From: Ursus arctos
Taxonomy: Eukaryota; Chordata; Mammalia; Carnivora; Ursidae
Direction: 5' to 3'
Length of the DNA stretch: 64,000 nucleotides
NCBI RefSeq assembly: GCF_023065955.2
Contig: NW_026623089.1
Location: forward strand, 33,696,767 to 33,760,766
Shown in pieces: positions 1-64,000 of the stretch. Each line of letters opens with the position of its first letter. Position 1 is the first letter of the stretch. A program made the position numbers and the translations under genes. Below the pieces are notes generated by a model. The model was not told the DNA's origin. It was given only the letters and a program-made list of their open reading frames with translations, and did no database searches.

Positions 1-540
1 CAATTTATGTTGACTCACTGTGAGTAGAACCCAGCAGGTAGGCTGGAGAACAGAACAGTGTCTGTGCTTGTAATATTTTTTACATGAAAACATACCCATA
101 TATCTCTCTCTTATGTTTTTGTATGCACACACATATACATGCAGCCTTGTAGAGACTGAGTAGGGGACATCTTGAGTAGACCATGTAATCGTGAAGTAAT
201 ACTAATGATTTAAAAGTCAGAATTTCTCTGATTTTTGGAATACTGTTTGTCATTGGTCGTTCTTACTCGTGTTCTGTTAATATGAACTTGATTTGAGCAT
301 TCGTTGATGGTAGAGAGACTTAGCATGCTTAAAATCAAAGTAAAGCAGCTAAAGTTGCAAAATTGGTTGTGGATCATCATATTGATAAATCAAGTAAATG
401 TGTTACTGTTTAGATGGCACCACAATGGGTTTTGTCATTGGCGTATGGCTCTGAGTTGGGAAAGATTTTTATTCTCATATTCTATAGTTACATTGCCATA
501 GGATTTGGAATGTATCTGATATCTTTGTTTATTTTTAAAA

Positions 541-739
541 TTTTTAAAGATTTTATTTATTTATTTATTTATTTATTTAGAGAGTACAAGTGGGGGAAGG
601 GGCAGAGGGAGAGGTGGAGAGTCCCAAGCAGACTCAGTGCTGCGCTTGGAACCCGACACGGGGCTCCATCTCACAACCCTGCGATCATGACCTAATCTGA
701 AATCAAGAGTCAGATACTCAACTGAGCACCAGCTGCCCC
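541..739 (-). repeat. CAN SINE, antisense
   Basis: It shows a T-rich (TTTA)n head, a purine-rich middle, and the box 'gatcatgacct..ctgaaatcaagagtcag' ending in 'ctgcccct'. This is the reverse complement of a tRNA-derived carnivore SINE. Confidence 0.93.
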
Positions 740-1512
740 TGATGTTTGTTTATTAAAAAAAAAAAAAATCTTTGAATTTACTGATGTAGAGAACACTGAA
801 AAAGTTGAAAGTAAATATTTAAAACAAGTTTGGGTGGGATGGATGACTATTTGGGGTAAGCAAAATATGTGTTACTTGAGATTAATATGTGTTCAATGAT
901 GAAAAGTTGAAAACTGAGTCATATATAGGGTTTTCTGTTTTGTGATTTGGGGATAAGTTTAACTTTCATAAATATGGCCTACTTAAGTAGTTATAATTCT
1001 AGAGTTTAAATGTGGCCATTGATTGGAATCTAAATGGCAGGGTGTAATTCACTCTACTGGGGAGACTTGGTGGACTTCAGCTAACTTGCCACATTATAAT
1101 CAGCTCTAGACTAGGGGGTATATCCTGGCTGTTGGGCTTTAAGATGGTGTTCCACTGAGTCCTGAGACTAAAAGAAAAGTAGTAGAGATGGCCACATTTG
1201 CTTTGTGTCTCCCCTAAAACCCTACCCACTTCTGTTCTGGTACCAAGAGTTGGGTACCAAATCATGAAAATAGTAAGAGTTCTATAATGTCTAAAAATTT
1301 AAATCATGATTCTAGCCTATTTATAAGACTCAGAAACCTCAGTGAAACTGATATGCCTGTTTCTAACTTAAATGTTACGGTCTTCTGCTCTGGCATAACA
1401 GGAACCTTAGGGCCCACGTGATTTGTTCTTTCGTTCTTCCAAAATAAGGTGTATTGCTACAAGTATGGATTTTCATTAAGTAATTTAAATCACTTAGGAC
1501 AACTTATACATG

Positions 1513-2053
1513 CATTTGACCTTTGAACAATACAGGGGTTAGGGTCACCGACCCCCTGCACATCCAAAAACCCACATATAACTTTGGATTCCCTGAAAAC
1601 TTAACTAATAGCCTCCTGTTGACTAGAAGCTTTACTGATTATACAAACAATTGATTAACACATGTTTTCCATGTGAAATGTTTTATATACTATATTCTTA
1701 CAATAAAGTAAACTAGAGAAAAGAAAATGTTATTAAGAAAATCATAAGGGAGGGCGCCTGGGTGGCTCAGTTGGTTAGATGTCCAATTTTGGTTTCAGCT
1801 CAGGTCATCATCTCATGGTCGTGGGATCAAGCCCCACATTGGATTCTGCACTCAGTGGGGAGTTTGCTTGAAGATTCTCTCCCTCTGCCCCTCCCCTGAC
1901 TCATTTTCTCTCTCTCAAATAAATAAATAAATAAATAAATTTTAAAAAAACCATAAGGAAAACACATTTCCAGTACCGTACTGTATTTATTGGAAAAAAT
2001 TCACATATAAGTGGACCCACGCAGTTCAAACCTGTGCTGTTAAGGGTCAACTG
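1513..2053 (-). mobile_element. Tigger2-like DNA transposon remnant interrupted by a SINE
   Basis: The left end is 'tttgacctttgaacaataca' and the right end is 'ttaagggtcaactg', which are inverted terminal repeats of the CAGTTGACCCTTGAACAA type (pogo/Tigger). The interior has 'ttaataacatttt'-like and 'aaaattcacatataagtgga' stretches typical of the non-autonomous element. No transposase frame remains. Orientation is by likeness to the consensus I remember. Confidence 0.8.
1751..1950 (+). repeat. CAN SINE inside the Tigger-like element
   Basis: It starts 'gggcgcctgggtggctcagt' and ends in (AAAT)n then TTTTAAAAAAA. Both sides show an 'aatcataagg' / 'aaccataagg' pair, the likely target-site duplication. 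Confidence 0.93.
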
Positions 2054-2439
2054 TAATTACTTTTTTCTAACTGTTCTTGTTCATTATGCATCCTCAACAC
2101 AACTTACTGCATTTACAAGGCATAGTCGTTAACTTTGGCAAAGCCCTGTGCAAAGACTACCGGGAAACCTGTTGATCATACGAAGCTGGTTTTCCTAAAC
2201 ATGCTGAACAAGCACTACCTTGACATTGGCTCAAGAGTGTCTTAGAAGAGGGGGAGGGGAGAATTAAGGTACTTAAATGAAGTTTTGGGGGCCAAGGTTA
2301 GTAATTGGGTGCTTTTAGGGCAGAAATTAATAAATGATATTTGGGCAGGGATTATTGGTTAAATTTGTAAACTGGTCTAGTTGGTGGGATAGTCAGTGGT
2401 CTTAACTTTGGAATATAAAAATTCAAGCTCAGTTTCTGT

Positions 2440-2790
2440 TAAGCTTGTCTGTAGCCCAATAGAAATAGACAGCAAGGCACATATGATAATTTTGAATTTT
2501 CTAATAGCACATTGACAAAGAAAAAAGAAATAGGTAAAATTAATTTTAATAATATATTGTGTTTAACCTGCTATATCCAGAACGTCATTTCAACATGTGA
2601 TCAATATAAAAATTATTAATTAGGTATTTTACTTTATTTTTTTCATACTAAGTCTTTGAAATCCAGGGTGTATTTGATACTTATAATACATCTCAATTTG
2701 TTCTAGCAATATTTCAATTACTCAATAGCCACATGTAGGTAGTAGCTACTATATTGGACAGTGAAGATATTTTAGAACAAATGGGTCTGA
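2440..2790 (-). mobile_element. Non-autonomous DNA transposon remnant (MITE), antisense copy
   Basis: The ends 'gtagcccaatagaaatagac' and 'actcaatagccacatgtagg' match in reverse complement the copy at 62870-63215. It probably belongs to the hAT group. I cannot name the subfamily with confidence. Confidence 0.65.
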
Positions 2791-3769
2791 ATGAGCTGAT
2801 ATTAAAACAGTTTGATCTTAGATAGTGTATGTTCCATGTCATGATTTGGCAGTTTATCTATATTGGAAATCATAGTATAGTTTTATAATTTGTGGTTTCT
2901 GTTTCATTTTGCACTTTTATGCATAGATCTGTGGTCTTCCATTAGCATGCCATTATTAATAAAACATGTTAGATACAATATGTAATTTATAAGGAGAATA
3001 TAAGAGTTTTCTTGTATACTTGATAGACTACTAGATTAAGCCTTTGCTTCTAGTAGATAGAATGTTTCATCATATTTTCTAAAGCTGTTGAGTTTTTGAA
3101 ACAACAAATATTGCCCAGAAATGGGCAAATAAATATAATGTACCGCCACTGTTTCTATTAATTTTATGTAGTGCTTTCTTTGCAGTTGAGAAAAACATTT
3201 TAAGTGTGTTCTCATTGTTTATCACTGAAGGTATCCCTAGTTTACTATCTTTGAGCTTTTATGCTTACATTTTAAATGAAATTGTTTTTATATAGGATAG
3301 ATGAGTTGTCGACAAAATCATAAAATTTTTCAAGTGAAACGTGTCTTAAAAAGCACTGTATATCCACTGAAGCTTTGTTCATACCTACAGTTTTTCTAAG
3401 TGGCTACAGATTGCTCAATAATTTAGATATCACTCCTTAAAGTGTGTATGTGTGTATAATATTTTTGTTCCTTTCTTTGGTCTTCACAACTTCCCTATCT
3501 TCAATTATTTCAAGATAATCACTGCAGATTTTTCTTATGCCTTCTGTATAATCAGTTCCACTGAGTGTGTGTAGTTGAATGTAATTTATTTGCCACTTGC
3601 TTTTTTCACAGTTCCATAGTTTTAAGCCCGTAAATCATGCCTGACTTTTATGTTGGTTCATCATTATTTCATGAAAACAGAATTGAGGTTCATTCTGGAC
3701 TTCCATACCATGCTATATAACCACCTTACCTTCCTGCACGATAGAGAAGATAGTATTCATTTGCTTATT

Positions 3770-3960
3770 TTAACATTTATTTGGTGTTTGCTTTATACTA
3801 CATAGTGTACTAAGTGCTTTACAAATATTGTTGTCATAACATCCATATGAGGTAGGTATTATTGTTATCCACATTTTTATCGTTATTGTTATTCACATAT
3901 GAGGAAACTGATTCACAGGGAGATTGAGTAACTTGTCCAAGTCTACTGAAATTTGAGTGC
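3770..3960 (-). repeat. MIR/L2-type remnant, antisense
   Basis: It contains 'actaagtgctttacaaatat' and 'gaggaaactgattcacaggg', the antisense MIR-like signature of 'gaggaaactgaggcacagag'. Confidence 0.6.
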
Positions 3961-4204
3961 CTGTGCTGTGATTTACTATCTTTACTTTTACCTAACTACA
4001 GAGCAACAAAGCATTATAATTCTGGCTATCACTGGTCATCCCAGTGAAGAGACTGATTATCTCGTGTGTACAGTTGTGCAAATAGTGAGTTCTGTCTGCT
4101 TTTTCTTTTTTATATTTTCATAGCTTTTCTCTCCTTTTTCCTTCCTCAAATTTACTTTCCTTGAAATTCCTTTTTAATCTTTGCTTTTGGAATATTGTAT
4201 ATAC

Positions 4205-4448
4205 TCCCCCCAAAGTAATAAATAAATCTTAAAAAGGGGGGGGTTGTGGCTGGGTGGCTCAGTCGGTTAAGCATTGGACTCTTGGTTTCGACTCAGGTCA
4301 TGATCTCAGGGTCATGAGACCGAGCCCTGCATCAGGCTCAGCAGGGATCTGCTTGAGATTCTCTCTCTCCCTCTGCCCCTTCCCCCCATGTGCATATACA
4401 CGTGCTCTCTCGCTCTCTCTCTCAAATAAATAAATAAATAAATCTTTA
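4205..4448 (+). repeat. Composite CAN SINE with an extra SINE tail in front
   Basis: A full SINE ('ggctgggtggctcagtcggt' to (AAAT)n CTTT) is preceded by 'aataaataaatcttaaaaa', which is a SINE 3' tail. The pair is enclosed by a 15-bp duplication, 'gaatattgtatatac' at 4190 and 'gaatgttgtatatac' at 4449, with one mismatch. Confidence 0.88.
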
Positions 4449-4636
4449 GAATGTTGTATATACCCTATAGTTTCATTGAATGAGGGTAATCATAACACTG
4501 CCAATCAGCTTGCTTGTTTTTTCCTCCAGAAGGCATAATATATTCCAGCGATGATAGAGTCTGTGCAAAGAGTAATGTGTGTGTATTTATACATAAACAT
4601 GTATTTATGTTTATATATAAAAATTTTTTACATTGG

Positions 4637-4829
4637 AGGGTGTCCGGGTGGCTCATTTGGTTAAGCGTCTGCCTTCAGCTCAGGTCATGATCCCTGAGGT
4701 CCTGGGATCGAACCCTGTGTCAGGTTCCCTGCTTGCCGTGAGGCCGGCTTCTCCATCTCTTTCTGCCTTCCTCTCTCCCTGCTTGTGCTCTCTCTCTCTC
4801 TGTCAAATAAATAAATAAAATCTTAAAAA
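4637..4829 (+). repeat. CAN SINE, sense
   Basis: It has the 'gggtgtccgggtggctcatt' head and an AATAAATAAATAAAATCTT tail. The duplication 'aattttttacattgg' lies on both sides. Confidence 0.94.
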
Positions 4830-4975
4830 AAATTTTTTTTTACATTGGTATCTCACTTTTTAGGCAGTAAATGTTTCCACAACATTTTGGGATTAAAATT
4901 AATTTTGTAAATTGAATCAGTTTAAGAACCTCCAAATAGCTATACCTTAAAAGGAGATCCTACTTCAATTACTTT

Positions 4976-5176
4976 CCCCCTTTTTTTTTAAAGATTTATT
5001 TATTTGAGAGAGAGAGTATGTGGAGGAGAGGCAGAAGGAGAAGGGGAAAGAATCTTAAGCAGAATCTGAGCTGAGCACGAGGCCGCCACTGGGCTCCATC
5101 CCACGATCATGAGATCATGACCTGAGCTGAAATCAAAAGTCCAACACTTAACTGACTGAGCCACCCAGACGCCCCT
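4976..5176 (-). repeat. CAN SINE, antisense
   Basis: It starts with T9AAAGATTTATTTATTT and ends 'gagccacccagacgcccc', with 'caattactttc' and 'taattactttt' as flanking duplication. It faces the sense SINE at 4637 across 146 bp. Confidence 0.94.
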
Positions 5177-5459
5177 TTAATTACTTTTCAGAAGCAAATT
5201 ATTACTTCGTGTTTTTCACTGAATTATTTCCCTAAAATAGAGTTTGACAGATAAATTTAAGTAAAACATTAAGTTTTTTTTCAGTTTTTAATAGGTCTGG
5301 AATTCAGCTTAATGAATAAGCAATATATAAGGAGGTACATTTCTCTTTCATACTCTATTCCCCTCCCCCCCCACACCAGGATGAATGGAAAAATAAAGGT
5401 TAGGCAATAACAGAAACAAGAATTATTAACTGAAAATGATTCTCAACCTAGAGGCAGAA

Positions 5460-5650
5460 GAGCACAATGGTTTTATGGTTCTGAATTGCCTGGGTTTGAC
5501 TCCTGTCTCACATACTTTCTGTGTGATATCTTTGTGCCTCAGTTTTCTCATTTGTAAAATGGGATGATAATAGTATTTACTTCCATAGACTTTTGTGAGG
5601 AGGAAATGAGATAAAACATGTAAAGTGCTTAAAACAGCACCAGGCACATA
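5460..5650 (+). repeat. MIR, sense
   Basis: It contains 'tgtgcctcagttttctcatt' followed by 'tgtaaaatgggatgataata', the core-to-3' part of a MIR SINE. Confidence 0.8.
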
Positions 5651-6244
5651 GCCAGTATTGATCAGTTCTGCTATTATTTAATTCCAAGAGTTTTTGATAG
5701 CCCTGTTGTTGGTTTAATAGGAGGAAGATTCTGAGATATGTCAGAGTGGGATAGGGCATGCTAAATAAGGCTCAAAAGAACACCTTAATGAGATTCATAT
5801 GAGCAAGGGTGTGTGTGAAAATGCTTTATGTGGTGTAAAGTACTCTATAAATAAAAGGTAATAGGAAGAAATTAGATTATTTATAGCTTAGTATGCTGGA
5901 GAGTGAATGTTTGCAGATCTAGCTCAATAGATAATGGTAATATTCCCTTCTAGATCCCCTAAGTTGAATACCAGGAAAAAGATTTAAGGCCTCACATACA
6001 CACAAAAGTCTTTAAAATAAAGTTGGGCTCTTTTGTGGTAGAATATTATTCTGAAATTGTGCTTATTTACATATAAGTTAACCTGATACTGTCCTGTAGA
6101 AAGGATTTGCTAAATTACATCCTTAATGTTAATGTATTCACAAAAAAGTGTTATCTGCTTGTCACCTACATCTAGCCTATATATCCTTTGGAGAATCACT
6201 TCTTGGGTCCTTCCAAATTTCTTGAGGAAGTTGGGCCCAGATGT

Positions 6245-6480
6245 CTGTGCAAGTCACTGTGCCTCTGGCCTTCCTTTTCTGGAAGCCTTTTTGATCTCTC
6301 CATCATTCTTGCTCCCATAATTCCAAGCACATAGCTCTGTCATTGCATTTACCTCATTATATAGTAATTATCTGTAAACTCGACAGCTGGCTTCTGTGGA
6401 TGGAGACTATGCCTCACTTAACTTTTTAATCTTTAATGCCCGGCATATTAAAATTCCCAATAAATCTAAGTGGAATAAAT
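6245..6480 (+). repeat. L2 3' end, sense
   Basis: It has 'ccttccttttctggaagcct', a poor 'cctcacttaac' stretch and 'attcccaataaatctaagtg', the decayed layout of an L2 3' UTR. Confidence 0.55.
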
Positions 6481-6560
6481 GAAGAAAGAGTAAAACAGCC
6501 CTCAGCACCCACGGCAAAATTTTGTTAGCACTAACATTTGAAAGTAATAAAGCTGTTCTT

Positions 6561-6754
6561 CGGGGTACCTGAATGGCTCAGTTGGTTAAGCATCTGCCTT
6601 CGGCTCAGGTCATTACCTCTGGGTTCTGGGATCAACCCCTGCCTTGGGCTCCCTACTCAGTGAGGGGTCTGCTTCTCCCTCTCCCTCTGCTCCTCCCCCC
6701 ACCCGTGTGTGCACGTGCTCTCTCTCTCTTCCCCCCCCAAATAAATAAATCTTT
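6561..6754 (+). repeat. CAN SINE, sense (first of a facing pair)
   Basis: It has the head 'ggggtacctgaatggctcag' and tail AAATAAATAAATCTTT. The target 'aaagctgttctt' lies at 6549-6560 and again at 6755-6766. Confidence 0.94.
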
Positions 6755-6766
6755 AAAGCTGTTCTT

Positions 6767-6880
6767 TTTTTTCTAAGATTTTATTTTTTAAGTAATCTCC
6801 ACCCAGTGTGGGGCTTGAACTCACAACCCCAAGATCAAGAGTCACATACTTTACCAACTGAGCCAGCCAGGCACCCCAAG
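6767..6880 (-). repeat. Short CAN SINE, antisense (second of a facing pair)
   Basis: It shows poly-T, 'agtgtggggcttgaactcac' and an end of 'gagccagccaggcacccc'. The middle is the short form, without the purine-rich part. A decayed third copy of the target, 'aaagcttctt', follows at 6881. Confidence 0.9.
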
Positions 6881-7111
6881 AAAGCTTCTTCTAAAAAATA
6901 TTCGGTGATGTGGACATTTTGGAAATTCTGACTGAATTTCCCTTAATCTAAATTATTGCATTTTACGTTATGATCTCTGAAGTACCTTAAGATAGCATTA
7001 CTAGAATTATACAGGCTTTATTTTAAAGTAAATTTTTTTAACCTTCCACATACCAAATATTTTAATAAATGTAGATGCTTTGCATTTTAGATGCTTTAAT
7101 ATGTTCATCTT

Positions 7112-7357
7112 TTTTTTATTGGAATGGTTGATATACTTCTTTTTTCTTCCCTCAAGATCCATTTATTTATCCTGTAGAGAGAGAGCGCACGTGCATGAGT
7201 GTGTGCAAGTCGGGGAGGGGCAGAGGGAGAGAATCCTAAAGCAGACTCCCCACTGAGCATGGAGCCCAATAGGGGCTGGATCCCATGACCCGTGAGATTG
7301 TGACCTGAGCTGAAACCAAGTGCTGAATGCTTAACCAACTGAGCCACCCACGTGCAC
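7112..7357 (-). repeat. CAN SINE, antisense, with about 40 bp of extra 3' sequence
   Basis: The SINE body runs from about 7155 to 7357. About 40 bp between its own tail and the poly-T at 7112 are not SINE. The perfect 18-bp duplication 'ctttaatatgttcatctt' at 7094-7111 and 7358-7375 encloses both parts, so they arrived together. Confidence 0.88.
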
Positions 7358-7514
7358 CTTTAATATGTTCATCTTAAGTGTGGTAATAATTAAATTGAAG
7401 ATTAGGATAAGGGTTTATAAGTGTTCTTTTCTTCCTGGAATGCTTACATAACAAATAATTTGTGTGTAGATAGCCTTCTTCAAGGGCACCTGATCTATAT
7501 TAAAAACTAATTTA

Positions 7515-7640
7515 ATATTTAGTTTCCTCATCTGTAAAATAGAGAGTGTAATACCTTATAGCACAGTTGTAAAGATTAAAGATGTAAAGATTAAATAAAG
7601 TAATCTAAGTAAAGTTCTCAGCACAGGTTCTGGCATGTAT
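7515..7640 (+). repeat. MIR 3' part, sense
   Basis: It contains 'agtttcctcatctgtaaaat' followed by a decayed 'gcacaggttctggcat'. Confidence 0.7.
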
Positions 7641-8896
7641 TAATCATTATATGGTAACTATGACAATAAATTTTACAAGTTATACACATCCATTTCTCTC
7701 TCCCCAGAGGCAGATTGATGGAGGCAGATTGATGTTTTTATAAACCTGCATTATCTTATATCAGAGATGGGCTGGGCATAAAGGGGGCTAGGGAGTAAGC
7801 CCTGCTCAAATTCAGAAGTCATAAAGCTTTAAAAATGGTTAAGACGGTTTGCGCTTTGACCAAACTATCCTATTATATTTGTTTTGTTACTTAATCTATT
7901 TTTATTACTGGTCTCATCTGGAATCAGAATTATAATAAACTTGAGATGTGGGCTTTTTGTTTGTTTTCCTTTCTCCTTCCATTAGAAGAGAAGGGTTCAA
8001 AAACTGAGAAAAACTGATGTGCTTCTCTTCTTCTGTTCCCAGTCCGTCAACTTGGAGTCAAATTTTTTGGTACTTACCAGGCACCCTGCTTAAAAATAAA
8101 CACTTGTGTACATTGGTGACCTCTTCACTGGTGGCCAGGGAGTGACAGTGAAGAACTATAGCCCATAGCTCTTAATCTGTGTGTACACTGGGCATAGCAT
8201 CACCTTAGTTTCTGAAAGGAGGAAGAACCTTAGCTGCTAGAGCTGCTATAACAGACACATGAAAAGATGCTCAACATCACTCATCATCAAGGAAATACAA
8301 ATCAAAATCACGATGAGATAACACCTCACACCTGTCAGAATAGCTAAAATCAACAACACAAGAAACAACAGCTGTTGTTGAGGATGTGGAGGAAGGGAAA
8401 CCCTCTCGCACTGTTGGTGAGAATGCAAACTGGTGCAGCCACTGTGGAAAACAGTATGGAGCTTCCTCCATACCGTTAAAAGTAGAACTTCCCTATAATC
8501 CAGCAATTGCACTACTAGGTATTTACCCAAAGGATACAAATATACAGATTTGAAGGGGTACATGCACTCCAATGTTTATAGCAGCATTATCAACAATAGG
8601 CAAACTATGAAAGAGCTCAAATATCCGTTGACTGATGAATAGATAAAGAAGATGTGTGTGTGTGTGTGTTTGTGTGTTGGAATATTACAATGGAATATTA
8701 TTCAGCCATCAAAAAGAATGAAATCTTGCCATTTGCAACAACATGGATGGAGCCAGAGTATAATTATGCTAAGTGAAATAAGTCAGTCAGAGAAAGACAA
8801 ATACCATATGATTTCACTCGTGTGGAATTTAAGACACAAAACAGATGAACATATGGGAGGAGAAAAAAAGAAGGAAACAAACCATAAGAGACTTTT

Positions 8897-9022
8897 TTTT
8901 TTGAGTAGGCTTTATGCCCAGTGTGGAGCCCAATGTGGGGCTTGAACTCATGACCCTGAGATCAAGACCTGAGCTGAGGTCAAGAGTTGGGTGCTTAACC
9001 AACTAAGCCACCTAGGTGCCCC
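8897..9022 (-). repeat. Short CAN SINE nested in L1, antisense
   Basis: It runs from poly-T then 'gagtaggctttatgcccagt' to 'agccacctaggtgcccc'. The duplication 'aaaccataagagactttt' occurs at 8879-8896 and 9023-9040 and is perfect over 18 bp. Confidence 0.95.
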
Positions 9023-9221
9023 AAACCATAAGAGACTTTTTAACAATTGAGAACAAACTGAGAGTTGATGGAGGGAGGTGGGTGGGGGATGGGCTAGATG
9101 GATAATGGGTATTAAGGAGGGCACTTGTTATGATGAGCAGTAAGTGTTGTATGTAAGTGATGAACCACTGAATTCTACTCCTGAAACCAATATTGCACTG
9201 TATGTTAACTAACTTGAATTT

Positions 9222-9310
9222 TTTTTGACCAATAGTGAAGTTTATTGAGTGATAGAGTACAATGCTCCCGAAGAGGGAGGGGACCCAAGAGGGTTGCCCA
9301 ACTCACTAGA
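9222..9310 (-). mobile_element. Short retro-inserted fragment resembling the poly(A) end of an ERV LTR
   Basis: Read on the minus strand it has 'gggtcccctccctcttcggg', then 'cactcaataaacttcactat' and a short A-tail. This resembles the R region of a gammaretrovirus-like LTR ending at its poly(A) site. It splits the L1 3' UTR, with 'aactaacttgaattt' on one side and a decayed 'aactcactagaactt' on the other. No protein is encoded. Confidence 0.5.
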
Positions 9311-9411
9311 ACTTAAATAAAAAGCTGAAAAGAAAAAAAGAAAGGATACTTTGTAGCTAGATCATGTTGGCACAGTTTTGCTTTATTGCTTTCATTGTCA
9401 TAGGGCAGTCT

Positions 9412-9607
9412 TTCTTTCCCTTTCTTTCTTTCTTTCTTTCTTTCTTTCAGGGAAGAAGAGGGAAGGGGAGAGGGAGAGGGAGAGATAATCTTAAGCAGGC
9501 TCCATGCCCAATGTGGAGCCCAATACAGGGCTTGATTTCATGACCCTGAGCTCATGAACCAAAATTAAAGTAAGACACTTAAGCAACTGAGCCACCCAGG
9601 TGCCCCA
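9412..9607 (-). repeat. CAN SINE, antisense, with (TTTC)n tail, 70 nt before the ribozyme
   Basis: A run of TTTC repeats at 9412-9448 leads into a purine-rich block, 'ggagcccaatacagggcttg' and 'gagccacccaggtgcccc'. The insertion ends at about 9607; the ribozyme cleavage site is at 9677/9678. Confidence 0.9.
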
Positions 9608-9677
9608 GGACTATTTGCGTAAAAGTAGCTGTGTTTTGCTGCTCAGTTTTTAAATACAAGGATCATAGAGGGTAACA

Positions 9678-9745
9678 GGGGGCCACAGCAGAAGCGTTCA
9701 CGTCGCGGCCCCTGTCAGATTCTGGTGAATCTGCGAATTCTGCTG
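9678..9745 (+). ncRNA. CPEB3: CPEB3 self-cleaving ribozyme (HDV-like)
   Basis: This is the mammalian CPEB3 ribozyme, a 68-nt HDV-like nested double pseudoknot that cuts its own RNA just before its first G. The sequence matches the human ribozyme as I remember it, except that position 30 (9707) is G where human has A. All helices can be paired by eye. P1 is 9678-9684 with 9707-9713 (first pair G-U, last pair C-G). P2 is 9686-9693 with 9738-9745, eight pairs. P3 is 9694-9696 with 9704-9706, closing a 7-nt loop. P4 is 9716-9722 with 9727-9733, a 4-nt loop. The catalytic cytosine equivalent to HDV C75 is C57 of the ribozyme, at 9734. Cleavage would fall between A9677 and G9678. It lies in sense within the intron, 9.7 kb before the next exon, so cleavage would split the pre-mRNA and compete with splicing. 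Activity is inferred from intact structure and family knowledge. Confidence 0.97.
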
Positions 9746-10329
9746 TGTAACTCCTCATTTATCCATTTAAGCCAAACAACAATTGAAATGAACAGGGGCA
9801 GGGCTGACTTTGGTGTTTATGGATATAGGTGTCCTTTGTGGTCTAGTAATAGTTCTAGATAGAAGCTGGAGCATATCCTTTTTAAAATGTGCCTTGGTTA
9901 CAAGTATGGGATAAGCTGGGTCTCTGAAGGACACAGCACATCACTCTAAGATTGGAATCTCTGGAATAAAAAAAAAAAAAACTCCTTAGAAACAATGGGA
10001 GAGAGAACATGCTGTTTGTGGGCAATATGGTTAATAACTGCTGGTAGGTCTCTGCAGGAGTATTAAAGACGTCCTTAGAAATGTAAATGACACATTGTGA
10101 CAAGGGATGGCATTAGTTATTTGACTGGCAGTAGGTTTGCCTCTTGAGCTTTACTACTGTCTGATTTAGATTTTATTACCTGAGTCCTGTTGTGGCTCTT
10201 GAATGGAACAGCTACAGTCAAGACTTTGCCTTCCTTCAGTCATAGCTGAAGAAAGTTACTAGATCTTATGTCCTATACCTAAAATAGACAATTTGCAGGT
10301 AGTATCATAGTTCCTGTTAAAACATTAGA

Positions 10330-11100
10330 AAAACTTTAAAAAAATAATACCTTTCTTAAGATATAATTAACATACCATAAAGTTCATTCACCTTTTAAAA
10401 TTTTATTTAAATGCTGTGGTTTTTAGTATATATACAAAATTGTGTGTCAATAATCACCATCTAATTCTAAAACATTTTTGTCACCTCAAAAAAGAAACAC
10501 CTTAACCACCAGCAGTTAATTTCAGTTACCCTCTTGACTACCCCAGCCGAGGCAATAAGCAGTCTACTTTCTGTCTCTTTGGCTAATTTACCTATTGTGC
10601 GTATTTCATGTAATTGGAATTATACAACATGTGATCGTTTGTGACTGGCTTCTCATAGTGTTTTCAAAGCTTATCCATGTTATAGCACATATCAGTACTT
10701 CATTTTTTTAATTGCTGAATAATATTCCATTATGTGAATGTACACAATTTGTTTATCCATTTACCAGTTGATGGGCATTTGGGTAGTTTCCACTTTGGGG
10801 AAATTATGAATAAAGTTGTTATAAATATTTGTTTACCGGTTTTTGTATGGACGTATGTTTTTATTTATCTTGGGTAAATACTTAGGGTTGCTCGGTTATA
10901 CGGTTTAGGGTATGTTTAACTTTTTAAGTAGCTCCCAAGTTGTTTTTCCAAAGTTACTGTACCATTTTGCATTCCCACCAGTAATTTATGAGAGTTCTAG
11001 TTGTTCTGTGTCCTCATCAACATTTGGAATTGTCAGGGATTTCTTTGTTTGCTTTTTAGTCATTCTAATAGGTATGCAGTTCTTCATCAGTTTTAAGTGA
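10330..11100 (-). mobile_element. Old L1 (L1M) fragment, antisense
   Basis: It contains 'aatattccattatgtgaatg', 'catttaccagttgatgggca' and 'cattcccaccagtaatttat', the antisense of ORF2 and 3' end of an old mammalian L1. It is heavily mutated. Confidence 0.85.
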
Positions 11101-11139
11101 AAATCATGTCATATGAAACCATCTGAAGGATGATTAAAG

Positions 11140-11300
11140 TGTAAAAAAAGCATTTACTGAAAGCCTATGATGTGCTAGGCCCTCTGCTAGGTGATGGGAA
11201 TACGAGTAAGACACATCTCTGCTCCCATAGAATTTGCAATTTATTGATGATGGTAGACATGTAAAAAGTTATAACAATATACTGAGTTAATGCTAATTAT
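11140..11300 (-). repeat. L2 remnant, antisense
   Basis: It contains 'cctatgatgtgctaggccct' and 'tgctcccatagaatttgcaa', the antisense L2 3' end. Confidence 0.65.
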
Positions 11301-13626
11301 TTGGAGCAAAAATATTGGGGTGGGGAAGGAGAGTCACAACTATACTTAGAATTGGTCAGTTTTATGGAAGGATTTTGACATTTATGATCAGTAGAAAGAT
11401 AACAATATGAAGGGCTACATGTATTTTTGCCTAATATTCTAAGGTAGGTTTTGGTTGCAAAGGTTAAGCCTCTCCCTGCATTATCATACCTAATAAACCA
11501 ATGCCTAATAGGCTGCTTGGGTTGATATTCTGCTTGCTAACCACCTAGTGATTTGGGGCAACGCCAGTTAGTCCCATATGCCCAGTAATCAAGGAAGGGG
11601 GCAACTCTAATTTTTGTAGTTTCTTGAAGCCTGCTCTTTTGAGCGTTGTATTTATTTTTCTCCCTTTCTATATCCTTCCTAGGTCTGGCTTTCTGCCTTT
11701 TACCTAACACACTGCTAAACTACTCCTGCTCCTTTTTTAAGTGCATATTACTTAGCTCTGAAGTCTTTACCATAGTCAGAAATGGTAGCAATGGACATTT
11801 GTACTTTTTGTCCAGTTCACCTCTTTACCCTTCATCCAGCTAGATTTGGCCTTGATATATAAGTTATTTCAAGTGAATAAGGTGATTCCAAAAACCATGT
11901 TTCTTGGTGTCTGGTGAACTGGGCTTCTTACCTGGTCTGGGTGGCAAACCAGTGAGAAGAGCTGTGTAGGAAGATTGGGGATAGCCAGGAGCTGGAAGAG
12001 GCTAGGTGAAAATTGCCATTTGTCGTTCTCATCTGATTGTTGAATGAAACTATCATCTTGCTTTTTTTTTTTTTTTAAACTCCTTAAGAACCTTAGTTAG
12101 TTTGGTTTGCTTTTAACAGCAAGAAAAAAAAATAATCTGATTAGAAAAAAAAAAAAGGTTAAAGTAACTGGAATTAGTCAACCTCAAGAAGGAAAAGATG
12201 AGGAAGTCGTAATTTCTTTGTATACCCTAATTGTACCCCAGGCTGTATTGAGGGTTCTTGAGAATTTTTTGTATGGAAGACTGGGTTGAACAATAATCTT
12301 AAAGAATATTAAAATTTGCAGCAGGTCCTGATCAGTTATTTCTCTTCTGAGAATAGAGAAGGGAGAAAGGTTTCAACTTTGTAAGGACTTTAGGTTAAAT
12401 ATAAGGAGCATTATCTGCTTGCTGTTGAGTGACAAGGAGAATCTACGATCATGTTTTCCAGAAGGCTACAAATGTAATAGTCTCATTTGGAATGGTTAAA
12501 ATTGACCACAGACTGAAGAACTTGATACATACTGAAGATGGGATGAAAATCTTCATTTGAAAAGTTATTTTTTCCCCTTTCTGTCATGTGAGTGACAGGT
12601 TTTCCTTTATTTGGGAAAGGTTTTAATCTTAGGGCAAATGTATGTCAAGCTGCTCAGTACTATAGTAAAGTTCAATTTGATCTAGGAACCTCAGTTTTTG
12701 ATAGATTCTGACAAATAATGACAATAATTGGTTTAGAACTATAAATTCCTAGACTTCTGTTTTGTGATACATAGAAATTTTATGTTACTACTCCTCTAAT
12801 TGTTTGTTGCCCCCATCTAGTATTTGTTGTTACATGTCCTGTCTATTCTTTATGGTACTCTTAAGCAGATTCTGTGCTTGAAATCACTACATGTTGAACT
12901 TTCGGACTTATTGGCTCTTCGGTTTTTACTCAGGACTGATAAGTTGTATAGATTCTTATGTTTTGTTATTAGTAGAGTCTTTCATAGAAACTGGAGATCA
13001 GAAAACCATTATGCTAAAGTAGATCAAGCATGGAACAGATGCAGTTAAAGGGCCAGAACAGAAATTTTGAGAAAACTGGGGGATGGGAAAGAAATCTCAA
13101 AATCAGAAATTATTTTATAGAATGTATATGGAAGTAATTACTTGACTCTTTTAATATAGTTACTATGCATATATTTTGTAGGAGGGGTGTGTATATGGTT
13201 GGGTGGGGGAGAGGCAGGAACATACCTATTAAAAGGGACCGATCTCAGAAGCACAGTATTGGTCGAAGAAAGCAAATTGCAGAACAATATGCATACTTCT
13301 TGCTTAGGGGAATAAATAACATGAAACATTTTTCTATGGGTACATATATGTATGAATGTATTTTTAAACATCTGAAAGAATACATACCAAATGTATGTAG
13401 TGGTCTGAAGAGTATAAGAAGGCAGGATTGGAGACTTTTGCTTTTTCTGTAATAGTCTTTTGTTTGTTTGTGTTCAGGAAGAATGGATTTATGTGTGAGT
13501 TATGTGATTAAATGTTCATTTAAAATAAGTAAAGCATATTAATTACCACTAACAGTGTTTATAGTGTAAATAGGAAGCTGAGATAGTTTCAAATAATGTA
13601 AACCCATTAGAATATAAGAGTGGTAG

Positions 13627-13790
13627 GGGTGCCTGGATGGCTCAGTCGGTTAAGTGTCCAACTCTTGATTTGGGCTCAGGTCGTGATCTTGGGGTCATGG
13701 GATTGAGCCCCGTGTTGGGCTCTGTGCTGCGTGTGGAGCCTGATTGAGATTTTCTCTTTCTGCCCCTCCCCCCCCATAAAAAGAATTTAG
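13627..13790 (+). repeat. CAN SINE, sense, short tail
   Basis: It starts 'ggggtgcctggatggctcag' and runs to 'tgcccctcccccccc'. An imperfect duplication, 'aatataagagtggtag' / 'aaagtaagagcagtag', flanks it. Confidence 0.92.
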
Positions 13791-14089
13791 AAAGTAAGAG
13801 CAGTAGAGTGGAAATTTAAAAATGGCTAGTTTTTGAGTTAATCTTCCCATATATGTTGAATGCATTTAACTTTGAAATGTTTTATCCATACTTATGTTGA
13901 AACCATATGATAAATGTAAAAACCTTCCTTCAGTAATTCCTCCTGTTTTTCTATATTGTTTCACAACCCCAATTATCCTTTCCTAGCCTTTTCAAACATC
14001 TACCCACCTTTTGATTTTTGATCCTGCCTGTGCCTCTGTTTTTGCTAGCCAAGTGCCCACTGTCTATGGGACACAAAGCAACTGATCAG

Positions 14090-14320
14090 TGTAGAAGTTC
14101 TGGAACATTACTGGCATAGACTTGAAAGTCACAGACCTGGGTTCACATCTTGCTTTCTGCCTAGCTTTGTGACTTTGAGCAGTTACATAACCTTTGTGAG
14201 CCTCAGTTTTCTCTTCTGTGAGATGGAGATAATGCTGACCCTATAGGGTTGTGGTGAGGGTTGAGATCATGGTAATAAAGCATTTAGCCCAGTTCCTACC
14301 ACATAGTAAACACCATGATT
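14090..14320 (+). repeat. MIR, sense, nearly full length
   Basis: It contains 'ctagctttgtgactttgagc', 'gagcctcagttttctcttct' and 'cccagttcctaccacatagt'. Confidence 0.85.
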
Positions 14321-14724
14321 AATTTTATCATTTGGTTCTGGAGCTGCTTTTTCTCAGCTGTTGTTGGGCCCTTACAGCCTTCTATCTTGTATCTCTAAGA
14401 GAGGATATGTCTGGGGATAAGCCAGAAAGAATAGGAAAGGGTCCTAGATTTCTCTTTCAAGAAAAAGGCAGGTGAATGGATTAGGGCTGGTGGAGGTGGG
14501 TCTGTGGCAATGCTAGAGGGTAGATAAGCTACTTCTTGAGTTTAACTGTCATTTGAATAAGAGTAAATGACTAAGGGCAAGTGAGGATTAATTAGGTTGC
14601 CTGTGTGCCAGGGTGGTGGTCAAAGAAGCCCCTCTCTGAATGTGTTAGGATTGGGTTGAGGGAATGTTTGTGAAAAGGATTTAAGGTAGAGGGAGTCAGA
14701 GGAAGTCAGGCAGTAGAGTGAGAC

Positions 14725-14915
14725 TCCTTCTTAAGAGTACAGTTCGGATTTGAGTGGATTGGGGCCTTGGCTCTGTTGCTTACTGTCCTGTAATATTGGG
14801 CCAGTTATTAATCTCTCCAAGATTTAATTGCTTAATTTATAAAATAGAGTTGTGAGGGAATGCATTTAGCGTGCTTAGAATAGTGACAAGCACGTATTAA
14901 ATACCTTATAAATTT
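14725..14915 (+). repeat. MIR, sense
   Basis: It contains 'ttggctctgttgcttactgt' and the decayed 3' part to 'acaagcacgtattaaatacc'. Confidence 0.75.
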
Positions 14916-15639
14916 ACTAATATTAAGTCAAGCTGAGGGAAGAAAATAAGCAGGGCTAGTGAACTGTACAATGGGAGTGGACTCCCTCTATGTACAACCA
15001 ACTGTTGTCATAGGTTATCTTCAAAGAAAGAGCCAATAATGGGATGCATTATTTATAGATGTTCTAATACTTCCTGATGTATTTGCTTGTTAAAAACAAA
15101 TGAAAAAAGATGTGTTCCTTATTTTCCCTATATTGAGAACCAAAACTTACTTAAAGAAAGCTTAAAAGGTTAGTTGCCACTTCTAACTTTTGTTGTTGAA
15201 TGATAAATTATGGTCTGGTTTTCTCTATGTATGATTTCTGCTTGAATTTCACTGCAAATTTTGTAGTGTTTCTGTCCTTTTTATTCTGTTTCTTGCAGTT
15301 GTTAATCTGGTTAATCAGTTGTTTTTTAGCAATGTTTACTACTTATGGAACAAAAAGGATGAATAGTATGCTGCAAATATAAATCAGTGAGTCATAGATG
15401 AATAAATTTTAATGAGAAAATAAGTCTCCGCATTGAAATTTGTTCAATTAAGAAGGCTGTGCAAATTTTGTCCTGCATTCCACCTGTCATCTTTTCATCT
15501 GTTCAGCACTAGTGAACCTCTGGGTTTTTAAATATATGTCCCAGTACTCTAAGGTGGCATCATAGAAGTTTCTTTGTGTTCTTGCTAATATTCCAGTAGC
15601 CACCACTGTACAGATGCCTTGTTGTACATTCTGTCATTT

Positions 15640-15760
15640 AGTACTGAAAATAACCATAGGAAAAATTATCATCATTTTATAGATGAAGATACCCAAGGTT
15701 TAGAAACTTGTTCAGAGTGACGTGCCAGCCACTGGCAGAGCCAGAATTTGAAAATCAGAT
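15640..15760 (-). repeat. MIR remnant, antisense
   Basis: It contains 'ttttatagatgaagataccc' and 'cagccactggcagagccaga'. Confidence 0.65.
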
Positions 15761-15969
15761 GGCTGATTTCAGAGTGTGTACTTATAAATGCCAGACCACC
15801 AACTGCTTTCCTAACCCGCAATCAATGAGAGACTGCAAAGCTGACCCTTGGCAAAGTGGCCATGCTTGTTTCTTTCCTGCTGCTATCCTTGTAGTCCCTC
15901 CCTCACTTCACCATTCCATTTTACTGATCAGATACAGGTTTGAAGGCTTAACTTGAAGAATCATCCAGT

Positions 15970-16125
15970 CTAGTGGTTCTCAAATCTTGCCAGTCAAAAG
16001 AGTCACCTGGGACACTTATTTCTTTTAAAATTATGACTAAGTTGGTTTTAGCTGGAGCCCTGGAACCTGCATTTTAACCATTCTACATGTGATTTTGACA
16101 ATTTGACAGGTTTGAGTACCACTTC
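15970..16125 (+). mobile_element. MER5A-like DNA transposon remnant
   Basis: It starts 'tagtggttctcaaatcttgc' and ends 'ttgagtaccactt', the inverted ends of a MER5A-type hAT element. Confidence 0.7.
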
Positions 16126-16289
16126 AGATGCATGAGTCCCCACCCAAACGCCCCCTCCAATTTTCCTGACAGTCATTTAATAATCCAATATTGTCTTCTG
16201 ACGGGGACTCACTACCATCTTGCCAAGAAGGTCATTTCATTGGTATTTAGATGCAATGCTGTGCTTCTATAGAACTTTTCATTTACTAT

Positions 16290-16445
16290 CCTGTCTGGAC
16301 CAGATCAGTTTCTTTGGGCTTGTGTCTGTACTCCATAGGTATTGGCTTTGAGGTTAGATCCAGGCTGGAATCTTCTCTGAACCTCACCTTTCTCATTTGT
16401 GAAATGAGTATATTGTTATCTACCTTGAAGAATTATATCAAGAAC
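16290..16445 (+). repeat. MIR remnant, sense
   Basis: It contains 'aacctcacctttctcatttg' and 'tgaaatgagtatattgttat'. Confidence 0.65.
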
Positions 16446-16583
16446 TAAATGAAAAAAATAAACTGTCCTGACTGGAAAGATTCTTGAATGCCTTCAAACA
16501 GCCATTTCTTTTAGTCCCTTCACCTTATCAGTCTTTTTTGAAACAGTCCCACACCTTCAGGGCTCTAGTTAGCAGTGTGGAAA

Positions 16584-16584
16584 T

Positions 16585-16645
<61 letters not shown>
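16584..16645. repeat. (TA)n microsatellite
   Basis: About 62 bp of nearly pure alternating TA, with one CA interruption near the left end. Confidence 0.97.
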
Positions 16646-16648
<3 letters not shown>

Positions 16649-17015
16649 GGCTCCTAGACATCCATTCCAGGATTGTCAGTGCCAGAAATAGGTTGTCATT
16701 TTGACTTCTCATCCGTACACTTCCTTTTTTTTTTTCACCTGTGGCCTTTCCTCTGGACAAAGAATATGATACCTCTTATGGGGACACATAAGCCAACATT
16801 TCTGGAAATTCAGTTTTACTCCTTAAGTAATTGGAGTTTCCACTGATAACTTGAACCCAGTGCAAAACAAATGATCTGCAGGAAGACCTTAAAGGTAAAA
16901 GACCTTATAAATTATATAGAGACCAAAATGGAGAACCAAAGAAAATATTTTATGTCTCTTTCTTATCCAACAGTAGACAGATAATTGATGACTGTTAAAA
17001 AGAAAAAAATGGGGA

Positions 17016-17238
17016 AGGGTGCCTGGATGGCTCAGTTGGTTAAGTGTCTAACACTTGATTTCAGCTCAGATCATGTTCTCAGGGTTGTGAGATTGAGCCC
17101 CATGTTGGGCTCCGAGCCCAGCGTGGAGTCTGCTTGGGATTCTTTCCTGCCTCCCTCCTGCTCTGTTCCTCCCCTACCACCCCCCACCCCATGCTTTCCC
17201 TCAAATAAATAAATAAAATCTTAAAAAAAAGAAAAAAG
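17016..17238 (+). repeat. CAN SINE, sense
   Basis: It has the head 'gggtgcctggatggctcagt' and tail AAATAAATAAATAAAATCTT plus A-run. 'gaaaaaaatgggg' before and after is the likely target duplication. Confidence 0.94.
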
Positions 17239-17279
17239 GAAAAAAAATGGGGTGGAGGTAGCAAGTGAGAGAGGGCAGT

Positions 17280-17440
17280 GGCAGTAAACTAAGAAATGTT
17301 GAATGCTTGCTCTTTGGCAAACACGATGTGAGTAAAATAAATACTTAAGTAATTTCAACCTAATCTTCACAGGTAAGTTCCCATTTTACCAATGAGAGTA
17401 CAGAAGACCACTGAGAATAACTAAGACAAGCCTCATACCT
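17280..17440 (-). repeat. MIR remnant, antisense
   Basis: It contains 'attttaccaatgagagtaca' and an 'aacctaatcttcacaggtaa' stretch. Confidence 0.55.
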
Positions 17441-17559
17441 GGTCAGATGGCAGGTCCAGATTGAGGAGACCTGGGATTTTTCAGAATGTGATTTTTAAAA
17501 AATTATAATACATACATGTTCTTTAAGAAATAAATGTCTTAGTTTCCATTGTACTGTAC

Positions 17560-17740
17560 ACATTCCCCTGTCAAAACACCTGTCATTCTCTTATTTTAAT
17601 TGGTTATGTCTCTCTCCTTCTACTAGTTACTTGTACATAGGGACTAGGTTGCAACATTCATCTCTGAATCATCAGGGCCTAGTATAGGAGTTGACCCTTG
17701 ACTTGTGCATTAAAGATTTGTAAAAATGGAATTTCTGTCT
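17560..17740 (+). repeat. L2 3' end, sense
   Basis: It has decayed 'acatagggactaggttgcaa' and 'catcagggcctagtatagga', the L2 3' UTR layout. Confidence 0.55.
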
Positions 17741-18340
17741 GTTTGAAAACATCTGCACCCTCCACCCCTACTCCTCATCTCTGAGTTTAAAGAAAAGTAT
17801 AGAGTTGTAAGGGTTATTAGAGATACTCTACCTCAGTCCTCTCATTTGTATAAAGGGAGGAATTTCAGGCACACACTGGAGAGACAGATCATGATGTACC
17901 CCAAAGCCCCCAATTGATAGTAGTTATTCTAGCATTCTTGCCTCCTGCTTCTCAGTTCAGGGCTCTTCTTAGAATCTGCATGTATACATTCTGCTTTCAT
18001 TCATTCAGTACCCTCTGATTCTCCTTTATGCTCAGTGCTGAGGAAATGCCACTTTCCTTTCTGCCTCCCCGAATAAATATACAGCCGTGCTTTCCAGAAA
18101 CCAGAAGAAAAATAGCTTCCCAAGAGTTAAGACTTAAGCTAGAAAATGATCACTGAAGTTGGATTTTTACCTGTTGTATCCCATTTTGCTCATCCAGACA
18201 GTTACTTATTATTGTTGTTCATTGGAGACGATAAGTGATCATTTGTAGGGCTGGGTAAACTGTTCAGGACCCTGAAAATAATCTCTCATTGCTATAGTTT
18301 GATTTGGTGTGGTTGTTGAAATGTGTGTTTTGCTTTTCTT

Positions 18341-18542
18341 TTTTAAAGATGTATTTGTTTATTTGAGAGAAGAGCCCACGCGGGCGTGTGGGGGGAGGGG
18401 GCATGGGAGGGGGAGAGGGAGAGTAAATCGTAAGCATACTCTGCTTTGAGCCCAGAGCCCCACACAGAGCTCGATCTCAAGACCCTTAGATCACAACCTG
18501 AGCTGAAATCAAGAGTCAGATACAACCGACGCCACGTGCCCC
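18341..18542 (-). repeat. CAN SINE, antisense
   Basis: It runs from TTTTAAAGATGTATTTGTTT to 'cgccacgtgcccc', flanked by 'tgttttgcttttctt' and 'tgtttgcttttctt'. Confidence 0.93.
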
Positions 18543-19385
18543 TGTTTGCTTTTCTTAATCAAAAGCAAACTTAATCTGTAATGTAATGTATTCTGTAAGG
18601 TTAAATTAAGCTGTGAGTTGTGCTTCCTTTTAGCTCAGACTCGTAAAAATAATTTGTACATGATGGTTTCCCATGGGCTTGAGTGAAATGTGGTGGAACG
18701 ATGATTTTTCTTCACTTAGGTTGTGTTAGCTCTCTACTTTCAAAACGTTTTTGACTCTAGCATCATGTAAACACTATCTTGGGTTAAAGTTTTTTCATGT
18801 GAGTGCTTTTCAAAAGTTAATTTTAGTAGTACTTTGGACACATTTTAAGTTTTATAGAGTATATCTAATGTATGGAACTTACCAGTAATGAATATTAAAG
18901 ATACCCAATAAAATTACATTGAAACTATAGTCACCTTTTGATTTTTCAGGAAAGTGATACTGTTTGTAGACTGAGAGTTCTTAATTATGGACTTCCTCTA
19001 GATAAAAAATTCTCTGTTCATTTGAATAGAATGTTTATTTGACAATGGAGCCGGAGGAGAAGGACTGAGGGCAGAGTCAACTGGCTTGACTCTTTCCTTT
19101 GAATTACTTTAAGTTCTTTAGAGAGAAAGTCTGAAGTAGTGGGACATATACATTAAAGAATATTGGAGAAAAGGATGCAATTAATTATAGAAACTTGTAT
19201 TAAGCTTAATTTTGCCAAATCATTATTCTTAATGAAAAGAATGTGTGTTATTAGAACTATCTGGAACTTTGATTCATGTCATCAATCCATGGCAAGAAGC
19301 AAATGATATAGTATTAATTTTATGAAGTAATTTTATGTATTGTCATGTTCTGTGTTTTTTTGTTTTTTTGTTTTTTTTTTTTTAG

Positions 19386-19545
19386 GACCGGAGTAGGCCG
19401 TATGACACTTTTAACTTGCACTCGTTGGAGAACTCCTTAATGGATATGATAAGGACTGATCATGAGCCTCTGAAAGGTAAACACTACCCTCCCAGTGGCC
19501 CACCAATGAGTTTCGCTGATATAATGTGGAGGAATCATTTTGCAG
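19386..19545 (+). CDS. CPEB3: CPEB3 coding exon with two alternative 5' splice sites
   Basis: This 160-nt exon starts in frame with GAC and encodes 53 codons plus one base. It begins DRSRPYDTFNLHSLENSLMD, continues to RTDHEPLK, and ends in the segment finishing MWRNHFA. This matches CPEB3 rather than CPEB2 or CPEB4, whose equivalent regions differ (CPEB4 has a SLESSLIDIMR-like stretch). The segment belongs to the linker between the low-complexity N-terminus and the RRMs. The acceptor follows a long T/G-rich tract. Two donors are possible: AAAG|GTAAAC after 19476 and GCAG|GTTAGG after 19545. They differ by exactly 69 nt, so the shorter form drops 23 residues in frame. Both leave one base (G) that joins GA of the next exon to give glycine. 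CPEB3 acts in the cytoplasm, binding U-rich or CPE-containing 3' UTRs to control translation, notably in neurons. Confidence 0.96.
19477..19545 (+). other. CPEB3: Alternative 69-nt exon tail (23-residue optional segment)
   Basis: This stretch is retained only if the downstream donor GTTAGG at 19546 is used. The upstream donor GTAAAC at 19477 looks closer to consensus. The optional peptide is GKHYPPSG followed by PPMSFADIMW and RNHFA, 23 residues. CPEB2-4 family members are known to vary by short cassettes at this place, and the longer CPEB3 form is a known isoform. Frame is kept either way. Confidence 0.88.
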
Positions 19546-21509
19546 GTTAGGAATATTCATATGTCCATTCCTTGCTTGGTGTTTTAAATAAAAATCAGCT
19601 TCTTAATAATTGTGATTTTTTTCTTTTTTTTTTTTTCCCGTTTGTTTTTTTTTGCTTCTGTAAAGCATTGTGGAATGTATTTAAAGTTGATTTTTTTTTT
19701 TTAACCTGGGTTTAGCTACCTACAATAATCAAGGTTGATTGCTTTAATCATAATGTCTGGCAGAAGCATGTGTTGGGTAGCATGAGACCAGAAGTCAAGT
19801 TTTCTGGGCTTGGTGCGTTTGGAATCCTTAGCTGAACCTGCATTTAAGTCAAAGTACACTGCAAGGAAATGTGAGATTTAGTAAACCAATCTCCAAAGAC
19901 TACTTCAGAAAACTGCATAGAAAAAGAGTTCCATTTTATTAAAATATAATCACTCTCCTCATATAGGAAGTATCACTACACAGACTTAAGAGCAGCCAGT
20001 GATTCTTTACATTCTCTAAGGCTAAAACAGAAAGAAAATGTCTTAAAGTGTGTAAATGTTTTGGGTTAAATGTAAGGCAGAAAGTCCCAAGGTCAGCAGT
20101 ATTAGGACTTGCTATTTTTAGAGCCCATGTAAATTCAGGTTAGTGGTTGATGTTACATTCCTAAGTACAGATAGTTCTTTTTATGTGTTATGGGACTTTT
20201 TAGGGGCCCTGTGATATTTTAAAATACCGTAATGGAAATTTCCTGTGGAAATATCCACTTGTGTTTAGAGCCTAAATATCTGAAAACTGTGAAGAGTTGG
20301 CCACAAGAATGCCCATCTTGTTTGAATCCTTATGTTCCCTGGAGCTGTGAGGAATTGGATCCTCTCTGGTTCTCTCCAGGCTTTTATATAGATTGTGACT
20401 GACTATGAACACCTGATAGTCATTTCCTCAAGCCACCTCAGAAATCCATTTCATCATTTTCTTGTCACACTCATGATTTTCTGTTGCTTTCCTCAATTTC
20501 CAGTGAAAATAAAGTAGTTAACAGGCTATCAAGAAAGTAAAGGATTTTGAGAAAAGCTGTATTTTAAGGCCTTCAGAATTAGAAAAAAAGATCTTTCATT
20601 TATTCATTGTTATATTTAGTCACCGTTACCACGTCTTTGCTCAGTTGAAAGATTAGGTACATGGTAATTTAGAGAATATTTCACTTAGAAGTGAGAATGG
20701 TGTTAAAAAAAAAAAAAAACCAGTGATATTCACAGACTGTTTTGTGTTTTTAGTATCTTCTAAGGCTGCATTTGTCTTCCTTCTCTACCACAAACAGCTA
20801 TAAGCCTCTCCTAATTATTCTAAAATATTCAGCCTTTGTCCTTTATGCATACCTGTTTTATCTTGATCTGTATTCTTTTCTTCTAGCAATAAAAGATTAT
20901 GAAAGGATCTTATATTATAGTCTGTAAATAATTTTCCAGAATTTTGTGAATATTGTTTACACAGGAGCTATTGTGCCCTGTTCAGAGTAGCAGTGGCAAA
21001 GTGTAAAAGAGGGTACTTCACTATGGGGTAATGTAAACCCCTTATTCCATTTTTGGAGGCGCCTTTTTAAAGTGCGTGTCCAACTACCTCTGCATATATT
21101 TCTCTGCCACATTTGCAAATGTGAGGTTTCATCTGTAAAAGTCTTTTGCATTGTACTCACAATATGTCCTAATAAGTTGGGAGGCGTATAATATGTACTT
21201 TTTTGCAGCCTTAGTATGCTTGCAACTTCTCTGTTCATCATACCACCCACCTTGATTTCCTACTAATGGACTATTTCCCATGGTCAATTACATCACCATG
21301 TCATTGTCCTCTGGTTAGAGTGTTTGAGCTTCCTGCTTCCCTTTTCCAGCTGGGAGACTTTTAGATCTGGCCTATGGCACCATGTATTTGATTCTTATTA
21401 CTTCTAATAACATAATTATGATGCTGGCATTTTAAAGGAAAAATTTTAAGTAATTTTTGACTTAAAAATGGAGAAAATTATAATAACAAAAATGTAACTG
21501 AAAAAATAA

Positions 21510-21725
21510 ACGTGATAGTGTATCCTTATTTTTATATATCTTACGTGGTAAACGTTATCCATGATTTTATCTGATCTTTATAATTTATTAATAGGCCTGA
21601 ACTTTGGACTCTTAGATTGTTTCCAGCTTTTTCTCCATAATAGGTGATGCTGCCATGGATAAGTTCTTGCACATAGCTTTTCCTTAAGGTAAAGTCATAG
21701 AGAAGATCTCTGGGTCAAAAGATGC
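21510..21725 (-). mobile_element. Old L1 fragment, antisense
   Basis: It contains 'tagattgtttccagcttttt' and 'atctctgggtcaaaagatgc', typical of antisense L1M ORF2. Confidence 0.7.
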
Positions 21726-22149
21726 AGACATCTAGGTGAACAGAGCTTTAAGAGAAAGGTGGTAGGCTAGGGGACTTACCATGTGGCTTCCCTAGGAGTC
21801 TGTCCAAAAACACTTTCTTCTACTCCATCCTGTTTTTCCTCCTACCTTTAATATCTTCTCCCACTTGACGATGGGAGCACTTTTTTGAGCGTCTCAAAAC
21901 TCAAGTTACAGAATCATAGGTTTTTGTATGCTTGTTTTGTTTTTCTTCCTGGAGTTTGATTTTCTTTAGGAAAAAAATACTTTCTTACTTAGTGTGGGAA
22001 TTTCAGATAGTACATTAAAAAAACAAAAAGGAAAGTGAAAAAATAATCCGAGACTTACTACCTAGAGATAACAAAGATTATTATTTTTATTAACATTTTT
22101 CCAGGCATTTTATATTCTCTTGGTAGGAGATTAAATTTCAACTTAGCCT

Positions 22150-22330
22150 TTCTGACTTTGCAGTCATTCAAACCTGGGTTTGAATCCTGGCTCTGTCTCT
22201 ATGGCCGTTGATCTAGATAAATCAGTTAGCCTCTTCAAAGCCTTAGTTTCCTCATCATTGAAATAAAGCACCCACTTCATGGAGTGGCTGCAAAGGTCAG
22301 ATAAAGTTCCTTGAGACTAGAAACTGCTCA
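22150..22330 (+). repeat. MIR, sense
   Basis: It contains 'cctgggtttgaatcctggct' and 'ccttagtttcctcatcattg'. Confidence 0.85.
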
Positions 22331-22740
22331 GATGTTATTTTTTTTTTTTTTTTGGCTGACAGTGGTAGTGGTGTGCTATTGCCTGGCCTGGGTAATAAAT
22401 TAAACCTTATATTCCTACAATATTTACTTTCCTTTTAGCTAGACTGTAGCTAAATGTTAAAAGCTTTCAGATGCAAGTTGTCAAAATTTTGTATTTGCCA
22501 TAGATAAGTAGTGATTACTGAAGGATAAACATTTTGTCATTATAAAAAATCACCTGAAGGAGAAAGGAAAATAATCCTCTTAAGTTATGTTGGCTTTCCA
22601 AAATTGTGTATCTAAACAATGTAAAGAAAATATAATAGGATATCACATTCATGAAAAATAAAGTACTTCATGATGTATTTAAAGTGAACCCAATGAAATA
22701 TGTTCACAGCAAAATTTCGTCTTAGAAATGTATGCAATGA

Positions 22741-22940
22741 GGGGTGCCTGGGTGGCTCAGTGTTAAGCATCTGCCTTAGGCTCAGGGTGTGATCCCAGAG
22801 TCCTAGGATCGAGTCCCACATCAGGCTGATCTGCTGGGAGCCTGCTTCTTCCTCTCCCACGCTCCCTGCTTGTGTTCCCTCTCTCGCTGGCTGTCTCTCT
22901 CTCTGTCAAATAAATAAATAAAATCTTTAAAAAAAAAAAA
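22741..22940 (+). repeat. CAN SINE A of a tandem pair
   Basis: It has the head 'ggggtgcctgggtggctcag' and an AAATAAATAAATAAAATCTT tail. The target 'agaaatgtatgcaatga' lies at 22724-22740 and again at 22941-22957. Confidence 0.96.
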
Positions 22941-22957
22941 AGAAATGTATGCAATGA

Positions 22958-23138
22958 GGGGTGCCTGGGTGGCTCAGTTCTTTAAGTGTCTGGCTCTTGG
23001 TTTCAACTCAGGTCATGATCTCACGGTCGTGGGATTGAGCCCCACACCTGGCTCTGAGCTCAGTGTGGAGGCTGCTTCAGATTCTCTCCCTCTTCCACTC
23101 ACTCTCTCTCAAATAAATAAATAAAATCTAAAAAAAAA
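22958..23138 (+). repeat. CAN SINE B of a tandem pair
   Basis: It has the same head and tail type as the copy just before it, but the body differs ('tggctctgagctcagtgtgg'), so it is a separate insertion and not a duplication. A third copy of the target, 'aaatgtatgcaatga', follows at 23139-23153. Confidence 0.96.
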
Positions 23139-23240
23139 AAATGTATGCAATGAGAAATCCCTTTATTTAACTGTTAGTGGGAGAAATGACAGAATAGGAA
23201 GTTCAGAAAGTAATGACATCTGTTTTAGTAAAGAATTTTA

Positions 23241-23434
23241 TTTTTTTTTAAATATTTTATTTATTTATTAGAGGGAGAGAGAGAACGAGCAGGGGGAAGG
23301 AGCAGAGGGAGAGAGAAAGAGAAGCAGACTCCCTGCTGAGGAGGGAGCCTGATATGGGGCTGGATCCCAGGACCTGGAGATCATGACCTGAGCCAGAGGC
23401 AGTCGCTTAACCAACGGAGCCACCCAGGCACCCC
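23241..23434 (-). repeat. CAN SINE, antisense
   Basis: It runs from poly-T to 'gagccacccaggcacccc', flanked by 'tagtaaagaatttta' and 'tagtaaagaacttta'. It is in inverted arrangement with the tandem SINEs 100 bp to the left. Confidence 0.95.
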
Positions 23435-24049
23435 TAGTAAAGAACTTTAATGGTTTTTCAGTCACATTTATACTTATACTCAGTAAAACTAAGGCAGTCT
23501 TGAAGATGTTTGTGGAAAATATCGAAGAGTCTCTACCTCCTCCCCCATGATAAAAATGTCAAGTAATATGGAGGAAAAGTTGAATTAAGCTTTCTTCACA
23601 GCACTTGAGGAAAGTGTTGTTTAGTAGTGTTGATCAGACCACAGCACCCTTATTTAAATAAAAATTAGACTAATTTATTTGGCTTCTTAAAGATATCAAA
23701 CTACAGTTCTTGGTTATAACAGAATAACATATTAATAATTATCAATCATCTTTTACCATATTATGTATGACTTTTCCTATTGTTTATTTGAGAGAATGCC
23801 TCCAAGAAGTGAGAAGGATGGTTTTGAGAAGGGTGATCAACTAATGAAAACTGTCCCTTATTTCTTTTCTAAGTGCAGAAATCCTTGGGTTGATAGAGAT
23901 ATGAGTGAGACCTAGGAGAGAGGAATTGTTCTCTGCATACTTTTCACGTGGGCTGAAGGGAAGGAAAGCCACAATTTTCCTTACAACTATGAAGATTAAA
24001 GGGATTTCTGGCATTGGGAGAGGTAGGATTAAACATAGGGAAAAAGCGA

Positions 24050-24240
24050 GCACCTGGGTGGCTCAGTCGATTAAGTGTCTGCCTTCAGCTCAGGTCATGA
24101 TCTCAGGGTCCTGGGTTCAAGCCCTGTATCGGGCTCCCTGCTCAGCGGGGAGTCCTCTTCTCCCTCTCCCTCTGCCCCTCCTCCCTACTCATGTTCTCTC
24201 TCTCTCTCTCTCTCAAATAAATAAATAAAATCTTTAAAAA
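24050..24240 (+). repeat. CAN SINE, sense
   Basis: It has the head 'agcacctgggtggctcagtc' and tail (AAAT)n AAAATCTTTAAAAAAAA. I find no clear duplication. Confidence 0.92.
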
Positions 24241-25253
24241 AAATTGTTTGCTGTGAAGATAGGAAAGATTCCTCTCTGTACCCTTCTTATAGGTGTTCCC
24301 CAGCTTGCTACTAATGATGAAAGTTTACCTAGCCACTGGGGAACCCCTATGAAAATCCAGGGTCATTAGGTCTGATTAATCATAGCCTCCCTTAGGATTA
24401 ACATTCAAAGAGTACAAAGTGATAAGAGGAGGGATAATAGGGAAATACCAAGCAGAGTGTTGGGCAGTGTAGGTGACATTGTAAAGCAAGGTCCATCCCC
24501 TGGTTGGGGTAGCACTTTATAGAAGATATCTTGGCAAAGAGTCCCCTTTCTGTCATCCATGTAGTCTCCCTCTTACAACAGAAGAGTAGACCTGGCTGAC
24601 TACTTGGGGGTTGTACCTGATGAAACATTTCTATATATTTGAATTTTCTCTTTCCTCACTATTCGTGGAACTGAAATTTGAAAAATGAAAAGACCAGGTG
24701 TCAGTTGAGAACTGATATTGAAGGGTTTGCTTTTCAAATGTATACTGAATCTGGGAAAAAATAACTATCTTCTGATAATAGTGCTTTAAAACATTTAAAC
24801 TGACAGAAACTTGGAAGAAATAAGTGCCACCCTTTTGGTGTTATGGAAGCATTTTTCTTTATTCATCATAATTTAAATTTAGTATTGTATAGCCTTTCAC
24901 AAAATTGGCCCCTTTTGTGATATGTCGAGGTTCCCTTGTTTCAGAAAAAGTGCATCTTCATTACATTTAGTTTGTTCCAGAAAAATATGCTGTCTCCTTA
25001 CTTATATTGTTGCTTGAGTTCTATTTTTGTGCTACCTACCTTTGGCCCATAGCAGTTTGTCTTGTATAAAAGTTAGCAGAGTCTACAAATTGTTTGGGGC
25101 ACAGGTTCTGAGTTAGCAAAAAGTGATTGTTCTGTTTCTATACAAGAGGGGGTAGTAAATACAAGTTGAGTGATTTTTTTTTTAAATAAGAATCTCCCAT
25201 TAATTTACTCAGTGGTCCTTTCTATATAGCAGTGTAATCACCTGAGAGTTTTA

Positions 25254-25461
25254 CTTATTTATTTTTTAAAGATTTATTTGTTCATTTTAGAGAGAGCACA
25301 AGCAGGGGGAGGGACAAAGGGAGAGGGAGAGAGAATCTTCAAGCAAACCTCCTGCTGAGCACGGAGCCGGACACACCTGCCATCCCGGGACCCTGAGATC
25401 ATGACTGGAGCCAAAATCAAGAGTTAGGTGCTTAACCCACTGAGCCACCCAAGCACCACTA
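25254..25461 (-). repeat. CAN SINE, antisense
   Basis: It runs from 'attttttaaagatttatttg' to 'gagccacccaagcacca', flanked by 'ctgagagtttta' on both sides. Confidence 0.94.
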
Positions 25462-27400
25462 TCTGAGAGTTTTAAAAGAATGATTTAACTATTTTAGAGT
25501 AGAGCCTGTAATGAGGAAACATAGGAACAAAGAAATTGATAGCATGCCCAAAATTATCCATTACTGGTATGAAAAGAAACTAGAATTTGACCTCAGGTCT
25601 AAGCTCATAGCTTTTGCTTCTTTGTTCTTTGGAACATATTTAGAATACTTTAGTGCCAAAATTTTATCATTTTTCCTTAAAAGGACTTTAAAACACCATT
25701 TTATTGTATTCTTACATAATATGTTATTTATCTTGTGGATACTTTTTCTGAAGGAATGTATCTTCAATTTTATAGAGAAAATTGGTGGAAAGTACAACCC
25801 AGCAGAATATGCATTTTTCTTATAACCTTTTCTAGAATACAGCACTTACATTCTATTATGTGAAGGTCTCTGAAGGGCTTGACTTTTTAGAGCAAATAGG
25901 AATGATTAGAGGAAGATATAGCGGTTGTTCCCTATCTCATAACATATTGCAGAAGTGAAGAGGTGACTTTCGTAATTAATTATGAATTCATAAAAATTCC
26001 AGTTTTTATTTTGGACATGTAATAATATGGGTTGGTTGGACTCTGAAACTTTGAATAACAGTAGAGGTCATTTTTTATAACTAGCCTTTTAAATATGAAT
26101 GTGACTTGAGCTTATGAGATTGTGATTTTCACAGTCCGGATAAACATATGTAACCCTATTCTCTAACCTCTCCCTCCAACCCCTCACCTCCATTTATCAG
26201 GCCCTGTACAGTGGGGAAAATAGGACAGTCTCAGATTTCCACAGCATCATTTAACTCTGTAAAACCAAGTATGCCTTTCAGTTTTTGAAACCTTATATTT
26301 TACACTATACTTAAAAGATAGCTGGCTGACAAGAACAATTTAAAAATAGCAGACCATAGACAGGTGACAAAATGTCACGCTGGCAGCACCAGACTGCATT
26401 AACAAAAATCACCAGATGTCACACACTTGATTCTATTTTCACAGCTGATTAAACAGCAGTATTTGTTGGACAAAAGGAAGAAAAAAGAAATGGCCTCATC
26501 TGAATTTAGAATCAGTTTTTCTTTTGCTGTTATATATTTTCTCCTTCAAAATCTCATAACAATAAAATTTAAGATGCAAAATATATTAAGAAAAAAACAT
26601 ATAATTCTACTTTTAGAAAAGAATCTTTACAGATAAACACTCCTTAAACTGGAAGACTATAAACCAAAGTGTTAATAGAGCTAGTATTTAATTGGTGATC
26701 TTATTGTTTGCATTTTTTTGTATCATCCAATTTTTCTCCTATGAAAATATATTGCATTTTGTAATCTAAACAATTTTTGAAGAGGTAAAGAAAGTAGCTT
26801 AAAGAAACCATAAGTGGTTTAATAGAAAGAATTTGCATTTAGTTGGGAAACAGATTGTATTTAAATAATTGGTTCTGATGGGTCTGGCGTGACACAGTTT
26901 CTTATAAAATCTTTTGTGGATGATGTTGATCAAGAGATCCACTGACGTTAGAGAGACCAACAGAATCAGGAAGGATACCAGGAAAGGCAAAAAGTTTTCT
27001 GCTTTTCAGCGAATTCTGATGCCTTCATCTACAAAACATTGCCTAAGGCTCTTTTTTTTTTTTTTTTTTTTTCTGCATCTTTAGAAAGATTGAATTGGAA
27101 GTCATCAGTGTGGGCTAGGGGATGATAATCGGAAAACTACTGAGCTTCCTTTCAGTCATCTTTTCAAGCTGTAAAGTCCTAAGACCTCCTGGAAAGAGCC
27201 CAAAAAGGACCCAGCTTCTGGACGAATGCAGAGAGGGCTACCCTTTAAATGTGGGAATAGCAGTGGTTCCAGAAACATATAAAAACTGTTATTTGATGTA
27301 GCCAATTTAAAATCCCATAATTCTTTAACATAAATGATTGTAGCATGGGAAATAAAAGAAGTTTAATGAGGATGAACTAAATTTGGGCTTGCTTGGTTTT

Positions 27401-27592
27401 TGTTTTTGTTTTAGAGGGGGCGGGAGGGACAGAGGAAGAGGGAGAGAGAGAATTCCAAGCAAGCTCCATGCTGAGCACAGAACCAGATGCGGGACTTGAT
27501 CTCAGGACCCTGTGATCATGACCCTGACATCATGACCTGAGTTGAAATCAAGAGTTGGATGCCCAACCCACTGAGCCATGCAGGTGCCCCAA
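27401..27592 (-). repeat. CAN SINE, antisense
   Basis: It has a purine-rich start, 'gcgggacttgatctcaggac' and 'gagccatgcaggtgcccc'. The flanks 'gcttgcttggttttt' and 'ccttgcttagttttc' form an imperfect duplication. Confidence 0.92.
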
Positions 27593-28671
27593 GCCTTGCT
27601 TAGTTTTCTTGATAACGCTTTATGATTTTAGGGAACACCCTGGCTTTTTAGGAACCACACCCACGTCTGAATATTCCTTGGTCAGAGATTGAAGAGACCA
27701 TCTCTATATGCCATTTCCTTGGGTTCTCCTGGGCAGTGATTTTGATCTCTTGTTGGGTTTTTAGGCATACTTTCCAGTGACTGTCTATTTACTGTTAAAT
27801 TTGGGTATCTCAGAATATAATGAGTAAATCACATCTAGTTCTTATGGATGTTAGTATTTGGTGGTAATGAATACAAATAAGGTCTTGATTATCTGAAAAT
27901 AATAGAATATTGATATAGCTAACTAAAACCAGAATGTAAATTTTCCCTACTGATCCGCAAGACTTATTCTCATGACAGATTTTCCTATTATAGGTTCTGA
28001 TCAAGGTGGTGGTAGGAGGTAGCACTCATTGCATATGGAGTAGACTATAATTTTTAGAAACTCTAAAATGACTTAGGAGCTGGAAGAACATAAGACACCA
28101 GAGTAATTACATATATAGATACTGTTAAATGTGTCTTTAAACAATGGGTAGTTTCTGAAACTCCTCACAATTAACTTCTAGTAAATATGAAAAGATCTAT
28201 GAAATCAACAAAAAATAAAACAAGCAATTCTATTATTTAAAAAATGGTTCTTTACTAATATGATTTTTCTCTAGAAAACATTAAAATACATTCTAAAAAT
28301 GATATTACTGTAATATAAATGCTAGCAAAATAGTTTCCATAAAATTAGAGATAGATGTATGTAACATCTTCCTCCTAATAAGTTTAAAATAATGAAAGCT
28401 AAAAATAATTTTTACTGAAAGTCCTATAATGCTTCACAGTAAAATTAGAATAATCTCCTTAGAATCCATCAATTGTTGAAGAGCTTGGTCTAGAAAACTT
28501 AAATACATTTTTTTTCCACATAAGACTCTCTGTTCCATTATTCTTTTAATATATCCACCTCCTTTTCCCAAATAATTCATGAAACACATACCAGCTGTCT
28601 ACATCTTACACTCTCTTAACCCTGGAGGCTATTTGTTAAAACATCTGATTCAGACTTACCATGTTATAGAC

Positions 28672-28860
28672 CAGAGGTTGGCAAACTTTAGTCTGTAAAG
28701 GTCCAGAGAGGAAATATTTTAAGCCTGTGGTTCATATGGTCTCTGTCACTATTATTCTTTGTTTTTTAGTTTTTATTTTTACAACCCTTCAACAATGTAA
28801 AAATGATTCTTAGCTCAGAGGTGTACCAAAATAGGCAGCCAGTCAGTGTGGGCAAATGTT
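28672..28860. mobile_element. hAT-type MITE remnant
   Basis: It starts 'cagaggttggcaaactttag' and includes 'gaggaaatattttaagcctg', a family with ends near CAGGGGTCGGCAAACT. It is in opposite orientation to the copy at 29875. Confidence 0.7.
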
Positions 28861-29495
28861 TGAAATCCGTTACTATAAGGATGAAGGTCTGGAGATAAGC
28901 ATTATGCCCAAGGTCATATAACTAGTTAGAGGTAAGGAAAGCTTAAGAACCCTAGATTTTTAGGCCGGTCGTTGTTCCCCACTATACCTGTTGTATAAAT
29001 TTTACCATCTTTCTTCTTGCTGCCATTCTGATAATTATGTTGCGTTTTTGAGCCACTGTGAAACATTTATCTTCTATTCCCTCTATATAAGCTTCAAGTT
29101 TATATACTTCTCTGAATTCATTTTTTGCGGCTTGAATTTGAAGGGCAGTATGAATGATTGTTTAAATAAAATGCTTAATCCAGTTGGCATGTTTAAATCG
29201 GAATGCGAGAAATGCTTTAAAATTTCAGTGTATTGTAATGGAAGCTTCTTTTTCATTTTGTTTTATTTATTTGTTGTTATTGAGATTTTGGCTTGTTTTT
29301 AAGATTTTTTTCATTCGTATGTTTTATGACTTGATTTAAAAACTGTCGTAACTGCTATGGCCTTGTTATAGATTATGGCATTGTTATAGATTAATCTGTT
29401 TTAGCTTTTTGTAATGTTTATCTTTTACAGTGTATTTGAAATTATATTAAGCATTCTTTTCTTTGTGCTTAAAATAAAATTATTTTATTTTTTAG

Positions 29496-29552
29496 GACGC
29501 ATGGGAATAAATTTCCATCATCCAGGAACAGATAATATTATGGCACTTAACA
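29496..29552 (+). CDS. CPEB3: CPEB3 57-nt coding exon
   Basis: This exon encodes (G)RMGINFHHPGTDNIMALN and then the first base of the next codon. It is flanked by TTTTTTAG and a strong donor A|GTAAGT. Its length is a multiple of three and both introns are phase 1, so skipping would keep frame. The peptide is the CPEB3-specific stretch just before the microexon. It is part of the flexible linker ahead of RRM1, and no domain motif is visible in it. Confidence 0.95.
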
Positions 29553-29671
29553 GTAAGTCTTCATATGAAATATTCTATAAAATTAGCAGTAAAGGTTACA
29601 GCATATAATTTCCACTTTCTTAATTGTTCATTACATTTCAGCCTCCCACTTAGTGCAGGATAGACCATTAT

Positions 29672-29874
29672 TCTCTCCCTGTGGTTCTTGAAGTGTGGTC
29701 CCTGGACCAGCAGCATCAGCATTACTTGGGAACTTAGTAAAAATGCAAAATCTCAGGCCCCATAACAGACCTGCTGCATCAGAAACTTTAAGGATGGGGT
29801 TGAGAAATCTGGGTATTAACAAATTCTATAGGAAATTCTAATGCAGGCCGAAAGTTGAGAACTGCTACTCTATG
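29672..29874 (-). mobile_element. MER5A-like DNA transposon remnant
   Basis: It contains 'gtggttcttgaagtgtggtc', 'cagcagcatcagcattactt' and 'aaagttgagaactgctactc'. It abuts the next element. Confidence 0.8.
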
Positions 29875-30066
29875 CCAGGGGTTCACAAACTACAGCCCTT
29901 TGAGCCAAATCTGGCCCATTGCCTGGTTTTATAGTTTTGTTGAAACACAGCCACACTCATTCATTTAGGGATTATTTCTAGCTATTTTTGTGCCACAGTG
30001 GCATAGCCCAAAAAGTCTGAACTATTTACTGTCTGGCCCTTAAAAGAGAAGTTTGCGGACCCCTGC
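29875..30066. mobile_element. hAT-type MITE remnant, nearly complete
   Basis: It starts 'ccaggggttcacaaactaca', includes 'aacacagccacactcattca' and ends 'agtttgcggacccctgc', with clear inverted ends. Confidence 0.82.
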
Positions 30067-31329
30067 TGCATACCATTGGGGTGGGGGAAGGAAGGAGGAA
30101 AGGAAGAAAGGAGGCAGGTGAAGGGAGAGAGGAGGAGTAGGGTAGAGAATGTGAATGGATAGATCGATTTATTTATTCATAACTCAGGCTTTTCTCATTT
30201 TGGTGGATAGCCAGCAGGTGCTTCAAACTGGACATCAGGGGTCTCCCATTAGTGGAATTTGTGTGGGATAGGTGGCCAGCAGCTTTGCAGGTTAGAAATG
30301 GTTTTGTCAGTATAATTGTTGGGTTGAGTTCTGGAGCATCAAAACCTAATTAACCAAAAAGTCATTGTATTAGTTAATACTGGAAGAAATGTCTGGCTGG
30401 CATCAGTTCTTCTTCCTAGTGTCTGTGGACTGAATAGCTTTGCAAAACAGTCTCTAAATAGAAATTGTCAGTTGTCAGAAGGAACATAAAAGCCATTGAA
30501 TCTCTCAGGACTTAGGTTTTTTTTCCTCTGTTAAATGAGTGATATCAAATTGTTCCCTGTTATCCTCCGAGATATACAAGCTGACTGTGGATGCACATAG
30601 GAGACATACTGGTAAATCTAGAGCTGTGTACAATATTACCCCTTTCCTTCCTACCATTGGAGTTCCTTAGGGGAGATTTTACCTACGTTATCTCTAAAAT
30701 ACGTATTCTACATTTCTTTTGGTTCTGACATGTAGCCTACCTCGCAGCGGCCACTGCTGAGAACCACGGGCAGTACTCGATGACACAGGTCCTAATCCAC
30801 TGCATGCGCATTTTGTTCTAAATAGCGAGTATCCCCTCTTTTGGAGTGTCTTGGAAACTGTAAAAATTTCAGACTATCCACCTCTATTTTCTAATTTCTA
30901 AAAGAAAGGTCACTTTACCTTTAGATTATGGTACCTCTATTTTTTTTTTCCTTAGAAGCAGGTGCATTGGGATGAGGATTAATAAACATGCTTAACTTGC
31001 TGAACCTCAGCAATTTTGTGAAACTTTGTGGAAACACCTGAGTGAGGTGATGGATCTAGAGTTGAATGTAAATGGAAAAAACAGTATGGTAGAATGTCTG
31101 CCTGAAGGAATGAGTGTGTATTTTAGAAAAGACCGGATTTGCTGTGGTGTGAGTCCTCTTCCGCAAGAAGGAGAGGATATAATTTACCATTGTTTTGTGT
31201 ATAAAATGAAGCTAAAAGACACTTTTCTTTTTAAAAGGGTTTGATTCTCTTTGATTTGATTCTCTTTAATTATCTGCTTTTAAATAAGATTTTGTTTATG
31301 TTCTTTCCAGTTTGTGCATGATGCTTAAA

Positions 31330-31420
31330 TCCCCCTTTGAGCCTCTAAGTTTCCTTATCTGTAAGAGAAGGGGACTGAATTAGGTCATCTTTAATGATTG
31401 TTTTGAGAATGAAGATTCCG
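31330..31420 (+). repeat. MIR/L2-type 3' remnant
   Basis: It contains 'gagcctctaagtttccttat' and 'ctgtaagagaaggggactga'. Confidence 0.6.
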
Positions 31421-31461
31421 TGAGTCTGTAATATTTTTTTATTTTCTTATTTTTACTTTCT

Positions 31462-31564
31462 ATTTTTACTATTTTTTTTTTAAGTAAGCTCTATGCCTAC
31501 CCAACCTGGGGCTTGAACTCAAGACCCTGAGATCAAGAGTCACATGCCCTACCGACTGAGCCTC
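31462..31564 (-). repeat. Short CAN SINE, antisense
   Basis: It shows poly-T, 'aagctctatgcctacccaac', 'ggcttgaactcaagaccctg' and 'accgactgagcc'. A decayed 'tgtaatatttt' / 'tgtaatgtttt' flanks it. Confidence 0.88.
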
Positions 31565-33529
31565 ATGTAATGTTTTCTTAAAGTACCAAAAGGGGCATTT
31601 TGCCAATATCTATATCAAATGTTGATGAGTTACAGATATTTGCTACATTATGGCAGATATGAGAGTATATCTATCTTCAGATGACTCTGAGTACTGCCCT
31701 GTAGGCTCCTCAAAGTAAACCATAAAAACAACCAGAATTTGACATTTGCATTACTGTCAGTTCTCTTTCAAAGTTGACTCCAACTTGAAATGATGAGAAT
31801 AAACAAAATATCCTCCTTGGTAGATAACTTGTGAGACCTACAGATTTTGACAGACTTGCTGTGATAAAGCTTTGCTTCCCTTTTGTGCGGTTGAGCCTAC
31901 TCAACCAGTGCCTTATATATGTGACACATGGACAAGCACATCTATGTATTGTCTTTCCTTTTATACCTACCATTTGTCGGCCCAACAGTTATTGTCTTGT
32001 GACTTGTCTGTCCTTCCTTCCCCTCAGCCTTCATATAGACATAATTGAAATCACTGAAACTTTTTTGGTGCTTACTGAAAGGGACTGGGTTGAATTGTAT
32101 TTTCAGACAAGAAGGGACTGGCTAAGAAAATTAAAGAGAATTGAATCAAGTTTAAATTTTTAAAAAAGAAATTCCTTCTTTGTTACCCTTTTTTGCTTAA
32201 TTTTTTCCCTTTTTTTTTTTTTGCTTTACAAAATCCATGCTTCCTAATTCTGCACATAATGCTGCCATTCATTGTGTCTTCAAAAAACGTCCATCCTTAT
32301 TTTATTTCCTTGGCCTTACCAAACCGCAATCTCTTCTGAAGACACCATATTCTAACCTCTCCTGACTTGAGGGGAATGACAAAGGTCTATGGTGAGCATT
32401 CTTACTTCTCAGTACTACTTCCCAGCTTTGAACGGGCCAGTTTCCCATGTTTTGGTGTTCTTCAAGCATGTCTTCCAGTTACACTTTCCTCTGAGGATCA
32501 CTGCCACTGAAGTCATCTACAAGACAGAAAGTGGGAGTGGAGGATAGGATACTAACTTTAGAAAATAGTAACTCTATAGACATGTAGGGTATGGAAGAAC
32601 TAGCAAGATTTGTGTGAAACCAAAGAATCTACTGATTTTTCCTGTTCAAGACTATGAATCTAGTAAGAATTAGCAAGCCAGCCTTCGGGGAGGAAACCAA
32701 GAGACATATCTAAATTTTAGCTTTCCCCCAAATTATTAGGTCCTCAAGCATTATAGAGTATGGAAGGGAAGATTGGGGGAGGAAATTCTGATCCATCAGT
32801 AAGACCTGCCACTTGTCTGGTATTTCCAAAATAAAATTAGTTTTGAAGCAGTAAGTCCCTTCCATTTAAACTGATAATATATTTTTTCTTAACTTTGTAA
32901 AAATTCTGTCCTTTCGTCTCTTCACATTTACAGCAAAAACACTAGAAATTTGCATAATGTATTTTTATTTTTCCTGCTGGAGGAGGAAGAAGGGTACTGA
33001 GAATGCATCCAGCTATATATGTAGTAGTTCTATCAGCCAGATTTTTTCTAACACCAGCAGTAGCTTTTGGTTTTGGTTTCGTTTTGTTAAACTCTTAGGT
33101 ATAGAGTTGAGCTTAGCAGTTGTGGGCTTGTGTAGCATTGATACCTGACTTTGATGATTTTTCCCCTGTTATGATGATCCTCTGAAAAGAATATTAGTTA
33201 CCTCCATGATTAGTCAAGTGAACCAAATTTATGGTCAAATTAATGTTCAAAGCCAGAATGCCTGGTCTGATAATTTACTCTAAGAGATAATCACTGCCAG
33301 GTGTATCCACTTTATGTTTCTTGACCAGTCAGCTCTTCTTTTTCCACGTAGAGATTAGGCTTGGAAAACCAGTTGAATATCAGAAAGTTGCTGATGAGTA
33401 TGAAATTGGAAGTGTTGCTGAAGGGGTAGGATCATTCAGCTTCAAGAAGGCATCCTCCAAGCAGGCTGGAAGGCGTGTAAAACCTGAGGATGAAGCAGTA
33501 AATTAGCAAAGCCATGAAAAGCATTGTCT

Positions 33530-33712
33530 AGAGCCAGGCTGTTCTCCTTCCGTGCCTTACGAGCCATATGACCTTAGTGCCACATTCTTAACTCCTCTGC
33601 CTCTGGTTTCTTCCCTGGAAAAATGGAGATAGTGACCACTGAAGTAGGCGTATATAAATCTTATGAAGCTTAGCATAGTGTCTGACTAGGAAATAATGCT
33701 CTGGTGAGCTGC
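33530..33712 (+). repeat. MIR, sense
   Basis: It contains 'gagccatatgaccttagtgc', 'aaaaatggagatagtgacca' and 'gcttagcatagtgtctgac'. Confidence 0.7.
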
Positions 33713-34049
33713 TGTTGTGATTGCTTGCATCAGCTTTATTGCTGCCTTTTAAAGATTTTTTTTTTCCTTGCATGTGACTTCCCAAACACGAGTCTATATT
33801 ATATTGGTTGTTTTTAAATAGATGTTTTCCTGAGGTGGTTTAACGCAGCACACCTACAAGTTGCTCATAAACTACAATGACTGTACCAGGGAACAATGCC
33901 ACTTCTTTTTTAATGAATCTTTTTTTCTGTATGAAATGCCTTCTGCCTCTATCCCCTGACTTTGGGACATGCACCTTTGGGGCCTTAGAGTTGCTCCATC
34001 TCTAGTGAAGTTTAGCACCTTTAGAGGTGCCATACTGTAATGTTTGTAA

Positions 34050-34490
34050 TGTAAAATGGTATAGTCATTTTGGACAACATTTTGGCAGTTTCTTAAAAAG
34101 TTAAACATACACACACACAAAGTTAAACATACATCTACCATATGATGCAGCAGTTAGTTCTACTCCTAGGACTGTACTTTAGAGTAAAAATGAAAATGTA
34201 TCTCCATGTAAAGATTTTATGCACATGTTCAAAGCAGCATTATTCATGATTGCCAAAATTACAAATAATCCAAATGTTTCTCAACTGGAGAATGGGTAAA
34301 CAAATTGTGGTACATTGATACAATGGAATACTTTCAGCAGTAAAAGGAAGTAAACTATTGATACATGTAACAACACGAATGACTCAATTATGCTGAGTTG
34401 AAAAGCTGGACAGAGTATGTACTAGATGATTCCGTTAATATAAAATTCTAGAAAATGTAAACTGATATAGAGTGGTAAAAATATGACAGC
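34050..34490 (+). mobile_element. Old L1 fragment, sense
   Basis: It contains 'ccatatgatgcagcagttag', 'gcagcattattcatgattgc' and 'atacaatggaatactttcag', the L1M ORF2 end. Confidence 0.85.
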
Positions 34491-36194
34491 TTCAAGGATA
34501 TTTTGAAGTAATATTGTCTCCCTTTCTTCAGATGACAGATGTAAGGGCTTAGATCTTGGAGGAGTCATGTGATCAGGATGGCAACTAGCTGAACAAGTCT
34601 CTGAATCTCCTAAGTCTCTCCTTGTTTAAGAACCTGTAAGAGGACAGTTAGGATACTCTAGCTCATTGTTTTGTGAGATTTAGAGAAGATTAGGTACATG
34701 TACAAATAAGGTATCACTACTGCTACATTTGGAAAGTAAGGGGCATAGTCTCATTCAGAGAAGATATGCCAGAGAATGATTTTTTTTTTAGACAACAGTT
34801 TTGTAATGTAACAGTGTTTCAATTTTATTTAAATTAAAAGTTTTCTTGGCATTTATTTTCTGATATCTTTCGGTTTGTAACTAGAGTCTATTCTAAGTTA
34901 CAAGAGGTGAAGACTTAAACTTTTAATATCTTAAAAAAGCCACAAAGACATTCACCTGCTTGAGAAACTGAGGTCAGTGATTGTTAAACAACTTATACAT
35001 AGCCGATGCACTAGGAAACTTGGAGCTTTAGTTTATGCTGTCTTCCACTTTTTTCCTCTTGAAAATATTTTGGAAGATTTTGCTTATATTTCTGTTTGAA
35101 CTGTGGGCTGCTAGAGCATTTGTTGAATCAAAAGAGGAAACATGAAAGGGTTTTTTTCTGAACTTTCAAGTTGGGCAGAGACTCCTGTGTGGTTGCAGGG
35201 CTTCCTCTTCCTCCACCCTTTCTTTCTGTGCTGGGAGTGAGCTCCTTGGGGAAAGGCTCAGCTGAGAGGAAGTGGCAGAGAGGGAGCTGAACACATGATG
35301 CTTTTATGCCAAAACGGGAAGAGAGCCAGGTTTGCTAGAATTCCAAATGGAATTTTCCAAAATTTGAAGAGTGCATTGTGTTTCTGCTCACCATGAGTGG
35401 ATATAAGTAAATAATTTTTTAGCAGAGTAATGAGATAGTGAAGGAATTATTTTGAGATTCTCATATTAAAGACGTCATCTCTGAGTATTTTGAACATTTA
35501 GAGACAAGATCTGCTGTTGCTTCCATATGAACAGATTTAGGAGTAAAATTAGTATACAGCTGTGGTATGAATATATTGTAAAAGATGGCTAATTTAAAAA
35601 TGAAAAACAGTAATTATAGAGATATGTGATGTTCTATAACTTTTAAGTACTCAAGTTTCAAACTATATTAAGTGTATGCTGTATGTGAATGTGGTAGGGA
35701 ACCCAAGGGCATTGCTGTTTTGTTCTGTTTTGACCTTCTCATTTACAGATGTGGAAGCTGAGGTTCCAGAGACTGTGTGAATTGGGTAGGGTGACAAGGG
35801 AGGCAGGAGTAGAACCTTTTGCCTCCAGGTTGAGGATGATAACCTTTCCTTTAAATACTTAATTGTTAAGAATGGTTGTATTATTTTTATACTAGTTTAG
35901 CACAAACACACAAATTCATTGTCTTAGGGAAAATTGTTTTGCTAATAATGTTCCTTGTCACCTTGTTTATGCTCTGAATGCTTAATAAAGCCTCTTTTCC
36001 TGAAAAATAGAGCAATAAACCTGGTCTACATAGTCGGACATTGAACATTGTAAATAAGTGTAGTCTGAAATATTCTTGACTTATTAATTGGATTTTGGAA
36101 GAAGTTCCTTACGTGTGTGACTATGTCCAAAGTGCTAGTAATTAGGTGCTTCCAATCCAATAATAAAAGATACAGGAAACTGAAAAGTTACCTA

Positions 36195-36405
36195 CTTTTC
36201 CCTCCCCTCCCTGTTTGCTTTCTCCTCTTGTGTAGGCTGTAGAACCTGGACTTCCCATTTATGGCACTCACCACACTTATAATTAACTATTTAATGTTGG
36301 TCTTTAATATGTATGTTTCAAGAGAGCTGAGACTAGCTTTTATTCACAGGTCTTCACTGGCTTCAAGTGCAGTGCCAAACCTATTCAGTAGGTACTCAAT
36401 ATTGG
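36195..36405 (+). repeat. L2 3' end, sense
   Basis: It contains 'cactcaccacacttataatt' and 'gcagtgccaaacctattcag', the decayed L2 3' UTR. Confidence 0.55.
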
Positions 36406-36775
36406 AGACCAAAAGACATGGAAAAATAGCTCAGAGAAACTGTGAAAAGCACAGTGTAACAGCCTGAGAGAATATCCAGGCTACCTTAGTTCCTTTATAA
36501 AGATTTGTTTTAACTCTTCTTTTGGAAAATGGTAATGATATATATGGATCTAGCAATGAACAGTTTATGAAGTGCTTTCTTAGACCTCTGTGCTTTTGTA
36601 ATGCATATAATGGGTTGACAGGACATGGTCAAAATCCACTTTCCTGAACACCAGTTTTACCCAAGATTCTTCTCTTATCCAAACAAAACATGGGTTATGT
36701 GATAGAGTAATATATGAAATTGCTATGCAGTTTTTAAGAGAAAGCTGACTATTTCAAAGAGGATCCTAAGATTTT

Positions 36776-36976
36776 TTTTTTAAGATTTTTATTTATTTAT
36801 TTATTTGACAGAGATAGACAGCCAGCGAGAGAGGGAACACAAGCAGGGGGAGTGGGAGAGGAAGAAGCAGGCTGCCAGCAGAGCAGGGAGCCTGATGCGG
36901 GGCTCGATCCCAGAACGCCAGGATCACGCCCTGAGCCAAAGGCAGACACCTAACGACTGCGCTACCCAGGCGCCCC
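36776..36976 (-). repeat. Young CAN SINE, antisense
   Basis: It runs from T9AAGATTTTTATTTATTTA through 'gacagccagcgagagaggga' to 'gctacccaggcgcccc'. The perfect 17-bp duplication 'gaggatcctaagatttt' lies at 36759-36775 and 36977-36993. The intact ends and low divergence suggest the most recent insertion in the window. The body resembles SINEs I associate with bears and pinnipeds. Confidence 0.96.
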
Positions 36977-37604
36977 GAGGATCCTAAGATTTTAATAAGT
37001 TTTAAGAATGCTCTGTGATCTGTTTCCCTCTGCTTTGGGGGCACTTTGATAGAAAAGTTGAGAATCATGGCCATTCATTTCATTTATTGCAGCCTTATTT
37101 AAAACATAGCAGTATCTTCATTTTCTGAAAAAGGTAAAGGAACTTGCTGGTGTCCTACAGCCAACGAATAGTCATCTATGGCTTATACATAAAGATTATT
37201 CTGCCAGCCAGCCCCTTAATCTAGTGTGACTTCTACTCTTGGATTTTCCCAAAAAGATACTTACGTTTCATTTAGCTTCTTTTGTAACATTAGTTAAATA
37301 ATACTTTATTGATTGTGGAGAATTAGTGCATTTCCAAAAGTGACCAGTTTTACTTTCTAGAACATAGTCTCCCTTGTCAGTGGCAGGAATTTTAACCACC
37401 CTTCCACTCAGGCCTTTAGTATGTGCAGACAGGGAGTCTGAGACTTGAACAAAAACTTGGTATACAGGTGATCCCTAGGTAAAGTTAAGTAGGTGAAACT
37501 CTGCCTTTTCTGTTATCCTCTGCATACTTATACCTTTGTTATCTAACTAAAGGGGTTTTCCCCCCTAAAATAAGTGGTAATAATGAAGTTTTGGGTGGCC
37601 GAAC

Positions 37605-37775
37605 AGATCTGAAAGTAAATCCTAGATCTATCACTTATTTTCTCTGTGACCTTAGACAAGTTACCTGTGTTTTTTTATTTTAAATGGAGTTATTAACCCC
37701 TTCTTTACAAACAGTAAGGACAAGTGTGCAATGCTTCTGTTACCAGACCTGGCAAGAAATACACACCTAACAAAT
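37605..37775 (+). repeat. MIR, sense
   Basis: It contains 'cttattttctctgtgacctt' and 'agacaagttacctgtg'. Confidence 0.7.
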
Positions 37776-37846
37776 GCTAGGCTCTGCTTCTTCCCTCTTT
37801 TCCTCCTCGTCCCCCTTTTTCCCTTTTTGAGTTAGCAGTAATTCTT

Positions 37847-38422
37847 TTTCTTTTTAAATTAGTTTCAGAGGTAGAATTTAGTGATTCATCAGTTGCATAA
37901 AACACCCAGTGCTCATTACATCAAGTACCCTCCTTAATGCCCATCACCCAGTTATCCCATTCCCCCACTCACCTCCCCTCCAGCAGCCCTCTGTTTGTTT
38001 CCTAGAGTTAAGAGTCTCTTACGGTTTTCCTCCCTCTCAATTTTCATCTTATTTTATTTTTCCCTTCCCCTATGTTCATCTGTTTTACTACTGGGTATTT
38101 ATCTAAAGGATACAAACATAGTGATATTTGAAGGGGCACATGCACCCTGATGTTTATAGCAGCAATGTCCACAATAGCCAAAATTTGGAGAGAGCCCAGA
38201 TATCCATCAACAAATGAATGGATAAAGAAGATGTGTGATATATATGTATGTATGTATATACATACATACATAGATTTATATACACAATGGAATATTACTC
38301 AGCCATCAAAAAGAGTGAAATCTTACCATTTGCAGTGACATGGATAGAACTAGAGGGTATAATGCTATAAGCAAAACAAGTCAGAGAAAGATACCATATG
38401 ATTTCACTCATATGGAATTTAA
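37847..38422 (-). mobile_element. L1 3' end with inverted 5' part (twin priming)
   Basis: 37847-38086 is L1 3' UTR in antisense ('cagtgctcattacatcaagt', 'agagttaagagtctcttacg'). 38087-38422 is the adjacent upstream L1 sequence in sense ('actactgggtatttatctaa', 'ataccatatgatttcactca'). The flanking 18-bp duplication is 'gagttagcagtaattctt' at 37829 and 'gagttaacagtaattctt' at 38423, with one mismatch. No intact frame remains. Confidence 0.92.
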
Positions 38423-39639
38423 GAGTTAACAGTAATTCTTAATCCCAGCTGTATGGTCAAAATGGGAATAAAAATAGAAAATTCCTGTGACACTGTACCA
38501 GAGACTGTAATTTAATTTATTTGAACTGTAATTTAATTTATTTGAAACTTGGCTGTGAGTGGTGGGCAAGGGGTGGATGGAAAAGAACAATTAGAAATTA
38601 CCTCTTGGGAGATCCAGTGCCACTCCTCCTTGCCAACGTCTGTCTTTATCTGAGCATGAAGGAATCAAGTAGCATAAGGACTATGCTATGCATTCCCTTC
38701 TATTCTTCCTTCCCTCTCGAAGCATGCTCTGCCTTTATCATTCCCTGAGGTTTTCCCAAGTCCAGGTCAGAAAAGGAAGCTGTTTTGGGGCGGTCAGGGC
38801 AAGGGTGAGGCTAATGAGCAGCATTCCATGTTGCTGGAGCTCTTCCCAAATTCTCAAGTCATTTCTTTTCCATAATTTTCTTCCATGAAGGAACCCTCCT
38901 TCTCACATGATAAGAGCCTTGTTGACAGGGAGGACAAAGGAATGGTGACCAAGGGGCTGGGCCTTTGGTTCTTTTTAGACTCCTGAGCACACTAGCACCC
39001 ATTTATTCATACTTTCTTCTCTCTGTATAATTCCCTACATTATTTTGGAGTTCAAAAATGTAGGATTAGCAAGTATTGTTTGTCCTGAACAGTCTAGAAA
39101 TTGAGTTGTTATATAAAGTTTGAAGAGACCTCATCAGATTTTGACATAGTGGTTCAGAGAAGATGGTTTCTTGAGAACATATGCCAGATATTTGGGTGCA
39201 TACTTCTATAGTAGGCCTGACCTGATCTGGACAGGTTGATCTGTGTAAAATACAAAATACTCTGGCATGTGATGAGAATTCTCAGGACTTTTCTTGATTT
39301 CTTCCCTTTTTTGGTGGGGGGGACAGTTATTCCATGATTTAATAACATTCTACTGAAAGTAAGGTGGTAGTTACTCTCAGTGGAATGCTATTAGGCTACA
39401 GATGTGAAGGTGCATAGACATCACCTGATGTGAGTAGCTGTGGATGCCCACCCTCTACAAGTAGGGAGAGCAGTATAATGCAGAGATTCTTTAGGTTTAC
39501 TTCCAGAGAGATCTTGTTAGACATACAGATTTTGATTGATTTTTTTTCTGCTTTCATGAGGAATTTAGGAAATGGGCTTAGAAGTTCTAAAGTGATTACT
39601 TTGATAACATATCACATATTGAGATTCTTTAAGTAACCT

Positions 39640-40000
39640 ATATGGTAAATGTACTTTGGAAACTAACTTAATACTGAGTATGTGTGGATACAGCAAGATG
39701 ATATAGAGAAGCCTTGAACTTATATTTTGAATGAGATGGGAAAAATAATAGTGCGTGGAAGTGGACTAATGGGGTTAAGGGTTTCTTAGGGTCAGAGAAG
39801 AATAGATGTTAAGACATGGATATCCAGATTCTTATGCTGACCAGATAAGTGTTTATATTATATTGATAGTATGGGAAGAGTGGGTTGAATTGGTGCGACT
39901 GGAATATATGGGTTTGATGTGTAGAATAATAGGTATGAGGATCTGAAAGGTGGTTAGGGGTCAGATGGTGAAGGGCCTTGGATGTTCCCATGAGAAGCTT
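39640..40000 (-). repeat. L2 remnant, antisense
   Basis: It contains 'gatggtgaagggccttggat' and other decayed antisense L2 phrases. Confidence 0.5.
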
Positions 40001-41023
40001 GGGAAAGACAAGTGTTGTCTTACTGGAAAATTAGGTTTATCCAAAGGAGAATGTTCAGGATGATATGGGTTAAGGAAAACCATTTCTTATGAAGAGTAGC
40101 TAACTATATTTTCTTTATAGAAAAGAGAAAACCAAAAAGAGATTAAGCAATGACCTTCAAATAAAAGTGGGATTAGGCTGGGGTCTGTGGTTAAGGATAG
40201 TAGAGAGGCACATGTTAGAAAGAACTTTCTACCTCGTAAGAATGGTCCTACCATAGAGTATAGCTCTTTAGTTTTCTAATCATGTTCTCTGGAACCCCAG
40301 CATCCAAGGAGGTACTTTAAAAGCCACTGTGGGGGAAGGATACATGACAGGTTGGGCTCTGGGTCCTTGTAATGCTTTGGGGAACAGTTATTTCACATCT
40401 GTTGGGGTTCAGCTTTTGAAGGAGAGAGAGTTCTGCTTTAAAAAAAAAAATGACTGGAAGAGGCTGAAGTGTGAGTCTCCTTAGTCTTTTATCTTAACTC
40501 TTGATTTTAAGGTATTCTAGCTGAACCAGGTAGAACACCTTTGTGTTGGTTAAAGAAGGAATTCCTGTTTTGTTTGTGAGATTGATTAAAATCTATAGGT
40601 TTCCTATAAGATTTTGTAAGCAGTGAAGCAGAATATTGCAAAAGTTCAGTTGTTTAGGATGCAGGATACAATTTCATATGTTATTAATGACAATTAGATT
40701 TTTCTGACCAATCCACAAAAATGTCTATTAAAAATACTGATTTTAATTCATAAAATAGCAGTGTAGTGATTAATAGAAAACATTAGTGCTATGGTAGTAA
40801 AAATGAAATAAAACAAAAAAAATTGGAGTGAAAAGTTCCTTTTTATTAAACTTGGATTATGCTGCTAAAAGCAAACACTTAAAGGATGATGAAGTTGTAG
40901 AAATTCTAAAGGGAATTTTTAAGTACTTTCACGGACTTTATAGGTTTGAAATACTGGCTCTTCAGTCTTGCTAAGTTAAGAGTAAGGGCTTTTCAAATGT
41001 CCATGGACTGATGTATTTCTTTA

Positions 41024-41391
41024 CTAGGGCTGTCGTAACAAAATAGCATAGGCTGGATGGTTTAAACAACAGAAATTTATTTTCTCACAGTCTGGAGGCT
41101 GGAAGTCCAAGATTAAGGTGCTGGCAGGGTTGGCTTCTCTTGAGGGCTCTCTCCTTGACTGGCGGATGGCTGTCTTCTTGCTGTGACCTTCCATGGCCTT
41201 TTCTGTGTTCTGAGCATTCTTGGTATCTCCTTTTCTTATAAGGACACCAGTTGTATTGGATTAGAGCTCTACCCTTATGACTTCATTTAACCTTAATTAC
41301 CTCTTTAAAGACCCTGTCTTCAACTAAATCACACTGGGGATGCTTCAGCCTATGTGTTTTGGGGGCACACATTTTAGCCTATAACAACTGA
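41024..41391 (-). mobile_element. MaLR LTR (MST/MLT1-like), antisense
   Basis: It contains 'gctgtcgtaacaaaatagca', 'cagtctggaggctggaagtc', 'cttataaggacaccagttgt' and 'ttttagcctataacaac'. It is a solo LTR with no internal viral region. Confidence 0.75.
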
Positions 41392-41880
41392 TGAGTAGAT
41401 AAATTGTGGTATTTCCATACTATGGAATATTAGTAATGAGAAACAAAACATGCACATATGTAACAACATGGATAAATCTCAAAAACATTAAAGGAAGTCA
41501 AACACATTGATTCTATTAATATGAAGTTGTGGAAGGGGCAAACAAAACTATAGTACAGAAAGCAGATTAAGGGGCACCTGGGTGGCAGGGTTGATTAAGT
41601 GACTGACTCTTGGTTCTGGCTCAGGACGTGATCTTGAGTTTGTGAGATGGAGCCCCACGTTGGCTCTGTGCTCAGTGTAGAGTCTGCTTGAGATTCTCTC
41701 TCCCTCTAAAATAAAATAAATAAATCTTTTCTTAAAAAAGCAGATTAAGTAGGAAGATCAATTGTTCTGTATGATGTAACACAGTGGTGACATGACTATA
41801 TATGATTACCAAAATTGGTCAAACTGTACATTTACAGGGGATGAGTTTTATTGAATGTAAATAATACCTCAACTTAAAGA
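41392..41880 (+). mobile_element. Old L1 fragment, sense, split by a SINE
   Basis: It contains 'aaattgtggtatttccatac', 'aacatggataaatctcaaaa' and, after the SINE, 'gtacatttacaggggatgag'. Confidence 0.75.
41571..41736 (+). repeat. CAN SINE inside an old L1
   Basis: It runs from 'ggggcacctgggtggcaggg' to 'ataaaataaataaatctttt', with 'aaagcagattaa' at 41559 and 41737. Confidence 0.94.
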
Positions 41881-41884
41881 AAGA

Positions 41885-42035
41885 ATAAATGCCTTAGAAC
41901 CAGTGTGGACCTGGATTCAGTCCCAGTTCTGTGTAGCTGAACAACCTGGAGCCAGTCATCCTTTCTGGCCCTCAGTTTACCCATCTGAAAATGTATATTA
42001 TGATAGCTGTTTGTGTTACTTTTTAGGCTTGCAAA
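41885..42035 (+). repeat. MIR, sense
   Basis: It contains 'cctggattcagtcccagttc' and 'ccctcagtttacccatctga'. Confidence 0.75.
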
Positions 42036-42404
42036 TTGAATAGAAAGATTTTTCTGAGAAAAATGGATGAGTCAAAGTGAGAAGGGTAGGAAGAAGAGAT
42101 TTTAAAACATCCAAATACTTTATGTGAATATAACAGTGGAAAATGTATCCCGTCCTTTCAAGCATAATTTTTACCTAAGTTCATATTGTTTGTGGAAAAA
42201 TTGATCACTTTTCAATTATAATTTGCTAGATTTGGGACTCATTGGGCTAAAAGTGTCTTCCCTGCCATTATAAAGACAAAGAGGAGGAGCATTTATGGGA
42301 CAAACTCCATCACTCCTGCTCTTTGGGAATTATCTAATTAGGGAAAGAAGGGGGTATTTTTGTACAAATTTTAAGATCTTACCCCATCTTAGGTGGAATT
42401 TTTT

Positions 42405-42608
42405 AAAAGATCCCTCCCTCCTTCCCTTTCTTTCAGAGAGAGAGAGCACAAGCAGAGGGAGGGGTGGAGGGAGAGAGAGAGAGCATCTCAAGTGGACTCT
42501 GTGCTGAGTGCAGAGCCCAACTCAGGGCTTGATCTCACGACCCTGAGATCTGACCTGAGCTGAAACCAAGAGTCAGACGCTTAACTGACTGAGTCACTCA
42601 GGCGCCCC
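42405..42608 (-). repeat. CAN SINE, antisense
   Basis: It runs from 'aaaagatccctccctccttc' to 'gagtcactcaggcgcccc'. The flanks 'aggtggaattttt' and 'gggtgggattttt' form the duplication. Confidence 0.92.
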
Positions 42609-42736
42609 TTGGGTGGGATTTTTTTATTTTTTGTATGACTTAGATGGAAGCTGAAAGGGACCATTAGATGTTTCAATAGAATTTAATTTTGTATACTGAA
42701 ATGATATTCAAAACATAAGTTTACAAGGGTTTTTTT

Positions 42737-42916
42737 GTTTTTTGTTTTTTTAAGAGAGAGAGAGGTGAGGGGAAGGGCAGAGGGAGAGATAATCTTAAGC
42801 AGGCTCCACATCCCGTGTGGAGCCCAATGTGGGACTTGATCCTACAACCCTAAGATCATGACCTGAGCTGAAATCAAGAGTCAGACACTTAATTGACTGT
42901 GCCAGCCAGGTGCCCC
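42737..42916 (-). repeat. CAN SINE, antisense
   Basis: It has a T-rich head and ends 'gtgccagccaggtgcccc'. The flanking duplication 'aagtttacaaggg' is at 42717 and 42917. Confidence 0.94.
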
Positions 42917-43162
42917 AAGTTTACAAGGGGTTTTTAAGAAACTGATTTTATTACAAGGAAAGTAATTAACAATTTGTTCCTAGAGTTGACTTCTAACCGT
43001 CTTGACAGATATTTCCAGGCTAGTTAGTAAAATGTTGTACTAAGGTCTTTATATCTTGTTCATTTGTTTTACATCAGTACAGGATCCCAGGGACTCTGCT
43101 TAAGTTCCTGAAATGGTGCATGCTACTTTGATACACAATAGAATAGAGATCTTTCTCTGTCC

Positions 43163-43187
43163 TGCTTCCCTTTCCCTCTCTCTCCTC

Positions 43188-43221
<34 letters not shown>
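43163..43221. repeat. (TC)n microsatellite
   Basis: About 59 bp of CT-rich sequence ending in a pure CT run. Confidence 0.95.
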
Positions 43222-43724
43222 ATTTTTGAGCCTCTGTGGTGGAATCTGTTTATGTTGTTACTCTGCTTAGAGAAACTTCAGCATATTTGGGTGAATCCAT
43301 GTGGCTGAAGAATTAGTTTAGATTTTAAAATCAGATCATAACACGCTCTTGGGGAATCATATGGATGAATGCAGCCATTTAAGACTCAGTGCAGGCCAAG
43401 TCATAAAGAGTAACAGATGATCCATTTTATTTTGTTGCCTCATATGCCTAATAAACCATAACATTTACATGAAAGTATCATTCACAACGTACTAGTCACT
43501 GATCACATAAGCTTATTTTTAGAATAACTCTGGCATATCCCATTGTAAAATACATGTACCTTTTCATATTTATTGTGATGGATGAAAAATCTTTAATGTT
43601 TTCAATTTTAAATTATGCAGATTTAAGATTTAAAGACTATAAAAATGTTAGCATTATGGATTTTCTACATTAGTCTTATAACCTTTTATCTTAGTGAAAC
43701 AATCTAAAATGTTTGTGTTTTGTT

Positions 43725-43930
43725 TTTTATTGAACTATAACATACGTACCAAATAATGCACAAATTATAAATATATAAGTTAATGTATTATTACAAGTTG
43801 AACACACCCATATAACCAGTACCTAGATCAAGACCAAAACATTAGCAACACCCCAGAACTCCCGCTTAGTCTGCCTTCTGGTTAATACCCCTAGCCAAGG
43901 GTAACCATTACCATGACTTCTAAAAATTAA
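43725..43930 (-). mobile_element. Old L1 fragment, antisense
   Basis: It contains 'tattgaactataacatacgt' and 'gtacctagatcaagaccaaa'. Confidence 0.75.
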
Positions 43931-44429
43931 ATGTAACTTTTTATGAGTTCTAAAAGTAATACATATGAAATGGTAAAAAGAATTTTATCTGTAATGATGA
44001 TGATGGTTGACAAATAACAAAGTTATTGGAGAAACTATTTAAGACTTTGAAAGTATATCATACCGTCTTACATCTGGTATAAAACTGTACTAGCATAAGA
44101 CGTATTATGCAGATGGTATTAGTCATATTTACTCCCCCTTTTTTTATGTGGGATCGTTTTGTGTCAATCCATGTAAGTTTATGTGTCTGATATTCTTGTT
44201 TAAAAGTCATATTTGTTCTCAAGGGAAAGCACTATTTTTGTGCTCCCAAATTTCTCTCCGTGATGTTCATTTCATTATCTTTCCCTTAGGGAAGAGGTTG
44301 ACTCTAATTAGTCTATTTGCAAGTGGCCTTCATATGAGCAAATTTTTAATCACCAACAGAGGTGGCATATATTCCAAAGGCCATCAAGGCATGTGTTACT
44401 CCTTCCCTAGATTACACACTCAGCTAACA

Positions 44430-44785
44430 AACCTGTATTTGTTGAATACCAGCTTGGTACAGAGCATTCTACCAAGTGCATGAGAGGATATTAAAAGCAA
44501 TACAAGATATTGACCTTGCCCTCTAGGAATTTAATAGTACTGTGAGGTGGTTGCAAGTGTGAACTCTGGAGCTGGAGTGCTTAGATTCATATTCCAAGTC
44601 CTCCACTTCCTTGCTGTAAGATTTTAGGCAAGTTACTTAATTCTGTGTCCCATTTTCTTCATCTATAAGAAGAGGCTAATAAGAATTCTTATGTCATAAA
44701 GTTATCAGTTGTATTAAATGGCATTAATACATGTAAAGCATTTGAACTATTCTGGTACATAGCAAGTACTCATTAAGTGGTAGCT
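44430..44785 (+). repeat. L2 and MIR remnants
   Basis: 44430-44530 is an antisense L2-like phrase ('accttgccctctaggaattt'). 44535-44785 is a sense MIR ('ggcaagttacttaattctgt', 'gtacatagcaagtactcatt'). Confidence 0.7.
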
Positions 44786-45475
44786 GCTATAATAATAACC
44801 ACCATAGGGATCATAGATAAAATACTGAAATTAGAACCAGGGTAGCACATAATTAAATTCCACAATGAATGATGAAAGCACACTGAAGCATCTCACATCA
44901 CCACTTTAAATTGGCTACCTATCCCATATGTTGTCTTGCCCCCATATCCGTCACCAGGCCAATGTGAGCCAGTTTACTGTTTGTGATTAGAAATGGAAAA
45001 AGAAAAAAAAATCCATAAAAATCATGAATTATTTAAGGAAGCTTTGACTAAAACTCCCAAGTATGTCTTTTGCAAGTCTTACCCACTCCCCAACTCAGGA
45101 TGCTCCACCTCACCCCAGGACTGGATCTATTCACTTCATGTTCTCTATTACCTGAAAATTTGGCAGTTGAAGACTCGAGTGAACAGCATTCTCATTTATC
45201 TTTTAGGGGTGTTAAGGTCTGATGAGTCATTTGTACCTTAGTATTGTAATCAGATTCTTTTTCATTGAGCATCTGGCCAGAAATCAGATATAATGAAAGA
45301 ATGGGAATTTGTTGTTTGGGAGAGAAATGAGTAATTTTGAAATACAGAATGTTTTATTTCCTCTCTAAATAAAGGTTTGCAGTGGGGGGTGTTGGGCAGT
45401 ATGACATCATTGGGCATGGGAATGGGGGAAGGGACAAAGAAATAATGGTATGATATCAAAACATACTTAATCTCT

Positions 45476-45698
45476 CTCTTTTTTAAAGGATTTTATTTAT
45501 TTATTTGAGAGAGAGAGCGCACGAGAGACAGAGAGGGGAGAAAGCTCAAGCAGGGGTAGGGGCAGAGGGAGAGAATTCAAGCAAACCCAGTGCTGAGAGT
45601 AGAGCCCAACATGGGGCTCGACCCCACAACCCCAAGATTATGACGTGAGCTGAAATCAAGAATTGAATGCTCTGCTGACTGAGCCACCCAAATGCCCC
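45476..45698 (-). repeat. CAN SINE, antisense
   Basis: It runs from 'aaaggattttatttatttat' to 'gagccacccaaatgccc', flanked by 'catacttaatctct' at 45462 and 45699. Confidence 0.95.
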
Positions 45699-45954
45699 CA
45701 TACTTAATCTCTTTTTAAGTGTTGTCTATTAGTATTAACTCACCCATGTTATTATAAATGAAGTAGGCTTTTTGGGGGCCAAACTAGGAAACTAACTACC
45801 ATTTATTATACATTCTGTGGGGAGATGAATTCCATGTTCTACATAATGAAAAGTATTAAAGTTCCTTAATTTTTTTTTTTTTGGTAATATGTTCCTTTTG
45901 TAACTGATGTAAGCGGTACTGCTATGTAAATTCAGAAGAGATTGTGTTTTTTAA

Positions 45955-46150
45955 TTTTTAAATTTTTTAAAGATTTTATTTATTTGACACAGAGAAAGAA
46001 CACAGCAGGGAGAGTGGCAGGCAGAGGGAGAGGGAGACGCAGGCTCTCAGCTGAGCAGGGAGCCCAATGTGGGGCTCGATCCTATTACCCTGGGATCATG
46101 ACCTGAGCTGAAGGCAGATGCTTAACTGACTGAGCCACCCAGGTGCCCCA
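45955..46150 (-). repeat. CAN SINE, antisense
   Basis: It runs from 'ttttaaagattttatttatt' to 'gagccacccaggtgcccc'. The duplication 'agattgtgtttttta' / 'agattgtgtgttttta' flanks it. Confidence 0.94.
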
Positions 46151-46911
46151 AGATTGTGTGTTTTTAAGTTGAGAGTTATAGTGGTGGAAGGAGTTAGGGA
46201 GAAAGTAGGGCTTGAACTGGAAAATCCTTTTTACTATTTATGTCATGGGAAAGTGAAGAGGCCAAATGTGTGTAGGTGAGGGTATGATGTCTGAAGAAAA
46301 GAGGGAACTGGCAGAAGATGAGATTGGCCACCTGGTATTTCAACTTTCTAGCTGAAAAAGTCTGAATTCTTTTTCTAGGAGAGAAATAGTTTTCTTACTA
46401 CCTTATACTGTATATGTCACCACAAATTATCTTTGTTTTTTGTTTTGATTTGTGTTAAGCTAATATTATAACATGTCATGCCTTAAAAAATGAATTAAAG
46501 TTCTCATTTATTTGATAGACCTCGAGTTTTCAAATTTGAAAAACTTTCTACTTTGAAAGTTATTTTAGATGACAGGATCTCCTAGCAATTTATGTATGAT
46601 ACCAGTCTAGCTCTATTAAATGTTGTAATAATGTGTTCTGTGGGCCTTGAGTTTTGAAAGGGAAGAAAATCTTCAAAGCATTCTCTTTTTCAACCTGACC
46701 TGGATGTACCTAGTACCTTAATCCCTTTCTACTTTTTCAATTCACATCTCAGGTGAAAAGATGTTGTTTTCTCCCTATCTGTGCTACTGCATGGAAAGTA
46801 AATGGGGAGATCATGAGAAGCTTCACTGAAATTTTCACACAAACATATTCTGTAAAACCAGAGTTAATTGTGTGTAGAATTTCTATGTGGTTTTCAGGGG
46901 ACTCTATTTAT

Positions 46912-46915
<4 letters not shown>

Positions 46916-46949
<34 letters not shown>

Positions 46950-46972
46950 GTGTGTGTGTGTGCGTGTGTGTG
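46916..46972. repeat. (GT)n microsatellite
   Basis: About 57 bp of GT repeats with two interruptions, 450 nt before the microexon. Confidence 0.96.
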
Positions 46973-47419
46973 AGGAAATTTAGAATGACCACCACATGCT
47001 ACAGTTTTTAACTTAGAATGAATGAATTTTCTTTAAAGTGATGTCTGATGGTAATTTATAGCACAAATGAAGATTTATAAATCAGAAAAAAATTTTTTGA
47101 AGAACTCTATTTATCTATATCTGATATAGATAATGGACCACAGTATAAATCCTTATAAAACTGTGTAACTTAAGCACCCATTGTATCTTTTCCAGTGGCT
47201 GCCATATCCAGGTGAATTTCTCTTTGTGAGTGTGTTTTAACTTGTGCTTCATAAAGGTTTTTTTTTTTTAATATAATATCTCTGCCGTCAGGTTGAACAG
47301 TATCTCCAGATTAATTAATACTGAAAATACTTAGAAAAGGTTTATATGAATATTTTTTTACTTCTAAATTCACCATTTTGATACAGATACCCATGGTTTT
47401 CTTCTGTGTTTACATGCAG

Positions 47420-47443
47420 CCAGGAGCTATGGGCGGAGACGAG
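47420..47443 (+). CDS. CPEB3: CPEB3 24-nt microexon (8 residues)
   Basis: The exon reads CC AGG AGC TAT GGG CGG AGA CGA G between an ATGCAG acceptor and a GTAAAT donor. With the upstream base A and the downstream GT it gives TRSYGRRRG. Skipping it joins A to GT, giving a serine in place of the cassette, so the frame is kept. CPEB2, CPEB3 and CPEB4 share a neuronal cassette of this kind. It adds a basic patch just before SSLFPFED and can create basophilic kinase sites (R-x-x-S). A TGC lies immediately before the acceptor AG, which resembles the UGC context used by SRRM4 at neuronal microexons; that regulatory link is inference. Confidence 0.93.
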
Positions 47444-48139
47444 GTAAATTTTTTTTTAATGAGATCTTTTGCTTGCCAAATTGTGAGTAAATATGAGTGT
47501 GTGCGTGTTTATACCGTGTGTGTGTAAAACAATAATTATTGTATGGTATGATGTTCTAGCTTATTTTAGCAAAATAATTCTCATCACTTCGTTATAGTTA
47601 TTTTTTGTTGTTAGTTGGTAGTTTGTTCTTTTAATCCTAATGTAGACATAGCCAAGACTATTTCTACCTGGAAATTTTTGTTACATGGTTTATTATGAAT
47701 AATCTTGAGAGAATAAAGGCCAAGCATACATATGTTTTTGTCCTTTATTTGCAGTGTTCTTTTCATACTACTTAGAAGGCAAAAGTTAGGTTTTAGAGGG
47801 CAATTCTTGGTTTTAGTAGGTTGACTGGTGAATTCTTCTGTGTTATATCCAGAGGCAGATTTACCTTGAAGATAAAGAAGCCTAAGTTTCAGGGACCCTC
47901 ACTTTCAAGGGGATCCCCTCCAAGTTCTTAACCTTATCTTTGTGTTCTTTTTCTTGAAGTGGATCCCCAACTTATATAGGCTCTAAGCCCCATAAAACTT
48001 GCATCCTCTCCTGATCACACCCAAACAAAATAATGTTGCTTTTATTTGTGTAATGCTGTTACCTTTCTAAAGCATTTCCATATCTGTAATTCATTCAAAT
48101 AGCTTTATGAAGTAAGTAAGCTAAGCCTAATGTAGTGTT

Positions 48140-48330
48140 TCAACGGAGTATGAGACTTAGGGTCAAAGACCTAGGTTGTCATCACTGCCTTATTACTTCT
48201 GTCTGGTATCATCATCTGTAAATTATGAGGTAATAAAACCAATCTTGTCCAACTTTGAGCGTTAGTGAAGTTATAGTGTAAAAAACGGGAGAGGAAAACC
48301 TATTCATGTACACTAAAAGCATTCCACAAA
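48140..48330 (+). repeat. MIR remnant, sense
   Basis: It contains 'ggtatcatcatctgtaaatt' and 'ccaactttgagcgttagtga'. Confidence 0.6.
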
Positions 48331-48364
48331 TGTAAGTTGCTTTGAAAGGACTCACTTTCATTTC

Positions 48365-48566
48365 TTTTTTTTTAAGATTCTATTTTTATTTATATTTATT
48401 TGAGAGAGAGTGGGGGAAGGGGGAGAGGGGAAAGGAGAGAGGGATAAGCAGACGCTGTGCTGAGCGCAGAGCCTGACGTGGGGCTCGATCTGACAATCCT
48501 GTGACCATGACCTGAGCCAAAACCAAGGGTTGGACACTTAACCAACTGAGCCACCCAGGTGCCCCA
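48365..48566 (-). repeat. CAN SINE, antisense
   Basis: It runs from T9AAGATTCTATTTTTATTT to 'gagccacccaggtgcccc'. I could not identify a duplication. Confidence 0.93.
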
Positions 48567-49199
48567 AATTCATAGTATTTTATTATTTATTCCACAGTAA
48601 ATATTTGTTGAGGGGATGAAAATTGGCAGAACCTAATATGTATTCGAGTTACTACTCAAAACGTCTTTCATAGTGGAATCATATAGTCAGTTTTGTTTTC
48701 AAATCATGGTGAAGAAAAACATTTGTGTAGTTTATTATTTTTTAGCTATGGAAATAAATGCCATTTAATATTTTTAACCTTATTGTTTTTAAATTGAAAG
48801 TATAGACAATAATATTACTGGAAACCATTTTGTACTATACATATAATTTTTCATGTTGCTAGAAAATTGATCACTCTTGGGAAGGAGTAAGGAAAGGACA
48901 ATTTTACACAGAAAATAGACATCGTCTGGAAGGTAGATAGCAGGGACTAGCCTCTCCCCTTCTTACACACTGATTAGTTACCACATCTTGTTGAAATTTT
49001 TTCCCTAGTGTGTTGGGCCTCATCCTTCCCTTTTCATTTCTATTGTTTTTCACTTCTATTGTTTCTTTCTTTCTGAAACACCACTTAGACCATGTTGTCC
49101 TCCTCCCCATCATCTGGCTCTCCCTGTTTTACCAGCCTCATCATCTTCATTTTCCCCATCTCACCTTCCCCTACTAGTCTCTGTACTTTTCCCACAGTC

Positions 49200-49490
49200 T
49201 GGCTGTTGAATGTACTGTCCTCCCTTCCTTTCATTTACTTATCTAAGGCCTATCCTTAGTTCATGCATTTAAGCCAAATTTAAGCTTTATCTCTCCCATG
49301 AAGCCTTGCCCAGTGGCCTTGCAGGCAGTGTTTTCCTCTGCTTCTACTGCCTTACTTTTCTCTTGTTTTTTCTGTATGCTCTGATTCTTCAACTGGAGAT
49401 AAGTTCTTTGAAGACAGCTGTATCTTGTGCCTAACACTGTGACCTACATACAATTAGCACTTATTAAATGTTTATTGATGAGGATTGTTT
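49200..49490 (+). repeat. L2 3' end, sense
   Basis: It contains 'atgaagccttgcccagtggc', 'gaagacagctgtatcttgtg' and 'cacttattaaatgtttattg', a recognisable L2 3' UTR. Confidence 0.75.
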
Positions 49491-49814
49491 TTGAAGTAAC
49501 ATCCTACATCTATGCAGACCAGAGTTTGGCATCATATTTTTTAAAATTATTTTATTTTTACAAATCATAGTATATTAAGTACCAGACATCAAGAATATTA
49601 AGATCACCTATAATTTCTGAGTGCCTGAAAAAATTACTCTTCCTGTTTCGATGTTACCTTCCCCATATCTATTTGTAAAGCTTGACTTAATTGTTTTCAC
49701 AAACATGGTCATCTTTGCATCAAGTGTTAAGCTAAACACGGCCTAGAATGACTTGGTCCCTGCTGTCTGTAAGTCTGCAGTTCGATAATTGTAGATGAAG
49801 AAGATAATAATGAG

Positions 49815-49863
49815 AGGGTGTGTGTGTGTGAGAGAGAGAGAGAGGGAGAGAGAGAGACAGACA
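49815..49863. repeat. (GT)n(GA)n compound microsatellite
   Basis: Short GT repeats run into GA repeats and end in 'gacagacag'. Confidence 0.93.
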
Positions 49864-50439
49864 GCGAGAACATTAAAAGACGGAAGGCTGACTTTTTGTA
49901 ATGAGAAAAGAACAAATAGAAAAATTTTCTCCCATTTTATTTAGTCTTCTATTCCCAAAGCTGAAAAAGAAGTCATCTTCCTTAAATGTGGTGACATAGC
50001 ATGTGAAATGGGGCAGGAATACCTCATACCTACTCTCATTTCCTAAAGCATACTGATCTGGGCCACTGCTACATAGTATAAATTTGGTGAGCTGGCAGAT
50101 TTCCTCATGCTCATTTATTTGTGTAATCAGGGATTATATTATTGCTCGACTTCTTTCCTCCAAACAGAGCTTAGACTTTCCCAAAAAAGCATGAAACATC
50201 AACTTGGCTGGAATTTAAATAAAAAATTAAAAAACTGAACTTGCTGATGTATGTTACATTATTATTAAGAATTACCTGTAACTCATATTCTCATTACATA
50301 TACATTACATATACATGTTGGTAAATATTTTAGGAATAGAAAGCAAAGGAACTTACCCATGACAGTTTTGAGATCTGTCAGTAAGTATTAGGCCAGTGGA
50401 ATCTTTCACCTCTCCTGATAAACCTGGCAAAGCTTCCTG

Positions 50440-50760
50440 GAACAGGTAGAATTTCAGGAACTATTTGGATAATGGAAGAGGAGTGGGAAGGAGGCCTCTC
50501 CAGGTGTATGATTCAACTTAAAAGAAAACTTCAAGGTGAGATTGGCATGACCAGATACTTGGAGCGTATGTCCCTGAGTATATGCATTGGGGGCCAGCTG
50601 GAGAGGAGAAATTTGCAATGAAATGGTCTGTGTTGCCCTGATGAATAGTTTTTGAAACAAAAGGGAAGACTCCTAGACAGAGATATATCAGGCTTTCGAA
50701 AGAGGGTTTCATGATCAAGTGACAAAAACAGGAGAGAACCTGGACATCAGCTGAAGGCTT
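50440..50760 (-). repeat. L2 remnant, antisense
   Basis: It has a diffuse purine-rich pattern with 'gtttcatgatcaagtgacaa'. The likeness is weak but consistent with antisense L2. Confidence 0.4.
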
Positions 50761-51859
50761 AGCTGGGGGTACAAGTATTGAAGGGTAGACCTTGGCAAAC
50801 CAAGCACTTTTAGTAGTGTAGTTGAAACCATAGTAGGGAAGCAGAATTAGATGTGTAAGAATAGAACTTGAAAATGAGTGATTGTATATAAAGTTTTTAA
50901 ATATCCAAGTATATTTCCTATTATACCCACTTTTATTTTAAAGATGTGTTCCTTTAGAGAAATGTTAATTTCTCTTCCCGTATTCCCTTATGGAATAGAA
51001 ATGACTCCAAATAATTTTAACATTTTCTTTCTGGAGTATTTTGACTTTCACAAGCTTTGATATGTGCCTTCCTGTATAACTGCAGACCCTGTTAGAAACT
51101 AGTCTAAAAGGTAGTGTCATACAAGAACTTCGCCTACATATTTCACACCTGATTAAAATATATGTTTTATTTTTCATTTCATATGAGCTCTTAAGGTCTC
51201 TCGGAGACTTCTATTCATAAGTAGGCATATTTAGCTGTGCCAGTGCTCTTGATGTTTAACGGAATTGCTTAAAAAGCAGCAAGGAAAATATAAAAGATCT
51301 TTTTAAACAATGTAAATAAGCAAATACAAAGAATGATCGGTTACTTTACTATTGGAGTTACTGTTGAATTGGAGTTACACTTGTAAAATATACTTCTGTG
51401 TATATTTAATCCATAAAAGTCTGTTGACATGATATGAGGTATTAAGCTTAGTTAATAACAAAGGTTCAAAAAATCCAATGAAACAAACTTCTGTGCCAAA
51501 TTGAAGTTGGGTCTTTGTGCCAAAAGCCTTCCCAAGGGAGGGGAGATCACCCATATCAGTGAGACCATGGTACAAACATGCCATTCTGCTAATTCAAACC
51601 CAGTTACATGAGCTTTCTTCTCTCAAGGAATGGTTGGTCCCTCGGTGAAACATGGACAGCTGAAGAAATTTCCAACTGTTCATGGTTATAATATCTGAAA
51701 TGTTACTCCTTATAGTAATATGGAAATTTGAGCACAGAAAATGGTAGGGGAATAAAATAACAGTTTTTCCTTTTTGCAGGAAGTTGGTCTGGGAGTGTCT
51801 TAAACAATGATGGAGGAGTTCTAGGCTGTCCTCCCTGATTTCATTCATTAAGAGTTTGT

Positions 51860-53110
51860 GTGCTTACTATCAGATCAGATGCTGTGCCAGACTCTAGATG
51901 TGTTCTGTCTCCCTATAGAGTGTTTATTCTAGTAGGAGAGAGACAATAAGTGAAACATTTCCATACTCAATAATTGTGAAAAGTAGTAGGCAAGAAAAAT
52001 GTGAGGTTCCCTCTAACCTGGGATGGTTTTCTCTGAAAAGATATTATTTAAACTGAAACCCAAAGGATGGCAAGACAAGTATCTTTAAAGAAAAATTTTT
52101 ATTGTGGAAATTTTCAAACATACACAAAAATAGAATAGTTTATTGAACTATCTACCCATCAGTTAGCTTCATTTTTGCCAATCTTGTTTCATATGTTCCC
52201 TCTTTTTCCCCCCTTAGAATGTCTTAAAGGAAATTCCAGACATTATAAGACAGCTATTTTAAGGGGCTTGAGGCAAAATACTGATAGATGTGACAACATT
52301 GATAAACTTTGAAAACATTATACTAAGTGAAAGAAGGCAATTACAAAAGATTGCGTATTATATTATTCCACTTTTATGAAATGTCCTTTCTGTTGACACA
52401 GAAAATAGACTAGTGTTTGCCTAGGCCTGAGAGAGTTCAAGGAAAATGGGGAGTGGCTGCTAATGGGTTAAATGGATGAATTGTATGATAGGTGAATTAT
52501 ATCTTCATAAAGCTTTTATTTAAAAAGTGTGGGGGGGGTAGGTGAGGCCTGAAAGGGCTTTGTGTATTTGAGGAAGTAGAGACCAGAATGACTGAGCTTG
52601 ATAGGAGAAAGAGGAGGGTATATTAAGATGAAGCTGGAGGAAGGAAGGAAATATGATCTTGCTGTGCTTTAGCTCCCGGTAAGGATTTTGAGTGTGGTCC
52701 AAGTACAAGAGGAAATCTATGAATGTTTTAAAGCAGGGTCAAATGATCAGATATATGTTTTTAAAAGAACACTGTGGCTCCTACTGTTTAAAGGGAAGTG
52801 AGAAGAGAAGTGGGTTGTCTAGTTCAGAAAGAAGGTAGTAGTAATCCAGGCAAGAGATGATGGTGTTTTAAAATAGAGTGATGGCAATAGAATTGGAAAG
52901 AAATGAACAAATGGAAAATATCTTCTAGAGGGTAGAATGAACCTTTTTTAATGGCATTAAACTGAAGGATTGAATGTGGGAAGTAAATAAGGAAGACTCA
53001 AAAATGATGTTCAGCTTCTAGCTTGAGCAATTGGGTGAATTGCGATGCCACGTATTGAAATGGGACTGGGAGAGAATATGTTCAAGGTGGATGTCAAGAG
53101 TTCATTTAAA
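51860..53110 (-). mobile_element. L2 antisense element interrupted by old L1
   Basis: The ends contain 'atgctgtgccagactctaga' and, further on, 'tagtaatccaggcaagagat' and 'gcttgagcaattgggtgaat', antisense L2 phrases. Between about 52085 and 52530 lies old L1 sequence ('ttgtggaaattttcaaacat', 'ggtgaattatatcttcataa'). Confidence 0.6.
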
Positions 53111-53249
53111 AACACATTAAGTTTGTGATGCCTAAGAGATACCTACATAATAATGCCAAGTAAGATGCACTTTAATATTTGTATATTAAAGTTTTATGAA
53201 AGATTTTTGTGTAATAAGAGGAATTCTGCTCCCAGAGACTTGAAAACCA

Positions 53250-53345
53250 TTCGTCTAGTTCAAATCTCTCATTACGTAAATGAGACTCAGATGTGTGAAA
53301 TGTTTTGTCCAAGGTTACAGAGTAAAGCTGGAACCTGACTGTCAG
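53250..53345 (-). repeat. MIR remnant, antisense
   Basis: It contains 'gtaaatgagactcagatgtg' and 'aaggttacagagtaaagctg'. Confidence 0.65.
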
Positions 53346-54734
53346 GCAATTTTTTTTTTCCTTAGGGGAGTCATGCCTCATAATCCATTTAAAAAAAAAA
53401 AAAAAAAGCAAAACTCCTGAAGTGACTAATTTCTGAGCTACTTACAAAAACTAAGATGAAAATGGTCAGGCTTGGAATGGAATTACTGGGCTAGAAGTAT
53501 GCTGGAGCTGCTGGATTGACCACAGAGGCTTTGGTGGGAGCTTAGAGGTGAGGCCTGGGCTGCTTTGGCAACCCATCATGGCCAGTGGCTTTTGTTTCCC
53601 CATCATAAGCTGCAGGAAAGGGAGCCTCCTAAGTAAGCAAGAGTTTTGGACAAGCCTTCCTGCTTAACTAGTGCTTTGTGGGTTTCTTATTTTGTACTTT
53701 TCCTATAAGGCTCCTACCTCTTCCAGAGCATTCAACATAGTTTTAAGTTACCTCTACATTCAGAGATTATTTGTTCAATTACATTCTGGTTATTAATTGA
53801 AAATAAATATCATAAACCAGACCATTGGTGGAAGGGAAAGCCAAATGGCCAAATGGCAGCTGTTGGGAAGTATTCTCCTTCTCTTGAAATACTCAATAAG
53901 AATATTATACAAGGAAGTATCAGATTCTAAAGCAGACTAATATGCTAGGTACATAAGAATATAATTTTGGGGAAGTAACATGGCTTACTTAAAACGTTTT
54001 GGTCTTGGGTGATGTTGTTATTAAAGAAAAGTAGTGTGTCAGAGAGATGCTAGCTTGTAAAGTAGGGCCTCTCATGGGACACAATTTGGGTGTAGCCTCT
54101 TAGTTTCAGTTTCTAGTAACACATATGTGAGAACTAAAACTTTACCAGTCTTCCCAGGGATGGTTTGTCTTGGGGGGAATGGATTTATGCCAACCAAATG
54201 AATGCACGAATACTAACCTCATGAGGAACCCTGGACAAACCAGAATACCAATGTTTTAACTTACAGAGATGAATGTAACAGAAGACAATTTTAGTGGCTG
54301 ATTTGTCTACTAGTTTAGGAGTCACAGTGGTACCTCTTCCCAGTAGCAAGGTACTAAATTAATTAATAGAACAGTCCTTCAGGAGCTTATAATTAGAGCA
54401 TGGGGAAATAGATGGTTTTCAGGCTATGGAAACATCAAACGAACCATTCTCTCCACAGAGGAGTAGTCTTACCCGTATGATAAAACCCTCCTAACTTCTT
54501 TTGGTCTACAATTCTGTCTTTTAAATGCTTCCTACAGACTAACTTTTTGTCCATCAGCACTTAGGCAGTCATATTACAGTACGGTTGACTAGATTATAGA
54601 TTTTACATTCTGTTCTGAGGATATACTTTCTTTAACTTGACTGAACTTGGATGTTTCCCAACACTCCATACACCTCACACAATATCACTTTCAGTGGATG
54701 CCTGCTCTACAGACAGTTAACCTCCATTTTAGTT

Positions 54735-54850
54735 GCTTTTAAACTTGAGCATAGGGATCACTGGGGAACTTTGTTAAAAGTGCAGACTTTCAAATTTGAA
54801 CGCCATGCATTCAGATTAAGTAGATCTGGGGATTGGACTCTGAGACCTAT
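54735..54850 (+). mobile_element. MER5A-like DNA transposon fragment
   Basis: It contains 'aaacttgagcatagggatca' and 'agtagatctggggattggac', a partial MER5A pattern. Confidence 0.6.
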
Positions 54851-55639
54851 AGTCTTCGTTCTTATCCACAGAGAAATGTCATATATGTTTGGATTGTTCA
54901 CAGTTTCATTTCCAAGGGCAACTTTATCACTAAAGTCCATGGTACTCTAAATATTAATAATCAGAGGTTTGGTTTTAAAACCTTGGCAAGTTTCTTAAGT
55001 ACCCATAAACAATTTTTAAAACAGTCCCAATTTTTACATTTAACTCTTGCTTTTCTTTTCTTTGCCAAAATATTCTGGGAAGCTGTGGTTATGTCGGCCA
55101 TGCACAAAGGCAGTTCTCTTTGTTCCGAAATGTCTTGAATATCTACTACTTCTCCTTCTTCACAGCTCTTGTTCAAAATTTCCTTGTTTCTCATTTGGAC
55201 GGTCCCAGATTTCTTCAGACTCTCACCCCATCCCCTCTTTCCCTGGGTACAAATTGCTGGTGAAGGTCATGGTAGCTTTTGTAGGGTGTGGGGTGGAGGG
55301 AATCACATGGTCATAGGCATCTCAGAAAAGTCATTCTGACAGGATGGAAGATGAATTAGATAGGAGTATCAGTCTCCAGGAAGTGAGTGAAGTTTTTTTT
55401 TTTTTTTTAAACTAGTATTAGAAGGAAATATTAAACTTGGGAAATGGGGAAATTTCTTATTGCTTTTGTAGTATAGAGTATGGAATATGTTTGAGCAAAT
55501 AGAAGCAATAGAAAAGGCCTCAATTTCCTAGGATGTGGTTCCATCTCTTGCCATTCTCACACGTGGGTGCCAGCATATACTTGCAGCCGCATGTCTTTGC
55601 ATGTACTGTTATCCTTTTCTGGATGCTGCCTCACTTTTA

Positions 55640-56540
55640 ATATTTATTGAATACCTTTTATGTGCCCTCATTAGGACATGAAGATACAGTGGTGAACAAG
55701 ATTAAATTGGTCCCTGTCCTAATAGAGCTTACAATTTAATGGGGCTGGGGAATGAGATACCAAATTAAAACCCACATGATAGTATAATGGTAATTGGGAA
55801 AAGTGTTAGGAGACGTGCTATGAGTGGATAGAAACGGGAACCTAACCTGATCTAGAAGTTCAGGAAAGTTCCACTTGAGGAAATGACTTTTCAACTGAGA
55901 CCTGAAGGATTAGTGGGAATTAACTAGAAAACTGGGGAGTTGGGAAGAGACTATTTATTTGGGGGAAGGGGGTAACACCTTGTCCTTAGTGCCAAGGCAA
56001 GGAGGAATTAGGAAATTCAGAGGAGGTCTGAATGATAGGAGGTTAGTGAACCAGACAGAAGGAGAGAGGCAGCAACTATGATGTAGGAGATGGCAGAGGG
56101 CTTAGAGTTTACCGTGATGTTTTTGTACTTGATCCAGAAACAGTGGGACGTTATCGAGGGGTTTTAAGAATGAAGGTGAGGAGTGTGGCTATGTGGTCAG
56201 ATTAATATTTGAAAATGATGACTTGGGCTGTTGTGTGGAGAAAGCATTGTGGGGTTCAAGATAGAAACCAGTAGACTAAATAGGCTGTCATATAGACTTG
56301 TTGGAACCCATTAGTTCAGGGCAGAGATGATGACGATTGGGACCCTAGGGTGTTAGGACCGAAGATGGGAGAAGTGAATGGATTGAAGAGTTACTTCATA
56401 GCTCGAATTGATAGGAGTTAGAGATTAGATGTGGAGTAAGAAAGAAAGGGAGATGTCAAGGAGGACTCCTAGATTTTTGGATTGAATTGGGTGTGGATAA
56501 TAGTCATTTCTATTGAGATTGCAGGGAATGCTAGAGGACC
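55640..56540 (-). mobile_element. Long L2 element, antisense
   Basis: It runs from 'tattgaataccttttatgtg' through 'caactgagacctgaaggatt' and 'ttggattgaattgggtgtgg'. This is a 0.9-kb antisense L2 without readable ORF. Confidence 0.7.
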
Positions 56541-56599
56541 TGGTTTGGAGGGAAAAGTCTAAGCTGTTTTGAAAGTTCTTTCTCTGTGGATTCTTGTTC

Positions 56600-56840
56600 T
56601 TTATCTTAGAAACTCCCAGCCCCACAAGATTCTGCTCAAGGTTGCCTTCCTATGAAATCACTCTAAAGGTCTCTGCCCGCCCCATCTCCCATAGGGCAGT
56701 AAATTGAGCTCTTGGTACGGTCTTCACTTAGTACTTATTTCTCTTTTTTATACTTATGCACTTGCCTATCTCTTACCAGACTTGATTTCTTTGTCAAGAA
56801 CTTTCAAATAACTCATATTAGTTTGGTGATTCTAGAATAT
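56600..56840 (+). repeat. L2 3' end, sense
   Basis: It contains 'ctgctcaaggttgccttcct' and 'ttaccagacttgatttcttt'. Confidence 0.55.
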
Positions 56841-58610
56841 GGATAAATATTTCTTCAAGTGTTTTCCCCTGAGTTATATATGTTAACATTTCCTTTATCT
56901 TAAATCCAGGTAATGCTGGATCAATTTATTTTACTGCATGACTTTTCCCAGCCTTTTGTATTCTAATGTGGATTGCGAATGTCTGGGAAGGGCATAAGGT
57001 GTGCAGTATTTTCCAGTATTATTTTGTTGTCTCCCCACTCCCTGCCCCCAACAGCCTTTGTTTTCTGAGCATCTCACGTTGCTAGTGTTGAGGGTAAGAG
57101 GTGGGGATAGGTGTTTTCGGCGGGCAATGCTGATTTGGGTGTGTGCCTGTCACAGAGCAAGCATAGAACTCACTGAGTGTGGACTCCGTGAAAAGCAAAC
57201 CTGACAGTTGTGTGAGTACTTCTCTGGGTGTCTTTGGAAAGGTCATTTTGCCTATAGTTGCTGCAAATCTATTTCTTTTACCCCCAGTGATCAAAACAGA
57301 CATCAAGGGATGAGAATTTACTGCCTATTGTTTGTTCCCCCCAGGCTAAGAAAGCTAGGTGGCATGAGGTGACAAATTTTATTCTGTTTCTTTGTAGCTA
57401 ATCTGGGAAGAGCTGAACAAAAAATTCTTAGGTCCTTTTATTTATTAACTCCCAACATCAAAATAGGGCCTTTCTTGTACCACCTGGGTTGTTCATAAAA
57501 TAAATAGTTATATTAATAGCCATTTTTTTTGTAAAAGAAATAAATGTTCAGTATTTTTATAAGGCTATTTATATTCTGTTTGAGAGTTGGCTATAGTGAC
57601 GCAGAAACTAGGTTTCAGGGAAAGATAGACAGGATAGACTAAATGCGGAAGACACTGTTCTTTTTTTGAAGAGTATATGAATTTATTTTAGAGGGGAATT
57701 CTTCTTTTTTCAAAAGTTAGGATGTTCAAGACAGTTCATTTTTAGAGTGTAACCTAATGGAAAGTTTTACCAGGAACTCACTGACTCAAACAGGAAATAT
57801 ATTTGTTTTTAAACTTAGATTTTATTTTGTAATGCCGGATGGAATTATTATGTTACGTTTATTAACAGACTCTAACTGCTGGCATCTTTCTTACAGTCTT
57901 GTGGAATGGGTAGATGCCTTTGCTGTATAAACTCTATTTGGCTATAGAAATTAACAATGTAAATAACTTTTTGAGGGATATAAAATACTGCCTAGATTAG
58001 TAGGGTAAAAATGTCGTAACCACATCTACATACTCCCACATCTTAATTTATGTCTTTTCATTTACTTGTTTCACCTGGTATTACTGCAAATGTTTATTCC
58101 CAAATTGGATTAGTTCAGAGTGGCAGGGAAAACTTGATCATCTTTAGCCCTGCTATCAGAGAGGCTATCAGCCTTTGTCATCAGTTTAATATTCCTTCCG
58201 TGGTTAGGGCCAGCCAGCCTGAACCTTTGAGCAAATAAAAATCTGTGAATAAAGATTACTTTTCCATTTATTTTAAGAAATGTCTGGGGAAAGGAAAAAT
58301 AGCTGCTGAATACTTTTAGTAGCAGTGATAGGGACTCTATGAGTAAAAGGTGGTGATTTTTAGCAGTGAAAACAGCTGTAATTTTTGATGCTTTCTCCTA
58401 TTAGTCCAGGTATTTCTGTGCTATGCATACCTTTACACAAAAATGATGGTATTGTCTAGGCTCTGCAATCTACAGTTGCTTGTCCTATTGTAAAAATCAC
58501 AGTTCAGGATACATTTTTTTGGATGATTCACTCTACGCTTTGGCTCCTAAAAAAGCATTTGTTGTCCAAGAAAATAATTTTAACTGTAGAAACTTCCACA
58601 TTTGTTTCAG

Positions 58611-58778
58611 GTCGGTCTTCTCTCTTTCCCTTTGAAGATGCCTTCCTGGACGACAGTCACGGCGATCAATCCTTGTCATCTGGCTTAAGTTCTCCCACTC
58701 GCTGTCAAAACGGAGAACGAGTAGAACGTTACTCTAGGAAGGTGTTTGTTGGAGGCCTTCCTCCTGATATTGATGAAG
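58611..58778 (+). CDS. CPEB3: CPEB3 168-nt coding exon, start of RRM1
   Basis: The exon encodes (G)RSSLFPFEDAFLDDSHGDQ, SLSSGLSSPTRCQNGERVER and YSRKVFVGGLPPDIDE. KVFVGGLP is the RNP2 motif (beta-1) of the first RNA recognition motif. SSLFPFEDAFLDD and SSPTRCQNGERVERYSRK are characteristic of CPEB3 (CPEB4 has a different SSLFPMED-type sequence). The acceptor is TTTGTTTCAG and the donor is GAAG|GTATGA. The length is a multiple of three and both flanking introns are phase 1. The last G joins AT of the next exon to make the aspartate of DEIT. Confidence 0.97.
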
Positions 58779-59029
58779 GTATGATGCATTCATTAATGAC
58801 TTTATAAAGGCCAGGTTTGTTCTTTGTGTGATTTGACCCTGCCTCTCCTCTCCAAGCACCTTTGGGACATTCCTATTTTAGTGTTTGGAGGAGGAAAATA
58901 TTCCATAGATGGGGAAGTAATAGATGGTGCATTTCAGGTCTGCTCTTCAGATGTGTTCATACAGGGCAGTCTCCCAACAACTTCCTGTTTCCCAGTCATT
59001 AATTTGGGGGTAAGCTGTAAAATAATAAT

Positions 59030-59230
59030 GAAAGTTAATATTTATGAAATTCTTTATAAGCCCATAATTATGCTAAGAGCTTCACATTACATTATCTCAT
59101 TTAATCCTTACAGCTATCCCTTAAGACATATCCTACCAACTCCATTTTATAGATGAGGAAACTGAGGATCAGAGCGAGACAGTTTGTCCCAGGTTATGTG
59201 GCTAATGGTGCAGCTGGCATTCAAAATTAG
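59030..59230 (-). repeat. MIR, antisense
   Basis: It contains 'cattttatagatgaggaaac', 'tgaggatcagagcgagacag' and an upstream 'atctcatttaatccttacag'. Confidence 0.8.
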
Positions 59231-59404
59231 TCTTATTCCAGCGCTTTTGCCCATGTTCATCACACTATCCCATCTCATATTTTAATATAGATATCTATTA
59301 GTGAAAAGCCCCCCTTGCCTTTAAAAGAATAAAGACTAATTAGAATTTTTCTTAATAATGTTCTTAAGATACTATCAATCCAAAAGTGAGTTTTCACTAA
59401 TGCC

Positions 59405-59462
59405 CGAAGCCAATGAGCACATAGTAGGTTGTCAATAAATATTTGTTGAACAGATGAATGAA
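59405..59462 (+). repeat. L2 3' terminus
   Basis: The phrase 'gtcaataaatatttgttgaa' is the L2 3' end. Confidence 0.7.
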
Positions 59463-60473
59463 ATAAAATTGCGACAGTTAAAGGAGAAAAACAACTCTAG
59501 TCCTAGTTAGTAGGCTTTGGATCTGCTGTAAAAATATTGTTAAAACAATTGCTTCATCAACATTGTTCTAGTTGTGACATTTCTCTAATTTATCATGATT
59601 TTCTTTTTCATGATGAGAAAGGAATAGTGTAAAAATATTTTTATTTAAGACTTATTGCTTTAAAGTTGTACAGAGCTGGAGACTCATTTTCCTCCAAACT
59701 ATTCTCATACTAGTGTTAATCTCCTCTATCAATTGGATTTTTTTTTTACGACATAGTTTAGATCATGGCTAAGAGAGTAGCAACTTAAATCTGAGTTGGA
59801 CTAAGTTATAACCTTCTGCTTTGAGTCAGGAGTCAGAAGGAAAAGGTAAATTTATTGAGCCTATAACTTTGGAAACATTTTCTTTATAGGATGTGTAGTA
59901 GGTAAGTATGAGGGAAAGAGATCATTGGTTTATTAACTTTTATCATCAAATAGAATTACCTACTTATTGCCCCTATTTCTTACCAAAAAAATTGTATCCA
60001 TTTGTAAAATAATCTTATAGATAATAATCTTAGATTACTAATAATCATAACCTAATATTAATGATCTTAGATATTTTAGAGATTATCTTACATAAGTGAA
60101 AGCACACTTTAAACATTTTGTGTACTTCTGCCTTTTTTCTCAGAACAGAGAACATTTCTATTTTTAGAATTTTTTTTTTCTTGACAGAGAGGTCACCTTG
60201 GTTATGTCAGATTTTTTCCTTCCAAATTCTTTATATCAAATTTGTTGGCAGTGAAGAGCAGTGAATTATAGTTAGAAACACATTCTGCATGGTTGAAAGT
60301 GAATAACCAAACGTACCCAGCAAACAATTGTATTTCACTTAGTAGGTCTGACTTCTGTAAAAATGCTTTAGAAATAGTTCTCAAAATATTTTTTAAATAA
60401 AAAGATACGCTTTATGCTATTCCGCTTGCAATATTTTTTTTTCTCTTGCTGAGATTACTTCTTTACTTTGTAG

Positions 60474-60563
60474 ATGAGATCACTGCCAGCTTTCGCAGGT
60501 TTGGACCTCTCGTTGTAGACTGGCCTCACAAAGCTGAAAGCAAGTCCTATTTTCCTCCTAAAG
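60474..60563 (+). CDS. CPEB3: CPEB3 90-nt coding exon inside RRM1
   Basis: The exon encodes (D)EITASFRRFGPLVVDWPHK and then AESKSYFPPK, with the last base G entering the next codon. This is the helix-1 to beta-2/beta-3 part of RRM1. The aromatic RNP1 motif that follows (G-Y-A-F in CPEBs) would lie on the next exon, outside the window. VVDWPHKAESK is shared by CPEB3 and its closest paralogues. The acceptor is TTTGTAG and the donor is AAAG|GTAATG. The exon is 30 codons long in phase 1, so skipping keeps frame but would destroy the RRM. Confidence 0.97.
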
Positions 60564-61634
60564 GTAATGCACTTAAAATGTCTCCACTGCCTGCCTGTTG
60601 GAGAGCTAGCATGACAGTTCAATAAAAGACAGCCTTTTAATTCTAGAAATAGCAATTCGCTTTTTTCCCCTAAGAAAATATTTTAATGTTGATCATCTTT
60701 TTGTGTCTTACTGTTTTCATTTGGAGACTATTCCCCGAGGAGCACATTGATTATTTCAGGGCATCTATTGTACTGACAGTGAGATCCTGTGAGTCTGTTG
60801 TAAATGAGCCTTGTGCTAAATTTTCATTATTTGAGAGAAAAAAATCTAGGGGTTTGAAGAATGTCAGTGATGGGAGAGGAAAAGATCATTTAGAGTCAAA
60901 TTTTATTTGTGTTCTGTAGTCCTGTGATTTTATAGATCTTATAAACCCCAAACTTGGAAAACCTGGTGGCTAAAAAGTGACATTGTATGAAATTACCTTT
61001 ATTCATGTCTGTATTTTAAGTGACTTAGCTTGTTGAGGGGTGGAGGCAAACTAGCAAAGAACTCCTCACGTGACCTCATCCCTTATGTTTGGGGTGTAGG
61101 CTTTTTGGTCATTACAAAGACATGAAAATATATTATTTTGTTCATAGTTTGTCATTTCTGCAGAATTCAGGGAACTTTTCTAGTGATGTTAACTCTGGGT
61201 GAGTTCCTAGAATTATATAGAAGAGTGTTTTGGGTTAAAAAGGAAGTTTTCTTCATGTGTTGTGTTCTGTAGATATGTTTCAAGGATGTCTTTCATCTCT
61301 AAAGAATTGGTTTTTTTTATATGTATTATTACATAACATTAGTCACCACAAGACGATGGAGCCAAAATACTGACCCTTCCTGTGCTTTCTTACAGGAATG
61401 AAATTATAGCTTAACTTGGGAAAGGCAGGTGGCTTCCTTTTATGTCTGGTTTATTAGGTTTCTTTGCCACCTGTATTTCTCCCCACTCCCTCTACAACCT
61501 ATGAAAAGAAGTTACTCACTAAATAGAGGCTGTTTGTTTACTTTTAACATTTCCTTTTTAATTTTCTCCAAGAATTTTTAAAGTTAAAAAATAAGTTTTG
61601 TATTAATCAGAAAAGATAAAAATCACCATGTTGA

Positions 61635-61984
61635 TTATTCCACTGAAGGAACGTGTTTACCACTTCGTACTACATGTTTGACACTCTGTAAAGCCACATG
61701 TTTAAAACGTGTTTCTAAGAGTGCTAATAATTCCTTGAATCAGAGTAGGGTTATTTCAGTGAGCGAGTGAGTTCACCACCCTGTGCTGTAGGTAATATGC
61801 TCTGGAAAGTCACATGTATAAAAAGATACTCCTAAGAGTACGAGTTGCACATGAGCATCAAGACATGTTATCTCAGTGAAACAATGTCTTCAGTACACTG
61901 TGGTGCATGTAGCACACTCTGTAAAATACATGTATAAAAGATATTTCTAAGGGTTCTGGTTAAAAAAAATCATACTGAGAAGGT
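61635..61984. repeat. Three-copy divergent tandem repeat, about 117 bp unit
   Basis: Copies begin at about 61635, 61751 and 61868 (spacings 116 and 117). Shared phrases per unit are 'ttattcc/ttatttc/ttatctc..agtga', then 'actctgtaaa/gctctggaaa/actctgtaaa', then 'acatgtttaaaa/acatgtataaaa', then 'tttctaagagtg/ctcctaagagta/tttctaagggtt'. It resembles no SINE, L1 or LTR that I know. Confidence 0.85.
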
Positions 61985-62149
61985 TATAAAAACAACTCTG
62001 GGATAAAACGTGTCAGGTGATCATCATAAAAAAATGAAGATAAACATATATAGTTGTGTCCAAAGAAAATTATCCCAAACCTATATCAGACATAACCACT
62101 GTAAACATTTTATTAAGTTTCCTTCTGATGTCTCTTTATGAATATGAAC

Positions 62150-62500
62150 ATTTATATGAAATTTTGCATTTTGCATAAGTGGGATCACACTGTACATGCT
62201 GTTCAGTAACCTGCATTTCCCCCTCCACAATGTAAACATCTTTCTGTAAGAGACCCACATAATTTCAATGACCTTATTTTATTTAATCTGTCCTTTTGAT
62301 GGACACGTAAGTTGCTTCCAGCTTTTTCTTCTTATGGATCATGCTTCAGTGAATATCCTTGTGCCTTCATCTTTTTGCTCTTTATCATTACCTCTTAGGG
62401 TGAATTTCCAGAAGTGAGGTACATATTTATACAGATAGCAAAGCTGCCCTTAAGAAAGGTCATATACATTTATGTTCCCACCAATAGTATCTGATTTGTA
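62150..62500 (-). mobile_element. Old L1 fragment, antisense
   Basis: It contains 'gtgggatcacactgtacatg', 'tgcttccagctttttcttct' and 'tatgttcccaccaatagtat'. Confidence 0.8.
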
Positions 62501-62869
62501 AAGCAGTTTTATTAAGTCTGAAGAAATGACTGTTTTTCAATCTTTGCCAATCTGAGGGTTAAAATAACATCCTCTTCCCCCCCCCCTTTTTTGCATTCTT
62601 TTCTCTTTACTGGCCTTTAAATGTATTTTACTTTCTTAGATTGACTTCTCATCTTTCTCTGGACTTCATATTGGAGTAAGGCACAAGAAGAGATCCAGTT
62701 CTCTTTTTCCAAGTAGCATGCCAGTCATCTCAGTAGTCATTTATTGACTAATAAATTTTTTCTCATCAATTTGAATCATTAGAAATAAGTGTAAGAAAAA
62801 AAAGAAAAGTGTTGATTGGAAGGTTATCACTTCTGTTTCTCAGTGGAGTGCACAAGTTTCTCTGGAACT

Positions 62870-63215
62870 ACTCTGTCCAGTGTGATAGCTACTAGCCACG
62901 TGTAGCTAATGAGCACTTGAAAGGTAACTAATTTGAATTGAGATATGCTGTAAGGGTAAAATAGACACTGGATTTTGAAGACTTAGTTTTAGAAAAAAGT
63001 AAAATATCTCATCAGTAATTTTGTATTCATGTTAGAATGATAATTTTTTGATATATTGGATTAAATAAAATATATTAAAATGAACTTCACCTGTTTCTTT
63101 TTGCCTTTACAATGTAGATATTAGAAAATTTTTGTGTGGGTTTTTTTTTTTTTTTGGTGTTTTTTGTTAGTGAAAATTTTAAGTTACATATGTGACTCAT
63201 CTTTCTATTGGAAAG
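62870..63215 (+). mobile_element. Non-autonomous DNA transposon remnant (MITE), sense copy
   Basis: It starts 'agtgtgatagctactagcca', continues 'gagcacttgaaaggtaacta' and ends 'ctttctattggaaagc'. It is the same family as 2440-2790 in opposite orientation. Confidence 0.75.
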
Positions 63216-63234
63216 CACTTCTCTAGAACAGGAA

Positions 63235-63395
63235 TCCGCAAACTACCTGTTTTTATATGGCCTATAAGCTAAGGATGGTTTTTATATTTTTAAAGGTTGT
63301 AAAAATACACATGCAGGAAGAATATGTAGCAGAGACTATATGTGGCCCTCAAATTCCTTTGCAGAAAGTTCGTTGTCCCCTGCTTTAAAATAGTC
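63235..63395. mobile_element. hAT-type MITE remnant
   Basis: It contains 'aatccgcaaactacctgttt' and 'gttcgttgtcccctgc', the same family and orientation as 29875-30066. Confidence 0.65.
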
Positions 63396-64000
63396 TTTGG
63401 ATCTCCTCAGTAGCTTCTGAGACACCCAGTGACAAAGGAGGCAGTTTATTTTAGAGGAAGTCTATATATTTGCTAGACCTAGCTAATTCTTAAGTTTGCT
63501 TTTCAATTAAGTCAAATGCTTCCCTGCGATCTTTACCCTACTGATCAATTGTGTCCTATAAAGTAAAATAGAATAAATTAGCATTGTGACATCTGTCTCT
63601 TGGTACTTAGAAGACTACTAGTTTCTCTTTAAGTCTTCTCTTTTCAAAGATAAATATTTTCACTTCTCTCAGTCATAACTTATGTCTAATGGTTTGTGTA
63701 TCACCATTTTTTTGGTCTGCCTCTTCTGTATATATGTCACGTTTACAATATCCTACTTAAATTTGTTGCTTAGAGTTGGAGAGAAAACATTTGTGTTGGT
63801 ATGAGCAGTACAAATGTTAGTTTGTAAAACTAAAAACTCCATGGTTTTTGGTGCCATTCCTATATACCAGCATAATAATATAGAGCTGTAGAACATTATT
63901 ATATCTGGTGCCTTTATTTTGCACCTGAGGTTAAGTGTTGAGATGGGCCAGTGACAGCAAGGCCAAGAGGAGAATCTAGATGTCCCAGTTCTGGTCCACA

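Follow-up and report, generated by a model that had tools for sequence, protein, structure and literature searches.

The analysed window, a 64-kb stretch of Ursus arctos DNA, carries at positions 9678-9745 of its plus strand a 68-nt element that we identify, with practical certainty, as the mammalian CPEB3 (HDV-like) self-cleaving ribozyme. It is a real, intact and ordinary copy of this ribozyme, for which self-cleavage is predicted from the sequence. We consider it probable, by analogy with other mammals, that this is the orthologous CPEB3 ribozyme in its conserved intron position, and that it would cut the nascent intron and lower CPEB3 output.

A single, full-length match to the CPEB3 ribozyme family

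The whole window was scanned against Rfam 15 with cmscan. The family RF00622 (CPEB3_ribozyme) was matched at 9667-9744 (+) with a score of 107.4 bits and an E-value of 2.5e-29, over the full length of the model (1-78 of 78). This is well above the gathering score of 35 bits, and agrees in coordinates and strand with the initial annotation, which had proposed a CPEB3 ribozyme at 9678-9745 and a covariance-model search as a check; a score under the threshold would have counted against the proposal, and the outcome is clearly in its favour. The model includes 67 positions of the ribozyme, base 9745 lying outside it, and all 67 are equal to the consensus. Over the complete model, 77 of the 78 positions are those of the consensus; the sole mismatch, a G for A at 9672 (position -6), lies outside the ribozyme.

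The RF00622 search was extended to the bear's own genome (2,423,180,442 bases in 362 contigs) and returned one match, at the same locus; scoring covered the best 59 of 110096 first-look candidates, and weak copies may have escaped it. The 301-bp region 9600-9900 likewise occurs once in this genome among the best candidates scored. Since the E-value excludes a chance origin of the match, and since CPEB3 exons lie downstream and the match is the only one among the candidates scored in the genome, we rejected the reading of the element as a chance resemblance or as a dispersed copy foreign to CPEB3, which we hold to be vanishingly improbable.

A 19-nt core of the ribozyme had no exact match among the viral contigs searched, and one among the prokaryote contigs, in a bacterial MAG (L001:1330-1348, minus strand). 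As a CPEB3 ribozyme this bacterial locus was rejected: it scores 18.7 bits for RF00622 (cut-off 35) and was taken as chance. By our own estimate, which assumes equal base frequencies, chance alone would give about two 19-nt matches in 257 Gb when both strands are counted.

Two Rfam matches exceeded their cut-offs in the window, that to RF00622 and one to the tRNA family, and neither is an HDV-family match or an opposite-strand ribozyme. The tRNA-family match (6872-6800, minus strand; 30.0 bits for a cut-off of 29, E 0.032) coincides with a SINE-like head; positions 6800-6872 (-) most likely hold a SINE of tRNA origin and no tRNA gene. A can-SINE head motif gave 25 matches, 23 of which look like such SINEs by eye, which suggests a carnivore genome, and some of these copies may resemble arctoid (bear, seal or mustelid) subfamilies. 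About 70 bases separate the cut site from the end of an upstream can-SINE-like copy (9409-9606, minus strand), whose tail is of the TTTC type. This copy is so close that the native upstream transcript of the ribozyme contains SINE sequence, probably lineage-specific.

All helices and the catalytic cytosine are in place

Pairs were counted at the helix positions of the HDV-like fold, numbering G1 as 9678. All 25 helix pairs are formed, 24 of them Watson-Crick and one a G1-U36 wobble at the cut site (Table 1). The initial annotation had described four main helices without mismatch and a catalytic cytosine at 9734; both descriptions hold, the cytosine being C57, and the cleavage site that it predicted at 9677/9678 is consistent with the numbering from G1. 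C57 of the CPEB3 ribozyme is the proton donor according to PMC9901934, which also describes the T1/P1.1 pseudoknot as two pairs, one of them U:U. The bear copy has U21, C22, G37 and U38, so that U21-U38 and C22-G37 could make up T1; a script limited to standard pairs gave two other options for it.

Table 1. Ribozyme parts and CPEB3 coding exons in the window
Feature	Position	Strand	Remarks
CPEB3 ribozyme	9678-9745	+	68 nt; predicted cut 9677/9678; from RF00622 and helix count
Upstream 11-nt segment inside Rfam model	9667-9677	+	9672 is G, consensus A; ACA at 9675-9677
P1, 5' strand	9678-9684	+	partner 9707-9713; 7/7 pairs, the first a G-U wobble
P1, 3' strand	9707-9713	+	G at position 30 (9707), the Rfam consensus base
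P2, 5' strand	9686-9693	+	partner 9738-9745; 8/8 pairs
P2, 3' strand	9738-9745	+	partner 9686-9693
P3 hairpin	9694-9706	+	9694-9696 with 9704-9706; 3/3 pairs; loop UUCACGU
P4 hairpin	9716-9733	+	9716-9722 with 9727-9733; 7/7 pairs; loop UGGU
Catalytic cytosine C57	9734	+	position from helix numbering; role from PMC9901934
Next recognised CPEB3 coding exon	19386-19545	+	DRSRPYDTFNLHSLENSLMDMI...; 160 nt; AG before, GT after
CPEB3 coding exon	29496-29552	+	tblastn with CPEB3 probe; AG before, GT after
CPEB3 coding exon	58611 (or 58638)-58778	+	tblastn with CPEB3 probe; AG before, GT after
CPEB3 coding exon	60474-60563	+	tblastn with CPEB3 probe; AG before, GT after

The ribozyme lies in sense in a CPEB3 intron

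CPEB3 exons were searched by tblastn, using a CPEB3 protein probe that lacked the first part of the protein. The exons recognised downstream of the ribozyme are in order and on the same strand, which places the ribozyme in sense with CPEB3. The alignment at 19380-19547 reaches 98.2% over 56 aligned residues and runs slightly beyond the ends of the next exon, which is probably CPEB3 exon 3. The distance from the cut site to this exon is 9708 nt, in an interval searched with this CPEB3 probe only; this bears out the sense orientation and the 9.7 kb to the next coding exon given initially. Upstream of the ribozyme, the probe, which is without the first part of the protein, found no CPEB3 exon in the window. 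We infer that the host intron is CPEB3 intron 2. The sequence, the fold, the position and the single genomic match of the element are shown by the present analysis.

The exon ending at 58778 (+) has two candidate acceptors, 58611 and 58638, 27 bases apart. Translated by hand, starting in the exon before it, the longer form has SRSSLFPFED in place of the single N of the shorter one, a gain of 9 residues. The 27-base extra stretch probably corresponds to the alternative segment known to precede the CPEB3 RNA-binding domains.

An intact member of a catalogued family

A survey of 100 CPEB3 ribozyme sequences from 99 mammals, including Carnivora, gives an assayed or assigned activity for each (PMC8233481). 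The ancestral sequence is identical in 41 species, with a fraction cleaved of 0.92, while G1A lies behind the majority of greatly reduced activities; low-activity sequences are reported as commoner in Carnivora, Artiodactyla, Laurasiatheria and Afrotheria/Xenarthra (PMC8233481). The bear copy is without the G1 change that this survey blames for the majority of the greatly reduced cases. G1A, C9U, G30A and U36C are named there as changes from the highly active ancestral sequence, and the bear copy has G1, C9, G30 and U36. These we take as ancestral bases because the survey names changes from them, its text not giving the full ancestral letters.

Mammals have lost activity in part on several separate occasions (PMC8233481), which would be compatible with a dead relic, conserved in sequence but unable to cleave itself even if correctly folded. 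Against such a relic stand the intact P1-P4, C57, G1 and U36 and the identity of the modelled ribozyme positions with the Rfam consensus, and we judge it very improbable.

The initial annotation had presented this carnivore copy as new, a claim that is not supported: the survey already catalogues Carnivora among its 99 mammals (PMC8233481), and the bear copy fits the conserved consensus. What is already in print covers the family and its distribution across mammals, Carnivora included, as well as its activity and the model of competition with splicing. For Carnivora CPEB3 ribozymes, PMC8233481 was the sole match of our full-text search. The exact bear sequence was not found in the full-text literature; such sequences usually stand in supplements, outside the search. 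Nor did a full-text search find the CPEB3 ribozyme together with dog and cat. The bear copy is one more intact, conserved example, from an order reported to be richer in low-activity versions than most, and is useful for comparison, not discovery.

Proposed race between cleavage and splicing

Cleavage, its rate and its effect on CPEB3 are inferred here from other mammals. The transcribed intron RNA would fold as an HDV-like double pseudoknot. The 2'-OH of A-1 (9677) would attack the next phosphate, C57 would act as proton donor and the leaving group would be the 5' oxygen of G1 (9678), so that the intron would be cut at 9677/9678. As is typical of the family, the reaction would depend on Mg2+ and leave a 5'-OH and a 2',3'-cyclic phosphate. 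At the 3.5-4.1 kb/min used in PMC10919898, RNA polymerase II would cover the 9708 nt that separate the cut site from the next exon in about 2.4-2.8 min. If the cleavage half-life is close to this transit time, part of the pre-mRNA would be lost before the exons are joined, and this loss would mean less CPEB3.

In mouse, the ribozyme has a half-life of about 2-3 min and the polymerase arrives at the next exon after about 2.5-3 min; an antisense oligonucleotide on the cut site increased both the mRNA and the protein of Cpeb3 and improved object location memory (PMC10919898). The suggestion made at the outset that a race between cleavage and splicing tunes CPEB3 is therefore plausible for the bear; as a new inference it falls away, being already published and tested in mouse (PMC10919898). 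The CPEB3 ribozyme ties RNA catalysis to the regulation of a memory-related gene, and work on its function continues.

A predicted upstream misfold close to P1 in energy

Alt P1 is a misfold of the CPEB3 ribozyme with upstream sequence (PMC8233481), whose exact pairs are not spelled out in the text of that paper. In the bear, the upstream ACA (9675-9677) together with G1-G4, i.e. ACAGGGG, can pair with CCCCUGU, and on our own reading of the letters this pairing would be the published Alt P1.

We compared this misfold with P1 in a nested energy model, which holds no pseudoknot; P1 and P2 cannot coexist in it, and P2 was omitted. As isolated duplexes, the misfold has -13.1 kcal/mol and P1 -14.1 kcal/mol. 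With enforced pairs, a 6-pair misfold was better than P1 by 0.15-0.46 kcal/mol in all five upstream contexts; for a 7-pair misfold, P1 was better by 0.15-0.23 kcal/mol in four of five contexts and worse by 0.08 kcal/mol in the other. Favouring the named pairs instead of enforcing them shifted the energies by at most 0.1 kcal/mol where the context was the same. Free ensembles computed without downstream sequence gave the pair of the misfold a higher probability (0.51-0.68) than that of P1 (0.32-0.45) in all four contexts. The base at -6 (9672), G or A, left the balance between P1 and misfold unchanged. Within the error of the model, the misfold and P1 are about equal, and cleavage of the bear copy in its native transcript may be slowed by the misfold. 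The native cleavage rate is uncertain because the upstream ACA allows a misfold near P1 in energy. The fold claimed at the outset is intact, as stated above, but fast native cleavage does not follow from it, given that an Alt P1-type misfold is possible.

On these grounds the ribozyme could be mostly inactive in the native transcript, held in Alt P1, and be kept for another role, for example as intronic structure or regulatory DNA. A slowing of about 250-fold was reported in human (PMC8233481, citing Chadalavada 2010), and misfolding potential is described in elephant, which carries the ancestral ribozyme sequence (PMC8233481). However, a mouse ribozyme with native flanks has the half-life of minutes given above (PMC10919898), and the P2 pseudoknot is absent from the energy model. 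Furthermore, with enforced pairs in the 11-nt context, the misfold gains just 0.18 kcal/mol with G30 as in the bear, against 1.62 kcal/mol with A30. Position 30 is, we assume, A in the human ribozyme. Overall we regard a mostly inactive ribozyme as rather unlikely, and retain cleavage of the nascent intron as the preferred reading.

When downstream sequence was included, nested folds gave P1 mostly near zero, one of the eight downstream lengths keeping it at 0.39, and in one such fold the P2 strands were paired with each other. These folds are uninformative on P1, because P2 pairing excludes P1 in a nested model.

Downstream of the ribozyme, 46 bases past its end, AACAGGGGCAGGGC at 9791-9804 (+) is a complement of the P1 3' strand (-17.2 kcal/mol). 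An equally good complement arose in 23 of 1000 dinucleotide shuffles and in one of 384 other window blocks, figures that are uncorrected for its having been picked after looking. By its predicted pairing energy it could act as a competitor for P1. In mouse, k1 was 0.39 for the construct -10/72, 0.42 for -49/72/165 and 0.31 for -233/72/165 (PMC10919898); these values imply that 165 nt downstream did not by itself slow the mouse ribozyme.

We mention as a long shot that carnivores differ in their CPEB3 ribozyme, and that the bear lineage combines three things, a fast-type core (G1, G30, U36), an Alt P1-type switch that is intact and the possible 9791-9804 competitor, so that a switch under the control of the flanks, and not the core, might determine cleavage. 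If this were true, a comparison with any carnivores carrying G1 changes would bear on whether cleavage matters for the level of CPEB3.

Comparison with known ribozymes

The mouse ribozyme resides in intron 2 of Cpeb3, with its cut site 9931 nt ahead of exon 3 (PMC10919898), and resembles the bear copy in this placement, the bear cut site being 9708 nt ahead of what is probably exon 3. The two were compared by position, and differ in that the mouse ribozyme has been assayed in vitro as well as in neurons and in vivo, whereas the bear copy is known from its sequence. With Rfam RF00622 the bear copy shares the full model and the location upstream of CPEB3 exons in sense, and it departs from it by the G at -6. 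The HDV ribozyme has its helices P1-P4 in the same order as the CPEB3 ribozyme. Both also use a catalytic cytosine, C75 in HDV and C57 in CPEB3 (PMC9901934). In contrast to the HDV ribozyme, the CPEB3 element belongs to a host intron and is not viral.
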